Source: Methyloversatilis universalis (GTDB lineage Bacteria > Pseudomonadota > Gammaproteobacteria > Methylococcales > Methylococcaceae). Taken from it: a stretch of 64,000 bases of DNA. Location: contig DYIL01000001.1 in NCBI GenBank assembly GCA_020723665.1, positions 124,001 to 188,000 of the forward strand, written 5' to 3'. A program made the translations under genes and the position numbers. Position 1 is the first letter of the stretch, and the number at the start of each line of letters is the position of its first letter. The notes under the pieces were generated by a model. The model was not told where the DNA came from, ran no database searches, and worked only from the letters and a program-made list of their open reading frames with translations. Shown in pieces: positions 1 through 64,000 of the stretch.

Positions 1-1000
1 GCGGCGCCGTCATCCCGGCGCGCGGCGCGAGCGTGCCGCGGGCATAGCCGCTGCGGTCCATCGCCTCGGCGAAGATCGTGAAGGCTCGATCCTCCTGGGG
101 CTCGACAATCACGTCATAGGTTTCGGCCACCGCGATGCGGAACTCGTCCACTGGGACCGGCTCGATGTCCTGGCCGTCGGCTTGCACCACCATCATCTTC
201 AACCCCGGAATCCGGACATCGAAGTAGGTCATCGCCGAGCCGTTGATGAACCGCAGCCGCACGCGCTCACCGGGCTTGAAGAGCGCGGTCCAGTTGGCCT
301 TGGGCGGCTGTCCGTTGATGAGAAACGTGTAGGTGTAGCCGGTGACGTCCGAGAGGTCCGTGGGATCCATCCGCATCTCGCCCCAGGCGAGCCGATCGGC
401 GATCGTCGGCCCCCAGCCCGTCGCGGCGGCGTCACGGAAGACATCGAAGACCGTGCGCTTCTGGAAATTGAAATAGCCGCTCAGCTTCTTGAGTCTGGCG
501 AAAACCCGGTGCGGATCCTCATCGGTCCAGTCCGAGAGCATGACCACGTAGTCGCGGTCGTAGCGATAAGGCTCGGGTTGCGCCGGCACAATGATAATGG
601 GGGCATACATGCCCGCCTGCTCCTGCAGATCGGAGTGGCTATGGTACCAATAGGTTCCGCTCTGCTTGACCGGGAAGCGGTAGGTAAAGGTCGCGCCCGG
701 CGCGATGCCGGCGAAGCTGATTCCTGGCACCCCGTCCATGCCGGCGGGCAGGAGGATTCCATGCCAATGGATCGAGGTGGGCTCGTCGAGGCGGTTGGTC
801 ACGCGCAGGGAGACGTCCTCGCCCTCGCGCCAGCGGAGCGTCGGCCCCGGCACGGACCCGTTGATCGCCGTGGCCATCCGAGGTTGCCCCGTGAGGTTGA
901 TCGCCCTTTTGGCGATGACAAGGTCGTATTCGGCAGCGAACGCCAAGCCGCTCATGGCGCATGCCGCCAAGATTGCGAGAAATATGAATGCCTGTCGCAC
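1..1000 (-). CDS. copA: CopA-like multicopper oxidase (3' end beyond window)
   Basis: Periplasmic multicopper oxidase of the copper-resistance CopA/laccase group, which oxidises Cu(I) and phenolic substrates. Translating the minus strand from a GTG at 1000 gives an uninterrupted frame to the window edge. The start has GGAGAG five bases upstream and is followed by a signal peptide ending near LAFAA. The first two copper motifs are visible as IHWHG (about residue 75) and WYHSHSD (about residue 120), with the MDGVPGIS signature between them. The C-terminal copper ligands lie outside the window. It is the first of three multicopper oxidases on this strand within 14 kb. A GTG five codons upstream is an alternative start. 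Confidence 0.85.
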   Translation of the reverse strand, partial: MRQAFIFLAILAACAMSGLAFAAEYDLVIAKRAINLTGQPRMATAINGSVPGPTLRWREGEDVSLRVTNRLDEPTSIHWHGILLPAGMDGVPGISFAGIAPGATFTYRFPVKQSGTYWYHSHSDLQEQAGMYAPIIIVPAQPEPYRYDRDYVVMLSDWTDEDPHRVFARLKKLSGYFNFQKRTVFDVFRDAAATGWGPTIADRLAWGEMRMDPTDLSDVTGYTYTFLINGQPPKANWTALFKPGERVRLRFINGSAMTYFDVRIPGLKMMVVQADGQDIEPVPVDEFRIAVAETYDVIVEPQEDRAFTIFAEAMDRSGYARGTLAPRAGMTAP

Positions 1001-1394
1001 TACGCTCTCCACCGTCCAATGCCAGTAGATCCAGCACAAGCCAGATCTGCCGTCCTTCAAAAGCAAATCGGGTCGAATTGAACTGGGTGGACCCGTTCTG
1101 CCCGGTACAGGTTCCGTCGGTGATCCGAAGGCAAAGCCCCTGCCGGGCCGGGGGCACCTCTATAGCCGAATCCTCAGGCAACCTAGAAACATTCATGCCA
1201 GCGGACTCGGCAGGGCTTCTTCATAAAAATCAGAACCTTGTATGGCTATCCGGCGATCGGGAGGTGTGATCTGGTCGGTTACGTATAGCCGCAGGCGTCA
1301 CGGTCTGCCGGCACTGGATAAGCCTCCGAGTGCGTCAGAGGGTGTCGGAAAACGGCAGCTCATCCTGAGGAAAATGGTGCTGAGGAGGGGGGTT
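1001..1394. other. Intergenic region, no gene seen
   Basis: About 390 bases between the copA-like start and the end of the methyltransferase gene. No open frame here has a plausible ribosome binding site and family resemblance. It should contain the promoter for the copA-like gene, but I see no convincing -35/-10 pair or CopR/CueR-type dyad. Confidence 0.5.
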
Positions 1395-2078
1395 CTATGA
1401 TGGCCATGGCTGATCTCCAGGTTTGGGTGGATCAAGCGGTTTGCGAGCCCGGTGCAAAGAGAGTGTCCCCGCGATCGTGGTGTACCGCCCGGTTTCCTCG
1501 ACCGGATCGAAGCCGGCATCGCGGAACAGGGTCGGCAATAAGCCTTGGAGGTTATCCGCGACTTCCTCGAAGCAGCGTACGATCCAAGAGACGAAATAGG
1601 TAAATCCATTATGCGGTCTTCCGAAATCGGCCATGTGCAATTCGCCGCCGGGCCGAAGGATGCGAAAGACCTCGGCCAACGTCCGCCGCTTGTTGTCCGC
1701 CGTCAAATGATGAAACACCAGGCTGGAGAATACGCGATCGAAGGAATGCTCCGGGTAGGGTAGCTGGTAGGCCACGCCTTGGTGCAGGGTGATGTCCACG
1801 TTGGTCTTAGCCGCTTTCTCCCGGGCGATCTTCAAAACCTTGGGATCTACATCCAATCCCACGACCTCGACCTCGGAATGCGCCTGCTTGATCAGGAGCA
1901 GGAGCGTTCCCGTGCCGCAGCCGAGGTCCAGCACCCGATGACTGCGCTGGATGTGGGCCTGTTCGATCAGCTGGCGCTTGAATCGTGACTCCTGAAAAAC
2001 CCACTTCAGAAGGGGGTCGTATAGAAATGTCAGCCAATCAAAATGAAGCGCGGGGATATACCGTCTTGGGTTGTTCAT
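1395..2078 (-). CDS. Class I SAM-dependent methyltransferase
   Basis: Cytosolic methyltransferase of the Methyltransf_11/UbiE-like class, 227 residues. The SAM-binding glycine loop VLDLGCGTGTLLLL lies near residue 50. The acidic motif II (VVGLDVDP) and post-motif FSSLVFHHL follow in the expected order, then LRPGGELHMADFG. The substrate cannot be deduced. The start at 2078 is preceded by AAGGAAGG; an ATG 15 bases upstream at 2093 is the alternative. It stands alone, divergent from the DUF305 gene. Confidence 0.85.
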   Translation of the reverse strand: MNNPRRYIPALHFDWLTFLYDPLLKWVFQESRFKRQLIEQAHIQRSHRVLDLGCGTGTLLLLIKQAHSEVEVVGLDVDPKVLKIAREKAAKTNVDITLHQGVAYQLPYPEHSFDRVFSSLVFHHLTADNKRRTLAEVFRILRPGGELHMADFGRPHNGFTYFVSWIVRCFEEVADNLQGLLPTLFRDAGFDPVEETGRYTTIAGTLSLHRARKPLDPPKPGDQPWPS

Positions 2079-2264
2079 GCCTTCCTTATCCATGAAAAGT
2101 TTGCGCCATTCAGGAACGGCCTAGCGAAGCCTCAGGTCGAAATTCGAGTTGCGTCAAATCCTCCTCCGGACTTTTGACTCGTAACAATACCTCGCTCGCT
2201 TCTTGCTCGGGCGGCGTAAAAGGGATATCTATTTTAGTTTTCTACCCCAGGAAGGAGACTGATC

Positions 2265-2903
2265 ATGCCAAGAGGGAATCCGTCCGTCTTTCACGATCTA
2301 TTCGGTTTCGCAATTGCTGGCCTCCTTTGGGCACTGCTCCCGGCGACCTCGCAGGCTGCGCAACCCGCGCCTGACCGTTCTACCGCCCGTTTCGAGATCA
2401 ACTTCATGCAAGACATGATCGACCATCATGCCATGGCGGTCGAGATGGCTAGAATGTGTCAGGAGAAAGCCGAAGACTTGCTACACGAAGACTTGCTCGC
2501 ACTCTGCGGGCAGATCGTCACTTCGCAGGAATCGCAAATTGATACACTGCAGGGGTGGCTCCAAGACTGGTACGGCAAGACGTACGAGCCGCGCCTTGAA
2601 GATGGGCAGATGCGGGATCTGGAGGCGCTCACCGGCGCAGAATTCGAAGTGGCATTCATGGTGCAGATGATCGGGCATCATCGGGAGGCCATCGACGAAG
2701 CTTCCGGGTGTCTGGTACGCGCTTATCATCCGGACCTGATCGAGCTTTGTGGGGCCATCATCGTCGAACAGGCACCGGAAATTGTGGAAATGCGGACCTG
2801 GCTATGCCAGTGGTATGACCTATGCCTTCTCCGCAAGCATCAGCACTCGCGCGTCAAGGGAGCTTCATTTCATGGGCGCGAACACTCTTTTGCCAAGCAT
2901 TAG
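2265..2903 (+). CDS. DUF305 periplasmic protein
   Basis: Secreted protein of 212 residues with a signal peptide ending near ATSQA and two DUF305 (ferritin-like four-helix) units. Each unit has the family pattern FMQDMIDHHAMAVEMA or FMVQMIGHHREAIDEA. Paired His, Met and acidic residues suggest metal binding, and DUF305 genes are common in copper and heavy-metal resistance clusters. AGGAAGGAG lies just upstream of the ATG. A terminator follows. It is the only plus-strand gene in the metal region. Confidence 0.85.
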   Translation: MPRGNPSVFHDLFGFAIAGLLWALLPATSQAAQPAPDRSTARFEINFMQDMIDHHAMAVEMARMCQEKAEDLLHEDLLALCGQIVTSQESQIDTLQGWLQDWYGKTYEPRLEDGQMRDLEALTGAEFEVAFMVQMIGHHREAIDEASGCLVRAYHPDLIELCGAIIVEQAPEIVEMRTWLCQWYDLCLLRKHQHSRVKGASFHGREHSFAKH

Positions 2904-2942
2904 TTTTTAAAGGATGGTCAGCCCAGTTTTATTCCTGAAAAT

Positions 2943-2973
2943 CCCCGTGATCCTCACTGGCACGGGGGTTTTT
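2943..2973 (+). terminator. Rho-independent terminator after the DUF305 gene
   Basis: A perfect 7-bp stem CCCCGTG (2943-2949) / CACGGGG (2961-2967) with an 11-base loop is followed by G and five T residues. It sits 40 bases past the DUF305 stop codon. Confidence 0.85.
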
Positions 2974-3184
2974 ATGTCGTTAGGTTTCTAACGCCAGTTC
3001 TTATCTCGCTGCAAGACCCCGAAATTTTTGATACTGGCGTGTTCGCCCAATCGCACGTTCCGATCCAACAACCGGCTTTAATCGCTTCGCCTGAAGGTAC
3101 TGATGGGCTTGTGACATGCAAGACGGCGGAGACGATCACTTTAACGATGTAATAACCCACGATTGTTCAGGATCTGTATTACGA

Positions 3185-3484
3185 TCAGTTGGCCGCTTTC
3201 AGATACTCCAGGATCGCCTGCTGTTCTTCGGTGGTCAGGTTGGCCCGAACCCGCATGTGATGCACGGCCACGTCCCACTGGGCATCGCTATAGGCGTTCG
3301 GCGGCCGCATGTAGTGACAGGTCGCGCAGTTTTCCGACCAAACTTGCACTCCGCTTTTCTGTGCAGGCGCGGCCGTAATTTTGGTCAGACTCTCGCAGCC
3401 GCCAAGCAGGCCAAGCCCGCCGATCCACAAAAGGACAAGGCCCACTTTGAGGACCCGGTGCCAGTCGGATTTTCTATTGAACAT
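3185..3484 (-). CDS. Small c-type cytochrome lipoprotein
   Basis: A 99-residue lipoprotein with one haem-binding motif CATCH. The N-terminus has a lipobox (LGLLGGC), so the protein is probably anchored in the outer or inner membrane facing the periplasm. The start at 3484 is chosen for the GGAGGG seven bases upstream; an in-frame ATG at 3535 has no such site. It lies 17 bases downstream of the porin gene on the same strand and is probably cotranscribed with it. It resembles the mono-haem electron-transfer proteins often found next to porins. Confidence 0.8.
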   Translation of the reverse strand: MFNRKSDWHRVLKVGLVLLWIGGLGLLGGCESLTKITAAPAQKSGVQVWSENCATCHYMRPPNAYSDAQWDVAVHHMRVRANLTTEEQQAILEYLKAAN

Positions 3485-3500
3485 AAGGTCCCTCCGATGC

Positions 3501-4838
3501 CTAGAAACCGGTAGCGAACTGCATAAGGAAAGCATTGTCGTCGATCGCTCCCTTGCGGTCGTCGAACTCGTAGGCCGCCTTTAGCGCAGTGCTGGGCGTG
3601 AACCAATAGTTGAGCCCCACCGTCCAACGCTGCTCGTCGGCATTCAATGGCGCGTTTGCGGGAAGATTCAGCCAGTCATAGCGAAACACGCCTTCCAGAT
3701 CCTTGAGGATGGGGACGGCGGCCAGGGAGGGCCGGTAAGCGATCTGGGCATAGCCGCCATCCCGCTGGTTCTTGAAATTCAGTTGATTCACTCCCGGATT
3801 GTCGATTTCCAGCCAGGCGTACTGGGCGCGGAAATCCACGTTGCCACGCAGCCAGCCGACGCTCCGGACATAGTTCGCATCCACCGAATGGGTCACCGCA
3901 TCCACGCTGCGCAAGCCATTACCATGGACTCCTGCTACCTCGAAGCCGTAGCCCAGCTCCAGATAAGGAATCGGTACGAATCCAATCCGGCCGCCCACGG
4001 CCTTGTCGTTGTTGATATCTTCGAAGTTATCAAAGTCCAGGGTTCCCGCGTCCTCGCCGCTATCCCTCAGCTTGGGGCCGTTGGAGACATAAAAGGCATA
4101 TCCCAACCGGGTCGGGCCGATGGGCACGCCGCCCCGGAGCTGGAAACCCAGCTGGGATTCGGCCTGAATCGCCGTCTCACCGACGAACGGCAAGGGAATA
4201 TCCGGCAGCTTGTTGATCCAGGCGGGATGGAGACGCTCGATGAAATAGTTGGACGGGTTGAGGAACTTCCCCGCCCCCAAGGTCACATAATTGTTGAGGA
4301 GATAGGTGATGTGGGCGTATTCCAGATCCACCTTGGTTTCATCTTCTTCCAGTTCGAACAGCGGCTCGCCTTCGAAAAAGACGCGATCCCCCAGTTTCCA
4401 AAGGAAGATCGGGGCGAATACGGCATTAAACGAGGATTTTCCCCGTCCTCGATCCGCATAGCCGGCCGCCCCGTAGCCGGTCAACAGAAACTTCGTGGAG
4501 CCCGGTTTTGTGGCTTCGGCCTGCGCTTTGACGGTTCTGAGTTCCTTCTTAAGCTCCTCAATCGCTGGTTGCGTTGCTACAGGAGGCGCGGGTGAAGGCG
4601 CAGCCGAGGGTGGGGCCGGCGGCTGGGCTGGCGCCGGCGCCTCCCGTTTCAGCAAAGCCTGCATCTGTCCCTTGAGCTGCTCCATTTCCTGTTTGAGTTT
4701 TTCGTAATCGCCTTTCAGCTTTTCGTGCTCCTGCCGCGATACGTAGTGGTCATCCGAAATCTTTTCCTGAGCGGAGTGAGCGACGGCGGTCAGCGCCATC
4801 AGCCCAACGATCCCAAAAATCAACCGTCTCGAATCCAT
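3501..4838 (-). CDS. Outer membrane porin with N-terminal coiled coil
   Basis: A 445-residue porin with a signal peptide (to VAHSA), a coiled coil at about residues 30-65 rich in K, E and L heptads (EHEKLKGDYEKLKQEMEQL), a Pro/Ala linker, then a beta-barrel region of alternating aromatic strands ending in the typical C-terminal Phe (LMQFATGF). It resembles OprP/OprO-like or DcaP-type porins that carry N-terminal coiled coils. The substrate is unknown. It lies between two cytochrome c genes on the same strand, so the three may act together in redox or metal handling at the envelope. Confidence 0.8.
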   Translation of the reverse strand: MDSRRLIFGIVGLMALTAVAHSAQEKISDDHYVSRQEHEKLKGDYEKLKQEMEQLKGQMQALLKREAPAPAQPPAPPSAAPSPAPPVATQPAIEELKKELRTVKAQAEATKPGSTKFLLTGYGAAGYADRGRGKSSFNAVFAPIFLWKLGDRVFFEGEPLFELEEDETKVDLEYAHITYLLNNYVTLGAGKFLNPSNYFIERLHPAWINKLPDIPLPFVGETAIQAESQLGFQLRGGVPIGPTRLGYAFYVSNGPKLRDSGEDAGTLDFDNFEDINNDKAVGGRIGFVPIPYLELGYGFEVAGVHGNGLRSVDAVTHSVDANYVRSVGWLRGNVDFRAQYAWLEIDNPGVNQLNFKNQRDGGYAQIAYRPSLAAVPILKDLEGVFRYDWLNLPANAPLNADEQRWTVGLNYWFTPSTALKAAYEFDDRKGAIDDNAFLMQFATGF

Positions 4839-4868
4839 GGAGCCCTCCTTTACCCTTGGGGAGCCTGT

Positions 4869-5258
4869 TTACTTGCCCTTGCGAAAAGCTTGTCGGATGT
4901 AGGCCAGGACGTTCCATAGATCCTGGTCCGTCAGATCGGCTTTCCCGCCTCTGGGCGGCATCGGCATGGGAGGCGAGTCCGGACTCGGATGCTCACCGCT
5001 CACATGCCGGAAGACCACCTCCCAACCCTGGCCGAATAGACGATCACTCGTGGCGAAATCGGAGGTACCCGGCAGCGCGCCTTTGCCGTCCGCGCCATGG
5101 CAGGCGGCGCAGTTCTTTTGATAAACCGCCTTGCCTGCCGAGGGATCGGCTCTGTCGATTTCGGTATCTCCCTCCTTCGCGGAGAGTGCACCGCTGAACG
5201 CGAGGCTCGCCGCTCCGACCAAAAAAATCGATGTTCTCATCAAGGCCATGATTTTCAT
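4869..5258 (-). CDS. Periplasmic mono-haem cytochrome c
   Basis: A 129-residue class I cytochrome c: signal peptide (to SGALSA), haem motif CAACH near residue 48, and a distal Met in the PPMPMPPRGG segment. It ends with the usual LWNVLAYIR helix. The start at 5258 is preceded by AAGGAGG. It is first in the minus-strand order cytochrome-porin-cytochrome. The sequence immediately upstream of the ribosome binding site is an IS110 transposase fragment, so the original promoter may have been displaced. Confidence 0.85.
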   Translation of the reverse strand: MKIMALMRTSIFLVGAASLAFSGALSAKEGDTEIDRADPSAGKAVYQKNCAACHGADGKGALPGTSDFATSDRLFGQGWEVVFRHVSGEHPSPDSPPMPMPPRGGKADLTDQDLWNVLAYIRQAFRKGK

Positions 5259-5261
5259 AAC

Positions 5262-5533
5262 AACCTCCTTAAGAAATTCGTCAACAACACCCAAGGCTTC
5301 GCCGCTTTCTTCGTTTGGCTGACCAGCTTTGGCCATCCTCAGCCCTGGATCTGCATGGAAGCCACGGTCGCCTACAGCATCCCTCTTGCCGAGTTCTTGA
5401 TTGAATCAGGTTACCGCGTCAGCGTCGTCAATCCCGCCAAAATTCACGCCTTCGCCAAGAGCGAATTAAGCCGCGCCAAAACCGACAAGGCCGACGCCAA
5501 GCTCATCGCGCGGCATTGCCTCCCCTCTTATCG
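5262..5533 (+). pseudogene. IS110-family transposase fragment (N-terminal part)
   Basis: A reading frame without a start encodes a segment of the IS110 DEDD transposase N-terminal domain. The tracts WICMEATVAYSIPLA, YRVSVVNPAKIHAFAKSEL and RAKTDKADAKLIA are diagnostic of that family. The C-terminal Ser-containing domain is absent: the frame stops resembling the family after KLIARHCLP and runs into the 3' end of the neighbouring lipoprotein gene. It begins within a few bases of the cytochrome c ribosome binding site, so a past insertion and deletion probably shaped this promoter. Confidence 0.8.
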
Positions 5534-5563
5534 GTTTATGGAGCACTCATGCCAAGCCGAAGA

Positions 5564-5929
5564 TCATGGTGGCGTTTGCGTCGCCAACTGGCGATGCAGC
5601 TTGGCGAGACTCAACTTCTCCTCCGCCGCCTCCCAATAGTCGGTGGCAAGCCGCAGGTAGTGCTCCATGAGCGACTTTCGCACCAGCAGGCGTCCACCGT
5701 ACTGGCGATAATATCCAGCGATCCTTCGATGTTGTTCCGCCTTCGCCCGGAGTGCCTCGGCCTCCCGCTCATAACGGGCGGCCAAGGCCTCATGGTCGGC
5801 TTTGGTCTTCGCCTTGGCGATGGCTTCCCCCAGGGACTGTTCCCCGGTCGCCCGATACGGCTGACCCGGTGCGCAGGCCGTCAGAACCGCCGCGATGAAG
5901 AGTGATAATCCCGGTGTCGATCTGTGCAT
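5564..5929 (-). CDS. Predicted lipoprotein, unknown function
   Basis: A 121-residue protein with a lipoprotein signal (SLFIAAVLTAC) followed by a highly charged helical segment full of Ala, Glu, Lys and Arg (AKTKADHEALAARYEREAEALRAKAEQ). No enzyme motif is visible. The start at 5929 has GGGAGGAAG upstream. A broken relative of its first 15 residues occurs at about 7200-7380, as part of the tandem duplication that starts here. I do not recognise the family. Confidence 0.6.
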   Translation of the reverse strand: MHRSTPGLSLFIAAVLTACAPGQPYRATGEQSLGEAIAKAKTKADHEALAARYEREAEALRAKAEQHRRIAGYYRQYGGRLLVRKSLMEHYLRLATDYWEAAEEKLSLAKLHRQLATQTPP

Positions 5930-6044
5930 CGGCACTACTTCCTCCCACAATTTTGGCCGCTCACCTTCGGAATCCCTTTGTTGCTGCGCCCAGCTTATCC
6001 TCAGTCAGTAAAGTACGTTGTTTCTCCGAAATGATCCTCTTCCG

Positions 6045-6686
6045 CTAATGGGTGTGGTGGGCATGAATGTGCTCCGCACTCACCGGATCTTCGCCGCACG
6101 GTGGCGTTTCTGTCCCGGTCTCATGGTGATGCTCTTCCAAGCTGGAAAACTCTTCTCCCTCCGCATCGGCCGTTCCGCTGGGATGGGGTTCTTGCGGCGG
6201 GCATGCCACCTTCGTTCCCACGCCGTACTTGTAGACCATCAAGCCCCCGAGATCGGCTCCCAGGGTCATGGTTCCCACCATGACGAGGGCGAACAGGAAT
6301 TGCAGGAACTGCCCGAACCTGGAGAACAGGGTATCGGCGAGCGCTCGCCAGATCGACAGGACGATGCCGAACGACAGGATAGCGAGCCCGTAATTCCTGT
6401 GCCGGAGCATGATGTCATGAACCACCTCATCGTGGGGCACTTTGCCGGCCGCCCAAAACCCCGTGACGACGGTGGCGCAGGTTCCCAAAGTGCCGAGATA
6501 AAGCATCCAGGCGGCCGCCGCTCGCAGTCCCTTCTTGGCAAAAAGCCAACCGGCAAAATCCATCGCCAGGAAAGCGACAAAGAGGGCGATCGGAAAATGC
6601 ACCAGAAGCGGATGGATATTGGCCATCTCGCCGACGCCCGGCAGAAGCTGTGAAATAAAGTCCGTCATGGGGAACAAAGTCTTCAT
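6045..6686 (-). CDS. DUF2231 membrane protein with His-rich tail (copy 1)
   Basis: A 213-residue inner membrane protein of the DUF2231 family. The family signature NIHPLLVHFPIALF lies near residue 23, followed by four hydrophobic segments. The C-terminal tail is soluble and rich in His, Glu and Cys (EEHHHETGTETPPCGED and HIHAHHTH), suggesting metal binding. It is paired with a downstream-duplicated relative at 7491-8132. The Met/His-rich gene lies upstream on the same strand, so the two probably form a metal-handling operon. An in-frame ATG at 6668 is an alternative start. Confidence 0.8.
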   Translation of the reverse strand: MKTLFPMTDFISQLLPGVGEMANIHPLLVHFPIALFVAFLAMDFAGWLFAKKGLRAAAAWMLYLGTLGTCATVVTGFWAAGKVPHDEVVHDIMLRHRNYGLAILSFGIVLSIWRALADTLFSRFGQFLQFLFALVMVGTMTLGADLGGLMVYKYGVGTKVACPPQEPHPSGTADAEGEEFSSLEEHHHETGTETPPCGEDPVSAEHIHAHHTH

Positions 6687-6795
6687 CGGTTGAGGAAAGT
6701 TGCCGTCGAACTCGTTGCAACGCTATCGCCGTCTCCGCCATTGTTGGGTTCAAACAGAGCCTTCAAATGTGCCGGAGCCAAGCCCCGGCACGGCG

Positions 6796-7191
6796 CTAGT
6801 GCTGATGGTCCTGATGGGCGGGCGCCGTTTCGTGCGTATGGCCCGACTTGGTTTCGGTCGGATTTTTCTTGGCCATGCCGTGCATCATCGGCATGCGTTC
6901 GTGCATCATCTGCATATGCTCCTTCATCAGTTGCAGATGCTCCTGCTTCAGTCGTTGTATCTCCTGGGGGTCTTTCGCCTGCAGAATTCGATTCATGAGG
7001 TCGTGCATCTTGAGCATGCTGTCCTGCATTTCCTGCATGGACTTGTCCATGTCTGTCCCGCCGGTGCTCTGCGTCTTTTGACCTTCGGCGTGTTGGTGGG
7101 TAGGGGCTTTCTGCTTTTCATGGGCGAAGCTCGGCAGGCTCAAGAGCGTTATGAGCCACAAAACGGCAAATAGCTTTGATCTTTTCATCAC
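6796..7191 (-). CDS. Met/His-rich periplasmic protein (copy 1)
   Basis: A 131-residue secreted protein: signal peptide (to SLPSFA), then a long helix rich in Met, His, Gln and Lys (MHDLMNRILQ and MKEHMQMMHERMPMMHGM), ending in an HTHETAPAHQDHQH tail. The composition suggests binding of Cu(I)/Cu(II) in the periplasm, like other Met-rich copper proteins, but I do not recognise a named family. The mature part is almost identical to copy 2 at 8242-8643; the signal peptides differ more. Confidence 0.7.
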   Translation of the reverse strand: MMKRSKLFAVLWLITLLSLPSFAHEKQKAPTHQHAEGQKTQSTGGTDMDKSMQEMQDSMLKMHDLMNRILQAKDPQEIQRLKQEHLQLMKEHMQMMHERMPMMHGMAKKNPTETKSGHTHETAPAHQDHQH

Positions 7192-7198
7192 ATTACCT

Positions 7199-7381
7199 TC
7201 AAAAATGATTGAGACTCAGTAAGGTCGAGGTTCTTGCACTGATCGGCGAAAATGGCCAGCGTGGATTCGCCTTGCCCGTGCGCAGTTCGGTCGGTCCGTC
7301 CTCGGCCAGTCCCGCTCGGCGGCCCACTCGATCCGTGGCGATGAAGAGCGCTAATCCCGGTGTCGATCTGGGCATCGGCAA
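7199..7381 (-). pseudogene. Remnant of the lipoprotein gene (duplicated 5' end)
   Basis: The minus strand reads MPRSTPGLALFIAT, matching the MHRSTPGLSLFIAA start of the lipoprotein encoded at 5564-5929, then turns into unrelated sequence. It marks the left edge of the second copy of the tandem duplication. It is not expected to make a functional product. Confidence 0.65.
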
Positions 7382-7490
7382 TACTTCCTCTCACAATTTT
7401 GGTCGCTCACTTCGGAATCCCTTTGTTGCTACGCCCACCTTTTCCTCGCTCAGTACGGTGCGTTGTTCCTCCGAAAGGGTTCTTGCTCCG

Positions 7491-8132
7491 CTAATGGGTG
7501 TGATGGGCATGAATGTGCGGTGCGCTCACCGGATCTTCGCCGCAAGGCGGCGTTTCCATCTCGGTTTCATGGTGATGCTCTTCCAGGCTGGAAAACGCTT
7601 CTTCCTCCGCATCGGCCATCCCGTTGGGATGGAGCTCCTGCGGCGGGCATGCCGCCTTCGTTCCCACGCCGTGTTTGTAGACCATCAGGCCGCCCAAATC
7701 GGCGCCGAAGGCCATCGTGACAACCATGATTAAGCCAAAAAGCAGTTGAAGGAATTGCCCGATTTTAGAAAACTGGCTACGGGCGATTATCCTCCAAACG
7801 GACAAGACAATCGCGAACGACAAGACCGTGAGACCGAAATTTCGGTGTCTCACCATAATTGAATGGACATCCTCTAAATGGGGAAGTGTTTCAGCTGCCC
7901 ACAAGCCAGCAGCAACTGCTGCCAAGGCTCCTAAAGTGCCAAGATAAAGCATCCAGCTCGCCGCAATTCTTAGCTTCTCTTTTTTAAGGAGAAAAGCTAA
8001 CAACTCCATCACAACGAAGCCATTAAGAAACGCGATCGGAAAATGCACCAGCAGCGGATGGATATTGGCCATCTCGCCGACGCCCGGCAGAAGCTGTGAA
8101 ATAAAGTCCGTCATGGGGAACAAAGTCTTCAT
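7491..8132 (-). CDS. DUF2231 membrane protein with His-rich tail (copy 2)
   Basis: A 213-residue paralogue of the protein at 6045-6686. The first 35 residues and the His-rich tail are nearly the same. The transmembrane core (about residues 36-140) is strongly diverged and encoded by more AT-rich DNA, and it reads LNGFVVMELLAFLLKKEKL in place of LFVAFLAMDFAGWLFAKKG. This pattern suggests that the core came from another source, or that the flanks were homogenised. The role would be the same as copy 1: an inner membrane partner of the Met/His-rich protein. Confidence 0.8.
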   Translation of the reverse strand: MKTLFPMTDFISQLLPGVGEMANIHPLLVHFPIAFLNGFVVMELLAFLLKKEKLRIAASWMLYLGTLGALAAVAAGLWAAETLPHLEDVHSIMVRHRNFGLTVLSFAIVLSVWRIIARSQFSKIGQFLQLLFGLIMVVTMAFGADLGGLMVYKHGVGTKAACPPQELHPNGMADAEEEAFSSLEEHHHETEMETPPCGEDPVSAPHIHAHHTH

Positions 8133-8241
8133 CGGTTGAGGAAAGTTGCCGTCGAACTCGTTGCAACGCTATCGCCGTCTCCGCCATTGTTGGGTTCAAA
8201 CAGAGCCTTCAAATGTGCCGGAGCCAAGCCCCGGCACGGCG

Positions 8242-8643
8242 CTAGTGCTGATGGTCCTGATGGGCGGGCGCCGTTTCGTGCGTATGGCCCGACTTGGTTT
8301 CGGTCGGATTTTTCTTGGCCATGCCGTGCATCATCGGCATGCGTTCGTGCATCATCTGCATATGCTCCTTCATCAGTTGCAGATGCTCCTGCTTCAGTCG
8401 TTGTATCTCCTGGGGGTCTTTCGCCTGCAGAATTCGATTCATGAGGTCGTGCATCTTGAGCATGCTGTCCTGCATTTCCTGCATGGACTTGTCCATATCC
8501 ATCCCGCCGCTGGTGCCCTGTGTCTTCTGACCCTCGGCATGTTGGTGGGTAGGCGCTTTCTGCTTTTCATGAGCGAAACTGGGCAGGCTCAAGGGCGCTA
8601 TGAACATCAACACTGTCAATAACCTTTTACGCGGTTTCATCAT
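8242..8643 (-). CDS. Met/His-rich periplasmic protein (copy 2)
   Basis: A 133-residue relative of the protein at 6796-7191. The region from MDKSMQEMQD to the C-terminus is identical in translation. The signal peptide (MMKPRKRLLTVLMFIAPL) and two residues near position 45 differ. A copper or other soft-metal binding role in the periplasm is inferred from composition and context only. Confidence 0.7.
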   Translation of the reverse strand: MMKPRKRLLTVLMFIAPLSLPSFAHEKQKAPTHQHAEGQKTQGTSGGMDMDKSMQEMQDSMLKMHDLMNRILQAKDPQEIQRLKQEHLQLMKEHMQMMHERMPMMHGMAKKNPTETKSGHTHETAPAHQDHQH

Positions 8644-8810
8644 GTCTCCTGGACGAATGTTATGTGTCTCATCAAAATTGATCCGAGTTCTTTATTTGCT
8701 GCTTTGAGATGCTACATATTGACTGATCTTCTTTTCTCCTCTTTCATCAAATGTCAAACCTGCAATCCAATTTGTTCGATGGCCCAATTCGCTTGTTATC
8801 AGAAGCCGGT

Positions 8811-9551
8811 TTAGCGGCCTTCTTCGTATAGCCAGTACGTGCGTTTTTTTAACAGCCGCAAAACCACGCTGATCACGCCTGCGCCGACAAAGAAATACAG
8901 CCAGAAGTCCTGAATTTCCCTGACCCATGCGACGCATAAGCTATCGAATATCTCCAAGATAAAAAATGAGGCGGCGATATTGAACAGACCTGGATATTCC
9001 CGCTTCAGTACGGTCCGCAGCGAAAACTTTAAGCTGGCTGGACGGTAATGTTTCAGACTCGGAATGATCGCCGGAGTCCGGGTTGCCCATTCCTCGAACT
9101 CCTTGCCGAATTTTTTATGGAGATATCTCTCTTCGGCGAACATGATTCGTTCGTAATAAAGCCAAAAGAGCAGAAAACAGATCAATGCGAGCCACCATAA
9201 CCCCGTCCAGAGAACAATCCCCAAAAGGATGACAAAATTGCCCAGATAAAGCGGATGGCGCACCATCGAATAGATACCGATGGTATTGAGTGTCTCCGCG
9301 CGTTGGCCGTCCGTATTGCGGCCCGATGTGCCTTTCGGTACTTGTCCGACCACATAACTCCGGAAAGTCAGTCCGGCCAGTGAAATGAATAGGCATAGCG
9401 CTTTCCATTCCCATCCTATGGAAAAGGCCGGGCGATAGTCGTTACTGGCCAACATCGCGAAAACAATGATTGGAACCAGCATCAAGGGCATGTAACTGCG
9501 TTTTCGAAACAGCCAATTGCCAACTTTCTCAAACTCGTTCTCTAAACTCAT
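8811..9551 (-). CDS. Isoprenylcysteine carboxyl methyltransferase-family membrane protein
   Basis: A 246-residue polytopic membrane protein of the ICMT/PEMT-like methyltransferase family. The SAM-binding C-terminal signature GIYSMVRHPLYLGNFVILLG lies near residue 95, followed by a Y-E-R-I-M-F-AEERYL segment typical of bacterial family members. Bacterial substrates are mostly unknown. The gene is more AT-rich than its neighbours, suggesting a separate origin. It lies between the duplicated copper-type genes and a multicopper oxidase, all on the minus strand. Confidence 0.8.
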   Translation of the reverse strand: MSLENEFEKVGNWLFRKRSYMPLMLVPIIVFAMLASNDYRPAFSIGWEWKALCLFISLAGLTFRSYVVGQVPKGTSGRNTDGQRAETLNTIGIYSMVRHPLYLGNFVILLGIVLWTGLWWLALICFLLFWLYYERIMFAEERYLHKKFGKEFEEWATRTPAIIPSLKHYRPASLKFSLRTVLKREYPGLFNIAASFFILEIFDSLCVAWVREIQDFWLYFFVGAGVISVVLRLLKKRTYWLYEEGR

Positions 9552-9557
9552 GGCGAT

Positions 9558-9746
9558 TCACATCCGTAAGGTGGATTTTGATCGTCGATAGTTTTTTAAA
9601 ACCTTTCGGATTTCCACCACCGTTAGCGGAACTAGCCCCTGCACGGAATCGGTCGAAAGCCGGGCAGCCAACTCGAGCCGCGGTCGGTCATGCCAGCGCT
9701 CTGTCGCGGCGGTATCCTCGTTGTCGCGATCCTGCGCAAGCTCCAA
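9558..9746 (-). CDS. Possible 62-residue hypothetical protein or gene remnant
   Basis: A short frame between the ICMT-like gene and the multicopper oxidase. The translation is charged and has no recognisable motif (e.g. TVVEIRKVLKNYRRSKSTL). No clear ribosome binding site is seen. It may be the 3' end of a lost gene. Its reality is doubtful. Confidence 0.2.
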   Translation of the reverse strand: MELAQDRDNEDTAATERWHDRPRLELAARLSTDSVQGLVPLTVVEIRKVLKNYRRSKSTLRM

Positions 9747-9773
9747 TTTGCCTGATGGGCGCTTCGCATGGCG

Positions 9774-10676
9774 CTAGAAACCCTCGTAGCGGAATAAGGT
9801 GCCCATCCCGGCATCGGCGTGGTGAAGCTCATGGCAGTGGAAAGACCAACGTCCTGGGTTCTTCGCCACGAACTCGAGGTCGTAGCGCTCTCCGGGAGCC
9901 AGAGGCACCGTATCCCTGGAGAACGGCATCGGGAGCCGGTTGCCATCGATGGCCCCGACCTTCAGCGTGTGACCGTGCAGGTGCATGGGATGGATCGACA
10001 TGGAACTGGCGTTGATGAGACGGAGCTTCACCCGCTCGCCTTTGTTGACCATCAAATGATCGGTGGCCGGCCAGGCTTTGCCGTTCATAAAGAAGAGATT
10101 CGGCTCCATCAGATCGGAGTCCGGATTCGTGTCGGTCATCATGGGATCGAGCTTCTCGTTTCGATCCGAGAGGATAACGGTGTATTCCCGGTCGGCCCGG
10201 CGCTCGTTCTTCCCTTCGACGATGAATGCTCCGTACAGGCCCATCTGCATCTGCATCGCTTCATCGGGGATCGGGCCGCCGGAACCGTGGGTGTGATAGA
10301 AACGTGTCCCTGCCGGCTTGGCGATGAACTTGTAAACGAATTTGCCGCCCGGCGGTACCGCCTCTTGGCTGACCCCCGGAACCCCGTCCATGTCGGCGGG
10401 AACCTCGACGCCATGCCAGTGGATGCCCGTCGGAACCGGCAGATTGTTGGTGAAATGGATCGTGACGAGTTCGCCTTCCTTGACTCGGATCTCGGGGCCC
10501 GGAATCTGGCCGTTGTAGGCCCAGCCCTTCAGTTTCAGACCGGGGCGGGGCTCCCAGTCGATCTCCTCGGCGGTCAGCGTGTACTCCGCCGCCTCTGCGA
10601 CACCGATCAAAAGGACGCCGCTCAGGGCCACGGCCAGTCTTTTCAGAAAGGTGCTTATTTTCGGGTTCATTCTCAT
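9774..10676 (-). CDS. Two-domain multicopper oxidase
   Basis: A secreted 300-residue multicopper oxidase with a signal peptide (to GVAEA) and two cupredoxin domains. All four copper-ligand motifs are present: IHWHG (near 85), FYHTHG (near 125), HPMHLHGH (near 230) and FHCHELHH (near 275). This length matches two-domain laccases, which act as trimers, rather than three-domain CopA proteins. It probably oxidises Cu(I) or organic substrates in the periplasm. It lies upstream of the duplicated metal genes on the same strand. Confidence 0.85.
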   Translation of the reverse strand: MRMNPKISTFLKRLAVALSGVLLIGVAEAAEYTLTAEEIDWEPRPGLKLKGWAYNGQIPGPEIRVKEGELVTIHFTNNLPVPTGIHWHGVEVPADMDGVPGVSQEAVPPGGKFVYKFIAKPAGTRFYHTHGSGGPIPDEAMQMQMGLYGAFIVEGKNERRADREYTVILSDRNEKLDPMMTDTNPDSDLMEPNLFFMNGKAWPATDHLMVNKGERVKLRLINASSMSIHPMHLHGHTLKVGAIDGNRLPMPFSRDTVPLAPGERYDLEFVAKNPGRWSFHCHELHHADAGMGTLFRYEGF

Positions 10677-10962
10677 CTTGCTATTCCGGGTTGTTTACAA
10701 AGAGGGACGTCCGGCGCATGGCTTATGGCGATACTGCCGGCGATTGGGCTTGACTCACCAGGAAATGACGCGATGGCCTACCTGACGCACAAAAGCCCTT
10801 CGTTTCCGTGCCGCAAAAGCTCGGAAACTGCACGCAAACTCAATTGGCAATCGGCGTGCCATCCGGATTCCGAAGCGCATCGAGCCCCATTCCAGCGATG
10901 GGCAAACTCCCTATATCTTCGAGGTGTGAGGGAATTGGTTACAACCGACGATTTGGATCACA

Positions 10963-12435
10963 CTACGGCTCGATTCCCCGGCCCGGATTTGGTCCCACGG
11001 CGCGGACAGCGCTTGGCAAGGCCGCAGATTCCACTTCGACGCCGGGCGCGTCGGATGGTCGTTCGCTGGGTTCCCCCGGTGCGGCAAGGCCGTCCAAGAG
11101 GAGCAGACCGCGGATTTCCGCGACGCTCCGCCAGAGGCCGGCTAGGGCCGTCACATAGGCCGCCTGGGCCTGAAACAGGGTGCGCTGGGCGATCAGGACC
11201 TGCGGATAGGCGGCGGCCATCTGCCGGTAGCGCTGCAGGTACATTTCATACGCCTGCCGGGCGTCGTCGAGAATGTGAGTGCGGTAGGTCTCCACCGTCT
11301 GACGCTGAGTGAGATAGTCGGCGTAGGCGGCCGACAGCCGTCGCTGGAGGGACAGTTCCACGCGCTGGACCTCGAGCCGCGCGCCGTTGAGATCGGCGTG
11401 CGCCGCCCCGACGTTGCCCTGATTCCGGTCGAACACGGGCAGCGGCACCCGGACTTCGGCGAAGCCTTCCGGGCCGACCACCTGATTTCCCGGCGCGAAC
11501 CGCTCGAAGTTGTAATGGACGCCGAGGCGCACGGTGACGTTGGGAATCCATTCGACCTGCGCCCGCTTGAGCGCCGCTTCGGCGCGCCGCACCTGGGCCT
11601 CGGCGACCTTGAGTTCCGGGCTGCCTTCGAAAAGGGAGGCCACCGCGCCCTCCCAGGTCAGATCGGGAACGGTCTCCTCCAGAGTGCCGGCCAGCGGACG
11701 GCGCTCCAGCTCGGCAGCGCCGACGACCGCCGCCAGCCGGCGCCAGACCTGGTCGAGGCCGTTCCGTGCGGTCTCCCGCGCCAATTGTGCCTGGCGCGCC
11801 TCGATTTCGGCCTGCAGTAGATCGGGGCGGTCCGCCTGGCCGACGTTGATGAGCTGCTGGGTGATCTCGGTAGCCTCTCGCGCAAGCTCCCCCAGCCGTT
11901 CGCGCAGGGTGAGGAGCTGCTGCGCGCCCAGGGTCTCGTAGTACAGCAAGCGAATATTGTTCAGCACCCGCAAACGCTGCCCCTCGGCCTGTGCCTCCGC
12001 GCGCGCCTCTTCCTGCTCGAACACCCGACGGCTGAGCCCCAGCTTGCCCGCCGTGACAAGGGTCTGCTCCACGAAACCCCCATGCTCGCCGCCCGAGGCC
12101 CGCTCGCTGATCTCCTGGCCGTCGTACCCTATCACCGGATTGGGATAAAGGCCTGCCTGAAGCTTGCGCTGGGCCGCCGCTTCGATCCGGGCCGCCGCCT
12201 GGACGAGGGTCGGATTCCGCTCCAGCGCCAGCTGTTCCAGTTGCTCCAGGGTCAGCTCACCTGGGATCGGCTGGGACTGTGGGTGCGGAGCCGTTGCGGT
12301 AGGCGGCTCATGGACATGCCGGACGGCTTCGGCGGCAAGCGGCCCCGCCGCCCAGCACCCACCGAGCAGAACCGCGCCGACAAGTTGGACGCACCATGGA
12401 AAGCGGCCGGTCGTGCATCTCATTGACTTATTCAT
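10963..12435 (-). CDS. TolC/CzcC-type outer membrane efflux protein
   Basis: A 490-residue outer membrane factor of the TolC family. It has a signal peptide and two OEP repeats with the ELTLEQLEQLALERNPTLVQAAARIEAA start, long coiled coils and a Pro-rich C-terminus. It is closest in style to CzcC/CusC-like or CopB-cluster proteins. The start overlaps the 3' end of the upstream multicopper oxidase gene by eight bases, so the two are translationally coupled. No RND pump or membrane fusion protein is seen in the window, so it may work with a pump encoded elsewhere. Confidence 0.85.
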   Translation of the reverse strand: MNKSMRCTTGRFPWCVQLVGAVLLGGCWAAGPLAAEAVRHVHEPPTATAPHPQSQPIPGELTLEQLEQLALERNPTLVQAAARIEAAAQRKLQAGLYPNPVIGYDGQEISERASGGEHGGFVEQTLVTAGKLGLSRRVFEQEEARAEAQAEGQRLRVLNNIRLLYYETLGAQQLLTLRERLGELAREATEITQQLINVGQADRPDLLQAEIEARQAQLARETARNGLDQVWRRLAAVVGAAELERRPLAGTLEETVPDLTWEGAVASLFEGSPELKVAEAQVRRAEAALKRAQVEWIPNVTVRLGVHYNFERFAPGNQVVGPEGFAEVRVPLPVFDRNQGNVGAAHADLNGARLEVQRVELSLQRRLSAAYADYLTQRQTVETYRTHILDDARQAYEMYLQRYRQMAAAYPQVLIAQRTLFQAQAAYVTALAGLWRSVAEIRGLLLLDGLAAPGEPSERPSDAPGVEVESAALPSAVRAVGPNPGRGIEP

Positions 12436-13846
12436 GGTGGTGGGGCGGCGTCCTTCGCTTCGGCTTCCCTTTGGCGGCCTGAGCCTGAAGCGCCTTGATC
12501 TTCTCGTACTGATCCGGTTCGAGCACGCGGACCAGGGTCATCATGCCCTGGATGCCGCCGCTCCAGCCGGTCCGCAAACCCTGTGTCTCCGGTTTGGCGA
12601 CCGCCTCGTCGTCTGCCATGAACATGTCCTGGGGATAGCCGGGGACGCGCGGCGGCTGGACTCCTGCGCCATGCCGGCCATGCGGCGGCAGGTGAGCCGT
12701 CCGTTTTTCCAGATCGGAGCCGCCGCCCATCGTCCGCCCCAGGCTGGGACCCTGTTCCTCCGAAAGCGCGTGACCCTGCCGCGGCATGCCCATCCCTTCC
12801 GTCATCCCCATGCCGGCATGCAGGCCCTGACCGGCGTGCGCCAGCGGACCCACCATGGAGGCCATGTGGTTCATCATGTGGTGAGGCAGGTGACAGTGCA
12901 GCGGCCAGTCGCCCGGATACTTCGTCTCGAACTCGATGTCCCGCGCTTGGGCGACTCCCAGCAACACGGTATTGGCCGGCGTCCAGGCCGCCTCGGGCAC
13001 ACGACCGGCCTCGGTGCCGGTCACATAAAAGGTATTGCCGTGCAGGTGGATGGGGTGGTGGTCCATCCCCAGGTTTACCATGCGGATGCGCACCCGATCG
13101 CCCCGGCGCACGATGAGCGGGGTCGTCGCAGGTCCCACCTTACCGTTGATGGGGAGCCAGTTGAACTCCATCGACAGGCTGTTCGGCACCGAGTTGTTGG
13201 GCAAAATGGCGAACTCCTGGAAGATCAACCCGAAATCCTTGTCAACCCGGGGCTGGTACGGCTCCTTGGGGTGCATGATGAACAGCCCGATCATTCCCAT
13301 CATCTCCTGCATGGCCATGTGCGAATGATAGAAGAAGGTGCCGTGCTGGTGCAGGGTAAATTCGTAGACATACTTTCCTCCCGGCGGAATGGCATCCTGA
13401 TGCACGCCGGGCACCCCGTCCATCGCGAACGGGATCTCGAAGCCGTGCCAGTGCATGGAAGTCGGCTCGGGCAGCCGATTCTCGACGACGATCCGCACCC
13501 GATCCCCCTGCCTCACCTCGATGGTGGGTCCCGGCATATGACCGTTGAAGCCCCAGACGTCGAAGCTCCAACCGGGCTTGAACTCGCGCTTCACCACCTC
13601 GGCAATGAGGTGAAAGACTTTGACGCCGTTTTCCAGGCGCCAGGGCAGCTTGGGGATATCGGGGGTTTCCACCGGCAGGAAATCGCCAGTCCCGGCTTGT
13701 TCGGAGGGTGGTGCGGCCGCAGCCGGCTTCGCCTCGACGGTTTCATGGTCCGGATGGCCGGTCGGGGTGTCCTGGGCACGCAGGGAACGAATACCCAGAA
13801 GGGTCGACGAAGCCATCAGCCAACGAAAAAAATCGCGCCGAATCAT
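12428..13846 (-). CDS. Tat-exported multicopper oxidase (CopA/CumA-like)
   Basis: A 472-residue multicopper oxidase with a twin-arginine leader (MIRRDFFRWL). Copper motifs: MHWHGFEIP (near 130), FYHSHMAM (near 170), HHPIHLHGN (near 280) and LHCHLPHHMMNHM (near 325). After the last motif comes a long Met/His/Gly-rich tail ending in HHHE, which probably binds copper. Tat export fits folding with metal before secretion. It is first in a minus-strand operon with the TolC-like gene. Confidence 0.85.
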   Translation of the reverse strand: MIRRDFFRWLMASSTLLGIRSLRAQDTPTGHPDHETVEAKPAAAAPPSEQAGTGDFLPVETPDIPKLPWRLENGVKVFHLIAEVVKREFKPGWSFDVWGFNGHMPGPTIEVRQGDRVRIVVENRLPEPTSMHWHGFEIPFAMDGVPGVHQDAIPPGGKYVYEFTLHQHGTFFYHSHMAMQEMMGMIGLFIMHPKEPYQPRVDKDFGLIFQEFAILPNNSVPNSLSMEFNWLPINGKVGPATTPLIVRRGDRVRIRMVNLGMDHHPIHLHGNTFYVTGTEAGRVPEAAWTPANTVLLGVAQARDIEFETKYPGDWPLHCHLPHHMMNHMASMVGPLAHAGQGLHAGMGMTEGMGMPRQGHALSEEQGPSLGRTMGGGSDLEKRTAHLPPHGRHGAGVQPPRVPGYPQDMFMADDEAVAKPETQGLRTGWSGGIQGMMTLVRVLEPDQYEKIKALQAQAAKGKPKRRTPPHHHE

Positions 13847-14310
13847 AGTTCAAGAACTTGCTGTACTGTCCATATCAGGGCTGTTTGACCCGGGCGCTCC
13901 ATGACGGGTTCGTGACGGTCTTTCGTGCTCCGTCAGCCGCTTAGGGGAGCAACTCAGGCAGAACGACAAGCGTCCCGGACTGACTGACTTGAACGGATGG
14001 GTCATGTTTTTCCATGCCTTCTAGCTGATCAAAAATTCCTTCATCTACCATAGGGTTTGGATAACAGATCGTTTAAAGCGAAAAACAAGCCAAGTTTGAC
14101 TGACCGTGAAGTCCACGCGTGGGCTTTCTACGGAGGTCTCCCTTCATTCAAATGTGATGCTGCGGGTTACATTTAACTATCAAAATCACACTGGTAATCG
14201 GCTGAGGTACGGGAAGACACGCCATTGATATTCGCGAATCAACGCAAATGATTCCGTCCTTCGCAATCTATTCAAACACCGGGACCTAAAAAGACCAAGA
14301 TAATCGCCGC
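13847..14310. other. Boundary between copper cargo and transfer genes, no gene seen
   Basis: About 460 bases between the divergent multicopper oxidase and traF genes. It must hold promoters in both directions. I see a 10-bp palindrome ATTCGCGAAT at 14230-14239, about 75 bases before traF, but no assignable operator. No integrase, inverted repeat or target duplication marks this junction. Confidence 0.5.
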
Positions 14311-15318
14311 ATGAATCGGCAATCTTGGCTTCTTCTATTTCCCTACCTGCTGTTGGCGCCCCACTTGGCCAGGGGATCGGATTCCGCTCCAGCTCCTGAG
14401 CCTTCTTTTTTTCTCGATAAAGAGCGCGGGTGGTTTTGGCGAGAAGTCGAACCCGAACCCAAAAAGTCGGAAAAGGTCAAGCCGGTCGAAGAAGCGAAAG
14501 CTCAATCGCCACCCATTACCCAGTCTGAACCCGCCAAACCTGAACTGCCCCCACTATCCGCCGAATGGTTCAGGAAAAATCTGGAGCGCTATCGGGACAA
14601 GGCCATCGACGATCCTACTTCGGAAAATGTCGCGGCCTACTATTACTTACAGCGGGTGATGATGGACAAGGCCCAGCGCTTCACCGACGTGGCACGGCAT
14701 GTGGTCATGTCCGATCCCCTGCTCGACGAAAACACCCGCCGGCCGATTGCGACCTTTGCCGTCAATGAAGCCAACCACCTGGCCGGCCTCGCGAGCGAAC
14801 AGGCGCTCACGACGATCGCTCAGAAGGCTGGAATTCTGTTCTTCTTCCGGTCCGACTGCCGCTACTGTCACATTCAAGCCCCGCTCCTGGCCCTGCTCGA
14901 GAAGCGCTTCGGCTTCAAGGTCTACGCGGTATCGCTGGACGGAAGACCCATGCCGGGCGACCTTTACACGGATTTTCATACCGACCAAGGGCAGGCTCAA
15001 CTGTTGGGCGTCGTATCCACACCGGCCCTGTTCCTGATGAAGCCGCCCAGCGACTTGGTGCCGCTCTCTCAGGGCGTCCTGTCCCTGGACGACCTGTCCG
15101 GACGGATCATCCTGGCCGCCAAGGAGTCGGGCTGGATCGATGATGCCGTGTTCGAAGCCTCTCGCGGCCAGCGCCTGATGCCAGCGATCCTCCCGCCGCC
15201 CTTCGCCATCACCGCCGAGGTGATGAGCAATCCCGTGGAGATGATCGACGCCCTGCAACGGCAAGCCGGAGTCCTCGCCAGTGAACCGCTACAGATACCC
15301 GTCCTCCGGAGTCCGTAA
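14311..15318 (+). CDS. traF: Conjugal pilus assembly protein TraF
   Basis: A 335-residue periplasmic protein with a signal peptide and a thioredoxin-like domain in its second half. A CRYC active-site motif follows ILFFFRSD near residue 185, and a cis-Pro turn (VVSTPALFL) lies near residue 235. This matches TraF of F-type type IV secretion, which helps assemble pilus and mating proteins through disulfide chemistry. It is first of the traF-traH-traG block, and its stop overlaps the traH start (TAATG). The N-terminal Pro/Lys/Glu-rich stretch is a linker. Confidence 0.9.
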   Translation: MNRQSWLLLFPYLLLAPHLARGSDSAPAPEPSFFLDKERGWFWREVEPEPKKSEKVKPVEEAKAQSPPITQSEPAKPELPPLSAEWFRKNLERYRDKAIDDPTSENVAAYYYLQRVMMDKAQRFTDVARHVVMSDPLLDENTRRPIATFAVNEANHLAGLASEQALTTIAQKAGILFFFRSDCRYCHIQAPLLALLEKRFGFKVYAVSLDGRPMPGDLYTDFHTDQGQAQLLGVVSTPALFLMKPPSDLVPLSQGVLSLDDLSGRIILAAKESGWIDDAVFEASRGQRLMPAILPPPFAITAEVMSNPVEMIDALQRQAGVLASEPLQIPVLRSP

Positions 15319-16796
15319 TGCCGCCCTTCCAATCGCAAACAGTTGCTTCGGGAGCGCCAAAGCGACCCTTCCAAACCCGCCGAACGACCGTACTCTTTTG
15401 GGTCCTGTCGCTACCGCTCGTAGCGAATGCCGACCTCCAGCAAGAAATGGACGCCATGTTCGGTACGATGACCAACGTGACGAGTCCCACCGCCCACCTG
15501 GGGCAGCGCCGGGGCGTGATCACCGCCGGGTCCGTGGTTTCCCGCAATAGGGTCATGAACGCCAACCTGGTGTCCTTCGTTCCTCCTTCGTTCAGCGCGG
15601 GATGCGGCGGCATCGATCTGTTCGGCGGGTCGTTCTCGTTCATCAACATGAACCAGTTCATCGACTTGATGCGGGCCGTGGCGGCCAACGCCGCCGGCTA
15701 TGCCTTCCAGCTGGCGATCAACGCGATGTGCCCGGACTGCGGCAACATCATGTCGGATCTCCAGAAGAAGGTGCAGCAGCTCAATCAGTTGTTCTCCAAC
15801 TCCTGCCAACTCGCCCAAGGCCTCGTCAACGACGCGGCCAGTCTTCTGCCGGCGGAAACGCAGGCCACCATGAAGAAGTCGACCGTCTCGTTTTCGAAGG
15901 GCATCACCGACGTGTTCGGGGCCTTGACCAATGCCAGTTCCCAGGGCGATCCCACCAACCAGGTGAAGACCAACGCCGCCGCGGACATGGAGAAGGTCAT
16001 TCAGGGCAATCTGGTCTGGCGCGCGCTCAACCGGAATAACGCGGGCAGCTGGTTCAAGTTCGGCGGCAACGACTTCCTGGAAGCGGCGATGAGTGTCACC
16101 GGTTCGGTGATCGTCCAGCCCCCGGAGACGGCCCCCGACGGCAAGGGCGAAAGCAACCCGGTCGTCACGCTGCCCAACCTTCTCAGGATCAAGGACCTGC
16201 TCAACGGCTCGGGCGGTTCCGATTACCAGAAGGTCAAGATCTACGACTGCGATACCACCGACATCGATGGCTGCCTGAACCCGACGCCGGTGGACGTTTC
16301 CCTCACCGGACTCAAGCAGCGGGTTCGGGACCTTCTGGTGGGGACCGGCGCCAGCAACGGGCTGCTCTACAAGTTCGCCACCAACACCGGTCCCCTGACC
16401 GCCGAGGAAATGGCCTTCATGGAACTGGTGCCCGGCGCCATCAGCGCCATGATCCGCAACCTGGCCCGCGAGGATTTTGGGCTGGCCCGTCTGTTCGCCG
16501 ACGAGGGCTCGCCGGTGATCGCCCTGGAAATGGCCCAGCTCATGATTCAGGGCATGCTGGACGCGGTCCGGCAGGCCAGTTCCCTGCAGGATCACGCCTA
16601 CGCCACGAAGCTCGCGGATTCCCTCGGCAAGGCGCGTCTGGATCTGCAGGCCGAGTCGGCGGAGTTGTCAGGCCGCTACGGCAATCCGCAAACGCTCATG
16701 CAGTTCTACACCAACTTCATGAGCGGCTCGAAGGCCCGGACCTACGGATCCTTCGCACAGACGCCGGGATCCCAAAACGCCTATCCGACCCCCTGA
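15318..16796 (+). CDS. traH: Conjugal transfer protein TraH
   Basis: A 492-residue TraH, a periplasmic/outer membrane component needed for F-type pilus extension. A cleaved signal (to PLVANA) follows a basic N-terminus. The family start DLQQEMDAMFGTMTNVTSP and the CGGIDLFGGSFSFIN motif (near residue 95) are clear, as is the CPDC pair near 140. The start overlaps the traF stop. A short gap leads to traG. Confidence 0.9.
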   Translation: MPPFQSQTVASGAPKRPFQTRRTTVLFWVLSLPLVANADLQQEMDAMFGTMTNVTSPTAHLGQRRGVITAGSVVSRNRVMNANLVSFVPPSFSAGCGGIDLFGGSFSFINMNQFIDLMRAVAANAAGYAFQLAINAMCPDCGNIMSDLQKKVQQLNQLFSNSCQLAQGLVNDAASLLPAETQATMKKSTVSFSKGITDVFGALTNASSQGDPTNQVKTNAAADMEKVIQGNLVWRALNRNNAGSWFKFGGNDFLEAAMSVTGSVIVQPPETAPDGKGESNPVVTLPNLLRIKDLLNGSGGSDYQKVKIYDCDTTDIDGCLNPTPVDVSLTGLKQRVRDLLVGTGASNGLLYKFATNTGPLTAEEMAFMELVPGAISAMIRNLAREDFGLARLFADEGSPVIALEMAQLMIQGMLDAVRQASSLQDHAYATKLADSLGKARLDLQAESAELSGRYGNPQTLMQFYTNFMSGSKARTYGSFAQTPGSQNAYPTP

Positions 16797-16808
16797 GGAA
16801 ATCCCGCC

Positions 16809-19800
16809 TTGGTCTTCGAGATCTTTTCCATTGGCGACTCGGCGTTTCTGGCAGCCATCCTGAATGCGATCGCCATGATCGCCGGAACCGGGCACTACAC
16901 CATGGCCGCCGGCGTCGGCGCCGTCCTGGGTGTGATGATGACCCTGCTCAGGGGGCTGACCCACTACGACGCACGCGGCATCCGCTATCAGGATGTGCTG
17001 GCGTCGATCCTGATCTATCTGACCCTGTTCGCTCCCGGGGTTAAGGTCTCCATCGAAGACGCCTACACCGGGCAAGTGCAGGTGGTCGACAATGTTCCCC
17101 TGGGGCCCGCGGTGGCGGGCTCGATCCTGTCCAACATGGGGTACCGCCTCACCCGCTTGTTCGAGCAGGCCTTCTCCACACCCAGCATGACCGAGCACGG
17201 CTTCGCCGATACACTCCAGGTCATGACCACGGTCCGGAAGAATCTCCTGTCCAGGATCCAACTGGGCAAGGCGAACTCGCCCAACAGCGGCGGCGATCTC
17301 GAAAATTCCCTGGTCAATTACGTCAAGGAATGCACGCTCACCGGCGTCGACTTGGGGCTGATGACGCTGGACGGGATCCTGCGCAACAGCCAGGTCCTGA
17401 ACGCCATCAAGTTCGACTCCGACGTTTACACCACGGAAATCTACACCGGCGGCGCCCCGAAAATTCTGGATTGCACCGACGCCTGGACGACGCTGGACCT
17501 CTACGTGAGAAACCTGGCGGTCCCGGAAGTCGAGAACGTCCTGAAGGAAGCGCTGAAGGTCGCCCTGCCGGCGGACGTTCAGCCGAGAATCGACGAGGCC
17601 CTGACGGTCCTGACCGGCGGCAGCGTCACCGCCCTGGACTACATGCTGGCCTCGCTGATCACGCCGATGTTCGAGAAGGGCGTGGTGGGGCGGCATGAGG
17701 ACGGCCTGAAATGGAACAAGGCCGCCATGGTCGAGCAGGCCATCCAGCAGCGCAATAGCCAATGGGCCGGCGAGCAGACTCTGTTCACCCGCATCGTCCG
17801 CCCGATGATGACTTGGATCGAAGGCTTCAGCTACGCCATCACCCCGCTGATGGCCTTCGCCGTCATGCTGGGCGCCCGGGGCATTCACATCACCGGCCAA
17901 TACTTTCTGATGCTGCTGTGGATTCAGCTCTGGATGCCGATCCTGGCGATCGTCAACCTGTACATCACGATGTCCGCCGCCGGCAAAATGGCCGCGCTTG
18001 AGGCCGCGCAGTTCAATCTGCCGTCGATCTACGGCATCTACCAGATGGACATGGCCATCCAGGAATGGCTGGGTGTCGGCGGCATGCTGGCCTCGTCGAC
18101 GCCCGCCATCGCTCTCATGCTGGTCTACGGCGGCTCGATCACCGCCACCCATTTCCTGGGTAGGATGCAAGGTGGGGATTTCATCGACGAAAAAATCGCC
18201 TCGCCCAATATCGTCAGCCCGGCGCCGGTCATGAATATGCAGCCGAACTATCAGCATGCGCCGTTGACCGGTGTGACCCTGTTCGGTGCCGAAAGAGTCT
18301 TGCCGTCCTTCCAGGCCGGCAAGGATCTGAGCGCCTCGGTCTCTTCCGCCTCCGCATGGCTGCAACAGGCCTCCAGCAGTTTCATGGACAGCCTGTCGAA
18401 CACGGCATCCCATTCCAGCGGGCTCTCCCACGAAGGGTTCGACGCGCATGCCTTGGGCAGCCGAATAGCGAGCAGCACGAGTCAGACCGATAAATTCATC
18501 CGGGCAACCGGCGAGGATTTCGCTCAACGGTATCGAGACACCGGAATATCCGGCGACGATTTCGCGGCCTTGGTGGGTGGTTCGGCCGCGATCGCCGGAT
18601 CATTGGGAAAAGGTAAAGAGAGCGACAAGGAATCTTTGGCAAATCTCAAAGGTTCGGTATCGGGACAGCTCCAGAATCGATTTCATGTGGGGGAGAGCCA
18701 AGCCGACGAAATCGCATCGGACATCTCTCAAAAGGTCGCCAAGGACCATGGCTGGCAAACCGACCTCGCGCGCAGCGTCGCCACCGATGTTCAGTCGGGA
18801 ACACGGGAGGTGGCCTCCCTGGGGCTCCAAAGGCAGGAGTTGTCTTCGCTGCAGCAAAGCGCGACCGATACCGTTTCGGCTTCCGAAACCTATAACCGAA
18901 CCATGTCCGCGCAAAGCCGATTCGGCGTATCGGCAACCTATGGCGCCGCCGAGACGGGCCTCAGATTCGCAAGTAGTCAGACTTTGATGTCGGGGTTGGA
19001 TGCCGCGCTCGACCGCTTCGGCCTGCGCGGGGATGCCCAGCGCCTTGGCGCGGAATGGCGAGCGTCCGGGTTGATCGCCGATAAAGAACAGGCTTATGCG
19101 GCCGCAGGGATGTCGTTACTCACAGGACATTCGTCTCCCGTTTTCAGGCACCTGGATGGCGATGATTCGCGCACGGCGGAATCGATCGGCTATCAGCTTC
19201 TCGGTGATGCCTGGAACGCACCCAAACCCGGCACCGATGCACGCCCGGATGCCAATGCCGGATTGGTCAGCCAAACGCCGGAATTTGGAGTGGCGAAATC
19301 GAAGGTGGAACAGACCGGCTTCCACGATCCCAGAAACGAAACGCGAGGACTGGAAGGCCGTGTCACCGACCGCATCCAGTTGACCGAAGGACACATTGCA
19401 GGCGGCGAGAGATCCGTTGACGAGGCTTATCGCGCAGGTCAGAAGCAAGTGGACAGCTCGGCCGATGAAGGATTTGGAAACATGGATTCCGACAAGGCTG
19501 CATTCTTCCGCTCGGAAATCAGTAAGGCTGCTAAGGGCGGGCAGTCACTGGCAGAGATGAATTACGATGCGGTGGGTGGGGCGATTTATGACGCTGTACA
19601 GAAAACGCAAGGACTTGGGCACTACGGTGCTGGTGGTATCAGTGCTTTCGTGGGTGCATTCAAAGATGCACGTTCACAGGGCAAGACCATGTGGCAATCC
19701 TTCGAGGCCGCTTACCGCGCAGCCCCAGAAGGCGGCGCTGCGGCAGTTGATACCTGGGCTGATCAGCGCGTGGCTGAAACTGGGAACCGACTGACCGATG

Positions 19801-20093
19801 CCCAAAAAGCGTATTACAGGGCCGCGATGTTCGAATCGTTTGCCGGTTTTGGCGATCCAACGACCTTGATGGGACATCTCCCTAGTATCGATAAATCGAC
19901 ACTCGAAGAAATGTCGACACCGGCTTTGAATTCAGCAAAAAAGGACCTTGTAAGATCGGATGGCGAAGCGGCTGAGGATATCTCACAACTTCTAAGGCGT
20001 GCGGCGGGCCAAAACAGACCGGATTTGTTGAACTTGGTTGGCTCTTATAACGGCGCGGTGAAAAAAACAGTCCGCAACCCCCTGATGCCCTGA
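16809..20093 (+). CDS. traG: Mating-pair stabilisation protein TraG
   Basis: A 1094-residue inner membrane protein of F-type systems, needed for pilus assembly (N-terminal domain) and mating-pair stabilisation (C-terminal periplasmic domain). Hydrophobic segments lie near residues 30-85 and 330-480; the rest is hydrophilic, Ser/Ala-rich and probably helical. It starts at a TTG with GAGGA nine bases upstream. It is last in the traF-traH-traG block. GC content falls slightly toward the 3' end (after about 18.3 kb), which fits a variable C-terminal domain. Confidence 0.9.
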   Translation: MVFEIFSIGDSAFLAAILNAIAMIAGTGHYTMAAGVGAVLGVMMTLLRGLTHYDARGIRYQDVLASILIYLTLFAPGVKVSIEDAYTGQVQVVDNVPLGPAVAGSILSNMGYRLTRLFEQAFSTPSMTEHGFADTLQVMTTVRKNLLSRIQLGKANSPNSGGDLENSLVNYVKECTLTGVDLGLMTLDGILRNSQVLNAIKFDSDVYTTEIYTGGAPKILDCTDAWTTLDLYVRNLAVPEVENVLKEALKVALPADVQPRIDEALTVLTGGSVTALDYMLASLITPMFEKGVVGRHEDGLKWNKAAMVEQAIQQRNSQWAGEQTLFTRIVRPMMTWIEGFSYAITPLMAFAVMLGARGIHITGQYFLMLLWIQLWMPILAIVNLYITMSAAGKMAALEAAQFNLPSIYGIYQMDMAIQEWLGVGGMLASSTPAIALMLVYGGSITATHFLGRMQGGDFIDEKIASPNIVSPAPVMNMQPNYQHAPLTGVTLFGAERVLPSFQAGKDLSASVSSASAWLQQASSSFMDSLSNTASHSSGLSHEGFDAHALGSRIASSTSQTDKFIRATGEDFAQRYRDTGISGDDFAALVGGSAAIAGSLGKGKESDKESLANLKGSVSGQLQNRFHVGESQADEIASDISQKVAKDHGWQTDLARSVATDVQSGTREVASLGLQRQELSSLQQSATDTVSASETYNRTMSAQSRFGVSATYGAAETGLRFASSQTLMSGLDAALDRFGLRGDAQRLGAEWRASGLIADKEQAYAAAGMSLLTGHSSPVFRHLDGDDSRTAESIGYQLLGDAWNAPKPGTDARPDANAGLVSQTPEFGVAKSKVEQTGFHDPRNETRGLEGRVTDRIQLTEGHIAGGERSVDEAYRAGQKQVDSSADEGFGNMDSDKAAFFRSEISKAAKGGQSLAEMNYDAVGGAIYDAVQKTQGLGHYGAGGISAFVGAFKDARSQGKTMWQSFEAAYRAAPEGGAAAVDTWADQRVAETGNRLTDAQKAYYRAAMFESFAGFGDPTTLMGHLPSIDKSTLEEMSTPALNSAKKDLVRSDGEAAEDISQLLRRAAGQNRPDLLNLVGSYNGAVKKTVRNPLMP

Positions 20094-20155
20094 AACCAAT
20101 CTTTAAGCACACAGAGAGCAAGATCAACAGCGTGCTTCCGTTCGCTACGATCCGA

Positions 20156-20216
20156 AAATGCCTGGCGCGCTTCAGGGCAAGTAGAAAGGAGGGCGAATCA
20201 GGCGCGCCAAGCATTT
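20156..20216. repeat. Large inverted repeat between convergent genes
   Basis: Arms 20156-20170 (AAATGCCTGGCGCGC) and 20202-20216 are complementary with a single mismatch, separated by 31 bases. The repeat lies between the 3' ends of traG and the convergent cold-shock gene, and its right arm touches the stop of that gene. It could act as a bidirectional terminator or be a recombination scar. There is no T-tract. Confidence 0.7.
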
Positions 20217-20839
20217 CATCGGCGTAATGCAATTTTCGAAATCCTAACTGCCGCAGAAAACAATAGTGACAAAGTCTTTTTGATCGTTTCGAGGGACCAG
20301 TAAACCAAATGCACAATGAGAGCGATCGATATCGCTCCGAGCAAAGGAGACACGTCACTCCCGCCAGCAGAAGCAAGCAAGATGGCGAAGCCGACGAGAG
20401 CCAATGTTACCCAGGGAGAAAAGAATTTCTCTATCCAAGGCTCCGAAGGCTCCCGAAAATCAGCAACCTTTCCTCCGCAAAACTGGCAGATCGAATAGAT
20501 CGGCGCCCCATAGTTGAATACGACTCTGGGCACAATCGACGTACCGCAGTGAGGACAAGACATACGGCCATTGCGGGCCAATGGCTTTTTGATTTCAACC
20601 AACGAATCTGGATTCAAGCGAACGCGGACGGCACGGGGACCTTTTCCGTCCTGCCGGGGCTCGAAGAGAATGAAATTGCCGACTTCTGGCGCGAAATCGT
20701 CGGCCGTGTCAGCGACATGGAAGAACCGGCGGATACCGTCTTCACTGTCGATGAATCCGTAGCCTTTTTCTTTCGAGAACCATTGGATGGTTCCTTTCAG
20801 GATGGTCGTTCTTGGGTCCTGCTCGATCGCCAATCTCAT
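20216..20839 (-). CDS. Cold-shock domain, zinc ribbon and transmembrane fusion protein
   Basis: A 207-residue protein in three parts: a cold-shock domain (residues about 15-75, with GTIQWFSKEKGYGFI and RRFFHV, the RNP1 and RNP2 surfaces); a zinc ribbon with CPHC and CQFC pairs (about 95-130); and two hydrophobic segments near the C-terminus. A membrane-tethered nucleic-acid binding role is inferred. The start at 20839 has AAGGAG upstream. It is separated from the FlhDC-like genes by an IS630 element. Confidence 0.75.
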   Translation of the reverse strand: MRLAIEQDPRTTILKGTIQWFSKEKGYGFIDSEDGIRRFFHVADTADDFAPEVGNFILFEPRQDGKGPRAVRVRLNPDSLVEIKKPLARNGRMSCPHCGTSIVPRVVFNYGAPIYSICQFCGGKVADFREPSEPWIEKFFSPWVTLALVGFAILLASAGGSDVSPLLGAISIALIVHLVYWSLETIKKTLSLLFSAAVRISKIALRR

Positions 20840-20859
20840 GGGAGCTCCTTCCGCCTGGT

Positions 20860-21098
20860 TCACCGATAGCGTACCCGCAGAGTACCTGCTGGATCAATCG
20901 GATAGGGCGGGCTGATAGAAAATAGGTCCTCACAAGGTTCTGTCTTGGCAAAGCTGGGAATGCCGACAGCCAGCACGACAATCTTGACTGGATATGGGCC
21001 AATGGAAGGCCGCCATCGACGGACTTCATCGATGGCGGTGATTGCTGGAATGCTTTCAGAAGGCCGGTTGCGTGGCTGTCTCCGCTTCAGATACCCTA
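20860..21098 (-). pseudogene. Possible 3' remnant of a gene cut by IS630
   Basis: Reading leftward from the IS edge, an open frame runs 79 codons to a stop at 20860 (with segments such as EVRRWRPSIGPYPVKIVVLAVG) and continues for a few codons on the far side of the element before a stop. It has no clear start. It may be a gene disrupted by the insertion, lying between flhC and the cold-shock gene. I do not recognise the product. Confidence 0.3.
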
Positions 21099-21103
21099 GT
21101 GCC

Positions 21104-21810
21104 TTAACCGGGCTGAATTGACGGATACAGCCGTTTGAGTTTGATCCGCGCATCGGCGGTGGTGAACCGCCAATCCACCGTGCGGTGAGCCGTATTCCGT
21201 TCGGCTTCCCAGGCGGCAATCTCACGGGTCAGGGTGGCCGAGTCGGGAATCCGGCGGTCCAGACACTGAGTGGCCAGGGCGCTCAACTCAATCTCGGCCA
21301 TATTCAGCCAACTGCCATGCTTGGGGGTGTAGTGGATTTCCAGGCGCTCCAAGAGCCGCCGGGCTTCGGTGGGGGCAAACGCCTGATAGAGTGAGGCGGG
21401 CCTATGCGTGTTCAGGTTGTCCATCACCAGGATGATCTTCTCGGCCTGGGGGTAGTGCACGTCTACCAGATCCCGAATCACCTCCGCGAAATCCACCGCC
21501 GTGCGCCGCTCGGTGACCTTGACGTGGCGGTAGCCCGCCAAGGGTTCGAACAGCATGAACAGGTTCGCCGTGCCGCACCGTTCGTATTCATAATCGTAAC
21601 GCTCCACCTGGCCGGGTTCCGCGGGCAAAGGATGGCGCGTTTCCGCCACGAGTTGCTTACTGCATTCGTCCAGACAGACTTTCGGCCGCTTCGGATCATA
21701 AAGCCGGGTATACACCTCCAGGACATCCTCCATCGCGCAGACAAATTCGGCATTGGCGGTGGGCGGAATCACCCATTGCTTGTGTAACCACGGCTTGAGC
21801 GTGTTTTTTT
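21104..21810 (-). CDS. IS630 transposase, DDE catalytic part (second frame)
   Basis: After the A7 run, this frame continues as NTLKPWLHKQWVIPP, typical of IS630 transposases, and contains the DDE catalytic region: CLDECSKQL (first Asp), ILVMDNLNTH (second Asp) and YTPKHGSWLNMAEIE (the final Glu). It ends at 21104, six bases inside the element. It has no start of its own and is expected to be made by -1 frameshifting from the upstream frame. Confidence 0.85.
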
Positions 21811-22239
21811 CAGCGTGGTCCGGACGCATTCCGGGCTGATGGCGGGGACCACTTCGAGTGCCACGAGGTGTTGGGCCAGCAGCTTCAACGTCCAACGGGC
21901 ATGCCCTTCGGGCGCCGGGCCACAGGCCAGGGCGATCAAGCGTGCCTCCTGCGCCCCATCCAGTTTGTGAAACTGCCGCCCGGTCGGCTTCTTCCGATAG
22001 AGCGCGGCGTCCAGGCCGGATTCCACGAAGGCTTGCCGAACCCGATGAATCGTCGACAGGCTGGTATCGAACGCTTCCACCAGTTCGCCATCGCTCCACC
22101 CCGGCCCGCCTTCGCCCTGATCTGCTTTCAGCAGAATCCGCGCCCGCGTCAACGTCGTCGCGGCATGGCGCCCCTTCATCAGTAACTGCTCCAAAGTGTG
22201 ACGTTCGGCCTCAGTGAGCCGGACCAGGTAGCGGACCAT
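21769..22239 (-). CDS. IS630 transposase, helix-turn-helix part (first frame)
   Basis: The first IS630 frame, 156 residues if unshifted, encodes the DNA-binding N-terminus: a helix-turn-helix with GELVEAFDTSLSTIHRVRQAF and the Arg-rich YRKKPTGRQ linker. The start at 22239 is chosen for GGAGAG upstream; in-frame alternatives lie further upstream. At 21804-21810 the strand reads seven A residues. Slipping back one base there turns TTLKK-TRSS into TTLKK-NTLKPW and gives the full transposase. Confidence 0.85.
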   Translation of the reverse strand: MVRYLVRLTEAERHTLEQLLMKGRHAATTLTRARILLKADQGEGGPGWSDGELVEAFDTSLSTIHRVRQAFVESGLDAALYRKKPTGRQFHKLDGAQEARLIALACGPAPEGHARWTLKLLAQHLVALEVVPAISPECVRTTLKKTRSSRGYTSNG

Positions 22240-22457
22240 GACAGGAATCTCTCCAGAATGAACGAGGGGGCCATACTCTTTCATTCCAGCCTTCGCTCTG
22301 TCAACTGAGCTTGGTTGAGGCACTAGGCAACCGCCCGACGAAGAAGCGTTCAGTCAATGAACGTTAAGGTCGCATGGAGGCCTCCAGGATACCGATGATG
22401 AACCCTATGTGTCGGACACTCGGGATTCAAAACGACGGAAGATTCTCGATGGGTGTC

Positions 22458-23003
22458 CTATCGGAGCCGTGATCGCTTCATGACCTTGTTGGAGCGACCG
22501 GACTTACCCACCTGTCTAACGGCGAAGCAAATCGGACAGGCGGGGGGCAACTTGCTGTCGCCCGCCACCAGATAGGACGAGGCGCATTTCGAACAGCGAT
22601 GCATCGTTGCCGTTTTGGCTCGCATCGCCCGTGCGATCACCCAAGCCTCCGTCAAATCGGCAGGTCGCTTTCGTCTCACGTGACGGGTCAAAGTTGAAAA
22701 CAGGTCCCAGGCCTCCATCATCGCGTGAATGTCGATGACCTGAAGTACCTTCTTGCCCCCCACTCTCCGGTAGATCGCGGCAAACAGCGAAACGTAGATG
22801 TGACTGTTCCGATTCGGAAGCAACGTTGACATGGAGGGCAGCAATCCGGAACTGGGCGAGCGCCCATGGATCTCCCGATACCAGTCCCGTATGTCGGCCA
22901 AAGGTATCTGGGTGTGGAGATGGATGATGGGTGTCCGGAGTTTTCTTCGAATCAACTCCAGAGCCAGGGATCGCCGATCATGCTGCTCCGTCATTGTCGT
23001 CAT
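22458..23003 (-). CDS. FlhC-like transcriptional activator (AcaC/SetC type)
   Basis: A 181-residue FlhC-family protein. The N-terminus ALELIRRKLRTPIIHLHTQI and the middle RDWYREIHGRSPSSGLLPS match the family, and the C-terminus has the zinc-binding Cys set (CSKC near 140, CPIC near 160). In IncA/C and SXT elements, AcaCD and SetCD are FlhDC relatives that switch on all tra operons. The start overlaps the upstream flhD-like gene by 26 bases, so the two subunits are coupled. This is the strongest candidate for transfer control here. Confidence 0.85.
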   Translation of the reverse strand: MTTMTEQHDRRSLALELIRRKLRTPIIHLHTQIPLADIRDWYREIHGRSPSSGLLPSMSTLLPNRNSHIYVSLFAAIYRRVGGKKVLQVIDIHAMMEAWDLFSTLTRHVRRKRPADLTEAWVIARAMRAKTATMHRCSKCASSYLVAGDSKLPPACPICFAVRQVGKSGRSNKVMKRSRLR

Positions 23004-23301
23004 CTTCCCCTCCCCCCGCCGCAATCATCAACAAAACCCGGGCCTTGACCAGGTCCTCATCCATCTCCGTATTCTGGAATTCCTTCCAGAACTTGTCCGG
23101 TAGCCTTGACGAATAACAGAGCACGCCCGACCGGGCCAAGATCCTGATCTTCTCGAAGGACAGCTCCGGCAGACGATTCACGCTGTCCTGGGATATCCCC
23201 ATCACCAAGGATGCGTTTTGAGATTTGCCTTTCAGCGCCATATCCCGCGCCTTGAGCAAATAAAACAGATTCAGTTCATATAAGTCCAAATCGAAACTCA
23301 T
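22978..23301 (-). CDS. FlhD-like transcriptional activator (AcaD/SetD type)
   Basis: A 107-residue FlhD-family protein, the expected partner of the FlhC-like product. Family features: LYELNLFYLLKARDMALKG at residue 8 and the MGISQDSVNRLPELSFEKIRILA region. FlhD and FlhC form a heteromeric activator that recruits sigma-70 polymerase. AAGGTG lies seven bases before the ATG; a TTG one codon upstream is possible. A GC palindrome lies about 20 bases upstream and may be an operator. Confidence 0.8.
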   Translation of the reverse strand: MSFDLDLYELNLFYLLKARDMALKGKSQNASLVMGISQDSVNRLPELSFEKIRILARSGVLCYSSRLPDKFWKEFQNTEMDEDLVKARVLLMIAAGGGEDDDNDGAA

Positions 23302-23320
23302 CAATACACCTTATCGTTAG

Positions 23321-23332
23321 CCCCCTAGGGGG
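23321..23332. promoter_or_regulatory. Perfect 12-bp palindrome upstream of flhD-like gene
   Basis: CCCCCTAGGGGG lies 20 bases before the flhD-like start, close to where a promoter or repressor site is expected. No protein can be assigned. In SXT and IncA/C elements the activator genes are controlled by phage-type repressors, but none is seen in the window. Confidence 0.4.
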
Positions 23333-23535
23333 TGAAATAGTTCACAGAAAACGATGTCGGGCATCGCTATCATTCCCGTGAACGCAGCATCACAGGTGAA
23401 CTCACGACAGATGTCTTTCGCTTCGGAGAGCATGTGCAGGGGCTTTTCGGCCCTAACCCTTTTCGAGGCTTGTCGTGATCTGTACAAAAATCGTTCCGGC
23501 CGATTCTTCGCCCGGATTTGCTTTGAAACCCATCG

Positions 23536-24243
23536 TCAAAGTAGCCAGCGGATTCGTTGGGCGACCGCCAATACCCGTTGTCCATAGCGGTAGGCGTCGG
23601 TATCGTTGTGCCAACCGGCGTGATAACGCCCGATTCCGAGGGTGAGATTGCCGGGTGCCGAGCGGATTGCTTCAGCCAGCACATCGGCGCCGACCCGGAT
23701 ATTGGTTTCCGGATCCAGTAACTCTTCCGGGCTTCGCACTCGATGTCCGTGCCACCGGACATTCACTTGCATCAGGCCGACGTCGATGGCGCGAATACCC
23801 TTGGTCAGGGCATCGTTAAGGATTCCTCTGGCCACTGTCCGGGAAGATGGGATAATGGTCCGTCCTTGTCTGTTGATCGCCCAGGGCCAGGGTGTAGCCA
23901 GACGGTTGTTGACTTGAGGAGACTCGACCAGGGCTACGGCGTATAGGATGTAGGGATCCAGGCCGCGCTCTGTAGCGACTCGCCACCACGTCGTGCCGCG
24001 AAGCGCTTGCGGGCTTATGGCTTGGTTTTTTCCATCCAATGGCACGGTCGCATTGCCCGCGGCACTGGTGTCTCCGCACCAGGCGGCGGAACTCGACAGG
24101 TACAGAATGACGGCGACTGCGGCGACTCTTTTGGTATCGGCGGTCTTGAAATTTCCAAGAGCGATTTCAAGGGCCGCTCGGAAAGCGGTCTGGAATCTTC
24201 CGACGTGAGGGTCGGTGCTGTTCAGGCGTCTTGTGCAGGTCAT
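23536..24243 (-). CDS. Lytic transglycosylase (SLT type, T4SS-associated)
   Basis: A 235-residue periplasmic peptidoglycan lytic transglycosylase with a hydrophobic N-terminal signal (VAAVAVILYLSSSAAW). The family pattern is clear: YILYAVALVESPQVNN holds the catalytic Glu, followed by AIDVGLMQVNVRWH and IGRYHAG. Such enzymes open the wall for the conjugation channel (VirB1-like role). Its ATG overlaps the upstream parR stop (ATGA), so it belongs to the parM-parR transcript. Confidence 0.85.
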   Translation of the reverse strand: MTCTRRLNSTDPHVGRFQTAFRAALEIALGNFKTADTKRVAAVAVILYLSSSAAWCGDTSAAGNATVPLDGKNQAISPQALRGTTWWRVATERGLDPYILYAVALVESPQVNNRLATPWPWAINRQGRTIIPSSRTVARGILNDALTKGIRAIDVGLMQVNVRWHGHRVRSPEELLDPETNIRVGADVLAEAIRSAPGNLTLGIGRYHAGWHNDTDAYRYGQRVLAVAQRIRWLL

Positions 24244-24503
24244 CCCGACATCCCTTCTCTCAAGCGATCGCGAACCCGATGGAAGCCGGTGTCCGTCTTC
24301 CTTGCCGACCTACCCTCGATGCCGGGTATCGAATCCGGGGACAAGAAACCACCTGCCGCGGTGACGGCCCCTGAGCGCAGAACCGTCATCCCGACGCTCG
24401 CCAATAGCCTCAAGCGTTCGGCGCGCTCCCGCGAGGGCATTTTTTCGAGATCGGCTACCAGCTCGGCGTAAGCCCGACTCGGAAACTTGACGACAACCCG
24501 CAT
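24240..24503 (-). CDS. Small partition partner of the ParM-like protein (ParR/StbB-type)
   Basis: An 87-residue basic protein directly after parM, overlapping it as TGATG. Its start is MRVVVKFPSRAYAELVADL. Position and size fit the DNA-binding adaptor (ParR or StbB) that links actin-like filaments to a centromere. The sequence alone does not show a ribbon-helix-helix motif clearly, so the assignment rests on context. Confidence 0.55.
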   Translation of the reverse strand: MRVVVKFPSRAYAELVADLEKMPSRERAERLRLLASVGMTVLRSGAVTAAGGFLSPDSIPGIEGRSARKTDTGFHRVRDRLREGMSG

Positions 24504-25474
24504 CACTCAGATCCGAAGTAGTAAAAGCCGCGGGCGTTGGCGAGCTCCGGCTGTTCCGGGACGAAGATCGGGTTGGAGGGAAACAGGCTTTTGGCGATGG
24601 GTTCGTAAAGCGCCGCGCCGCCGCCGGTCAGCAGAACCGCATCCACGCTTCCCGATTCCTTGCGGAGCGATTGCCGGAGTGCCTCGAGCGCCACCGGCGC
24701 CACCCGCTCGGCCGCCCGTTGGAGGTATGGCTGGATCTCGACCTGCCGTCCGAACAGCAGCACGTGATCTCTTTGCATTCGCAACGCCTCTTCCAGGCGC
24801 TCCACGGGCGCGGTTCCGCCGTGCTCGTCGGCCATCCATCGGCTCGCCTGTTCCAGCAACACCGACATGGCTTCCAGGCTGGTCCCGCTGGACGACCTCC
24901 GGATGTCGCCCTCTTCCACCAATACCCAGTCCATCGAGAAAAATCCCGGGTCGATGACCAGCACGCGGCCTTCTTCCAGGATGGAGACGGCCTGGCTGGA
25001 CCAAAGCAGATCGAGATAGCCGCCAATCGGCTGGGGCACGACCCGGACGGCGGAGACCTCCACTTCGCGCCTCGATGTCACGCCATGCGTCCCGGCGAGA
25101 CGCTCGCCCAAGGCGTCCCGTCGCGAACGCTCCAGCCATTGCGAGACCGGCAGCCCCGTCACCAGCAAATCCACCGTGTCCCGCTCGGACAACAACAGCG
25201 CCGCATGAAACAGGGCGCGATAGGACGCCGTCTGCACGTATTCCTGGTGCAGAGCGCGATTCCAGGTGGCGAATTTCCCCGGATTCACGCAGACCGCCCA
25301 AAGCTCGCCATCGACGCTGACCCGCAGGGCGTCTTCTTGTTTACCAATCGATTCCGGCAGCCGATCGATCGGCGCGGCACCGGCCGGGTAGAGCGATACG
25401 GCGGGACCGTTTCCGGTTTCCCCCATGGCCAGCTTCAGATTCGAATAGCCAATGTCCATTCCAAGTACAAACAT
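24503..25474 (-). CDS. ParM/StbA-like plasmid partition ATPase (actin fold)
   Basis: A 323-residue actin/Hsp70-fold ATPase. Phosphate-1 motif MDIGYSNLKLAMGE at residue 6; phosphate-2 motif VIDPGFFSMDWVL near 185; adenosine motif VLLTGGGAALYEP near 290. These match plasmid-type ParM/StbA proteins whose filaments push plasmid copies apart. The start at 25474 is preceded by GGAGTGGATG; an upstream in-frame ATG at 25540 lacks a site. It is first of parM-parR-transglycosylase. Confidence 0.85.
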   Translation of the reverse strand: MFVLGMDIGYSNLKLAMGETGNGPAVSLYPAGAAPIDRLPESIGKQEDALRVSVDGELWAVCVNPGKFATWNRALHQEYVQTASYRALFHAALLLSERDTVDLLVTGLPVSQWLERSRRDALGERLAGTHGVTSRREVEVSAVRVVPQPIGGYLDLLWSSQAVSILEEGRVLVIDPGFFSMDWVLVEEGDIRRSSSGTSLEAMSVLLEQASRWMADEHGGTAPVERLEEALRMQRDHVLLFGRQVEIQPYLQRAAERVAPVALEALRQSLRKESGSVDAVLLTGGGAALYEPIAKSLFPSNPIFVPEQPELANARGFYYFGSE

Positions 25475-26149
25475 GGTTTCATCCACTCCCGGCCAACTCG
25501 CCTGGGTAAAGAGATCGGTATTGGTACGCAGCAAATGCACGGGCGTTACACAGAGACGGCAACACCCTGAAAACTCGCCCCAAGTCCTGGAACCGGGTTC
25601 GCCATAGGGCTACTCGGGGACGATTTGCATTTGTGCGTGCGGGCTTTGGTCTGCCGGGTACTCACCAAGACCTCGGCAGGACTGGTGGGCAATTTACCCG
25701 GATTTCGGTGGGGGGTGTGTCGAAAAAGATTGTCTAAATGAGCCACTTTTTCGGGTATAGGCGATGTGGTGTGGGTGGTAGATTCAGGTGGTTCACGGTT
25801 CGACGTCCACGAACCGCATGCCACAGACAGCGCGGAATGAACAAAACAGAAAAGCAAGCTACGAATCCCAAAGGAATATTGGGATTTGCGTGGCGATACG
25901 TAAAAGAGGCGTATGCCGTGCGATAGTCAATGGATTCACCAACAGTCGGGTTGTCATAGGGGGTCAACGGATGATAGGAGGCAGAAGTTTTCTAGCCATA
26001 AATTCCCAACATAGTGTTGGGATTATGGTCAAAGATTTCTTAAGGACATACCCACTCGGATCGGGAGATCGTCCCGCGAGTTTCTTCACAATCCCCTCCA
26101 TTGGGGCGAAGCCATCAAATCCCAACAGATAAGTATTTGGGAAACGACG
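25475..26149. other. Candidate oriT/regulatory region upstream of mobI-like gene
   Basis: A 675-base region with no convincing gene between divergent parM and mobI-like genes. It is AT-richer than its surroundings and contains three inverted repeats of the form TCCCAA-N-TTGGGA: 25866-25884 (N7), 26004-26022 (N7, extending to TCCCAACA-TAG-TGTTGGGA) and 26120-26142 (N11). On SXT and IncA/C elements oriT lies just upstream of mobI, so this is the best place to look for oriT. The repeats could instead be activator sites for the divergent promoters. Confidence 0.5.
25866..26142. repeat. Three TCCCAA/TTGGGA inverted repeats
   Basis: The same hexamer dyad appears three times in 277 bases, with 7, 7 and 11 bases between arms. 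The middle copy has 8-bp perfect arms around TAG. The last lies only eight bases before the mobI-like start codon, so a protein bound there would affect initiation or translation of that gene. Confidence 0.8.
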
Positions 26150-26665
26150 ATGCCCGCAGATGCGAATAAAGAAAGGGAAAAAACAGAGAGTCAAAGGGTT
26201 CCGTCCCCGGTATGCGCCTGGCTGGCCGCGTCCCTGCGCGAGTTGCAGGACGAGGCCAAGCTGCTCGTGGATGACTATTGGCGCCGACTGAAGGAAGGCC
26301 GAACCCATCAAAAACGGTATGCCCAGGGAAGCGTCGGCGTGAGGCTGCGGGCGCGGGACACCGGCGGTTTCAGCATCGAGTGGTACGAGATGGGTAGGCT
26401 GGGCGGCAGCGGGCGCTTTGTCGCCAAGAAGCAATTCAGCAAGGGGCGGCGGAGCCATCGCTATGCCCTGGATCAGGCGTTGAAAAACGAGCCTGAATGG
26501 ATCGCCGAACTGGTTCGGGAAACAGAGGAGGTCTTCGCGGATATCCGCAAGCGCCAGGCATTACTCGTCCGGATCCGGGATTCGCTCATCGCCTACGAAT
26601 CGGAAACCAGCGGCCAGACGGTGACGGCGGAAGCGATCATAAGCCGGGGAATCGACGTCACTTGA
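26150..26665 (+). CDS. mobI: MobI-like conjugative mobilisation protein
   Basis: A 171-residue protein resembling MobI of SXT and IncA/C elements, which is needed at oriT for transfer initiation with TraI. Features in common: a helical N-terminus with DEAKLLVDDYWRRL, a central GVRLRARDTGGFSIEWYEM strand, and EPEWIAELVRETEEVFADIRK followed by VRIRDSL. It is encoded alone, next to the parM operon and upstream of the toxin-antitoxin genes. The assignment is from sequence pattern and context; a search could change it. Confidence 0.6.
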   Translation: MPADANKEREKTESQRVPSPVCAWLAASLRELQDEAKLLVDDYWRRLKEGRTHQKRYAQGSVGVRLRARDTGGFSIEWYEMGRLGGSGRFVAKKQFSKGRRSHRYALDQALKNEPEWIAELVRETEEVFADIRKRQALLVRIRDSLIAYESETSGQTVTAEAIISRGIDVT

Positions 26666-26856
26666 ACTAAGGAGTTCGCGGGACCATGGACTCAGGAGGA
26701 TTGGATGAGATCGCCGCATGCCGATGTCTGCGGAATCAGCCGAATAGCCTGGGTACGAGGCGGATCAGCAGAATGGTCTTCGCTATCCTTCCTCCGGGGA
26801 ACGGATGCTGCTATCCCGGTGGTCCTGGTGTATTAGGGGTAGCAGCCAAAGGGCAG

Positions 26857-26877
26857 TATAATGGATGCCAAATGGCA
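26857..26877 (+). promoter_or_regulatory. -10 box and operator-like dyad before the ParS-RES genes
   Basis: TATAAT at 26857-26862 is followed by the inverted repeat TGCCA-AA-TGGCA (26866-26877), about 15 bases before the antitoxin GTG. A dyad over the transcription start fits autorepression by the Xre-type antitoxin. The -35 element is weak. Confidence 0.5.
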
Positions 26878-26892
26878 ACTCATGGGTGATCT

Positions 26893-27345
26893 GTGGGCGC
26901 AACATCGACCGTACCCGATTTCTTGAGCGCCGAGGCCTTGCTCGGAGGGGCTTCCGTGCTGCAGAGATCGCCGCGCTCGCCGCTGGATTGGGTGTCCGTC
27001 ATCCGCCGGGGCATTTCGGCGGCGGCGGTGGAGTCCTTGGGGAGAGCCTTACGGATTTCCCAGGCGGAATTGTCTGAGGCCTTGGGGATTCCCGAGCGCA
27101 CGCTGGCCCGGCGCAAGCGGGAAGGCACGCTGTCCAGCGAGGAATCGGCGAAACTCGTGCGCCTGGCCCGGGTGGTGCAACGCGCCGAGGAAGTCTTCGA
27201 GAACCTGGACACGGCGGTGGACTGGCTGAAAGCGACGAACGCCTCGCTCTCGGGCCAGACGCCGCTGAGCCTGGTGGATACCGAAATCGGCGCCGAGTGG
27301 GTCCTCGACACCCTGGGCCGGATTGAGCAGGGCGTGTTCGCCTGA
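26893..27345 (+). CDS. ParS/MbcA-type antitoxin (Xre-like)
   Basis: A 150-residue antitoxin with a helix-turn-helix (SQAELSEALGIPERTLARRK, near residues 55-75) and the C-terminal DUF2384 segment (AEEVFENLDTAVDWLKATN and then GQTPLSLVDTEIGAEWVLDTLGRIEQGVF). It neutralises the RES toxin encoded next and represses the operon. The start is a GTG. Its stop overlaps the toxin start as TGATG. Confidence 0.9.
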   Translation: MGATSTVPDFLSAEALLGGASVLQRSPRSPLDWVSVIRRGISAAAVESLGRALRISQAELSEALGIPERTLARRKREGTLSSEESAKLVRLARVVQRAEEVFENLDTAVDWLKATNASLSGQTPLSLVDTEIGAEWVLDTLGRIEQGVFA

Positions 27346-27815
27346 TGCCGACCGGGTGGCGGATCGTCACCGCCCGCTTGGCCAAAGCGGCCTTTACCGG
27401 CGAAGGCGCACGCCTGTATGGTGGCCGGTGGAATCCGAAAGGTGTGCCGCTGATGTATACGGCGGAAAGCCAGGCGCTCGCGGTGCTGGAAATCTTGGTG
27501 CAGGATGAGCCTCTCCGCGCCCGTTATGTACTGATCTCGGCACACATCCCGGATGATCTCGCCCTCGACCGGATCACGGTCGATCAGCTTCCGCCGGACT
27601 GGCGGAGCCCGGAAGCAAGAGGGGAACTGCAAAAACACGGGGCGGATTGGGTACAGGGTGGTACCCGTGCCGTGCTGGCCGTCCCGAGTGCCGTGATCCC
27701 GGCCGAAACCAACTACCTGCTGAACCCGGAGCACCCCGACTTCGCCCGGATCGGGATCGGGGAACCGCTGGAACTGGTGACCGACCTGCGCCTGTTGAAG
27801 AAAGTCTCGCCTTGA
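27345..27815 (+). CDS. RES-domain toxin (ParT/MbcT/Res type)
   Basis: A 156-residue RES-domain toxin. The family residues are present: the Arg of GWRIVTARLAKAAFTGEGARLYGGRWN, the Glu of YTAESQALAVLEIL, and the late Ser/Asn region SAVIPAETNYLLNPEHPDF. RES toxins degrade NAD+ or modify proteins by ADP-ribosylation. It is translationally coupled to the ParS-type antitoxin and probably stabilises the element. Confidence 0.9.
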   Translation: MPTGWRIVTARLAKAAFTGEGARLYGGRWNPKGVPLMYTAESQALAVLEILVQDEPLRARYVLISAHIPDDLALDRITVDQLPPDWRSPEARGELQKHGADWVQGGTRAVLAVPSAVIPAETNYLLNPEHPDFARIGIGEPLELVTDLRLLKKVSP

Positions 27816-27864
27816 AGAGAGTTCAGTGCACGGCACTCCGTCTTCCTTAACACGGCATGTCGTT

Positions 27865-28362
27865 TCACTCGGCCAGTGTGGCGCGAAGATCGTTTAACGT
27901 CACCAGGAGCGTCATGGGGTCGACCGGGGAGGAATCAAAGCCGATTGCTTGATAGAACGCCTTGGCCTCCTCGGAAATCGCATGGACGACGATACCACGA
28001 ATGCCGATCGTATCCGCCGCATGCATCACCCGTCGGGCGCCGTCCCGGAAAAGGGCGCGGCCAATCCCTTGACTCTGGTAGGATCGATCCACGGCGAGAC
28101 GCGCCAGGATCGCGACCGGAATGGGATCGGGCATGTTGCGCCGAAACCGTCCTGAAGCCTCCTGTAGGCTGATCGCCCCGGCTGCGAGGGCGTAATACCC
28201 GATCACCTTCTGTTCGTCGCAGACCACGAAAGTCCGGGAGGCGCCACTCGCCTGATTGGCGAGCGCCCTGCGTTTCAACCAGTCATCCAGGGAGATGATG
28301 CCGGAAGTGAAGCCTTCCGTTCGATGGTGTTCCGCGAGCGGTTGGGGAGCCAGAAGCGGCAA
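27865..28362 (-). CDS. GNAT acetyltransferase toxin (TacT/AtaT type)
   Basis: A 165-residue GNAT toxin. Features: EGFTSGIISLDDWLKRRALANQ (toxin-type N-terminus), VIGYYALAAGAIS, and the acetyl-CoA loop RSYQSQGIGRALFRDGARR near residue 95. Such toxins acetylate aminoacyl-tRNA and block translation. It starts at TTG, directly after the antitoxin gene. Confidence 0.9.
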   Translation of the reverse strand: MPLLAPQPLAEHHRTEGFTSGIISLDDWLKRRALANQASGASRTFVVCDEQKVIGYYALAAGAISLQEASGRFRRNMPDPIPVAILARLAVDRSYQSQGIGRALFRDGARRVMHAADTIGIRGIVVHAISEEAKAFYQAIGFDSSPVDPMTLLVTLNDLRATLAE

Positions 28363-28365
28363 TGC

Positions 28366-28650
28366 TTATTCCCACGGCGCGGGCGTCTGCATGGTCTTTC
28401 GCAGGCGCTCGTTAGGTTGCGGCGGCGCATCCAGACGCGCGAGAAATTCGGCATAGGCTTCGGGGCTCACCACGAACACAGTCCGGTCGAGCAAAGCCTC
28501 CTCGGCGGCGCGACGGGCGGCATCGAGCATGAAATCCGTTCGATTTTTGCCCAAAAGCTTGGCGGCCCGATCGATCAATCCGCGGTCTTCCGGTTTGATG
28601 CGGATATTCAGGCTATCGCGCCTGGTGGTCTGAGAGTGAGTTGTGGTCAT
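28366..28650 (-). CDS. TacA/DUF1778-type antitoxin
   Basis: A 94-residue ribbon-helix-helix antitoxin: SLNIRIKPEDRGLIDRAAKLLGKNRTDFMLDAA is the DUF1778 DNA-binding part, and the C-terminal LARLDAPPQPNERLRK binds the GNAT toxin. It lies three bases upstream of the toxin gene on the minus strand and reads away from the replication origin. GGAGG lies about ten bases before the ATG. Confidence 0.9.
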   Translation of the reverse strand: MTTTHSQTTRRDSLNIRIKPEDRGLIDRAAKLLGKNRTDFMLDAARRAAEEALLDRTVFVVSPEAYAEFLARLDAPPQPNERLRKTMQTPAPWE

Positions 28651-28917
28651 AGCGATACCTCCACGTTGAACAACTATAACATTTCGTAAAGACGATGTCG
28701 TTACAAGCGTCTTTTGGGATTGGATAGATTAAGCTGTCCGGTGCTTCCTCGAAGTTGTCCTCCTTTTTGACCTCCCAGCGTTGTTCATGTCCCTCTCCGG
28801 CCAAACGCTAGGCCCCTTTGCCCATATGCTGGCTGACGTGCGCAGGAGGGACTCGGCTTTCGCGGATTCCGGGTTATCCGGATCGCATCGAAGCACCCGA
28901 AAGTTGTCCACGGAATC

Positions 28918-29292
28918 CCAAAGGAGAATAAGGAAAGAATGGAATAAGGAAAGAAAGGAGGTCTCAAAAAGGAGCAAAAAATAAATTTCTAAACAATTGC
29001 TTACAAAAATGAGTGTGCCCCAGAGTACCCACTTCTGTGCCCCAAGGTACCCACCCTGGGTGTTTTATTGGATCCAGTGTGCCCCAGAGTACCCACTTCC
29101 GTGCGCCAGAGTTCCCACTTTTTGGAGTGACCGTGCCCTGGAGTACCCACTTTGGGGCTCATCCGTGCGCCAGAGTGCCCACGTTGGATCGCCAAATCTT
29201 CCTCGATCTGTGGATAACTTTCGGTATCGGTCGCTGGAGTACCCACTCCCGTGCGCCAGAGTCCCCACTTCCGGGTACCAGAGTACCCACCT
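28918..29292. other. oriV: Replication origin: AT-rich stretch, nine iterons and a DnaA box
   Basis: An AT-rich, purine-biased stretch (about 28918-29012) that could melt is followed by nine 20-bp direct repeats and, between repeats six and seven, a perfect DnaA box (TGTGGATAA, 29209-29217). The iterons end at the stop codon of a Rep-like gene. AT-rich segment, iterons, DnaA box and adjacent rep genes together are the classic layout of an iteron-controlled plasmid origin. Confidence 0.85.
29015..29292 (+). repeat. Nine iterons, consensus GTGCCCCAGAGTACCCACTT
   Basis: Repeat starts: 29015, 29037, 29079, 29101, 29133, 29165, 29229, 29251 and 29273. The core GAGTACCCAC is best conserved; copies seven and nine are degenerate on the left. 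Start-to-start distances are 22, 42, 22, 32, 32, 64, 22 and 22 bases, all close to whole helical turns, so bound Rep would sit on one face of the DNA. The last copy reaches two bases into the Rep-like gene's stop codon. Confidence 0.9.
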
Positions 29293-30397
29293 AATGTCCT
29301 CGGCGTGCAGAGCTATCCGCCGCCATGGATTTGGTATCCTTCTGACGCTTATTGGAGTCGATGACCAGCTTCACGAATTCCGGTGTGGGTTGGAGGGTGT
29401 ACGTCACATCAACAATGCAACGGCCCTCAAGGACAACCTGGGGATTGCAACAACGAACGATCGGATACGCCGAGGAAATGAGTTCGTTAATCGCGTTTTC
29501 GACATCCCTGGCTTGGTGGCGAACGGTGACGCGATTGACCAATCCACTGCCATCTCGTATTTCCGACAACATGATCCTGCACGGCTGCGTCATCCCGGCA
29601 TTCACGAAGACGGCCGCGAGGTACTTGTGGAGCCATCGTGCCAGGGAGGATCGGTAGGACATGGTGGATTCGTAGTCGTACTGCCGGTACGTCACCGCCG
29701 AAAGACTGCCGGCGACCATGGGGTGGAAATGCGCGCTCCACAGCGTTTGCGGATCCCTTAAATAGTCCTCGCGGCTGATGGCGGCGAGATTGGAAAGAAT
29801 CGTGCTACGGTGAAGCGCCGTGCGGCGTCCGGCATACGTAATATTCACCACGCTTCCCGACAGAATCATCAAGGAGTCCACCAAGTCGGCGTGCTTGATG
29901 CCGTGCCCGTGCCTGGCCAGTTCGCGGCGGAGCATCTTGAGCGAGAAACGAACGCCCACGATTGGTTTGGCCTCGAAGGTTCCAACGAATCCGAGATGCT
30001 GCTGCACGGCGATCTTGCGCAGGGCGTCCTCGATCAGTTCCTCCCGCGCCGTGGGGAAGCGGTATACATTCCGGCCGGCAGAGTCCTTGATGAGTGCGGG
30101 CGCGACCGTTACCTGAAACAGCGTGCCCCTGAAGTTGAATGTTCGTTCCAGAAAGACGGCCGGGTTGTCGGTCACGTCGGCGCGTCGGCGAGGAGTCGCG
30201 AATTTGGGGGCGGCGTCCCAGATTTCGATGACGTTGGACATCCGGTGGCGTTGATTCGCCGGAGCATAGAACGTTTGAAAGAGGGTAAGCTGCCGCGAAA
30301 CGGATTCCGACGGCGGCTGGATCGAGACGCGAGGGTCGTTGTCCGAATCGGACGCTGTGTCCTTGTCCTCCCGATTCGGATCGTCGTCGGTGAACAT
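29291..30397 (-). CDS. Plasmid replication protein (Rep, winged-helix type)
   Basis: A 368-residue protein beside the iterons. After an acidic, disordered N-terminus (about 60 residues), it has two helical regions that look like winged-helix modules. The first is near 130-215 (FSLKMLRRELARHGHGIKHADLVDSLMIL) and the second near 260-340 (RSSLARWLHKYLAAVFVNAG and then RDVENAINELISSAYPI). A role as iteron-binding initiator is inferred from position and fold pattern; I cannot name the family. Its start overlaps the upstream TrfA-like gene (TGATG). Confidence 0.65.
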   Translation of the reverse strand: MFTDDDPNREDKDTASDSDNDPRVSIQPPSESVSRQLTLFQTFYAPANQRHRMSNVIEIWDAAPKFATPRRRADVTDNPAVFLERTFNFRGTLFQVTVAPALIKDSAGRNVYRFPTAREELIEDALRKIAVQQHLGFVGTFEAKPIVGVRFSLKMLRRELARHGHGIKHADLVDSLMILSGSVVNITYAGRRTALHRSTILSNLAAISREDYLRDPQTLWSAHFHPMVAGSLSAVTYRQYDYESTMSYRSSLARWLHKYLAAVFVNAGMTQPCRIMLSEIRDGSGLVNRVTVRHQARDVENAINELISSAYPIVRCCNPQVVLEGRCIVDVTYTLQPTPEFVKLVIDSNKRQKDTKSMAADSSARRGH

Positions 30398-30945
30398 CAC
30401 TGGCGCGCGCCACAATCGGGATGGAAAACAGGATGCTTGAACAACTCTAGCAGAGGCGGCGATGGCATCACGGCATAGCGGCCCCGCCGTTCGTTCACCC
30501 GATAGCTGAGAAAACCGTCCAGGAACCACGTGTGTCGCCGCCTGAGGGTTATCTCGATCCCCGCCCCGGCGAGACGGGCCATCGCTTCCCTGAGCCATTC
30601 GTGATCTCGCTTTCCGGTACGGCGTTGCAACGCCTTGAGCACATCGGAGGCGCTGAACGTAACGGGAGAGCCTGGAATCTGTCTCCTCGCCAGGTGAACG
30701 ATCTCCATCCACAAATCGAGGTCGCTTTGGTCCAGTCGCACGCCGAGAAACCGGACCTCCATTCCGTCGGCGGAGAGCAAAAGGGTCCGCCGTGAAAAAA
30801 ATTCCCGGTGCTCGTGGTCGACGGCGCCGAACAAGGCTTCGCAAACTCGGCGAAGGGTCGATGCGTTGATATCGCTCAGACTCGAGACCAACGAGGTGAA
30901 CACATCACTCGAAAGCGTACCCATAGCGGCATGTCCCCACTTCAT
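30397..30945 (-). CDS. TrfA-like short replication protein
   Basis: A 182-residue protein resembling the first winged-helix domain of TrfA-family initiators (EVRFLGVRLDQSDLDLWMEIVHLARR, PVTFSASDVLKALQRR, WLREAMARLAGAGIEI, then FLSYRVNERRGRYAV). TrfA normally has a second winged-helix domain; here the protein stops at about its start. It overlaps the lipoprotein gene upstream (ATGA) and the larger Rep gene downstream (TGATG), so the three are translated together. It could be a truncated initiator or one half of a two-protein initiator. Confidence 0.7.
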   Translation of the reverse strand: MKWGHAAMGTLSSDVFTSLVSSLSDINASTLRRVCEALFGAVDHEHREFFSRRTLLLSADGMEVRFLGVRLDQSDLDLWMEIVHLARRQIPGSPVTFSASDVLKALQRRTGKRDHEWLREAMARLAGAGIEITLRRRHTWFLDGFLSYRVNERRGRYAVMPSPPLLELFKHPVFHPDCGARQ

Positions 30946-31379
30946 TTCATCAAATTGGCGGTATGGCAATTCCCGACCAACCAGCCGGGAATCGGGGTAT
31001 CCCGGATGATCCGGTGATCCCTTTGGGTCATGCCCAGCCGGTTTCGGCAGAACTTCCGCCAGGCGCGCTCGATTTCCTCGTCCGTATAGCTCGACGAGGT
31101 GAGCGGAGTGATTGCTACGGGTTGTAGAGAAGCCACCCGGAGTGGAGTCTCTGGCATTTTCTTGCGAACGACATGTTCGAAGCCCGACGACCGAAGGGCC
31201 GCCCCGCCGAGGCCTCCGGACAGCCATGCCACGCGCAGCCGCCAGGGCTGGTCCGACTTGCGGGGCAGCAATGACTGGATGACGGTCTGTGAGGCTTCAG
31301 GGGTGGGGCGTTGTGTGGCGCAACCGGGCAGAAGAGAGGTGATGGCCAATAAGGGCAAGGCGAAACGGATTTTGTTCAT
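30942..31379 (-). CDS. Small lipoprotein in the rep operon, unknown function
   Basis: A 145-residue predicted lipoprotein (lipobox SLLPGC near residue 20). The mature part has the segments PWRLRVAWLSGGLGGAA and SSSYTDEEIERAWRKFCRNRLGM. I do not recognise the family. Its position as first gene of a three-gene overlapping operon with two replication proteins is unusual. It diverges from the relaxase gene traI, so it may belong functionally to conjugation. Confidence 0.65.
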   Translation of the reverse strand: MNKIRFALPLLAITSLLPGCATQRPTPEASQTVIQSLLPRKSDQPWRLRVAWLSGGLGGAALRSSGFEHVVRKKMPETPLRVASLQPVAITPLTSSSYTDEEIERAWRKFCRNRLGMTQRDHRIIRDTPIPGWLVGNCHTANLMK

Positions 31380-31508
31380 GGTTTGGCTGTCCTGAAACGA
31401 AACCAGGACAGCTTAAAAGCCCACGAAAACCGCGGTGTCCGGAAAGATTCACCCTAAGCGAATCTATCGCGCATCGCCCGTCTTTTTCCGGTGGCAAGCT
31501 ATCCCGCC

Positions 31509-34007
31509 ATGAAATCCCTGTTCGCTTTTTTCAGGAAGCCGCCGGCTTCCACATGGGCATCCGTCGCCGACGAGGACATTCCTCGTTATCCGCCCTTCGC
31601 CAAGGGGCTCCCCGTGGCGTCCGTCGCACGCATCCTCGCCACCCAGTCCGAGCTGGTGGACGCCCTCCGGCACACCTTGGCGCTACCGCGCGAGGAATTT
31701 CAGGCCATCGTCATGCCGGTCGTCGAACGCTATGCCGCATTCACGCATTTGTTGCCGGCCTCGGAAGCGCATCATCATCGCGGCGCCGGCGGCCTGTTCC
31801 GGCATGGTCTGGAGGTGGGTTACTGGGCGGCTATGGCCTCGGAGGGCGTGTTATTCGGAGCCGGCTCCACGCCCTTGGAGCGCAAGGGGCAGGAGCCCCG
31901 CTGGCGCCTGGCCGTGTGCCTGGCTGGATTGCTGCACGACATCGGCAAACCGGTGTCCGATCTCGCCATCCTGGACCGGGAGGGCAAGACCCGGTGGAAC
32001 CCCTACCTCGAGAACCTGACCGACTGGGCCGCAAAGAACGGTGTGGACCGGTATTTCCTGCGCTGGCGGGACAAGCGGCACCAGCGCCATGAGCAGTTCT
32101 CGGTTTTGGTGACCGAGCGCGTGTTGACCCCGGAGTGCTTGACCTACCTCACCCAAACCGGTCCCGAAATCATGCAGGCCATGCTGGAAGCGATCGCCGG
32201 CGTCGACCGAGGAAGCGTGTTTCATACCCTGGTGATCGAGGCCGATCGCAAGAGCGTGGAGCGCGACCTTAAGGCCAATCACCTTCCGGTGGATTCATCC
32301 TTGGGCGTACCGGTCGAAAAATACCTGCTCGACGCCATGCGAAGGCTGGTCAATAGTGGCCGGTGGAGCGCCAACTCGCGGGGCGCAAGGGTGTGGCGAT
32401 TCGACGAGGGTCTGCACGTCGTCTGGAAAGCGGGGGCTCAGGAGATATGCGAGCTGCTGGCCAAGGACAGGATTCCCGGTATCCCAAGAGACCCAGACAC
32501 CCTCGCTGATATCCTCATCGAGCGAGGACTGGCGATTCCGCGCAGAACTCAGGATGGGAGAAACTACCGCTATTGGCGCATGGCACCGGCCGAACTGGAC
32601 GTCGCCCTCTACATGCTCAGGCTGTCTTCGCCGGAGCTGATCTATCACGGCGAACCGCCTGTCGTCGTCGAGGGCCGGCTGCTGGAGGAGACGGAAAAAG
32701 AAACATCCCTGTCCAAGGGAAGGGCGGCTCCGGCGCTCCTGGAAAGGTCATCCGAGTGCTCCCCGGATGACCGTTTGCGATTGGAGATGCCGTTTGCGAC
32801 TGAGGAAGCGCGGAAACCGGCTATTCGGCTTGAACCCATTCCGGAACGGCCGGCACCGCCGCGCCTGAACGATACGGCCGCGCCATCGTGTGCAGGGAGT
32901 GAAACGGATTCGCGGACCATCGCGCCCAACTCCGAGCCTGCTGGCCGGGGCGAACAAAACGTCCCCAATGATGCCGTGCTTGTTCAACCGACCGAAGAAA
33001 AGCCCGCTCAGGAACAAGCCAGTTTCGCGGGCAGCTCCAGTTCCGGTCGCAAGCGGACGAGACAGGCGAATTCAGAGAACACGAAATCCAAGCTGGACGA
33101 GAAGCAAAATCAGCCGAACCCGACTCACGAACAATTTCTCCCATCGAACAAGCCGTTCGATTCAGATGACAAGCGGCATGAGTTGGAAACGAAAGCCGCC
33201 CACTGGCTGGCCTCGCAAGGCCTCGCCGGCGAGTGGCTGCGTGCCGCCATCGAGGCGTATCGAAAATCTCCGGCTGTTCCTGTGCGCGAAGTCGACGGAT
33301 TGGTACTCCTGCCTCATCCGGACCTGGCCCGGAAGCTCGGCAAGGACCCCGGCGAATCGCTTCGGCTTCTCGACGAAGCCGGCTGGATCGAAACCGACGT
33401 GCTCGCGCCCATGCGGAAGATTCGCGAAATCAACGGTATCCGGGGGGTGATGCTGAATCGGGAAACGAGCCGCTGCTGGTGGGTACTGGCCGGCGATCCC
33501 GAGTTCGAGGAAGAGAAAGTCCTTAAACCCACGGTGACCGTGCCGCGCGTGAGTAAAAACGAGTCACCCAACACCGCGGCCGAGGCCAAAAAGGCGCCAG
33601 CCCCCGGAAAAACCGCAAGAACCGCTCCCGAAAAGACGGTCTCGGCCACTACCGAATCAGAGGCAGTCCCGCCGACGCGAATCAAGCAACCCACTTCGGG
33701 GATGAACGAACCGGCCACGCGCCCCGAACGAACCCAGACACCTCAGAGCGTACCCAAGCCATCCCTGGACAGGAAACCCGAGACGGGACCGGCCGACGAC
33801 CTTATCGGGCGGATCCGGGAACGAGAAGATTTGCCGTGCCCGGTGGATGAGTCCCCGGAATGGTTGTCCGTACCGTACACGATCATCGACTGGTACGTGG
33901 AACTTCATCCGGGACTCACCCGGTCCCGGCTGATCATCGCCCTCTATCGTCATAGTGAAACGCAGCTGGAAGGCAACAGTATTCTGAAGGTCCGTAAGGA
34001 GTCGTAA
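31509..34007 (+). CDS. traI: MobH-family relaxase TraI
   Basis: An 832-residue relaxase of the MobH family, which nicks oriT and leads the strand into the recipient. The TraI_2 domain is N-terminal: HHHRGAGGLFRHGLEVGYWAA (residues 88-108) and the HD motif LLHDIGKP (141-148) provide the metal-binding residues. A long, Pro/Glu/Thr-rich variable linker (about 400-540 and 680-770) separates the C-terminal DUF1528-type domain. ATG at 31509 is chosen; a GTG six codons upstream is the alternative. It ends two bases before traD. Confidence 0.9.
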   Translation: MKSLFAFFRKPPASTWASVADEDIPRYPPFAKGLPVASVARILATQSELVDALRHTLALPREEFQAIVMPVVERYAAFTHLLPASEAHHHRGAGGLFRHGLEVGYWAAMASEGVLFGAGSTPLERKGQEPRWRLAVCLAGLLHDIGKPVSDLAILDREGKTRWNPYLENLTDWAAKNGVDRYFLRWRDKRHQRHEQFSVLVTERVLTPECLTYLTQTGPEIMQAMLEAIAGVDRGSVFHTLVIEADRKSVERDLKANHLPVDSSLGVPVEKYLLDAMRRLVNSGRWSANSRGARVWRFDEGLHVVWKAGAQEICELLAKDRIPGIPRDPDTLADILIERGLAIPRRTQDGRNYRYWRMAPAELDVALYMLRLSSPELIYHGEPPVVVEGRLLEETEKETSLSKGRAAPALLERSSECSPDDRLRLEMPFATEEARKPAIRLEPIPERPAPPRLNDTAAPSCAGSETDSRTIAPNSEPAGRGEQNVPNDAVLVQPTEEKPAQEQASFAGSSSSGRKRTRQANSENTKSKLDEKQNQPNPTHEQFLPSNKPFDSDDKRHELETKAAHWLASQGLAGEWLRAAIEAYRKSPAVPVREVDGLVLLPHPDLARKLGKDPGESLRLLDEAGWIETDVLAPMRKIREINGIRGVMLNRETSRCWWVLAGDPEFEEEKVLKPTVTVPRVSKNESPNTAAEAKKAPAPGKTARTAPEKTVSATTESEAVPPTRIKQPTSGMNEPATRPERTQTPQSVPKPSLDRKPETGPADDLIGRIREREDLPCPVDESPEWLSVPYTIIDWYVELHPGLTRSRLIIALYRHSETQLEGNSILKVRKES

Positions 34008-34008
34008 C

Positions 34009-35829
34009 GTGAAAAGCGACTACGACTATCAATTGCCTTGGCGACCCAACTTCGAAGTCCAGGCCATCGGCGGCTGGATCTTCGGCGCAGGACTGGCGTA
34101 CCTCGCCGACCGCTGGTCGGGCCTGCCCATGGCGCCGTTCCTTGGGCTGATCGTCTTTTGCGGGATGATGGCCGCCTGGCGACTGCCGGCCGCGGTGGGC
34201 GTCTGGTACCGCAAGCACCGATTGCGCCGGTTCACATTCGAGTACCTGGACGTTGAAAAACTTCAACGGACCGTGCGCAGGCATCCGGACAAGCTTTGGT
34301 TCGGCTGGGGGTTCGACTGGGGCCAACGGCACGCACAGCTCGCTTACGAAATCCTCAAGCGCGATTCCTCGGACATCATTCCGGTCGATCACGAGCGCAT
34401 GGGCGCCACCTGGGTGCATGGGCTGGAAACAAAAGAACAGGAGGTCTTCCAGCCGATCGCGCACACGGCGGGTCATACCCTGATCGTGGGCACCACGGGC
34501 GCAGGCAAGACACGGCTGTTCGACATCCTGGTCACCCAGGCGGTGCTGCGCGAGGAAGCGGTGATTATCATCGATCCCAAGGGCGACAAGGATCTCAAGG
34601 GGTGCGCCGAACGCGCCTGCCGGTTGAGCGGACATCCCGAGCGCTTCGTGTATTTCCACCCGGCGTTCCCGGAGGACAGCGTACGTCTGGACCCGCTGCG
34701 CAACTTCAACCGGTCCTCGGAAGTCGCGAGCCGCATCGCCACGGTGATTCCGGGGGAAAACGCATCGGATCCCTTCAAAGCCTTCGGCCAGAAATCCCTC
34801 GACAACATCGTGCAGGGGCTGTTCGCCATCGAACAGCGGCCCACCCTGGTGAAGCTCAGGCGCTACCTGGAGGGCGGGCCGGGGACGCTGGTCGCCCGTG
34901 CCCTGGAGCGCTATTTCGATCATGCGCTGGACGAAGGCTGGCGCAGTCGCGCTGCCGTCAAGGGGCGGGATGCCGACGCTCGTGCGGCCGCTCTGGTCCG
35001 GTTTTACCGCGAGTCGGTCCAGACCGACCATCCCAATATGGATCTCGAGGGCCTGATCTCGATGTTCGAGCACGACCGCACCCATTTCGGCAAGATGGTG
35101 GCCTCGCTCCTGCCCATCATGAACATGCTGACCTCCGGCACGCTCGGACCCTTGCTGTCCCCCGATCCCAGCGACGTGGACGACCCTCGCCCGATCACCG
35201 ATTCGGCGCGGATCATCCACAATGCCCAAGTGGCTTACATCGGCCTGGATTCGCTGTCCGACGGCATGGTGGGCAGCGCCATCGGTTCCATCCTCTTGGC
35301 GGACTTGGCCTCGGTGGCCGGCGATCGCTACAACTACGGCGTCAACAACCGGCCGGTCAACATCTTCGTCGACGAAGCGGCCGAGGTCATCAACGATCCG
35401 TGCATCCAGCTCCTGAACAAGGGGCGCGGGGCGAAATTCAGGCTCTTCATCGCCACCCAGACCTTCGCCGATTTCTCGGCGCGGACCGGTTCCCAGCCCA
35501 AGGCGTGCCAGATCCTGGGCAACGTCAACAATCTCATCGCCCTGCGCGTCATGGACGCGGAAACCCAGGCCTACATCACCGACAACCTGCCGAAGACGCG
35601 ACTGAAGTACATCATGCGCACGCAGGGCGTCTCGACCCATTCCACCAACCCGGCGGTGTTCTCCGGCAACATCGGCGAGCGCCTGATGGAGGAAGAGGGC
35701 GACTTGTTCGCGCCCCAATTGCTCGGGCAATTGCCCGACCTTCACTACATCGCGAAGCTCTCCGGTGGGCGGATCGTCAAGGGCCGCCTACCCATATTGC
35801 GGTCGCGCTTCGACGAGAAAACCAACTGA
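34009..35829 (+). CDS. traD: Type IV coupling protein TraD
   Basis: A 606-residue VirD4-type coupling ATPase that brings the relaxosome to the channel. Two hydrophobic segments lie in the first 65 residues; Walker A is GTTGAGKT (161-168); Walker B is VNIFVDEAAEVI (near 455), followed by LLNKGRGAKFRLFIATQT. It starts at GTG with AAGGAG eight bases upstream and follows traI directly. Confidence 0.9.
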   Translation: MKSDYDYQLPWRPNFEVQAIGGWIFGAGLAYLADRWSGLPMAPFLGLIVFCGMMAAWRLPAAVGVWYRKHRLRRFTFEYLDVEKLQRTVRRHPDKLWFGWGFDWGQRHAQLAYEILKRDSSDIIPVDHERMGATWVHGLETKEQEVFQPIAHTAGHTLIVGTTGAGKTRLFDILVTQAVLREEAVIIIDPKGDKDLKGCAERACRLSGHPERFVYFHPAFPEDSVRLDPLRNFNRSSEVASRIATVIPGENASDPFKAFGQKSLDNIVQGLFAIEQRPTLVKLRRYLEGGPGTLVARALERYFDHALDEGWRSRAAVKGRDADARAAALVRFYRESVQTDHPNMDLEGLISMFEHDRTHFGKMVASLLPIMNMLTSGTLGPLLSPDPSDVDDPRPITDSARIIHNAQVAYIGLDSLSDGMVGSAIGSILLADLASVAGDRYNYGVNNRPVNIFVDEAAEVINDPCIQLLNKGRGAKFRLFIATQTFADFSARTGSQPKACQILGNVNNLIALRVMDAETQAYITDNLPKTRLKYIMRTQGVSTHSTNPAVFSGNIGERLMEEEGDLFAPQLLGQLPDLHYIAKLSGGRIVKGRLPILRSRFDEKTN

Positions 35830-35831
35830 CT

Positions 35832-36257
35832 ATGACCCCAGACACAAGAAAGAACGTTGCGAATCCATCCGATCCCCTACAATCCTGGCGTAGCCGCCAT
35901 GCCCGCGAGCGCAAGATCCTGGCGGTGCTCGAAATCGACTGGCCGGGGACGCAGGACGTCTGCCGAAATGCCATCGATTACGTCCTGCAACAGGTGCCTG
36001 AAGCCGAGAACCGGGATCGAGTGGTCGAAGGCTGCCTGTCGGTAGCGCTCAACGCCTACCGGGTCGCCCTGCACGACCTCACCGTGTCGGACAGGGGCCG
36101 ATTGGGATCGTTTCTGAACACGTTGATGTTCGAGCTGAGAAGCCGAGTTCCCGCCGATCATCCCAGAGAGCCTGAGCTGACCCGGCGGCTCGTCCCCTCG
36201 CATCTGCAGAGAACCCTTGGTGAGGAGGGAATGAATGAGGGCCGGGATGCCGCGTAA
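35832..36257 (+). CDS. Small transfer-region protein between traD and DUF4400 gene
   Basis: A 141-residue soluble protein starting three bases after the traD stop and overlapping the next gene by 23 bases. It is charged and helical (WRSRHARERKILAVLEIDWPG, then VVEGCLSVALNAYRVALHDL). I do not recognise it. Its position matches that of small accessory genes between traD and traL in MobH elements. Confidence 0.65.
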   Translation: MTPDTRKNVANPSDPLQSWRSRHARERKILAVLEIDWPGTQDVCRNAIDYVLQQVPEAENRDRVVEGCLSVALNAYRVALHDLTVSDRGRLGSFLNTLMFELRSRVPADHPREPELTRRLVPSHLQRTLGEEGMNEGRDAA

Positions 36258-36879
36258 CCTCCTGTTGAGCCTGGTGTTCTGGCTGGTCGAAGTGATCTTC
36301 GTCGCGGCCCTGGTGTCCGACGACTGGCTCAAGACCGTGCAGCGCACCGAGGACCGAATGATCATCGAGTATCTCGGTGTACGGAAAGACGCCGAAATCC
36401 GGGAGATCGCCACGGGCTGGTTCGACCGTCTGTTCGTGCGTACCGGCGCACGGGAAAGCGTCCATCGCTACTTCATCCCCAGCGAACCGGAGCGTCAACG
36501 TTCGGTGGGATTCCAGGATGTGGGAAGAGACGATCTATTTCCGTTTATTGCCGGTAGGCTTCAAGTGCTCTGGGATAGCGTTTACCAGTCGATGCGCCGG
36601 TTTTTTCTGCTGCTGTCCTGGTGGCCATTCCTGCTGGCGGCCGTCGTGCCCTTCGCCGTGGATGGACTGGCCCAGCGCAAGATCAAACAATCGAACTTTG
36701 ACTATTCGAGCCCCTTGGCCCATCGCTACAGCTTGTTCGCCATCCTCGGCACGCTGTATTTACTCCTGCTCGGGCTGACCGTCCCATTCCCCGTGCCACC
36801 GCAAGCCATACCGATGACTTGTGTGGCCATCGCGACAGCCTTGAACGTCTATCTGGCGCATACGCAGAAGAGGATATGA
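36235..36879 (+). CDS. DUF4400 inner membrane protein (TraJ/OrfJ position)
   Basis: A 214-residue membrane protein of the DUF4400 type, with hydrophobic segments near residues 5-25, 125-145, 165-185 and 190-205, and the conserved WWPFLLAAVVPFAVDGLAQRKIKQSNFDYSSPLAHRY region. In related MobH elements such a gene follows traD and precedes traL. Here the operon is then interrupted by 13 kb of cargo. A broken copy of its 3' half lies at about 39120-39410. Confidence 0.8.
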   Translation: MRAGMPRNLLLSLVFWLVEVIFVAALVSDDWLKTVQRTEDRMIIEYLGVRKDAEIREIATGWFDRLFVRTGARESVHRYFIPSEPERQRSVGFQDVGRDDLFPFIAGRLQVLWDSVYQSMRRFFLLLSWWPFLLAAVVPFAVDGLAQRKIKQSNFDYSSPLAHRYSLFAILGTLYLLLLGLTVPFPVPPQAIPMTCVAIATALNVYLAHTQKRI

Positions 36880-37077
36880 GGCAGACCGGCGGATATCCGT
36901 TTGGGCAAGCATTTCACGGAGGGCTTTAGGGTTGTTCAGCCAGATAGAGTTCGACGGTGGCGGTCGTCCAGGTAGCAACGCCTGCACCAGGGCGTCCTTG
37001 TCTTCGTTCCATACCGGACAGTCGAGTTTTCATCGGCGCCGGGCTTCACCTCGGTCATCGACATACTCTGTAGCCTG

Positions 37078-37296
37078 TTATTGGTTGCGTGGACGAGAGA
37101 AGTCCTCATCTTTTCCCACATCCGGCATGGCAGCTAACAGATCTTTGATATCTTGACCTGACGGTCGGGTGCTGGGCGCGCCTTCGAAGATGACCGCCAC
37201 ACGAACCGGGCCGGCAGGGATTTCGGGCGCAAGCTGCAATCGCAAACAATGATCCGCCGGGACTTCGGCGATGGCCTCGTAGTATTTGGCGGTCAT
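37078..37296 (-). CDS. Antitoxin-like small protein
   Basis: A 72-residue protein with the C-terminal pattern DIKDLLAAMPDVGKDEDF, which is common in antitoxins that precede PIN-domain toxins. GGAGG lies eight bases upstream of the ATG at 37296. It is encoded just downstream of a complete VapBC-like pair and has no toxin after it, so it is an orphan antitoxin or a remnant of a second pair. Confidence 0.55.
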   Translation of the reverse strand: MTAKYYEAIAEVPADHCLRLQLAPEIPAGPVRVAVIFEGAPSTRPSGQDIKDLLAAMPDVGKDEDFSRPRNQ

Positions 37297-37351
37297 GGAA
37301 AAACCTCCAGGTCTTCGGGAACGTGAGATTTTCCCATCCTGCAAGTTGCAA

Positions 37352-37747
37352 TCAGTCATACCAGTTTTCGAGCCGCAACCCCGGAATACGCCCAAACTCA
37401 CTCAGATTGCGGGTGATGAGAAGGGCATCGTGGGCGAAAGCTGTGCCAGCGATAAGAACGTCCATGGGGCCGATAGGTTCGCTGCGTTTTTCTAAGTCAG
37501 CGCGTATCAACGCCGAACAGCGGCTTTCCAGAGCGCCAAAGGGCAAAACTTCGACCCAGGCAAGCAATTCCCCTAGCTGAGCGCGCCGGCGTTCCGGCGC
37601 GTTCGATTTGGCGATACCCACTTCGAGTTCGTAGAGCACGATGGCGGGCAGCGCCAGTTCTCCGGGTGGCGTTTGTAACAGACGTTCTGCAACCTTGCCT
37701 TGGCCTTTGAAGAAATAGATCAGAGTGTTGGTATCGGGAACAATCAC
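37352..37747 (-). CDS. VapC-type PIN-domain toxin
   Basis: A 131-residue PIN ribonuclease. Acidic catalytic residues are in VPDTNTLIYFFKG (first Asp), LYELEVGIAKS (Glu), and PIGPMDVLIAGTAFAHDALLITRN (later Asp). The complete PIN pattern is present. It starts at GTG immediately after the antitoxin stop. VapC toxins cleave tRNA or rRNA. Confidence 0.9.
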   Translation of the reverse strand: MIVPDTNTLIYFFKGQGKVAERLLQTPPGELALPAIVLYELEVGIAKSNAPERRRAQLGELLAWVEVLPFGALESRCSALIRADLEKRSEPIGPMDVLIAGTAFAHDALLITRNLSEFGRIPGLRLENWYD

Positions 37748-37978
37748 TTACAACTGCTCCCGGACAATGTCCTGCCCGCAGCCTTTGCGCAGTTCTTCGG
37801 CGGTAGGGAAATCGGGCCACGCGCCCACCAGAGCGCGCACGCTCTCGGGCCATTGGGGGTGGACATGCCGGCGCACCAGCCGTTCGACCCATTCCTGAGC
37901 ATTCAGTCCCTCGGTACGGGCGCGCGCCTCCAATTCATGCGCAATCTGATCGTCCAATTCGATGGTGACGTGAGTCAT
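37748..37978 (-). CDS. VapB-like antitoxin
   Basis: A 76-residue protein with an N-terminal ribbon-helix-helix pattern (VTIELDDQIAHELEARARTEGLNAQEWVERLVRRHV) and a C-terminal tail that would bind the toxin. It lies directly upstream of the PIN toxin gene. This pair looks intact. Confidence 0.8.
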   Translation of the reverse strand: MTHVTIELDDQIAHELEARARTEGLNAQEWVERLVRRHVHPQWPESVRALVGAWPDFPTAEELRKGCGQDIVREQL

Positions 37979-38013
37979 GAGTTTTACCTCGTTTCAATGT
38001 TACTGACGATCAC

Positions 38014-38259
38014 TCAAAGCATGCCCAGTTTCTGTAAAGTCGCCAAATCCTGCTCGAACTCCGCCACATCGTAATGCGGCGAAATGCCTCGGCTCGCTAA
38101 TAGATGCTGGAAGGCAATCGGCGGCATCTCGGCGAGCGAGGCCGCCTGAGCCAGAGTCAGGCGGTCTTTGGAAAAGAGCAGTATCGCCAATTCCTGTTTC
38201 AATTCCGCCGCAGTCAGATGCGCGGCCTGCAATGTTTCATCAGGGATTACGACAGCCAT
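38014..38259 (-). CDS. UPF0175-family antitoxin
   Basis: An 81-residue protein matching the UPF0175 family: AAELKQELAILLFSKDRLTLAQAASLAEMPPIAFQHLLASRGI is the diagnostic helix-turn-helix stretch. Members serve as antitoxins to PIN toxins. No partner toxin directly follows; the next gene downstream is the VapB-like gene, so this is an orphan or has lost its toxin. Confidence 0.8.
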   Translation of the reverse strand: MAVVIPDETLQAAHLTAAELKQELAILLFSKDRLTLAQAASLAEMPPIAFQHLLASRGISPHYDVAEFEQDLATLQKLGML

Positions 38260-38322
38260 TGTTGTTCCTCAAAAAAGATCTTCACGGTATTGGACCGTAG
38301 TCATCGAGAGGGCTGCTGATTT

Positions 38323-38565
38323 TCAGGGCGAATTCAAGTCGTCCGCGATGACCTGCACGACGTTCATGACTCTGTCGTACGTCGGTCGCCAGACTTCTTC
38401 GCTCAATCCACGTTTGGGCGCCAGCACCGTGGAAAGATAATACTCGGCTTCGGCGACATTGAAAGCCACGGAATCGCTGTAGCGCTCGATCAGGCCGCGA
38501 GCACGGGCGCCGAGAACGGCGCAGACGAGGATGTTGGCATCGAGGACCAGTCGCTTATGCGGCAT
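38323..38565 (-). pseudogene. PIN-domain toxin, C-terminally truncated
   Basis: An 80-residue protein starting like a PIN toxin (KRLVLDANILVCAVLGARARGLIERY) but stopping before the later catalytic acidic residues; related proteins are about 140-160 residues long. It overlaps its antitoxin by 11 bases. It probably lacks nuclease activity. The frame simply ends at a stop (38323-38325), and no continuation is seen downstream. Confidence 0.7.
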
Positions 38566-38818
38566 GGTCCCGCTGACGCCGCCATTGCTTGAACTCTTCC
38601 AGCAGTTCATCCTCCTTGAGGCCCAGTCGGACCAGTTCCTGGTCCAGGCGCTTTCCGGCTTCTAAAAGCGCTTCGCGTTCCGCCTGTCCCGGACGCCTGG
38701 GGATCGGGATGAAGAACCCGATGGTTTGGCCGTGCCGAGTCACTTCGATCGGCACCGTCGAATCGAGAAACGAGGTGAGCTTTTCGCGCAGCTCACGCAC
38801 GCCGACACGTTGGGTCAT
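38555..38818 (-). CDS. Phd/YefM-type antitoxin
   Basis: An 87-residue Phd-family antitoxin: VGVRELREKLTSFLDSTVPIEVTRHGQTIGFFIPI is the conserved DNA-binding N-terminus. GGAGG precedes the ATG at 38818. It is paired with the truncated PIN gene that overlaps its 3' end. Confidence 0.85.
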   Translation of the reverse strand: MTQRVGVRELREKLTSFLDSTVPIEVTRHGQTIGFFIPIPRRPGQAEREALLEAGKRLDQELVRLGLKEDELLEEFKQWRRQRDHAA

Positions 38819-38953
38819 GAGAGCCTCCACTCGGTGAACGCAATTGTGTACACATTATAACTCGAGTGGTTTAGTAGCCGGGTACTGTGATTGGGTATCT
38901 TTCCGCTTCGGCATGCCGAAATACGCGCGGCGCCGGGAACCCAAGACTCCACA

Positions 38954-39078
38954 CCGCCTTTGAACGACAGCCAAATCGCCGCCACCGCGGCAGTGAATGG
39001 ACGATCCTCCTTACCCGCAACGTGGTCGACTTTGCCGGATTCGATGATTTGATGGTCGAAAATGGTTTCGAAGAAAAG
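38954..39078 (+). pseudogene. VapC PIN-domain C-terminal fragment (frameshifted)
   Basis: In one frame the DNA reads PLNDSQIAATAAVNG, and in another WTILLTRNVVDFAGFDDLMVEN. Together these are the typical C-terminal half of a VapC toxin, with the catalytic Asp region followed by the TRN-DF motif. A frameshift separates them and the N-terminal half is missing. It runs into the DUF4400 fragment, so this is a recombination scar. Confidence 0.65.
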
Positions 39079-39119
39079 TCGTGCAGACATCCGGGGGAAT
39101 ACGGGAATACGGTAGTCCG

Positions 39120-39410
39120 CTCCACAAACCTTTTTGCTGCTTTCCTGGTGGCCGTTCCTGCTGGCAACCGTCGTGCCGTTCGCCGTGGATGGTCTGGCCC
39201 AGCGCAGCATCAAGCAGTCGAACTTCGATTACTCCAGTCCGCTGGCGCATCGTTACAGCTTCTTCGCCATGCTCGGCATCCTGTATGTCCTCCTGCTCGG
39301 ACTCACACCTTGCCATTCCCCATGCCACCGCAAGCCATGCCGATGGCTTGTGTGGCAATCGCGGCGGCACTGAACGTCTATCTGGGGTGCATACGCAGAA
39401 AAGGATCTGA
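39120..39410 (+). pseudogene. 3' fragment of a second DUF4400 gene
   Basis: The DNA from about 39127 matches 36600-36880 at roughly 85 percent and encodes LLLSWWPFLLATVVPFAVDGLAQR and YSSPLAHRYSFFAMLGILYVLLLG before a frameshift (extra bases after the LGL codons). The 5' half is missing. It shows that a related transfer region once reached this point. Confidence 0.85.
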
Positions 39411-39412
39411 GT

Positions 39413-39720
39413 GTGCATCCGAAGAAGGAACGGCTGGAAGCCCTATTCTGTTGGTAGAAAATCGCGAACGGATATCCGGGGCAGTGCCGAATCGTCGCCA
39501 AGTTCCAGCTCGGACTTTACAACGCGTACCGCTTTCCTTTCGACCTGACGGATTTTCGCTGCCGGGATACCGAAATCTTTGGCGACTGTCTGTCCGTTCT
39601 GATCATGAAAGCTTGGCCGGAATGCGAAGTCCATGAGCATCTCGGAGTACCCGGCGCGCGTTCGAGCGGCTGGCCGAAGACTGGAGGATCGTCACTTTAC
39701 AGCGAGTAATTCACGACAAT
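39413..39720 (+). pseudogene. Remnant of a small conserved transfer-region protein
   Basis: The frame from GTG 39413 reads HPKKERLEALFCW, then a stop, then GYPGQCRIVAKFQLGLYNAYRFPFDLTDFRCRDTEIFGDCLSVL; after a later frameshift it reads RAFERLAEDWRIVTLQR. It resembles small proteins of plasmids and ICEs with an LLGLYN and FDLTDL pattern (perhaps DUF7673). It is broken by one stop and one frameshift and directly follows the DUF4400 fragment. Confidence 0.5.
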
Positions 39721-39911
39721 GGATGACTTGCCGGAACACGGCCACGGTTATTCTGATTGATAGCGATTCGCCGAGGTAAGCTGACTCGAATTTGACCAAG
39801 TGGGGAGAACCGCATGGATACAGGCGATTTCACCAAAAACGCAAAGAGTTATCCAAAGAAAATGTGGAAAAACCCGATCCAAGCTTTCCCGCTCGAATGA
39901 TGCGGGGTGAG

Positions 39912-40463
39912 TCATTGCGGCGTTCGGAGCGTGGGATAGTCCTCCACATACACCCAGTCCATCGGTTTCGCCGGGATGTGGCAAGCCAGGCAGTCTTGCG
40001 TATAACCTTTGGAAACGTTGACTTGGGGCGCTTTGGCCTCGTATAGAGCCCAACCCCAGCCCTCACCCCAGTGCGGGTTTCCCCGGAAACGGCCTCGGTC
40101 GTCCTTGACCATGACGAACCACACGGCGTTTTCCGTGGCCCAGAGTGCGTCACCCGTGGTGAGCTTCCCCGAGCCAAGCTTGCGGATTTCTTTCACCAGG
40201 ACGGTTCCATCGGGAAATTTGCCAGTCTCCTGAAATTTCTTGACGGCCTCGGGCTGGGTATAGACGTCGTGAAAGCCGTAGCCGGGCGCCTTCGGGTCAG
40301 CCACCACCCAGGATCCGAGGTGGGTCCAGGTCGCGCGGTAATTTTCCGGCAGGCGGATTTCGCCTTTGTCGTCGACCCAGCGACTGTAGGTCTCTCCAGC
40401 CATGTCCGCCATGGCTGGAACGGCGAGCATCAGGGCTAACGGGATCGTAAACAAGCGTTTCAT
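39912..40463 (-). CDS. Cytochrome P460-family protein
   Basis: A 183-residue periplasmic haem protein: signal peptide (to VPAMA), the domain signature ENYRATWTHLGSW, FPDGTVLVKEIR, and the C-terminal haem motif CLACH. Cytochromes P460 oxidise hydroxylamine or bind NO in methanotrophs and ammonia oxidisers. GGGAG lies before the ATG at 40463. A DsrE-like gene lies upstream on the same strand. Confidence 0.85.
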   Translation of the reverse strand: MKRLFTIPLALMLAVPAMADMAGETYSRWVDDKGEIRLPENYRATWTHLGSWVVADPKAPGYGFHDVYTQPEAVKKFQETGKFPDGTVLVKEIRKLGSGKLTTGDALWATENAVWFVMVKDDRGRFRGNPHWGEGWGWALYEAKAPQVNVSKGYTQDCLACHIPAKPMDWVYVEDYPTLRTPQ

Positions 40464-40480
40464 GGCGTGACTCCCTAGAT

Positions 40481-40836
40481 TCAATAGTTGAGTATCGTGT
40501 AACCCTCGTTGATGAGTTTGCGGATGCTGGGGTGGCCGTCGAATTCCTTCAACAGCGGTGCGCCACAAGCCGCGGCGGCTTCCTCCATGCCAAACGCGCC
40601 CGCGCAATAGCCGCAGGCGCCGGCCACGGTATCTTCAACTGCACTATAGAGGCCGTGCAGCCTGTGCTCCGGCTTGACCAGTTCGGCGAGCCAGTGGGTA
40701 GCGGCGCCATCGAAGATCAATTGCACGGCATCCCCGCCTCCTTGAACTCCTTGACCGCCTCCAGGGCGTTGACCATGCGGCCTAGGCCCTCCGGAGTAGT
40801 GGCATCGGCCAATACGACGACAGCTACTTTGTTCAT
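40481..40836 (-). pseudogene. DsrE-family protein, frameshifted
   Basis: The ATG at 40836, with AAAGGAG upstream, opens a frame reading NKVAVVVLADATTPEGLGR and then KEFKEAGMPCN-stop. The adjacent frame continues without a break as DAVQLIFDGAATHWLAEL and GACGYCAGAFGMEEAAAACG to 40481. One missing base in the GCGGGGAT run explains it. Together they make a normal DsrE protein of about 118 residues. It could be a mutation, a sequencing error in the G4 run, or -1 frameshifting. Confidence 0.75.
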
Positions 40837-40889
40837 TTTCGGTCTCCTTTGGAAATGTTGGGAAGAAAACACCGGATCATTGGATAAGA

Positions 40890-40922
40890 GCCCGGTCGTC
40901 CTCCTCTTCGGATCGACCGGGC
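40890..40922 (-). terminator. Hairpin terminator candidate before the DsrE gene
   Basis: On the minus strand, GCCCGGTCG and CGACCGGGC form a perfect 9-bp stem around a 15-base loop, followed by TCTTATCC. It lies downstream of the beta-propeller fragment and upstream of the DsrE start. The T-tract is weak. Confidence 0.5.
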
Positions 40923-40983
40923 CTCACCTCAGGTCGGACAAACCGCGCAGGAAGCCTTGCCTGAACGCGGCCGTATCCCTTCT

Positions 40984-41253
40984 TCAGTAGCCCGCTATGC
41001 CCTGTGCGCTCCCTCTCGAGCATTCGGGAGAAAGGGAATCTGGGTCTTGCAGGAAACAGCGCTCTTGGAAGGCGCTGATGCCCGGATTGGTTCCCGCAAA
41101 CGGGTCGACGCCGGGGAGCAAGCCGCCCACTTCGCCCAGAGCACTCAAGGTCCCATTCGCATTGATCCTCCGGATTCCGATCTTGCCGGCGCGCGGTTGC
41201 ACAAAGTACAGATAGAAGGGAGTATGCTCTGTGCCGGTTTGTGCAAACCGCAT
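40984..41253 (-). pseudogene. C-terminal fragment of a second beta-propeller protein
   Basis: The translation FYLYFVQPRAGKIGIRRINANGTLSALGEVGGLLPG aligns with the end of the intact protein encoded next to it (LYLVQPGNGKVGMWAINADGSLTSLGAAGGL), including the final GIAGY versus GIAAY. The N-terminal 330 residues are absent. The fragment starts just beyond the stop of the intact gene. Confidence 0.8.
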
Positions 41254-41285
41254 GGGGCGTGCTCCCTCGTCTTATCATCTTGTCA

Positions 41286-42569
41286 TCAATACGCCGCAAT
41301 CCCGGCTGGGCTGCCACCCGTGTGTGTGAAATATTCAGGCGGTTCTATTGGCGGTGTTGGCTCGAGACCACCGGCGGCGCCCAGGCTGGTCAGGCTGCCG
41401 TCGGCATTGATGGCCCACATGCCCACCTTGCCATTGCCCGGCTGCACCAGGTAGAGGAACTTGCCATTGGGGGTGATGGCCAGATCCAGCGGGAAGACGC
41501 CTGTGCCGACGGTGGTGGCGGCGGAGCCGGCCAGGAGCGTCAACTCACCGTTGTCGCCCACCTTCCAACTGGAGATGTTGTCCGTGCCAAAGTTAGAGCC
41601 GTAGGCATAGTCGCCATTCGTCACCAACCAGCAAGTGTCAATCTGGTTGTCGGCGACATTGTTGCTGATCACGGTCAGGCTGCCGTCGGCGTTGATCTTG
41701 TACGAGGAAGCAGCGCCGGTCAGGCTGCCGTTGATTTCAGGGCCACCCACAAAGTCAGCGACGAGCAGGTTGCCTTCGTCATCAAAGTCGAAGCCAAAGG
41801 GGCCATTGTTGTTGCCTTCATAGACCACGGGCGCGCTGCCGGGCAGACCCTGATTGCTCATGTTGAAGACCAGGATGCGACCTTTGCCGGTGGCTTCGGG
41901 AATGTGCGGACCATCCTTAATGGTGACGACGATCTGCTTGCCGTCCGGGGTGAACCTAATGCCGGCCGGGTTGAAAAGAGCATCCGGAGGGAAGGTCTGG
42001 TTGCCGTCCAAGGTGCGGGTTGACCCGGCGATGGGCGTCAGTTGGCCTTGCCCATTCATCCAGAAGCCGGTGATGTTCCCTTCATTGGCTGAATTGAGCA
42101 CATAGACCATATTCTTGTAGACCGTGACGCTATTCGGGAAGATGCCGCCGGCATCGCCCACATGGCGCAATTCCAGCTTATTTTTGTGAACTCGAAAGAC
42201 GGAAATGGTGTTGTCGCCGGCGTTGGTGACAAGGAGCCACTTGTTGTTCTTGCTCAGGACCACGGACCCGGCTGAGCCTAAGCCATCACCCCGGAAGCGG
42301 GTGCCCGGGCCGGAACCCTGACCGCCAGTCGGGAAATAACCGGCCAGACTGAGAACGCCATTGCCGGCACGGCGGTACATAACAATCTCATTGCCGCGCA
42401 CGGCATCAAAGGAATTGGTTGCCACAAAGACGGCCCCGGCGTGCAGCCGCTGGGACTCCTTCATGCCGAAAGCCGTGTGAGGAATCAATAACACACTGGC
42501 CAGAACAGTTGGCACGACGGTTTTCACTGCCCTCGCCACACGGGCCCAAATAGATCTTGTGAATAACAT
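41286..42569 (-). CDS. Secreted beta-propeller protein (lactonase/YVTN-like)
   Basis: A 427-residue exported protein: signal peptide (to PHTAFG), then repeated blade motifs such as NNKWLLVTNAGDNTISVFRVHKN, TVYKNMVYVLNSANEGNITGFW and TPNGKFLYLVQPGNGKVGMWAINADG, the pattern of seven-bladed lactonase-like or YVTN propellers. The function is unknown. The start at 42569 has GAGGAGGG upstream. A sigma-54 type promoter lies about 85 bases upstream, shared by the broken paralogue at 44.1-44.6 kb. Confidence 0.8.
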   Translation of the reverse strand: MLFTRSIWARVARAVKTVVPTVLASVLLIPHTAFGMKESQRLHAGAVFVATNSFDAVRGNEIVMYRRAGNGVLSLAGYFPTGGQGSGPGTRFRGDGLGSAGSVVLSKNNKWLLVTNAGDNTISVFRVHKNKLELRHVGDAGGIFPNSVTVYKNMVYVLNSANEGNITGFWMNGQGQLTPIAGSTRTLDGNQTFPPDALFNPAGIRFTPDGKQIVVTIKDGPHIPEATGKGRILVFNMSNQGLPGSAPVVYEGNNNGPFGFDFDDEGNLLVADFVGGPEINGSLTGAASSYKINADGSLTVISNNVADNQIDTCWLVTNGDYAYGSNFGTDNISSWKVGDNGELTLLAGSAATTVGTGVFPLDLAITPNGKFLYLVQPGNGKVGMWAINADGSLTSLGAAGGLEPTPPIEPPEYFTHTGGSPAGIAAY

Positions 42570-42652
42570 GTTGCTACCCTCCTCTTGCAATGGGTTGAAT
42601 CGAGCGCCTTCCCGCCATCGAAATGATGAGCGGATGTCGCCACTTTTCTCTT

Positions 42653-42669
42653 CACAAGAGTCGTGCCGA
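42653..42669 (-). promoter_or_regulatory. Sigma-54-type promoter of the beta-propeller gene
   Basis: The minus strand reads TCGGCACGACTCTTGTG, close to the sigma-54 consensus TGGCACG-N4-TTGC, with GG and the -12 dinucleotide ten bases apart (GT in place of GC). The same 17 bases occur in front of the paralogous fragment. A hairpin CACCGCA-AAA-TGCGGTG (42774-42790) and a CATATGGTGG element lie about 100 bases upstream, where an enhancer-binding protein would bind. Confidence 0.6.
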
Positions 42670-42887
42670 GACTGTGCAAGCCCTTAATAGGCCTGAGAAA
42701 TCAAGGTGTTGAATAACGGATCAGCCGTCAGGAGCGCCGCCGATCCCAAAGGAAAGCCACAACATATGGTGGACACCGCAAAATGCGGTGGGAATTCGAG
42801 CTATCGCCGTTTGGGTCTGCTGGGGGATCAATCAGTAACCGTGCACATTGACAAGCACCGCGTCGAGGCGGGATTGCCCGACGCTTC

Positions 42888-43055
42888 GAAGACTCGCCGG
42901 TCATCTTGCTCGGCGCGGACGAATTCAACGAGCTGATCGGCGAGGAGGTCATCCCCTTGGTGAACAAAGTGGGGCACAGGCTCATCGCAGCATCTTCGGC
43001 GATGGCAGAAGTTGGCAGGATCCAATCGAAAGTTGCCCATCCTGTGGCAAGCTGA
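42888..43055 (+). pseudogene. Fragment of an ICE-type TraD coupling protein
   Basis: A 55-codon frame reads SPVILLGADEFNELIGEEVIPLVNKVGHRLIAASSAMAEVGRIQSK. DEFNELIG followed by IPLVNK matches the Walker B region of SXT/TOL-subfamily TraD proteins of genomic islands, which differs from the VirD4-like TraD at 34 kb. Start and flanks are missing. It looks like the scar of another conjugative element. Confidence 0.45.
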
Positions 43056-43162
43056 GGGGAGCCGTACGGAATCGCCGCTCCGCCTGCTGCTTCCGAAACA
43101 TCTGCCGGATTTGCCGTGCGCTTGCGCCCCGCGGTATGCGCGCCGACGCTTGCCGAGACCCC

Positions 43163-44107
43163 TTACGTGAGCTTGAAAACCACCATGGAGACATCGTCGC
43201 CAAAGGAAGCGCTGGGGCAGAAGGCGTGTAGATCGCTGACGATTTTGTCGATAATCTCTTCCGGGCTATTGGAGCCTTGGGTGGCAACCAGCTTTCCTAG
43301 GCGGTCGACGCCAAAAAACTCGCCCTCCGGATTCTGCGCCTCGGTGATTCCATCGGTGTAAAGCAGTACGAGATCGCCCTTGCGCAAGACGACGCTTTTT
43401 TCCTCGAATGTGACTTCTCTCTTCACTCCCAAGATGAGTCCCTCGGTATCCAGCTCCCGGCAAGCCGAATCGCCGGCGCGAAGCAGCAGTGGGCAATTGT
43501 GCCCGGCATTGGCGTAGCACAGCCTCCGGGTGGCGTGAGTGTATTGCATGTAAAACATGGTGATGAAGAGCTCGGCCCGGTTGAGATCTTCGTAAAGAAG
43601 AGCGTTCAAAGCGGCCAGAACCTCGCCCGTACCCTTGGCGTGCTGTGTATGAAGCCTGCAAAGGGTTTCCGTCTTTAAGCAGCTGCGTGTCTCTGCCATG
43701 ACCAGCGCCGCGCCCACAGAATGTCCCGAGACGTCGGCGATGATGATATCGATGGTGTCCGAACCGCAGAAATAATCGAAATAGTCCCCGCCCACGTGCC
43801 TCGCCGGTAGGCAATAGCCTGCGACGTGAGCGCCATCGACGTGGAGCGGTGAACCGGGCAGGAGAGAAAGTTGAATCTGTCTGGCGATTTCAAGTTCACG
43901 GCGCTCTTCCTCCGCTCGCCGGATTTGGGTCACATCAGTATGAGTACCAATGAAATGGGTAACATTCCCTTGGTCATCGCGAACTGGCGAGATGAACAGC
44001 TCATTCCAGAACGGCGTGCCGTCTTGGCGGTAGCTCCTCAAAGTGATCAGACAGGGCTGTGCTTCTCGCAGAGCTCTGCGGATCTCCTCGACGCCGTGCC
44101 GTCACCG
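43163..44107 (-). pseudogene. PAS-SpoIIE phosphatase, N-terminally truncated
   Basis: From a junction near 44107 the frame reads VEEIRRALREAQPCLITLRSYRQDGTPFWNELFISPVRD, the second half of a PAS domain, then a coiled linker and a complete PP2C/SpoIIE phosphatase: HVGGDYFDYF, IIADVSGHSVGAALVMA, NAGHNCPLLL, LYTDGITEAQN and GDDVSMVVFKLT. A stop lies just upstream and only a TTG (44041) could start it. The 5' part has been replaced by a beta-propeller gene fragment. The phosphatase domain itself is intact and might still be made. Confidence 0.7.
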
Positions 44108-44652
44108 CTGAGCGTCTGATGGGACTGGGGCAAGGGACGCAGTTTGCCGGCGCGGGGGTCGAACCGGAAGCCGAAGATGGAATCGTCCCCTGCGTTGACC
44201 ACATAAACCCGGTTGCGGTCGACGGTCACGCTGACCGGGGTCAATCCTTCCTCGGCAACGCGGTCGACGAGCTCAAGCCCGTCGCGTGTGACTCGGAATA
44301 CCGAAACGTCGTTGCTGCCCGCGTTGACGGCGAACAGGTAACGCTCGCCGTCGCTCAGCGCGAGCGCACCCTGATTGCCCAGGCCGGAACCGGTTCCCGT
44401 TCCCCCTGTGGCAAAATGACCTGTCGGCTCCATGTGGCCGTTGCCGTAGCGCTGAAAGGCGAGTACTTCATTCCGGGTGGCGTCGTTGGACAGGGTATAC
44501 ACCGTTTCCTTTGCTTCGTTTCGTCCGTGATCAGGGCCCTCGATGGCGAAAGCCGCATCTGGAATTAACAACACGCAGGCCATAATGGATGCCACGAGGG
44601 TTTTCACTGCCCTCCCCGGCAGATTGGCTCGAATAGATCTTGTGAATAACAT
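44047..44652 (-). pseudogene. N-terminal fragment of a beta-propeller protein
   Basis: A 201-residue frame whose first 180 residues are paralogous to the intact propeller at 41286-42569 (start MLFTRSIRANLPGRAVKTLV, blades SDGERYLFAVNAGSNDVSVFRV and VDRNRVYVVNAGDDSIFGFRFDP). After about residue 183 the frame enters the PAS-SpoIIE gene out of phase and ends. It keeps the signal peptide, GAGGAGGG site and sigma-54 type promoter. Confidence 0.8.
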
Positions 44653-45264
44653 GTTGCTACCCTCCTCTTACAATGGGGTTGAATCGAGCGCTTCCCCGCC
44701 ATCGGGATGATGAGCGGGTATCGCCCTTTTCCCTTCACAAGAGTCGTGCCGAACTCTGCAAACCCGTGTAAGCCCCAGAAATCCAGGCACTGGATAACAG
44801 GCTGCGGTCAGATGCGCCGCAGATCTCAAGAAAAAGCTGCAACATATGGTGGGTACCGCAAGATATGGCGGGTTACCGCGAGATCTTCATCCGCCAATCA
44901 ACATGCGTTCCGTATGCGTCCGGATGCCCTCGGGCGATGATCGGGTCTTCGGTATCGATCGCGATGGTGTCTCGCCCAGTGGGGCTGGGGCGCGGCTTGG
45001 GGAGGTACGATTAGGGTAAGAAGGCTGTGGCCATCAATAGTGTGGCTGGCGTAACAGGTTGCGGTAGGTTGCGGGTAAAATCAACTTAAGTGCCGTAGGC
45101 CGGGTTGAGGTAGGAAACCCGGCGCTTATGCCACCTTCGCCGGGTTGCCGCAAAGGTCCTAAGGGCGGGTTGGGCAGCACGCTCACCGCCGGCTCAAGCA
45201 TCCGGCTCCCACAGCCGCTTGCGGAAATACTCCCGCCAGCTTTCGGGAAGCGCGGGGGCCCGGC
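44653..45264. other. Intergenic region with duplicated promoter and regulatory repeat
   Basis: About 610 bases. The first 230 repeat the upstream region of the intact beta-propeller gene (42570-42800) at roughly 75-80 percent. Further right, 44980-45075 resembles 46440-46545 and carries the inverted repeat GGCCATCAATAGTGTGGC (45029-45046). No gene is seen. Confidence 0.6.
44736..44752 (-). promoter_or_regulatory. Sigma-54-type promoter of the propeller fragment
   Basis: Identical 17-base element TCGGCACGACTCTTGTG to that at 42653-42669, at the same distance from the start codon. It has survived although the gene behind it is broken. Confidence 0.55.
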
Positions 45265-45834
45265 TCACCCGGCGGAGGAGGTGGCCGCATCGGCCAAGTA
45301 CAAGTGAACGACATCCGCCACCGTGATGCCATGCGGGTCCCGCGCGATCCACTCGACCGGGTCGCCCGCCTCAACTTCGCCCTTGTGAACGACGGCGAGA
45401 TAGAAGCCGGTACGCTCACTGCAAAGGAAATGCTTCACCATATCCGCTCGGCCGAATCGGATGCCGAGCTTGAAGCAGGGCATGCGCGGCTGGGTAACGA
45501 CCAATTCGGCGGAGCCCACGCGCAAACGATCCCCGATACAAACGGAGCTTTCGATGAGGCCTTCCGTGGTGAAGTTCTCGCCGAATGCGCCCCACGACAG
45601 CTCCATTCCGGGAAGTTCCTCGCGCCAGAACGCATAATGCTCGCTCGGATACGCGTAGACCGCTTTTTCCGGGCCACCGTGCACGGACAGATCGGACTGT
45701 CGGTCGCCTTCCAGGTTGAGCTTCCCGACCCGCACGCGGCCCGCTACGGGTGACTTAAAGATGGACGTCAGGATGGTTTTTCCACGCCATTCGACCTCGC
45801 GTGGAAGTCCCACATTGACGGACAGCAGTTTCAT
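45265..45834 (-). CDS. MOSC-domain protein (YiiM-like)
   Basis: A 189-residue MOSC-domain protein, a family that handles molybdenum-cofactor sulfur chemistry or detoxifies N-hydroxylated compounds. Features: VGKLNLEGDRQSDLSVHGGPEKAVYAYPSEHY, GAFGENFTTEGL, and QPRMPCFKLGIRFGR with the conserved Cys. It ends at ADAATSSAG, slightly shorter than YiiM. The ATG at 45834 is chosen; an upstream frame to 45948 exists without a ribosome binding site. Confidence 0.85.
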   Translation of the reverse strand: MKLLSVNVGLPREVEWRGKTILTSIFKSPVAGRVRVGKLNLEGDRQSDLSVHGGPEKAVYAYPSEHYAFWREELPGMELSWGAFGENFTTEGLIESSVCIGDRLRVGSAELVVTQPRMPCFKLGIRFGRADMVKHFLCSERTGFYLAVVHKGEVEAGDPVEWIARDPHGITVADVVHLYLADAATSSAG

Positions 45835-45908
45835 GGGAGAGCCCCGGCCACCCGGCCAGGCCGGTGCGGCGAAACAGTGCTCCGGTCTTGCCCGCCGCCC
45901 AGCCTGCT

Positions 45909-46319
45909 TTAGAGCTCCGAGGCGGCTTTTTCCCGGATCTGTGGCCAATTCGTTTCCGCCTTTTGAATGTATTCATGCGCGTCTGCGGACCATTTCTCAA
46001 GGATCGCCGGATTGAGATTGAAATAAAGCTTCCTGTCCACAATCCGCCAAGAAGCGGGATCGATATCGAACTTCTTTCCCAGGGCCACACCGAAGGCACA
46101 GTAACCGCCGTACTGGGGTGCGTATGCTGCCGGATTCGCGGTGAACGCCACGCGGTTTGCAGGGGTAGCGAACAGGTATTTTCCGCCCGCGTATTCGACG
46201 GAAAGATCAGAACGACCGGGGACTGGCCGTCCCTCCGTGAAATACGCCACGGGATCATAGCCGCGAATCACAACGCCCGTCACGTCCGTGTTGACCTCTG
46301 TCGTCTTGCTGTGAGTCAT
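45909..46319 (-). CDS. YHS-domain protein
   Basis: A 136-residue YHS-domain protein: the pattern VVIRGYDPVAYFTEGRPVPG, SVEYAGGKYLFATPANRVAFTANPAAYAPQYGGYCAFGV and then KLYFNLN is typical of the family, which may bind metal through Tyr, His/Cys and Ser-type residues. GGGAGAA lies before the ATG at 46319. A perfect sigma-54 promoter lies about 75 bases upstream, and the divergent gene encodes a sigma-54 activator. Confidence 0.85.
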   Translation of the reverse strand: MTHSKTTEVNTDVTGVVIRGYDPVAYFTEGRPVPGRSDLSVEYAGGKYLFATPANRVAFTANPAAYAPQYGGYCAFGVALGKKFDIDPASWRIVDRKLYFNLNPAILEKWSADAHEYIQKAETNWPQIREKAASEL

Positions 46320-46390
46320 GGTAGTTCTCCCATTGGATGATGTGTGGTTTAGGGTGGCTCGCGATTTTTCCTCGCGACGCAACTCATATG

Positions 46391-46405
46391 GCAAACGCCG
46401 TGCCA
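46391..46405 (-). promoter_or_regulatory. Consensus sigma-54 promoter of the YHS gene
   Basis: The minus strand reads TGGCACG-GCGT-TTGC, a full match to the -24/-12 consensus. It points at the YHS gene, whose start codon is about 75 bases away. The inverted repeat GCCGTCAATAGTTGTGGC (46494-46511) lies about 90-105 bases upstream, the usual distance of an enhancer site. Confidence 0.8.
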
Positions 46406-46493
46406 GCCTCCAATATCTGCCATAAAAAGCCTTTTATACAATCACTTATGATGTAGCTGCGGGTTGGGGCACGATTGAGGAAGGCAGGCTGCA

Positions 46494-46511
46494 GCCGTCA
46501 ATAGTTGTGGC
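46494..46511. promoter_or_regulatory. Candidate enhancer site (UAS) for the sigma-54 activator
   Basis: GCCGTCAATAGTTGTGGC has arms GCC/GGC and CAA/TTG around TAG. Relatives lie at 45029-45046 and 48595-48612. Two of the three sit about 90-125 bases upstream of a sigma-54 type promoter, on either side of the activator gene. Confidence 0.5.
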
Positions 46512-46666
46512 CGGCCGTTACCGGTTGCGGGTAGAATTATTCGAGCCATCGGCGCATCCGGGAGGTCAAGCACCACACTGAGCAGATCGGGTCGCATGGC
46601 TTAGGCGCTGCCTGCTGAGATGAAGTCGTACGCTCATTCCTTGGGAAAGGACAGGAATCCGCTGCG

Positions 46667-48583
<1,917 letters not shown>

Positions 48584-48594
48584 ATGTCGTAGGT

Positions 48595-48612
48595 CCCGCC
48601 AATAGTTGAGGG
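48595..48612. promoter_or_regulatory. Candidate enhancer site upstream of the STAS gene
   Basis: CCCGCCAATAGTTGAGGG has the same CAA-TAG-TTG core and outer arms (CCC/GGG) as the repeats at 45029 and 46494. It lies about 110-125 bases upstream of the sigma-54-like element in front of the STAS gene. Confidence 0.45.
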
Positions 48613-48721
48613 TGATTGACCGCGCCGAGCACCCCTCAAGGGTTCAGGCTCCCGACCTCGTCTTCGCTGTAACCTCTAAAACCAACGAGTTGTGATGGGG
48701 CTACGCTTGTCGGTGGTCACT

Positions 48722-48737
48722 TGGTACGCCGCTCGCT
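48722..48737 (+). promoter_or_regulatory. Sigma-54-like promoter of the STAS gene
   Basis: TGGTACG-CCGC-TCGC fits the sigma-54 pattern with GG and GC ten bases apart (one mismatch in the -12 box). It lies about 40 bases before the STAS start codon. Confidence 0.5.
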
Positions 48738-48777
48738 CTTTTTCCTTCCGTCTTCTGGAGTACGTTAGGAAGAGAGA

Positions 48778-49056
48778 ATGCTCATGCTTCGGATCACCGC
48801 CCGAGAAAATCCCGGAAACGGGGTCTGCCTGATGCTGGAAGGACGCCTGATTATGATCGTGCCCTGGGTCGAAGAGTTGGAAGCCGTCGTCATGGGAACC
48901 CGTTCAGCGCGTGACAGCGTATGCCTCGATCTCTCCGGCCTCCGCTTCGTGGACGCACGGGGACTCCGTCTGCTTCATCGGCTCGTCGGCGAGGGTGTGA
49001 TTTTGGAAAGGGTTTCCCCGTTCATTCAGGAACTCTTGAGTAGCGGTTTCGAATGA
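48778..49056 (+). CDS. STAS-domain protein
   Basis: A 92-residue single STAS domain (anti-sigma-factor antagonist type). The core VCLDLSGLRFVDARGLRLLHRLVGEGV has Asp-Ala where many family members have the phosphorylatable Ser/Thr (D-S/T-x-G), so phosphorylation control may be lost. Such proteins partner with SpoIIE-type phosphatases, and a truncated one lies 4.7 kb away. GGAAGAG precedes the ATG. Confidence 0.8.
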   Translation: MLMLRITARENPGNGVCLMLEGRLIMIVPWVEELEAVVMGTRSARDSVCLDLSGLRFVDARGLRLLHRLVGEGVILERVSPFIQELLSSGFE

Positions 49057-49180
49057 CAAGGTCAAGAATCGGTGATTTTGCGCTCCCCTCGCGAAGGGTT
49101 TCCCTTTGTTGGGCTGAGCCGAAGACCCGGCCTTGCTCGCTGGATCGGGCTAGAACATTTCCAGGAGAATGCAATCGCGC

Positions 49181-49552
49181 TTAACCGCCTATCCGATACC
49201 CTCGATCCGAGGTGCAGGGATCTTTAGCGCCTTCCAGCCTCACCGCCGTACCGGTGGCAACGACCATAACCATGCCTCCCTTGCCCATCCCCACGAATTC
49301 GTAATCGAGCGAAATCCCCACCACCGCGCTCGCATGGCTTGCCGCGGCCCTCTCCACCAATTGCTCGAGCGCCTCCTGCCGTGCTCTGGCCAATTCCTTC
49401 TCGTAGCCGCGCGTGCGGCCCCCGAAAAGATTTCGTAATCCCGCGGCCCAGTCCTTGAACACGTTGGCGCCGAGGATAGCCTCGCCGCTGACCACGCCCA
49501 AATAGTCCGTCACCTGGTAGCCGTCAATGCCGGCGGTGGTCGTGACAATCAC
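49181..49552 (-). CDS. YbjQ-family protein (DUF74)
   Basis: A 123-residue YbjQ/UPF0145 protein. Family features: VTTTAGIDGYQVTDYLGVVSGEAILGANVFKDW, followed by ARQEALEQLVERAAASHASAVVGISLDYEFVG. Members form pentamers; the function is unknown (sometimes called heavy-metal-binding). A GTG start at 49552 with GGAGG upstream is chosen. It overlaps the upstream gene (GTGA). Confidence 0.85.
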   Translation of the reverse strand: MIVTTTAGIDGYQVTDYLGVVSGEAILGANVFKDWAAGLRNLFGGRTRGYEKELARARQEALEQLVERAAASHASAVVGISLDYEFVGMGKGGMVMVVATGTAVRLEGAKDPCTSDRGYRIGG

Positions 49553-49833
49553 CGAAACCTCCACATCAGGAGGTATGGCATCAGGTCCCTATAAACCCCG
49601 AGGAGTCCGATTTCCAGAATGACGTGAGAGCCGACCCATCCCAGCCGCCAACGTCTTGAGCCGACAGAGTTATGGCCGAAGACCTGCTCCGGCCGCAGGT
49701 AAAAGCGGGCCCAATACCCGCCAACCGCGACGAACGCACTCCCAATCAGAGACAGCCGCGCGATGGCCGGCGTAGGTCTCCGGTTCACGAAAGCCCGCAC
49801 CAAGGCGTGCTTCACCGTGGACTTCGGATGCAT
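49549..49833 (-). CDS. Small predicted membrane protein
   Basis: A 94-residue protein with two hydrophobic stretches (ARLSLIGSAFVAVGGYWARF and VGSHVILEIGLLGVYRDLMPYLL). GGGGAAG lies before the ATG at 49833. Its stop overlaps the YbjQ start, suggesting cotranscription. I do not recognise the family. Confidence 0.5.
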   Translation of the reverse strand: MHPKSTVKHALVRAFVNRRPTPAIARLSLIGSAFVAVGGYWARFYLRPEQVFGHNSVGSRRWRLGWVGSHVILEIGLLGVYRDLMPYLLMWRFR

Positions 49834-49993
49834 CGAATCTTCCCCATAAGAATTACCCGCATAGACCGGGCGCCCCATTATTCCTGCGCAACCTTGGAGA
49901 TGGGTAAGAAAAAGATGGCGAAATGAAGCATCTATTCGAACACCGATGCGCTCGCACATCCGGACAATGGCGGGGAACTTTCAAGGAGCCCCC

Positions 49994-50275
49994 ATGGAAC
50001 CCATCACCCTCCCCAAACACATCGACGACCCGGTCACCCTGCTGGTTTGGAGCGCCGACGAGTTCGTGCCGGCCGCTTTCCTGATGATGCTGGGAATGCT
50101 CATCGGGCAACTGCTGATCATGCTGGTTCTGTCTGTGATCGTGATCAAGGCCTATCGCCGGTTCCGCGACAACCGCCCGGACGGCTATGCCCTGCACGCG
50201 GCCTACTGGATCGGGATGCTGCCGAGCCAAGCCATCACGATTCCCAACCCCTTCATCCGGGAGTTCTATCCGTGA
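49994..50275 (+). CDS. traL: Type IV pilus/conjugation protein TraL
   Basis: A 93-residue inner membrane protein, first of the second tra operon. The family start ITLPKHIDDPVTLLVWSADEF is followed by two hydrophobic segments and a short basic loop. AAGGAG precedes the ATG at 49994. The stop overlaps traE (GTGA). Confidence 0.9.
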   Translation: MEPITLPKHIDDPVTLLVWSADEFVPAAFLMMLGMLIGQLLIMLVLSVIVIKAYRRFRDNRPDGYALHAAYWIGMLPSQAITIPNPFIREFYP

Positions 50276-50877
50276 AGCTCACCCAACTCCTGGAGTCCTG
50301 GAGCCTGGTTCAGGCCGAAAACCGATTGCATCGCGTCGTGCTGGTCGGGCTCGTGATCACCAACGGGATCAGTGCCCTGGCGGCGCTGCGCACCGAACGC
50401 ACCGTCGTGCTGGTCCCGCCGACCCTGACCCAAGAGGTTGAGATCACCCGCAACACGGCCTCCAGCGAACTGAAGGAATCCTGGGGGCTGTACTTGGCGG
50501 AACTCCTGGGCAACGTGACGCCCGCCACCGCCGAATTCATTACCAAGGCCCTCGCTCCGCTTCTGTCCACGGACATCTATCGCGCCGTCATGGACGCCAT
50601 GTCCGAGCAGATCAACGCCCTCAAGATGGATCGCATCGCGACCAGCTTCAAACCCCGGGAGGTCAGCTACGAGAAGGAAACCGACAAGGTCTTCGTCTCG
50701 GGTGAGCTGACCACGCAAGGCCCGAATTCCAAGGCGGAAACCCGCCACCGCACCTACGAGTTCGTGATTTCCACCCGGAATTACCGTCCGCGCCTCGACT
50801 ACATCGACGTCTATCCGGACGAACCCCGCACCGTGGAGCGCCTGAAAGTCCTCAAACAACAGCAGGAACGTCCATGA
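50272..50877 (+). CDS. traE: Conjugal transfer protein TraE
   Basis: A 201-residue TraE, a VirB5/VirB8-region component of the F-type channel. It has one N-terminal membrane segment (RVVLVGLVITNGISALAAL) and a periplasmic domain with VPPTLTQEVEITRNTASSEL and SWGLYLAELLGNVTP. It starts at GTG overlapping the traL stop and ends in an ATGA overlap with traK. Confidence 0.9.
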   Translation: MKLTQLLESWSLVQAENRLHRVVLVGLVITNGISALAALRTERTVVLVPPTLTQEVEITRNTASSELKESWGLYLAELLGNVTPATAEFITKALAPLLSTDIYRAVMDAMSEQINALKMDRIATSFKPREVSYEKETDKVFVSGELTTQGPNSKAETRHRTYEFVISTRNYRPRLDYIDVYPDEPRTVERLKVLKQQQERP

Positions 50878-51767
50878 GCAATCCCGTGAAACGAGAAACC
50901 GCCGCGATTCTGACCCTGTGCGCCCTCGCCGCGGGGGTGCGGGCCGAGCCGGGCGATGCCGTCGGCGTCGAAACCCCCGGTGTACCTGCCAGCGTGTTGA
51001 CCGAAGCGAAACGCGAGTCCGTTGCAGGCGCTACGACACCGCAAACCCTGAAAGTCGTTCCCGGCGTCAACGAAATCATTCCCGTCGCCATCGGCCATCT
51101 GAACCGCATCGTCACCCCGTTCGAATCGCCGCAGGTTCGCACGGTGAGCCAGGCCACGACCCAGATCGAGGGCAACGTGCTCTATGTGGCCACCCCCGAC
51201 GAAACCCCGGTGACGCTTTACATCACACCGGGCGCCACGGAAGAAGTCGCTCTGTCGCTGACCTTGGCGCCCCGGCGCATCCCGCCGCGCGAAATCCGCC
51301 TGACGCTCGACGCCGCCAATTATAAGAAGCTCGGCACCCTGCAAGGCCGGGCCACGGGACCGGGCGGCCAGCTCGGCAATGCCTCTCAGGACTACGTCGC
51401 CCATCTCAAGACGACCTTCCGCGCGCTGGCGCTCATGAGAACGCCCAAGGGCTATGCCCTGCGGGATCCCGCGGCGGCGGAAAGCATCCGCTGCACGCAG
51501 GCAGGACTCCACACCCGGACCGGTCAGGCCCTCGAAGGGCGGGACATGGTGTTGCTGGTGGGCGTGGCCCGGAATACCGGCGCGACCGCCCTCGAGGTCG
51601 ACGAGCGGTCCTGCACCAACGGCGGCGGCGAGGTGCTGGCGGTCGCCGCCTGGCCCAAGGTCCTGCTTGAGCCGGGCGAAGCCACCGAGCTGTACGTCGC
51701 GGTGAGGCGTCCGCGCGATGAAGACACCGCCGCGCGGCCCTCCTTGTTGAGCGGAGTCCATCGATGA
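50874..51767 (+). CDS. traK: Conjugal transfer protein TraK (secretin-like)
   Basis: A 297-residue periplasmic/outer membrane TraK (VirB9-like), which forms the outer core with TraV and TraB. Signal peptide followed by KVVPGVNEIIPVAIGHLNRIVTPFESPQVRTV, the conserved N-terminal domain, and a C-terminal beta domain (GRDMVLLVGVARNTGATALEVDE). Overlaps traB (ATGA). Confidence 0.9.
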   Translation: MSNPVKRETAAILTLCALAAGVRAEPGDAVGVETPGVPASVLTEAKRESVAGATTPQTLKVVPGVNEIIPVAIGHLNRIVTPFESPQVRTVSQATTQIEGNVLYVATPDETPVTLYITPGATEEVALSLTLAPRRIPPREIRLTLDAANYKKLGTLQGRATGPGGQLGNASQDYVAHLKTTFRALALMRTPKGYALRDPAAAESIRCTQAGLHTRTGQALEGRDMVLLVGVARNTGATALEVDERSCTNGGGEVLAVAAWPKVLLEPGEATELYVAVRRPRDEDTAARPSLLSGVHR

Positions 51768-53152
51768 TCCGGAACGTGAAGGACCGCTGGGAGTCCCTCG
51801 GCCCGAACGCCAAACGCATTGCCGTCGTCGGCGGCATCGTGACCGCCTCGCTCGGACTGATCGTCGCGATCTCCCATTTCGCACCGGCTCCGCCGCAGAA
51901 GGCCGATAAGCAAGCCGTGGTGAAACACATCCTGACCGACACGGACCCGCGGTCTCTCGGCATCGATGGGTTGGCCTCCCAGATCAAGACCATGGCGCAG
52001 AAGAACGAAGAACTGATGCGCCGGCTCAGTTCGCTCGAGGAAGACCAAAAAAGATCGAGGCTCTCGGACGAGGAACGACTGAAACGCATGGGCGAGGAGC
52101 AGGCCGTTAGCCACCAGGGGCAAATCGAGTCGCTGAAATCGGAAATCGACCGGTTGCGAAGGACCCAGGAGAGTCCATCAACCGAGAAATCCGATGCCCC
52201 CGCGACACAAGCCGTGCTTCCGCCCGCCGAACGGGAACGGTTACCCAAAAGGCCACCCCCGAAACCGCCCGCCGGCCAGGACCTCGACGCCCTGTTCGCG
52301 CAACCGCCGGCACCGCCTCAATACGGCGGCTCGCCGGGCAGCCCGGGCGGGGGACCGTCCCAAGGTGCCGTTCAGAACAAGGGGCGGTTGGAAATCCGCG
52401 TCATCAAACCGGAATCCCCCAAGGGGGCGGTCGAGGGGCCGGAGGGCAAGGCGCCCGATCATCCAGCCTCCCAGTCCGAGATCTTCATCCCCGCCGGCAG
52501 CATCCTGTCCGGGAATCTCCTGAACGGCCTGGACGCGCCCACCGGAAAAGGCGCCCGCCGGGAGCCGTTCCCGGTGCTGGCGCGCCTGAAGGACGAGGCC
52601 ATCCTCCCCAACCGCTACCGGGCGGACGTGCGCGAGTGCTTCCTGGTCTCCGCCGGCTACGGCGACCTCAGTTCGGAGCGCGCCTACATCCGGGGCGAAT
52701 CCATTTCCTGCGTGCGGGACGATGGCGGAGTGATCGAGGTGCCCATCGACGCCTACGCCGTGGGCGAAGACGGCAAGGTCGGGATCCGCGGCCGGGTCGT
52801 CAGCAAACAAGGCCAGTTGCTGGCCAATGCGCTGCTGGCCGGATTCCTGCGCGGGTTCTCCGACGCTTTCGGCCGCAACCAAACGCAAGTGCTCGCCTTG
52901 GCGGGGCCGGGCGGCGTGGCGACCACTCCGTTTCAGCGGTCGTTCAGCGGCGCCGCTATGGAAGGCGGAACGCTTAAGGGTGCCGGCTACGCCATGGATC
53001 GGCTGGCCCACTACTACATGGACCTGGCCGAGAACCTATTCCCGATCATCGAGGTGGATGCCACCCGCAAGATCGAATTCATCGTCCAGAAGGGGACGCC
53101 GCTCAAGCTCTATGCCGAGAATGATTCACGAAATCGAAATTTAGCACGCTAA
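51764..53152 (+). CDS. traB: Conjugal transfer protein TraB (VirB10-like)
   Basis: A 462-residue VirB10-like scaffold spanning both membranes. N-terminal membrane segment near residues 20-42, coiled coil (about 65-130), Pro-rich stretch (about 140-200), and the C-terminal TrbI/VirB10 beta-barrel with IFIPAGSILSGNLLNGLDAPTG and FLRGFSDAFGRNQTQ. Confidence 0.9.
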   Translation: MIRNVKDRWESLGPNAKRIAVVGGIVTASLGLIVAISHFAPAPPQKADKQAVVKHILTDTDPRSLGIDGLASQIKTMAQKNEELMRRLSSLEEDQKRSRLSDEERLKRMGEEQAVSHQGQIESLKSEIDRLRRTQESPSTEKSDAPATQAVLPPAERERLPKRPPPKPPAGQDLDALFAQPPAPPQYGGSPGSPGGGPSQGAVQNKGRLEIRVIKPESPKGAVEGPEGKAPDHPASQSEIFIPAGSILSGNLLNGLDAPTGKGARREPFPVLARLKDEAILPNRYRADVRECFLVSAGYGDLSSERAYIRGESISCVRDDGGVIEVPIDAYAVGEDGKVGIRGRVVSKQGQLLANALLAGFLRGFSDAFGRNQTQVLALAGPGGVATTPFQRSFSGAAMEGGTLKGAGYAMDRLAHYYMDLAENLFPIIEVDATRKIEFIVQKGTPLKLYAENDSRNRNLAR

Positions 53153-53201
53153 CCGCGTCCGGAATTATCGGTATCTTCTCCCCAACAAAACCGAGGAACA
53201 C

Positions 53202-54017
53202 ATGACATCAAGATCGCTCTCGACCCTCCTGCTTTGCACCCTAACCGGCACTGTCGTGGCCGACACCAGGACAGCTCCAGGCGCCGTCTCGGAAGCGGCG
53301 GACCTGCTGATAAACACTAAGATCGAGGGCATGAAGGCGCTGCCGATCACGGGTCTGCAGATGGTCAAGGCCGGCGGCAAGACCTTCTTCATGTCGAACA
53401 ATGGCCGTTTCGTCCTCACTGGCACCTTGATGGACGTCTGGAACCGGGTGGCCGTGACCGATCTCGATCAGGTCGACCAGATCGCGAGTAGGATCGACCT
53501 GGCCAAGATGAAGCTCAAGATCGACGATCTTGGCCCCGTCACGTACGGAACCGGTAAGGAACAGGTCGTGGTGTTCGTCGATCCGCGCTGCCCATACTGC
53601 GCCAAGGTGCAGAAACAGATGGAGGGGCTCAAGGACCGGTACACCTTCAAGCTGGTTTCCGTCCCTGTATTGGGCCCGGAGTCCCAAAGCCTCGTGACCA
53701 GGATCGGCTGCCTGCTGCAAACCCCGGCCAAGGACAAGGCGCGGGATGCCCTGATGCATCAAACCTACGACGCCCTGCCGGCCGACGTGGACCCGAATTG
53801 CAACCGGGAGCCCGTCCAACGCGCGCTGGTGACGGCCCACATGTTCGGCATCGAGGCCGTGCCCTTCCTGATCGCACCGGACGGCCGCACCTTCAAGGGG
53901 GCGCCCGACAGCCTGGCCGATTGGCTGGCCGACAAACCCGCCAAGGCTCCGACTTCGACCCATCCGTCCGCCCCGAAGGCCGAAAAGCCAGCGCAACAAA
54001 CCGAGGCCGGCCAATGA
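53202..54017 (+). CDS. dsbC: DsbC-like thiol-disulfide isomerase
   Basis: A 271-residue periplasmic disulfide isomerase: signal peptide, N-terminal dimerisation domain (KIEGMKALPITGLQMVKAGGKTFFMSNNGRFVLTGTL) and a thioredoxin domain with the active site CPYC (near residue 130) and cis-Pro AVPFLIAPDG. Probably folds Cys-rich TraN, TraU and TraH. A Pro/Ala tail follows. Placed between traB and traV, unlike SXT, where it follows traA. Overlaps traV. Confidence 0.9.
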   Translation: MTSRSLSTLLLCTLTGTVVADTRTAPGAVSEAADLLINTKIEGMKALPITGLQMVKAGGKTFFMSNNGRFVLTGTLMDVWNRVAVTDLDQVDQIASRIDLAKMKLKIDDLGPVTYGTGKEQVVVFVDPRCPYCAKVQKQMEGLKDRYTFKLVSVPVLGPESQSLVTRIGCLLQTPAKDKARDALMHQTYDALPADVDPNCNREPVQRALVTAHMFGIEAVPFLIAPDGRTFKGAPDSLADWLADKPAKAPTSTHPSAPKAEKPAQQTEAGQ

Positions 54018-54544
54018 TGAGAGGACTTGCCACCATCGTCTTCGCGCTCACGCTGGCCGGCTGCTCGACCACCAAGTATGCATGCAAGGGCATGCCGGAG
54101 GATCCCACCTGTCTGTCGGCCGTGGACGCTTACAAGGCCACGGATAAAGCCAGCACCACGATCCGTCCGACGGACGCCACCGCCCCGACATCCGCATCCA
54201 CGACGCCCCTAGCCACCGCGATTCCGCCGGCCGATCCGGTACCGGCGCCCAAAATCGACGATCCCACGCCGATCCGGACGCCCGCCAAGGTGATGCGCGT
54301 GTGGGTGGCGCCCTGGGAAGACGCCGACGGCGATCTCAATGTCTCGGGCTTCGTGTTCACCGAACTCGAGCCGCGTCGCTGGATGATCGGCAAGCCCTTA
54401 CCGACGATGAGTCCCTCGATCTCGCCGCTCCAGGTCCTGCACCGGACCAAGGAGCTTGGGCGGAAACCGGCGCTCCCTGCGGAAAAAGACCAGGAGACGC
54501 CGATGGCCCCGTTATACGGCGAGCCCGAGGAGGCGGATCACTGA
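54014..54544 (+). CDS. traV: Conjugal transfer lipoprotein TraV
   Basis: A 176-residue outer membrane lipoprotein of the channel core. Lipobox LTLAGC, then the Cys pair YACKGMPEDPTCLS typical of TraV, a Thr/Pro-rich linker, and VMRVWVAPWEDADGDLNVSGFVF. The ATG at 54014 overlaps the dsbC stop. Confidence 0.9.
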   Translation: MMRGLATIVFALTLAGCSTTKYACKGMPEDPTCLSAVDAYKATDKASTTIRPTDATAPTSASTTPLATAIPPADPVPAPKIDDPTPIRTPAKVMRVWVAPWEDADGDLNVSGFVFTELEPRRWMIGKPLPTMSPSISPLQVLHRTKELGRKPALPAEKDQETPMAPLYGEPEEADH

Positions 54545-54669
54545 TTTCACCGGCTGCGTGTTCGCGCAGACCGAGTCCTGGGCGGGCGACCGCCCCAGCA
54601 TCACCGGAAGTCCACCCCTTCCGAGGCCCGGCGGGCAACCGCCTTCTACCTGGAAAAGTGAGATGAAAA

Positions 54670-54987
54670 ATGCCAAATACCATGCCCAATGGCCGCGGCC
54701 TGCTGGTCGCCGCGCTCGCCGCTCTCGCCATGCTGCTGATGCTGGTAGCCACGAACTCCTTCGCGGGGACCGGCGGTTCGACCGAATTCGGGTCCATCTA
54801 CACCATGCTGACCGGCTGGTTGCAGGGCACGCTCGGCCGCATCCTGGCCATCACCTTCGTCGCCGTCGGCCTGGTCGGCGGCGTGGTGCGCGGCAGCATC
54901 ATGGGGTTCGTGCTGGGGATCGCCGCCGGTCTCGGTCTCTACACCGCGCCGACCGTGATCGACGCCATCGTGACCGCGGTCATTTGA
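54670..54987 (+). CDS. traA: Pilin TraA
   Basis: A 105-residue prepilin: long leader (cleavage probably at NSFA-GTGG, leaving about 73 residues), then two hydrophobic helices separated by a short basic loop, as in F-type pilins. It lies in the position of traA in related operons. Confidence 0.8.
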   Translation: MPNTMPNGRGLLVAALAALAMLLMLVATNSFAGTGGSTEFGSIYTMLTGWLQGTLGRILAITFVAVGLVGGVVRGSIMGFVLGIAAGLGLYTAPTVIDAIVTAVI

Positions 54988-55066
54988 TCGGCGAGAACCG
55001 GAGGCTTGGCCCTCCGAGAAACGGCGGGAAACCGTCGACCCTTTATTGATCGTGAGGCGAACCGCC

Positions 55067-55267
55067 ATGTCCACTGTACTCGTCTTCGATATCCAGGGTA
55101 CAGCCCTGAACCCATGTCACCCGGCCCGTGCCCGCCAACTCGTCCGCAAGCAACGCGCGGAGGTCGTGTCCACGCGCCCCTATGCCATTCGTCTGGTGTC
55201 TCGGGAATCTCCCACCTGCGGGACCGCTCGGCCAAACCGCCCCATCCGGCTCTTCGATGAAGCCTGA
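55067..55267 (+). CDS. Stand-alone RRXRR/PLMP-domain protein (IscB N-terminus-like)
   Basis: A 66-residue protein: VLVFDIQGTALNPCHPARARQLVRKQRAEVVSTRPYAIRL matches the short N-terminal domain of IscB-type proteins (RRXRR, or PLMP domain: usually G-x-PLMPC-PARAR-LL-x-G-A). None of the RuvC, bridge helix or HNH parts follow; the next 22 residues are unrelated and then a stop. GTGAGG lies upstream of the ATG at 55067. It is inside the tra operon between traA and traC and overlaps the traC start by 11 bases, so it is translationally coupled. It could be a domesticated RNA-binding fragment or a remnant. Confidence 0.7.
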   Translation: MSTVLVFDIQGTALNPCHPARARQLVRKQRAEVVSTRPYAIRLVSRESPTCGTARPNRPIRLFDEA

Positions 55268-57656
55268 ACAGCCCCCCCGGGCGAGCCGGCTGTTTTCGGT
55301 GCTGGCCTACGACCGCGAGGGCGGGCTGTTTCTGATGGAGGACCGCAGCCTTGGCTTCGGATTCCTCTGCCAGCCCCTGTCCGGCGCCGATCCCGCCGTG
55401 GCCGATCGCGTCAACGTGCTGCTGAACCAGGAATGGCCGGTCGACACGCTGTTGCAGGTAAGCCTGTGGACCTCGCCCGACATCGATCCCACCCTGGCGC
55501 TGATGCAGACTCGTCGGATCGATCAGCAGCAGCCGTTCTACCAGGACATGGTGCGAGCCGGCGTCGAGTTTCTCCGCCGGGGCACTCAGGCGCCTCTGGA
55601 AAGCACGGCCGGTACCCGCATCCGCCGCACGCACGTCATCATCTCCGTGAAGCTGCCGATGGCGGGATTCAAACCCGCCGAAAAGGACCTGCAGCGCGCC
55701 GCCGAATTGCGCCTGTCGACCTGGCAATCGTTGAGCACGATCGGCCTTCGGCCCGAGACGCTGAGCTCGGATCACTACGTCCGCCTCCTGACCACGATGC
55801 TCAACTGGAGCCCGGACGCCGGCTGGCACGATCAGGTGGTGCCCGAGTGCGATCCGACCCAGCTTATCCGCGATCAGTTGTTCGACTACGACAACGACCT
55901 CAGAACCGATGCCAGGGGCCTCTGGCTGGGAGAAAAGCGGGTCAAAACGCTCTCCGTAAAGCGCTATCCGGACCGCGTCTATTTCGGCTCGGCCATGAGC
56001 TATCTCGGCGATGTGATGTCCGGTACCCGCGGGATCCGCCAGAACGCGCTCCTGACGCTCACGATTCACTATCCGGATTCCGAGGCGACGAGGGCCTCCC
56101 TGGATACCAAGCGCCAGTGGGTCACCCATCAGGCCTACGGGCCGATCCTCAAGTTCCTTCCCCAACTGGGCCTCCGCAAGCAGAATTTCGACGCCTTGTT
56201 CGAGGCCTTCCTGGACGGCGATCGCCCGGTGAAGGCCTATTTCGGCGCGGTGCTGTTCTGCCACCCGGACGAGGAGGCCCAGGCGGTGTCCAACGCCCGC
56301 GTGTACTTCCGGGAGCTGGGCTTCCAATTATTGGAAGACCGGTTCTTCTGCCTGCCGTTCTTCCTCAATTGCCTGCCCTTAGGGGCCGATCGCCTGGCGA
56401 TCCGGGACAGCAACCGGTACCGCACCCTGGGGACGCGCCATGTCATTCCCCTATTGCCGCTGTTCGCCGACTGGCCGGGCACGGGCACGCCGACCCTGAA
56501 CTTCGTCTCCCGCAACGGCCAGCTGGTCAACGTGTCCCTGTTCGATTCCGGCTCGAACTACAACTGCTGTATCGCCGCGCAATCGGGTTCCGGCAAGTCC
56601 TTCCTGACCAACGAGATCATCGTCAACTATCTCACCGAGGGCGCGCGCATCTGGGTCATCGACGTGGGGCGCTCCTACCAGAACCTCGCGGAAACCCTGG
56701 ACGGCGAGTTCATGGCATTCAGCGCCGAAAAGCAGATCTGTCTGAATCCCTTCGAACTGATCCGCAGCTGGGAGGAGGAAGCCGACGTGGTGGCGGGACT
56801 GGTGACTGCCATGGCCGCGCCCACCGAAAAACTGTCCGACTATCAGACCGCCGGGCTCAAGCGGGTCCTGAAAGCCGTCTGGGATGCCAAGGGTCAATCC
56901 ATGACCGTGGACGACATCGCCGCAGGCCTTTGCGCGGAAACCGACCGCCGCCTGGTCGATGTCGGGGAACAGCTCTTTCCGTTCACGACCCGGGGCGAAT
57001 ACGGCCGCTTCTTCAACGGCCGGAACAACATCCGTTTCGCCGGTGATTTCACCGTGCTGGAACTGGAAGAGCTGAAAGGCCGCAAGCATTTGCAACAGGT
57101 CGTCCTGCTCCAGCTCATCTACCAGATCCAGCAGGAAATGTATCTGGGCGAACGCGACCGGCCCAAGATCGTCATCATCGACGAGTCCTGGGATCTCCTC
57201 AGCCTGGGCGATGCGGCCACCTTCATGGAGCACGGCTACCGCCGGTTCCGCAAATACGGCGGAGCGGCCGTCACCATCACCCAGTCCGTCAACGACCTGT
57301 ACCGGTCCCCGACGGGACGGGCCATCGTCGAGAACTCGGCCAACATGTACCTGCTGGGTCAGAAGGCGGAAGCGATTGAGGGCATGAAAGCCGACCGACG
57401 CTTGCCGCTTTCCGACGGCGGTTACGCACTGCTCAAGACCGTGCACACCATCCCCGGCGTCTACTCGGAGATCTTCTTCATCACCGAGCGCGGCACCGGC
57501 ATCGGGCGTCTGATCGTCGATCCGTTCAAACGCCTCCTGTTCTCGACGCGCGCGGACGACGTCAACGCCCTCAAGCAACTGCGCCGCCAGGGGTTGAGCC
57601 TCCAGGAGGCCATTCATCGGCTCCTGGCGGAAAAGGAGAAATCCCGTGCCCCTTAA
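55257..57656 (+). CDS. traC: Pilus assembly ATPase TraC
   Basis: A 799-residue VirB4-type ATPase powering pilus assembly. Walker A is SGSGKSFLTNE (near residue 443); Walker B is KIVIIDESWDLLSL (near 640), followed by GAAVTITQSVNDL. The N-terminal domain has the family GFGFLCQPLSGADP. The start at 55257 overlaps the small RRXRR-domain gene. The 799-residue length is normal for the group. Overlaps the next gene by 11 bases. Confidence 0.9.
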   Translation: MKPEQPPRASRLFSVLAYDREGGLFLMEDRSLGFGFLCQPLSGADPAVADRVNVLLNQEWPVDTLLQVSLWTSPDIDPTLALMQTRRIDQQQPFYQDMVRAGVEFLRRGTQAPLESTAGTRIRRTHVIISVKLPMAGFKPAEKDLQRAAELRLSTWQSLSTIGLRPETLSSDHYVRLLTTMLNWSPDAGWHDQVVPECDPTQLIRDQLFDYDNDLRTDARGLWLGEKRVKTLSVKRYPDRVYFGSAMSYLGDVMSGTRGIRQNALLTLTIHYPDSEATRASLDTKRQWVTHQAYGPILKFLPQLGLRKQNFDALFEAFLDGDRPVKAYFGAVLFCHPDEEAQAVSNARVYFRELGFQLLEDRFFCLPFFLNCLPLGADRLAIRDSNRYRTLGTRHVIPLLPLFADWPGTGTPTLNFVSRNGQLVNVSLFDSGSNYNCCIAAQSGSGKSFLTNEIIVNYLTEGARIWVIDVGRSYQNLAETLDGEFMAFSAEKQICLNPFELIRSWEEEADVVAGLVTAMAAPTEKLSDYQTAGLKRVLKAVWDAKGQSMTVDDIAAGLCAETDRRLVDVGEQLFPFTTRGEYGRFFNGRNNIRFAGDFTVLELEELKGRKHLQQVVLLQLIYQIQQEMYLGERDRPKIVIIDESWDLLSLGDAATFMEHGYRRFRKYGGAAVTITQSVNDLYRSPTGRAIVENSANMYLLGQKAEAIEGMKADRRLPLSDGGYALLKTVHTIPGVYSEIFFITERGTGIGRLIVDPFKRLLFSTRADDVNALKQLRRQGLSLQEAIHRLLAEKEKSRAP

Positions 57657-57960
57657 CACCGCATGGCTGATCGCCGTCCTGTTGTCATCCCTTTTCGGAT
57701 CGCTCGGAGGCTATCTCGCCACCAGCCGAACGCTCGAAGAGCCGCTCCAAAAGCTCAGCCTGACGACGCCGGTATTCGTCCTGGACCGGGCCCACTGGGT
57801 CAAGGCGATTCCGCCCGAGGCCACCCCCGAAGTCATCGCCAAGGCCATGGACGAGTGGCGGCACAAAGCCGATCAGCTCGCTCGAGCCGGTTATCTCGTT
57901 CTCGATGCCGGCATGGTGGTCGCGGCTCCCGAGGATGTGTATGTCCACACGGAAAGATAA
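57646..57960 (+). CDS. trbI: TrbI-like small inner membrane protein
   Basis: A 104-residue protein starting at GTG, with one N-terminal membrane segment (AWLIAVLLSSLFGSLGGYL) and a periplasmic domain. Position between traC and the S26 peptidase corresponds to TrbI of F-type operons, which affects pilus retraction. Assignment is mainly by context. Confidence 0.65.
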   Translation: MPLNTAWLIAVLLSSLFGSLGGYLATSRTLEEPLQKLSLTTPVFVLDRAHWVKAIPPEATPEVIAKAMDEWRHKADQLARAGYLVLDAGMVVAAPEDVYVHTER

Positions 57961-58477
57961 GCCCCCTGTCACCGTCCGGGAGCGCGCGATGTTCCTGCTC
58001 AAGGCGGTTCCGGTTCTGGCGGTCGTTCTCGGCGCAGGCGCCTATCTGGGCGACCGATTCCATGTCGGCATCGACGACCAGAAGGAGCTGTGTCTGCCGG
58101 GCGATCATCGCTGGTTCGTCATCGACCGCCACGACCAGAATGTCTGGCGCGGAGACCTGGTGGCATTTGCGGCCGACGCGCGGATGGCGCCCTGGTTTCC
58201 GATCGGACGGGTGGTCGTGAAGATCGCGACCGGCGTCACCGGCGACCGGGTTGAGGTCGACGAGCACCGGACGGCGATCAACGGCAAAACCGTTTCCGAG
58301 GGGCTGGCGCTCAGCGAAAAGCTCGGCAAGACCCCGGTCGATTTCACCCGGCAAGAGAACGTTCCGGGCGGCGCACTGTGGGTGACCGGCACGCATCCGA
58401 ACAGCTTCGACTCGCGCTACTGGGGCTTTGTCTACGAACGGCAGATCATCGGGAGGGCGTATGCGCTGCCGTTCTGA
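57941..58477 (+). CDS. S26-family peptidase of the conjugation operon (TrhF/TrsF type)
   Basis: A 178-residue inner membrane signal-peptidase-like protein that would process pilin. One membrane segment near residues 20-38. In place of the usual Ser of the S-x-P motif, it has Cys in KELCLPGDHRWF; the catalytic Lys and GD motif appear as VVVKIATGVTGDRV. The NSFDSRYWGFV box near the C-terminus is the typical S26 C-terminal motif. Overlaps both neighbours. Confidence 0.85.
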   Translation: MSTRKDKPPVTVRERAMFLLKAVPVLAVVLGAGAYLGDRFHVGIDDQKELCLPGDHRWFVIDRHDQNVWRGDLVAFAADARMAPWFPIGRVVVKIATGVTGDRVEVDEHRTAINGKTVSEGLALSEKLGKTPVDFTRQENVPGGALWVTGTHPNSFDSRYWGFVYERQIIGRAYALPF

Positions 58478-59690
58478 CCGTTCCCTTCGGCTCCTGGCCG
58501 TGGTCCTGTTGAGTCTTGGCCGGGGTATCCCCGTCCAGGCGGAAGAAGACTGGCTGGCGCGGTCCCGAGCGATTCTGAACGCGGTGGAGCATCAGGCCCG
58601 CCCCGTATGGCTGGACGGGAATCCTGCGACCACCGACGCCCGCCGGCAAGCCATGGAGACGCTGCAAGCCGCGCCAAAGCTTCAGCCCACCGAGAGGACG
58701 CCCAACGGCCAGGCAGACGCCAGCCGGAAAATCTTCGTCATCTATGCCTCCACCTCGCTGGGCGAAGCGGGGTTGCTGGACATTCTGGAGGAAGCGGCCG
58801 GACGGGACGATGTGCTGATCGTGTTCCGGGGCATGAAGCCGGGCCAGAAAGTGCAGGCTTTCATCCGTGAACTGCATGTTCTGGCCAAACGTTTCGAGGA
58901 ATACAAGCAGCCCCACATCGTCATCGACCCGAATCGCTTTCGCGCCGCCAGCGTGACGGTGGCGCCGACCCTGACCCTGGAGGAAAACGGCCGGGTGCTG
59001 GCCAAGGTCCAGGGCGTGATCGGCACGGCCTGGTTGCAGTCCAGAATGGAAGGGTCATCCTGGCGCTCCCGGGACGACCGTTTGCGATTGAACAATCCAA
59101 AAAACGGCAGGGCGAAAACACGCGATCTCGGGACCCACGGCCCCACCCGCGAAATCGTCGAGGTGGATCTCATCGAGGAGATGCAGCGCCGCGTCGCCCG
59201 AATCGACTGGGCCGCCAGGAAGCGTGAAGCCCTTGCGCGCTTCTGGGAGCGCACGACCTTCCATGAGCTCCCCGAAGCCACCGAAGACCGACTGCGCGAG
59301 ATCGACTTGACCGTCATGGCTCCCAGGGATGTAACCGCCCCTGATGGTACTTTGATCGTCCGTTCCGGACAGCGCATCAACCCCTTGGACCAGCTGCCGT
59401 TCACCCAGCGTCTGGTCATCTTCGACGCCACCCGACCGGCCCAGGTCGAACTCGCCAAGCGCCAAGGACGCGATGCCGGCCATCGACGCGTGACCTACAT
59501 CGCCACCCGCCTGGACAGGGCCGCCGGCTGGGAGAGCCTCGAAAAAATCGAAACGGCCCTCGGCGCGCCGGTGTACCTGCTGACCCCGGATCTCAGGGAC
59601 CGCTTACGGCTCGAGCACGTACCCGTTGTCGTGGAAGCGAAAGACAAGCGGTTCGTGATCCGCGAGTTCAAAGTGGGAGGAGGGTCGTGA
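58461..59690 (+). CDS. traW: TrbC-TraW fusion protein
   Basis: A 409-residue periplasmic protein made of TrbC and TraW parts that are separate in the F plasmid. The signal peptide ends near PVQAEE; the TrbC part (about 90-200) has IFVIYASTSLGEAGLLDILEEA; the TraW part (about 210-409) has AARKREALARFWERTTFHELP and ends in FVIREFKV. Both are needed for pilus assembly. GGGAGG lies upstream of ATG 58461. Overlaps traU (GTGA). Confidence 0.85.
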   Translation: MRCRSDRSLRLLAVVLLSLGRGIPVQAEEDWLARSRAILNAVEHQARPVWLDGNPATTDARRQAMETLQAAPKLQPTERTPNGQADASRKIFVIYASTSLGEAGLLDILEEAAGRDDVLIVFRGMKPGQKVQAFIRELHVLAKRFEEYKQPHIVIDPNRFRAASVTVAPTLTLEENGRVLAKVQGVIGTAWLQSRMEGSSWRSRDDRLRLNNPKNGRAKTRDLGTHGPTREIVEVDLIEEMQRRVARIDWAARKREALARFWERTTFHELPEATEDRLREIDLTVMAPRDVTAPDGTLIVRSGQRINPLDQLPFTQRLVIFDATRPAQVELAKRQGRDAGHRRVTYIATRLDRAAGWESLEKIETALGAPVYLLTPDLRDRLRLEHVPVVVEAKDKRFVIREFKVGGGS

Positions 59691-60718
59691 AGAAGATAAG
59701 CTCTCGGGCCGCCCTGTTGGCGTCTCTGCTGATTCTAGCGGCCGGAACTGTCGAGGCGGACACCAAGAAGCTCGACCCGCTCTGCCCGGATGCGGAAGTC
59801 TGGTCCGGCAAGCTCATTACCGACATCTGCTGGGGCTGCCTGTTTCCGATCCGCATCGCCGGCGGGAAGATGGGCTCCGGCAGCGTTCCCTCCGGCGCCA
59901 CCGACAAGGTGTTTTGTTCGTGCGATACCGCCGGCGGCATTCCCGAGATCGGCATGACCCTGGGAATGTGGTCGCCCGCCCGCATGATCGAGCTGGTCAC
60001 CACACCCTGGTGTTCGCCCGCCCTGGGCGGCATGAAAGTGGGATCGTCGCTGTTGCGCCTGCGCGGTACGGTCGGCCAGGCCGAGTACGACAACGGCGAG
60101 ATCGCCTTCTTCAATTACCACTATTTCGCCTATCCGCTCTACATCATGCTCGACCTGTTCTGGGAGGACCGTTGCAATTCGGACGGCTTCAAGGACTTCG
60201 ATTTGATGTACCTGTCCGAGCTGGACCCCACCTGGAACAACGACGAGCTGGCCTTCTTCACCAATCCCGAAGTCGCCCTGTTCGCCAATCCCGTCGCCAT
60301 CGCCGCCTGCCTGGCCGACGCCGCCGCGGCGACCGCCGGCACTCCGATCGACGCCATGTTCTGGTGCGCCGGCAGCTGGGGCTCGATGTACCCGTTCGCC
60401 GGGATGGCCAACCCGACCGAGGGGGTGGATCCCCGCTTGACCAGTCTGTTCGCGGCACGCGCCACCGCGGCCCTGCACCGTCGCGGTCTGGCCCACAAGA
60501 CCGTCGGGAACGACGCCCTGTGCGGCGGAAACATCTATCCCTTCATCCCGAAGTCGCAATACGCCATGACCATGTTCTATCCGGTGGCGGACACCGAGCG
60601 CAAACACGCCATCGGCGAAAGCACCTTCCGCTGGGGCATGGCCCATACCTATCCGGGCCCCGGCGAAAGCCACGTCTATCTCCTGTGGCGGTGGGCGGAT
60701 TGCTGCGCGGGGTTCTGA
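59687..60718 (+). CDS. traU: Conjugal transfer protein TraU
   Basis: A 343-residue periplasmic, Cys-rich TraU, needed for DNA transfer. Signal peptide (to AGTVEA), then ITDICWGCLFPIRIAGGKMG, PWCSPALGG, and the C-terminal WRWADCCAGF. Starts at GTG overlapping the trbC/traW stop. TraN follows after two bases. Confidence 0.9.
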   Translation: MKKISSRAALLASLLILAAGTVEADTKKLDPLCPDAEVWSGKLITDICWGCLFPIRIAGGKMGSGSVPSGATDKVFCSCDTAGGIPEIGMTLGMWSPARMIELVTTPWCSPALGGMKVGSSLLRLRGTVGQAEYDNGEIAFFNYHYFAYPLYIMLDLFWEDRCNSDGFKDFDLMYLSELDPTWNNDELAFFTNPEVALFANPVAIAACLADAAAATAGTPIDAMFWCAGSWGSMYPFAGMANPTEGVDPRLTSLFAARATAALHRRGLAHKTVGNDALCGGNIYPFIPKSQYAMTMFYPVADTERKHAIGESTFRWGMAHTYPGPGESHVYLLWRWADCCAGF

Positions 60719-60720
60719 GG

Positions 60721-63447
60721 ATGGGCGCGGCCTCTTGGTTCTCCGAGTATCCGGGGACGACTCGGGCGATTTGCGCAAGTCTCGCGCTGGTCCTGTTCTG
60801 GACGCCGGTCTATCGCGCCGTCGCCGACGCCATGCAGGACAGCGCGAAGCTCGGACAGGCTGCGGCCAGGAAAAGCATCCAGGACTTTCCCTTGCCGGCG
60901 GTGAGCGAGGATGGGCAGACCCTGACCCTGTTCCCGGGCACCGGCCAGGATCTCGACATCCCGGCTCAGGCGTTGTTTCCCGATTCCGGCAACGGTCAGT
61001 CCTCGACCTTCACCAACCTGTATGGCGATAACGCCAACGCGGTTTCCGCCGGCTTGGGCGCCCAGACCACGCTCAAGACCGAGGCCAGCCCGACGGGGGA
61101 GGCCTACCGGACGCTGGTCAAGGCCGCCAACCGCTCCCACCCCGATCTGACCCAGGATCCCATCTGGGGATCGACCGACTACGTCATGGCCAATCATGAC
61201 TTGTTCGCGAAAGACTTTGCGGATTGCACGTCCACCACCGTGTTCAAGGACACGACTCTTACTGCCAGGCTCCCGGACTACAAGACCTGCGTGCGAGGCC
61301 CCAATCCGCCGCCGAACTGCACCGCCAACCGTCAGTACACCGTCTCGCGGGAGACCGCGGAGGTCAAGCTCGGCACGGTGGGCAAGCACGATGTGTCGTT
61401 CACCTTCGATCTCAGGAACGGAACCGGGTCCTGGTGGAGCGACATCGGTGCGGGCGGCCAGGTGGTCGTGCCCAAGCTGGACTACGCCAAGATCTGCGAC
61501 GGCTCGGGCGCTTACAAGATCCGCCATATCAAGACGGTCGGCTGGACCGACTCCGGTCTTTGGGGTTCGGACGGCGGTTATCAGGTGGATGATTCGGTTT
61601 CGCAGGGCCTCTCGCAAATGCCGTCGTGCGCCAACGGCCTGGTCGGCAAGTTCTGGCAGCACGACGTGGGCGATGGCGATTGGGTCATGGCCGCGAAGCT
61701 CTACTTCAGCGCCGAGAAGATCGAAGCCATCGACTGGCTATGGTCGAATGCCCGATGTCCGGATCTGATGAACGCCATCCAGGACAACCTGTGTCCAAGC
61801 GCCAGCGTCACCTGCAGCGCGGACCCCGGCGTGTACAACGGGACACAGAAATGCTTCGAATATAACGGCGTGCAGATCTGCGAGTCGGACCTGCCCGACC
61901 CGCTTTTCCCGAACCTCAGCAAGACCTGCAGCACAGTATCCCTCGCCACCGATTGCGACTTCGGCGGGACCGGGAGCACGAATTGCTGGACGGACATCAA
62001 CGGCGCGACGGTTTGTCCCGGCGATTTTGCCGGACAGGGCCAGATCGAAACGTGCAAGACGCTCGAACAGCAAGGCTGCGCGTTCATCCGCTCGGATTGC
62101 GTGGATGGAACGACCGGCGACGCCACGGGCACCTGTTGGCTTTACAAGGATGTCTACGACTGCGGCACGACCACAACGATTCCGACCACGGAGGGTTCCA
62201 CGAAACAGGAATGCGCGGGCCCCGTCCGTTGCATGGGCGAGGAGTGCGTCGCCATCGACCGCCGGCAGAGCAAGGACTTCACCCGTGCGGTCGCGGCGCT
62301 CAACGCCGCTCAGCAGATGGCCATGGACACCGGCTGCGAGACCGTGACCAATTATCAGCAAGGTCAGGGTTTCGAGTTCACGACCTGCAGCGTCTTCAAG
62401 GGTGAAGGCGGGACGTGCAAGACCGTGGGCGCCTTGGTGACCTCGGTGGATTGCTGCAACGCACCGACCAGTATCGGGCTGGGGGAGTACATCGACCTCA
62501 TCACCAACATCAGCCAGATGAATAACGCCGTCATGCGATTGGATGCCACCAACGCGGTTCGCAGTGGCTGGGAAGTACTCAGCGGGCCGGTGACCGACGC
62601 CTGGAGCAGTGTGACCGAGCTCTATGCCGGTGCGGTGGATTCCACCATTGGCCAGTTTTCCGAAACAGCGGCGGATTTTCTCAAGAGCTCCTTGATTGAG
62701 GAGTTTTCCGCGCTGGCCATGGAAAAAGTCGCCACCTGGGTCGGCGAAACCTTCGGCGGTGCCGCCGGGAATCTGATCTTCAGCTCCGGCGGAGCCGCCG
62801 CCTTCTCGGAGTCCGGCGCGCTGAATCCCGGCGTCACGGGGTCCACCCTGCAGGTGGGCGGCGGCGCGGCGATGATCGGTTCGATGCTGAACGTCATCAT
62901 GATCGCCTACGCCGTTTATCAGATCCTGGTGATGATCGTGCAACTGATCTGGCAATGCGAGCAGAAGGAATACGAATTGGCGGCGAAGAAGAGTCTGAAA
63001 GCCTGCACCTATCTGGGTTCCTATTGCGCCACCAAGGTGCTTGGCATGTGCGTGGAAGAACGGGAAAGCTATTGCTGCTTCTCGTCCCCTCTGGCTCGCA
63101 TTCTTCAGGAGCAAGTCCGCCCTCAGCTCGGGTTATCCTTCGGCGACAAGAAAAGCCCGGATTGCAGCGGCATTCCCATCGAGAAACTGGCCGACATCGA
63201 CTGGAGCCGGGTCAATCTGGATGAATGGATCGCCATCCTCCAGTCCACTAACCACTTGCCTACAGCCGCGAATGCCGCCCAGAAGCTCAATCTGGACCAA
63301 CTGACCGGGCAGGGTAGCCGTTTCAATGTGGACGGCACCCGACTGAATACGCTGGATCGTAACGTCGAACGCATAAAAGGGTTGGACATTCCGGCCATTC
63401 GCGATCAAGCGGAAGGGGAAGGCTGGGGTATGGGGCCAAAGAACTAG
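60721..63447 (+). CDS. traN: Mating-pair stabilisation protein TraN
   Basis: A 908-residue Cys-rich outer membrane protein that helps recognise recipients. An N-terminal signal (AICASLALVLFWTPVYRAVA), then a central Cys-rich region (over 20 Cys between about residues 340 and 580, e.g. CSADPGVYNGTQKCFEYNGVQICESDLPDP) and a hydrophobic segment (NVIMIAYAVYQILVMIVQLIW). DsbC and TraF from the same element probably form its disulfides. Last gene of the tight operon. Confidence 0.9.
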   Translation: MGAASWFSEYPGTTRAICASLALVLFWTPVYRAVADAMQDSAKLGQAAARKSIQDFPLPAVSEDGQTLTLFPGTGQDLDIPAQALFPDSGNGQSSTFTNLYGDNANAVSAGLGAQTTLKTEASPTGEAYRTLVKAANRSHPDLTQDPIWGSTDYVMANHDLFAKDFADCTSTTVFKDTTLTARLPDYKTCVRGPNPPPNCTANRQYTVSRETAEVKLGTVGKHDVSFTFDLRNGTGSWWSDIGAGGQVVVPKLDYAKICDGSGAYKIRHIKTVGWTDSGLWGSDGGYQVDDSVSQGLSQMPSCANGLVGKFWQHDVGDGDWVMAAKLYFSAEKIEAIDWLWSNARCPDLMNAIQDNLCPSASVTCSADPGVYNGTQKCFEYNGVQICESDLPDPLFPNLSKTCSTVSLATDCDFGGTGSTNCWTDINGATVCPGDFAGQGQIETCKTLEQQGCAFIRSDCVDGTTGDATGTCWLYKDVYDCGTTTTIPTTEGSTKQECAGPVRCMGEECVAIDRRQSKDFTRAVAALNAAQQMAMDTGCETVTNYQQGQGFEFTTCSVFKGEGGTCKTVGALVTSVDCCNAPTSIGLGEYIDLITNISQMNNAVMRLDATNAVRSGWEVLSGPVTDAWSSVTELYAGAVDSTIGQFSETAADFLKSSLIEEFSALAMEKVATWVGETFGGAAGNLIFSSGGAAAFSESGALNPGVTGSTLQVGGGAAMIGSMLNVIMIAYAVYQILVMIVQLIWQCEQKEYELAAKKSLKACTYLGSYCATKVLGMCVEERESYCCFSSPLARILQEQVRPQLGLSFGDKKSPDCSGIPIEKLADIDWSRVNLDEWIAILQSTNHLPTAANAAQKLNLDQLTGQGSRFNVDGTRLNTLDRNVERIKGLDIPAIRDQAEGEGWGMGPKN

Positions 63448-63553
63448 CGTGAATTGAGAGTCTTGCCAAAACAGGATTCCGTGCGAGCATTGAATGGGGC
63501 GGCAAGGGGTCGAGGCCCGACCGAATCATGAGAAATCAGAAAGAGGATTTTCA

Positions 63554-64000
63554 TGCGTAAGAGAATGGTGCCGATCGCAGTTCTGGCGATCAATCTGGTG
63601 AGTTGTGCATCGGTGAGCTCATCGATCGGCAAGGCTCTACACGGATATCGGGACCTGGACATCCCTGAGGCTCAGCGGCGGGAGCTATCGCGACAGGATG
63701 CCAGAAACGTGTCCTGGCTCATCAGGGAAATCATTCCGGCCAAAGTCCGCGTGGACATGGAGAAGGCCACGGGCGGCCGTGTCGATCAGGCCGAATCCGC
63801 CACACACGGTGCCGCACTGGCGGCGGGCACGATTGCGGCGGCCGCGACAGGGGCACCGCTTTCCACAACAGGAGGAACCGCCTTCGGCGCCGCGGGTCTA
63901 GGCATATCTGTTTTGGGGGCATCGAGTACCGGGAACTGGTATCACCAGTTGGGACGCCTATACCTGGGTGACGAGACCAGTTCGGCCTTTGACGCCAGGC
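63554..64000 (+). CDS. Lipoprotein, runs past the window edge
   Basis: An open frame of 149 codons to the end of the window. The first 20 residues look like a lipoprotein signal (VLAINLVSCAS). Later a Gly/Ala/Thr-rich hydrophobic segment (GAALAAGTIAAAATGAPLSTTGG) could span the membrane. AAAGAGGA lies upstream of the ATG. It lies 106 bases after traN. I do not recognise the family. Confidence 0.7.

What the first reader, a model, noticed from the sequence alone, without database searches (positions are those of the whole stretch)
55067..55267. Lone IscB-type RRXRR/PLMP domain translated into traC
A 66-residue gene encodes just the N-terminal domain of IscB-type RNA-guided proteins, without RuvC or HNH parts, inside a tight conjugation operon and with an 11-base overlap with traC. 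The frame is intact with a plausible start site. It could be a domesticated fragment that binds a nucleic acid or a partner during transfer, or a decaying leftover.
Basis: partly seen in the sequence, partly recalled or inferred. Interest (0 to 1): 0.75.

Follow-up and report, generated by a model that had tools for sequence, protein, structure and literature searches.

The report
IscB RNA-binding domain running conjugation genes
A small gene in the DNA-transfer operon of methane-eating bacteria encodes only the RNA-gripping front end of IscB, the ancestor of Cas9, and the same operon carries copies of the RNA hairpin pair that this front end grips in IscB, so part of a gene-cutting machine seems to have become a gene regulator.

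Summary
In detail: 55067-55267 encodes an intact 66-residue RRXRR/PLMP domain (Pfam E=3.9e-10) without RuvC or HNH, overlapping traC by 11 bases. It is not decay. An intact copy lies between traA and traC in 55 of 55 examined operons of one TraC clade, and in none of 23 operons with more distant TraC (20 of these fully informative). Median dN/dS is 0.15, and the stop codon overlaps the traC start in 55 of 55.

The new finding is an RNA partner. All 55 operons carry one to three copies of a double hairpin, CC-stem1-GAG-NNN-stem2 with a GNRA loop, usually two before traA and one before or inside the RRXRR gene. The 23 others gave only one ten-base fragment at E=2. The same arrangement ends the omega-RNA directly before iscB/isrB genes (12 of 57 leaders; shuffles average 0.007). 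In solved structures the PLMP domain grips that terminal hairpin pair.

Best explanation: PLMP domain and terminal hairpins were domesticated together from an OMEGA system, and the protein now binds tra leader RNA and probably feeds back on traA and RRXRR-traC translation. Conservation and likeness are shown; binding and regulation are inferred.

The parts
55067..55267 (+). stand-alone RRXRR/PLMP protein, 66 aa
   Evidence: PF14239 E=3.9e-10; intact homologue in 55 of 55 operons of the TraC clade; dN/dS median 0.15; PLMP-like fold
54549..54597 (+). double hairpin, copy 1, before traA
   Evidence: model R1 27.1 bits, E=3.2e-5 in the window; not above the genome-wide background by score alone (28.2 bits elsewhere), but conserved in place in relatives; folds as two hairpins
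54603..54646 (+). double hairpin, copy 2, before traA
   Evidence: model R1 49.8 bits, E=6.7e-11; folds as two hairpins
54997..55039 (+). double hairpin, copy 3, before the RRXRR gene
   Evidence: model R1 44.4 bits, E=1.5e-9; folds as two hairpins
54670..54987 (+). traA (pilin), presumed target gene
   Evidence: NF041281 TraA_gammapb E=1.7e-28
55257..57656 (+). traC (VirB4-type ATPase); start overlaps the RRXRR stop by 11 bases
   Evidence: TIGR02746 E=2.3e-207; stop-start overlap in 55 of 55 loci

Best explanation
An IscB/IsrB-type OMEGA locus gave two interacting pieces to a conjugation operon: its PLMP (RRXRR) domain and the terminal pair of omega-RNA hairpins that this domain grips. Guide, nexus, RuvC, HNH and TAM-reading parts are absent. 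The small basic protein is made from the tra mRNA, binds the double hairpins of that mRNA and so controls translation: of its own gene and, through overlapping stop and start codons, of traC; and of traA, before which most operons carry two copies. Repression is more likely than activation, because in 19 of 55 operons no start codon is left after the hairpin, so the hairpin lies inside the RRXRR reading frame. Shown here: domain identity, conservation, selection, gene overlap, conservation of the hairpins, their likeness to omega-RNA tails. Known from structures in print: PLMP domains bind those tails. Inferred: that this protein binds these RNAs, that binding regulates, and the direction.
For: Domain and fold. 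RRXRR in 55 of 78 usable operons, all of one TraC clade, all intact. dN/dS median 0.15, all 158 pairs below 1. Stop overlaps traC start in 55 of 55. R1: 55 of 55 RRXRR loci have a copy, 40 with two before traA and one after (tallied in 80); none at E<=1 in 23 loci without RRXRR. Strict motif in 12 of 57 iscB/isrB leaders against a shuffled mean of 0.007; the five best R1 hits over 45 viral IscB-type loci all lie in the leader before the gene. PLMP binds the tandem hairpins SL7/SL8 and contacts the Shine-Dalgarno sequence in IsrB (PMC9581776, passages) and the terminal hairpins in OgeuIscB (PMC9640706, passages). The protein is basic, pI 11.1.
Against: No binding or expression data. The 55 operons are one clade, so co-occurrence is one origin, not 55 independent ones. 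R1 against IscB leaders is weak by E-value (0.018 at best; nothing significant over 19 loci). R1 was built from copies chosen by a scan that demands pairing, so its covariation figures are flattered, and the count of pairs with double changes (6) is reached by 138 of 500 shuffles. Three loci (L134, L137, L138) lack the copy next to RRXRR, as does L104 at the cut-off; five (L068, L069, L071, L109, L139) lack one before traA. In the window the hairpins do not cover the ribosome sites, so how binding acts there is not evident. In print, IscB's contacts to the terminal hairpins are mainly sequence-independent.
Confidence: 0.62

Rival explanations
1. [quoted passage not shown]
For: After the IscB/IsrB chains the IF3 N-domain is the next fold match (1tif; Z 3.6 for 6o6d); the IsrB authors note IF3 likeness. 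In the window all three hairpins lie before the start codons.
Against: IF3 matches are weak (Z about 3.5, rmsd 7 or more). In 19 of 55 loci the hairpin lies inside the reading frame, a poor place for an activator of initiation.
Confidence: 0.14
2. The protein is a partner of TraC or of the mating pore, kept next to traC for that reason; the hairpins are separate RNA elements, for example for mRNA stability or processing.
For: Overlap with traC in 55 of 55 and parallel divergence with TraC (Mantel r=0.87).
Against: TraC works without it in sister operons (0 of 23 have it). The hairpins appear with it in 55 of 55, and they match what the domain binds in IscB/IsrB.
Confidence: 0.12
3. The hairpins are not related to omega-RNA tails; a similar shape arose by chance, with the protein still domesticated for another RNA or DNA.
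For: R1 E-values on IscB leaders are weak, and the PLMP tree cannot name a donor (47 columns).
Against: Same order of parts with the same unpaired CC and GAG, far above shuffles, and the same place relative to a PLMP-coding gene. Convergence could still mean that PLMP binds it.
Confidence: 0.08
4. A decaying remnant of an inserted iscB.
For: Only the N-terminal domain is left; the C-terminal tail is nearly unconstrained among the nearest relatives.
Against: 55 of 55 intact, domain dN/dS median 0.15, conserved overlap with traC.
Confidence: 0.02

Closest known systems
IscB and IsrB, OMEGA RNA-guided nucleases (N-terminal PLMP domain, PF14239)
   Same: Homologous first 45 residues, predicted fold, and the gene sits directly behind the hairpin pair
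   Different: No RuvC, bridge helix, HNH, WED or TI part; the M of PLMP is absent from 55 of 55 tra proteins and present in 21 of 27 IscB-type rows
Omega-RNA (Rfam RF02033 HEARO) with its terminal hairpins SL7/SL8 (TH1/TH2)
   Same: CC-stem1-GAG-NNN-stem2 with a GNRA loop directly before the PLMP-coding gene
   Different: No guide, no nexus, no HEARO match in the window; repeated up to three times and also placed before traA
Autogenous translational repressors such as ribosomal proteins or phage coat proteins (recalled, no call)
   Same: Small basic protein with a hairpin near its own start codon and translational coupling to the next gene
   Different: Different fold and origin; regulation not yet shown here
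TnpB-derived TldR regulators (recalled, no call)
   Same: A transposon-borne RNA-guided nuclease turned into a regulator
   Different: TldR keeps the guide RNA and targets DNA; here guide and nuclease are both gone and the likely target is mRNA
Transfer operon of the R997 element (Proteus mirabilis, NZ_KY433363.1)
   Same: After the four Methylomonas plasmids the nearest TraC in the plasmid collection, 60.8% identity, with similar gene order
   Different: No RRXRR in the 11.4 kb fetched; the traA-traC slot holds two AbiE-type genes and dsbC

Membership tests
RRXRR/PLMP domain family (PF14239) | Profile match above the curated cut-off | tested here: met
   40.3 bits against 25, E=3.9e-10; but only positions 1-46 of 174 are covered
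RRXRR/PLMP domain family (PF14239) | PLMP fold as in IscB/IsrB structures | tested here: met
   Nine IscB/IsrB chains are the best matches, Z 7.6 to 5.9, rmsd 2.2-3.3, 56-60 aligned; Foldseek E=4.8e-4 for 9k30_A. The model used an alignment containing IscB rows, so it is not independent, and Z below 8 alone can be a common arrangement
IscB/IsrB nuclease | RuvC domain (and HNH in IscB) | tested here: not met
   The gene ends after 66 residues and the next frame is traC
OMEGA system | Complete omega-RNA (HEARO) beside the gene | tested here: not met
   No Rfam match at gathering score in the window, none at E<=5 except a chance miRNA match in 54300-55600
Omega-RNA terminal hairpin pair bound by PLMP | CC-stem1-GAG-NNN-stem2-GNRA before a PLMP-coding gene | tested here: met
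   Window copies at 54549, 54603 and 54997; strict form in 47 of 55 RRXRR operons, 0 of 23 others, 12 of 57 iscB/isrB leaders
Omega-RNA terminal hairpin pair bound by PLMP | Physical binding by the PLMP protein | not testable with these tools
   Needs a binding experiment
IF3 N-terminal domain | Fold similarity | tested here: inconclusive
   6o6d Z 3.6, rmsd 7.0, 50 aligned; 1tif Z 3.4, rmsd 7.8, 52 aligned
Autogenous translational regulator | Protein represses or activates its own mRNA | not testable with these tools
   Only the anatomy is shown: hairpin near or in the gene, overlap with traC

The most novel reading that the evidence does not exclude
A split, guide-less OMEGA ribonucleoprotein: a PLMP domain alone recognises copies of the omega-RNA terminal hairpins and forms a small feedback regulon that balances pilin (TraA) against the secretion ATPase (TraC). 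It would mean that PLMP control of the start codon behind the hairpins, only suggested so far for isrB, is an old and separable function of the domain, and it would be a new class of RNA-binding regulator descended from the ancestors of Cas9.
Probability: 0.42. Interest if true: 0.9.

Novelty: new variant of a known kind. Interest (0 to 1): 0.82.

Why it matters
The searches made of the held open-access library showed no stand-alone PLMP/RRXRR protein with hairpins of its own (subscription papers are not in it). If right, a member of the Cas9 lineage lost nuclease and guide and kept its RNA-recognition module. That makes two open points testable with a 66-residue protein and a 43-base RNA: what the PLMP domain is for, and whether omega-RNA tails regulate iscB/isrB translation. 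It also shows a likely regulator of conjugation in methanotroph plasmids and chromosomes that the plasmid gene tables do not list.

Tried and rejected
Decay: rejected. Complete omega-RNA or guide nearby: none found. RRXRR as a general accessory of F-type operons: rejected; not found in 23 other operons of the same order nor in the 11.4 kb of R997. In class and phylum samples the A1 profile matched 11 of 369 and 2 of 398 genomes, the own genome included in each (only 15-17 candidates per genome were scored). Apart from the own gene these were long IscB-like frames, two short IscB remnants (L150, L155) and one QueH fusion (L152). The 45 loci from viral contigs are IscB-type genes with none of the window's tra genes beside them. 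NF040563 over the phylum sample was of no use: nearly all matches cover only the HNH part of the model. The alignment of omega-RNA tails (A3) misplaced stem 1, so no model was built from it. The structure predicted without an alignment had pLDDT 47 and was not used. Tree of 95 PLMP domains: the 41 tra rows cluster (2 changes against a shuffled mean of 31), but with 47 columns one origin is neither shown nor ruled out, and the long-branched IscB L037 falls among them. Background of model R1: a 28.2-bit hit at G000:C106 (surroundings read in L160) and a 17.2-bit hit at window 62785-62817 on the minus strand, E=0.0098, are taken as chance.

Three loci without the exact core motif (L077, L106, L107) were dropped from the dN/dS count. 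Six of 85 TraC places were not fetched (G274:C35, G207:C1:360936, G253:C86, G013:C218, G205:C95, G249:C406), because the TraC match was truncated.

Full report
OBSERVATION. The 66-codon frame at 55067-55267 is intact and encodes an RRXRR/PLMP domain and little else: PF14239 at E=3.9e-10 on profile positions 1-46 of 174, with the NCBIfam IscB model agreeing over the same residues. traC begins at 55257, so the overlap is 11 bases. The gene lies in an F-type operon (traB, dsbC, traV, traA, RRXRR, traC, hypothetical, S26 peptidase, trbC, traU), with TraF, TraH, TraG and TraI_2 proteins elsewhere in the window. It is the only RRXRR match in the genome.

IS IT CONSERVED? A TraC search of 311 genomes of the order gave 85 places in 55 genomes (at most three candidates per genome were scored). 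I examined 79 of the 85; six were left out because the TraC match was truncated. One (L140) gave no TraC match in the piece fetched, leaving 78. RRXRR lies between traA and traC, in an open frame, in 55 of 78. These 55 are one group: their full-length TraC matches are 70% or more identical to the window's (L141, a partial match, is 62%). The other 23 have TraC at about 60% or 45-50% identity and no RRXRR; of these L142 has no upstream DNA, and L131 and L133 have about 300 and 190 bases, so 20 are fully informative. Three Methylomonas plasmids have the frame at traC although the (incomplete) plasmid gene table lists no gene there; a fourth does too.

IS IT UNDER SELECTION? Domain dN/dS has a median of 0.15 over 158 pairs, drawn from 45 distinct sequences of 52 loci; all pairs are below 1. 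Between the window and its three nearest relatives the domain runs at 0.36-0.44, and the C-terminal tail is nearly unconstrained. Domain distances follow TraC distances (Mantel r=0.87, 0 of 2000 permutations as high). In 55 of 55 loci the RRXRR stop overlaps the traC start: 4 bases in 46, 8 in 4, 11 in 4, 17 in 1. Such overlaps commonly mean translational coupling.

THE RNA PART. Reading the gaps showed a repeated shape: CC, stem 1, GAG, a few bases, stem 2 closed by a GNRA loop. From 35 distinct tra copies I made a covariance model, R1. Pairs are kept in 94.9% of cells with 74 double-sided changes, against 78.0% and 21.7 in shuffles, and all slid versions do worse; but the number of pairs with double changes, 6, is reached by 138 of 500 shuffles. 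The copies were chosen by a scan that demands pairing, which flatters these figures. In the window R1 finds copies of 27.1, 49.8 and 44.4 bits. The two before traA fill 93 of the 125 bases between traV and traA, and each copy folds as two hairpins. Of the 55 RRXRR loci 55 have a copy: 40 have two before traA and one after it, 6 have 1+1, 5 have 0+1, 2 have 1+0 and 2 have 2+0; with the rows dropped as told, none of the counted hits lies elsewhere in the pieces or on the other strand. In the 23 loci without RRXRR the only hit at E<=5 is a ten-base fragment at E=2, and the strict scan finds 0 of 23. In 12 whole genomes or plasmids the strong R1 hits fall at these tra loci, apart from a further cluster of three in G203 and two hits at the end of a G005 contig, whose genes I did not check. 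In 19 of 55 loci no ATG, GTG or TTG lies between the hairpin loop and the domain, so the hairpin is inside the reading frame; in 33 a possible start follows it, sometimes only a TTG; 3 have no such hairpin there.

WHERE THE RNA COMES FROM. Many of the iscB/isrB genes fetched here have such a pair just before the start codon, at the end of the omega-RNA. Examples: L184 CC|GGC|GAAA|GCC|GAG|AAC|CTTGGG|GTAA|CCCAAG, and L144 CC|GGCTC|TTTG|GAGCC|GAG|AC|GATGAG|GTAA|CTCATC. The strict form occurs in 12 of 57 distinct leaders of 90 bases; 300 rounds of dinucleotide shuffling give a mean of 0.007 and a maximum of 1. R1, made from tra copies alone, was run on the 45 viral IscB-type loci: the five best hits (L198, L210, L202, its near-copy L203, L184) lie in the leader directly before the gene, and 6 of the 15 hits at E<=10 do. 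With filters off, on 11 loci chosen because they showed the motif, 10 of 11 have a leader hit. The E-values are weak, 0.018 at best, and a default run on 19 IscB and related loci gave only a ten-base fragment at E=3.6, itself in the leader of L032. The case rests on position and on the shuffle test.

WHY THE TWO BELONG TOGETHER. [quoted passage not shown]). In OgeuIscB the terminal hairpins are recognised by the PLMP domain, mainly without sequence specificity (PMC9640706, passages). Here the same domain stands alone beside the same hairpins. The predicted fold (pLDDT 73.6, made with an alignment that contains IscB rows) matches nine IscB/IsrB chains best, then more weakly IF3 N-domains. The M of PLMP is absent from 55 of 55 tra proteins and present in 21 of 27 IscB-type rows; that this reflects loss of the RuvC contact is inference.

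MECHANISM. Most likely the protein binds the leader hairpins and lowers translation of its own gene and, by coupling, of traC, and of traA through the two upstream copies, keeping pilin and ATPase in step. The direction is inferred from the hairpins that lie inside the reading frame; an activating, IF3-like role is the main rival.

NOVELTY. Library searches for PLMP domain with IscB, RRXRR, IscB with exapted, with conjugative and standalone, and with autoregulation, PLMP with omega RNA and conjugation, and Methylomonas with conjugative plasmid and traC showed no stand-alone PLMP protein of this kind (listings; passages of four papers). Subscription papers and bioRxiv are not covered. The domain and the hairpin pair are known; their separation from nuclease and guide and their place in a conjugation operon are, as far as I could see, new.

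Noticed in passing
L152:1489-2232: A PLMP-like domain (own RRXRR profile, E=9.7e-10) stands before a QueH epoxyqueuosine reductase (PF02677, E=1.2e-56), a tRNA-modifying enzyme: another possible RNA-binding use of the domain outside OMEGA.
   Followed up: partly
L036:5001-5465 (Paraburkholderia graminis plasmid pPHS1_P): 154-residue protein with an RRXRR-like start and an HNH domain (PF01844, E=7.9e-7) but no room for RuvC, not listed in the plasmid gene table.
   Followed up: partly
L243:1928-3650 (R997 element): The traA-traC slot that holds RRXRR here holds an AbiEi/AbiEii-type gene pair and dsbC in this related transfer operon, so the slot may be a site of gene gain.
   Followed up: no
G203:C1:1247708-1248178: A further cluster of three strong R1 hits in the usual 2+1 spacing, on the minus strand, away from the three TraC places listed for this genome (at most three candidates were scored): probably another tra operon.
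   Followed up: no
L033, L034, L035, L242 (Methylomonas plasmids): The RRXRR frame is present but no gene is listed there in the plasmid table; in L033, L034 and L242 the locus tags skip one number at that place.
   Followed up: partly
L150 and L155: Short open frames (116 and 87 aa) with an IscB-type N-terminus and an omega-RNA-like leader: probably broken iscB genes.
   Followed up: no
window 55128-57656: The mechanical traC frame is open back to a GTG at 55128 (842 aa); the start at 55257 is preferred because TraC matches begin there and the overlap is conserved.
   Followed up: partly
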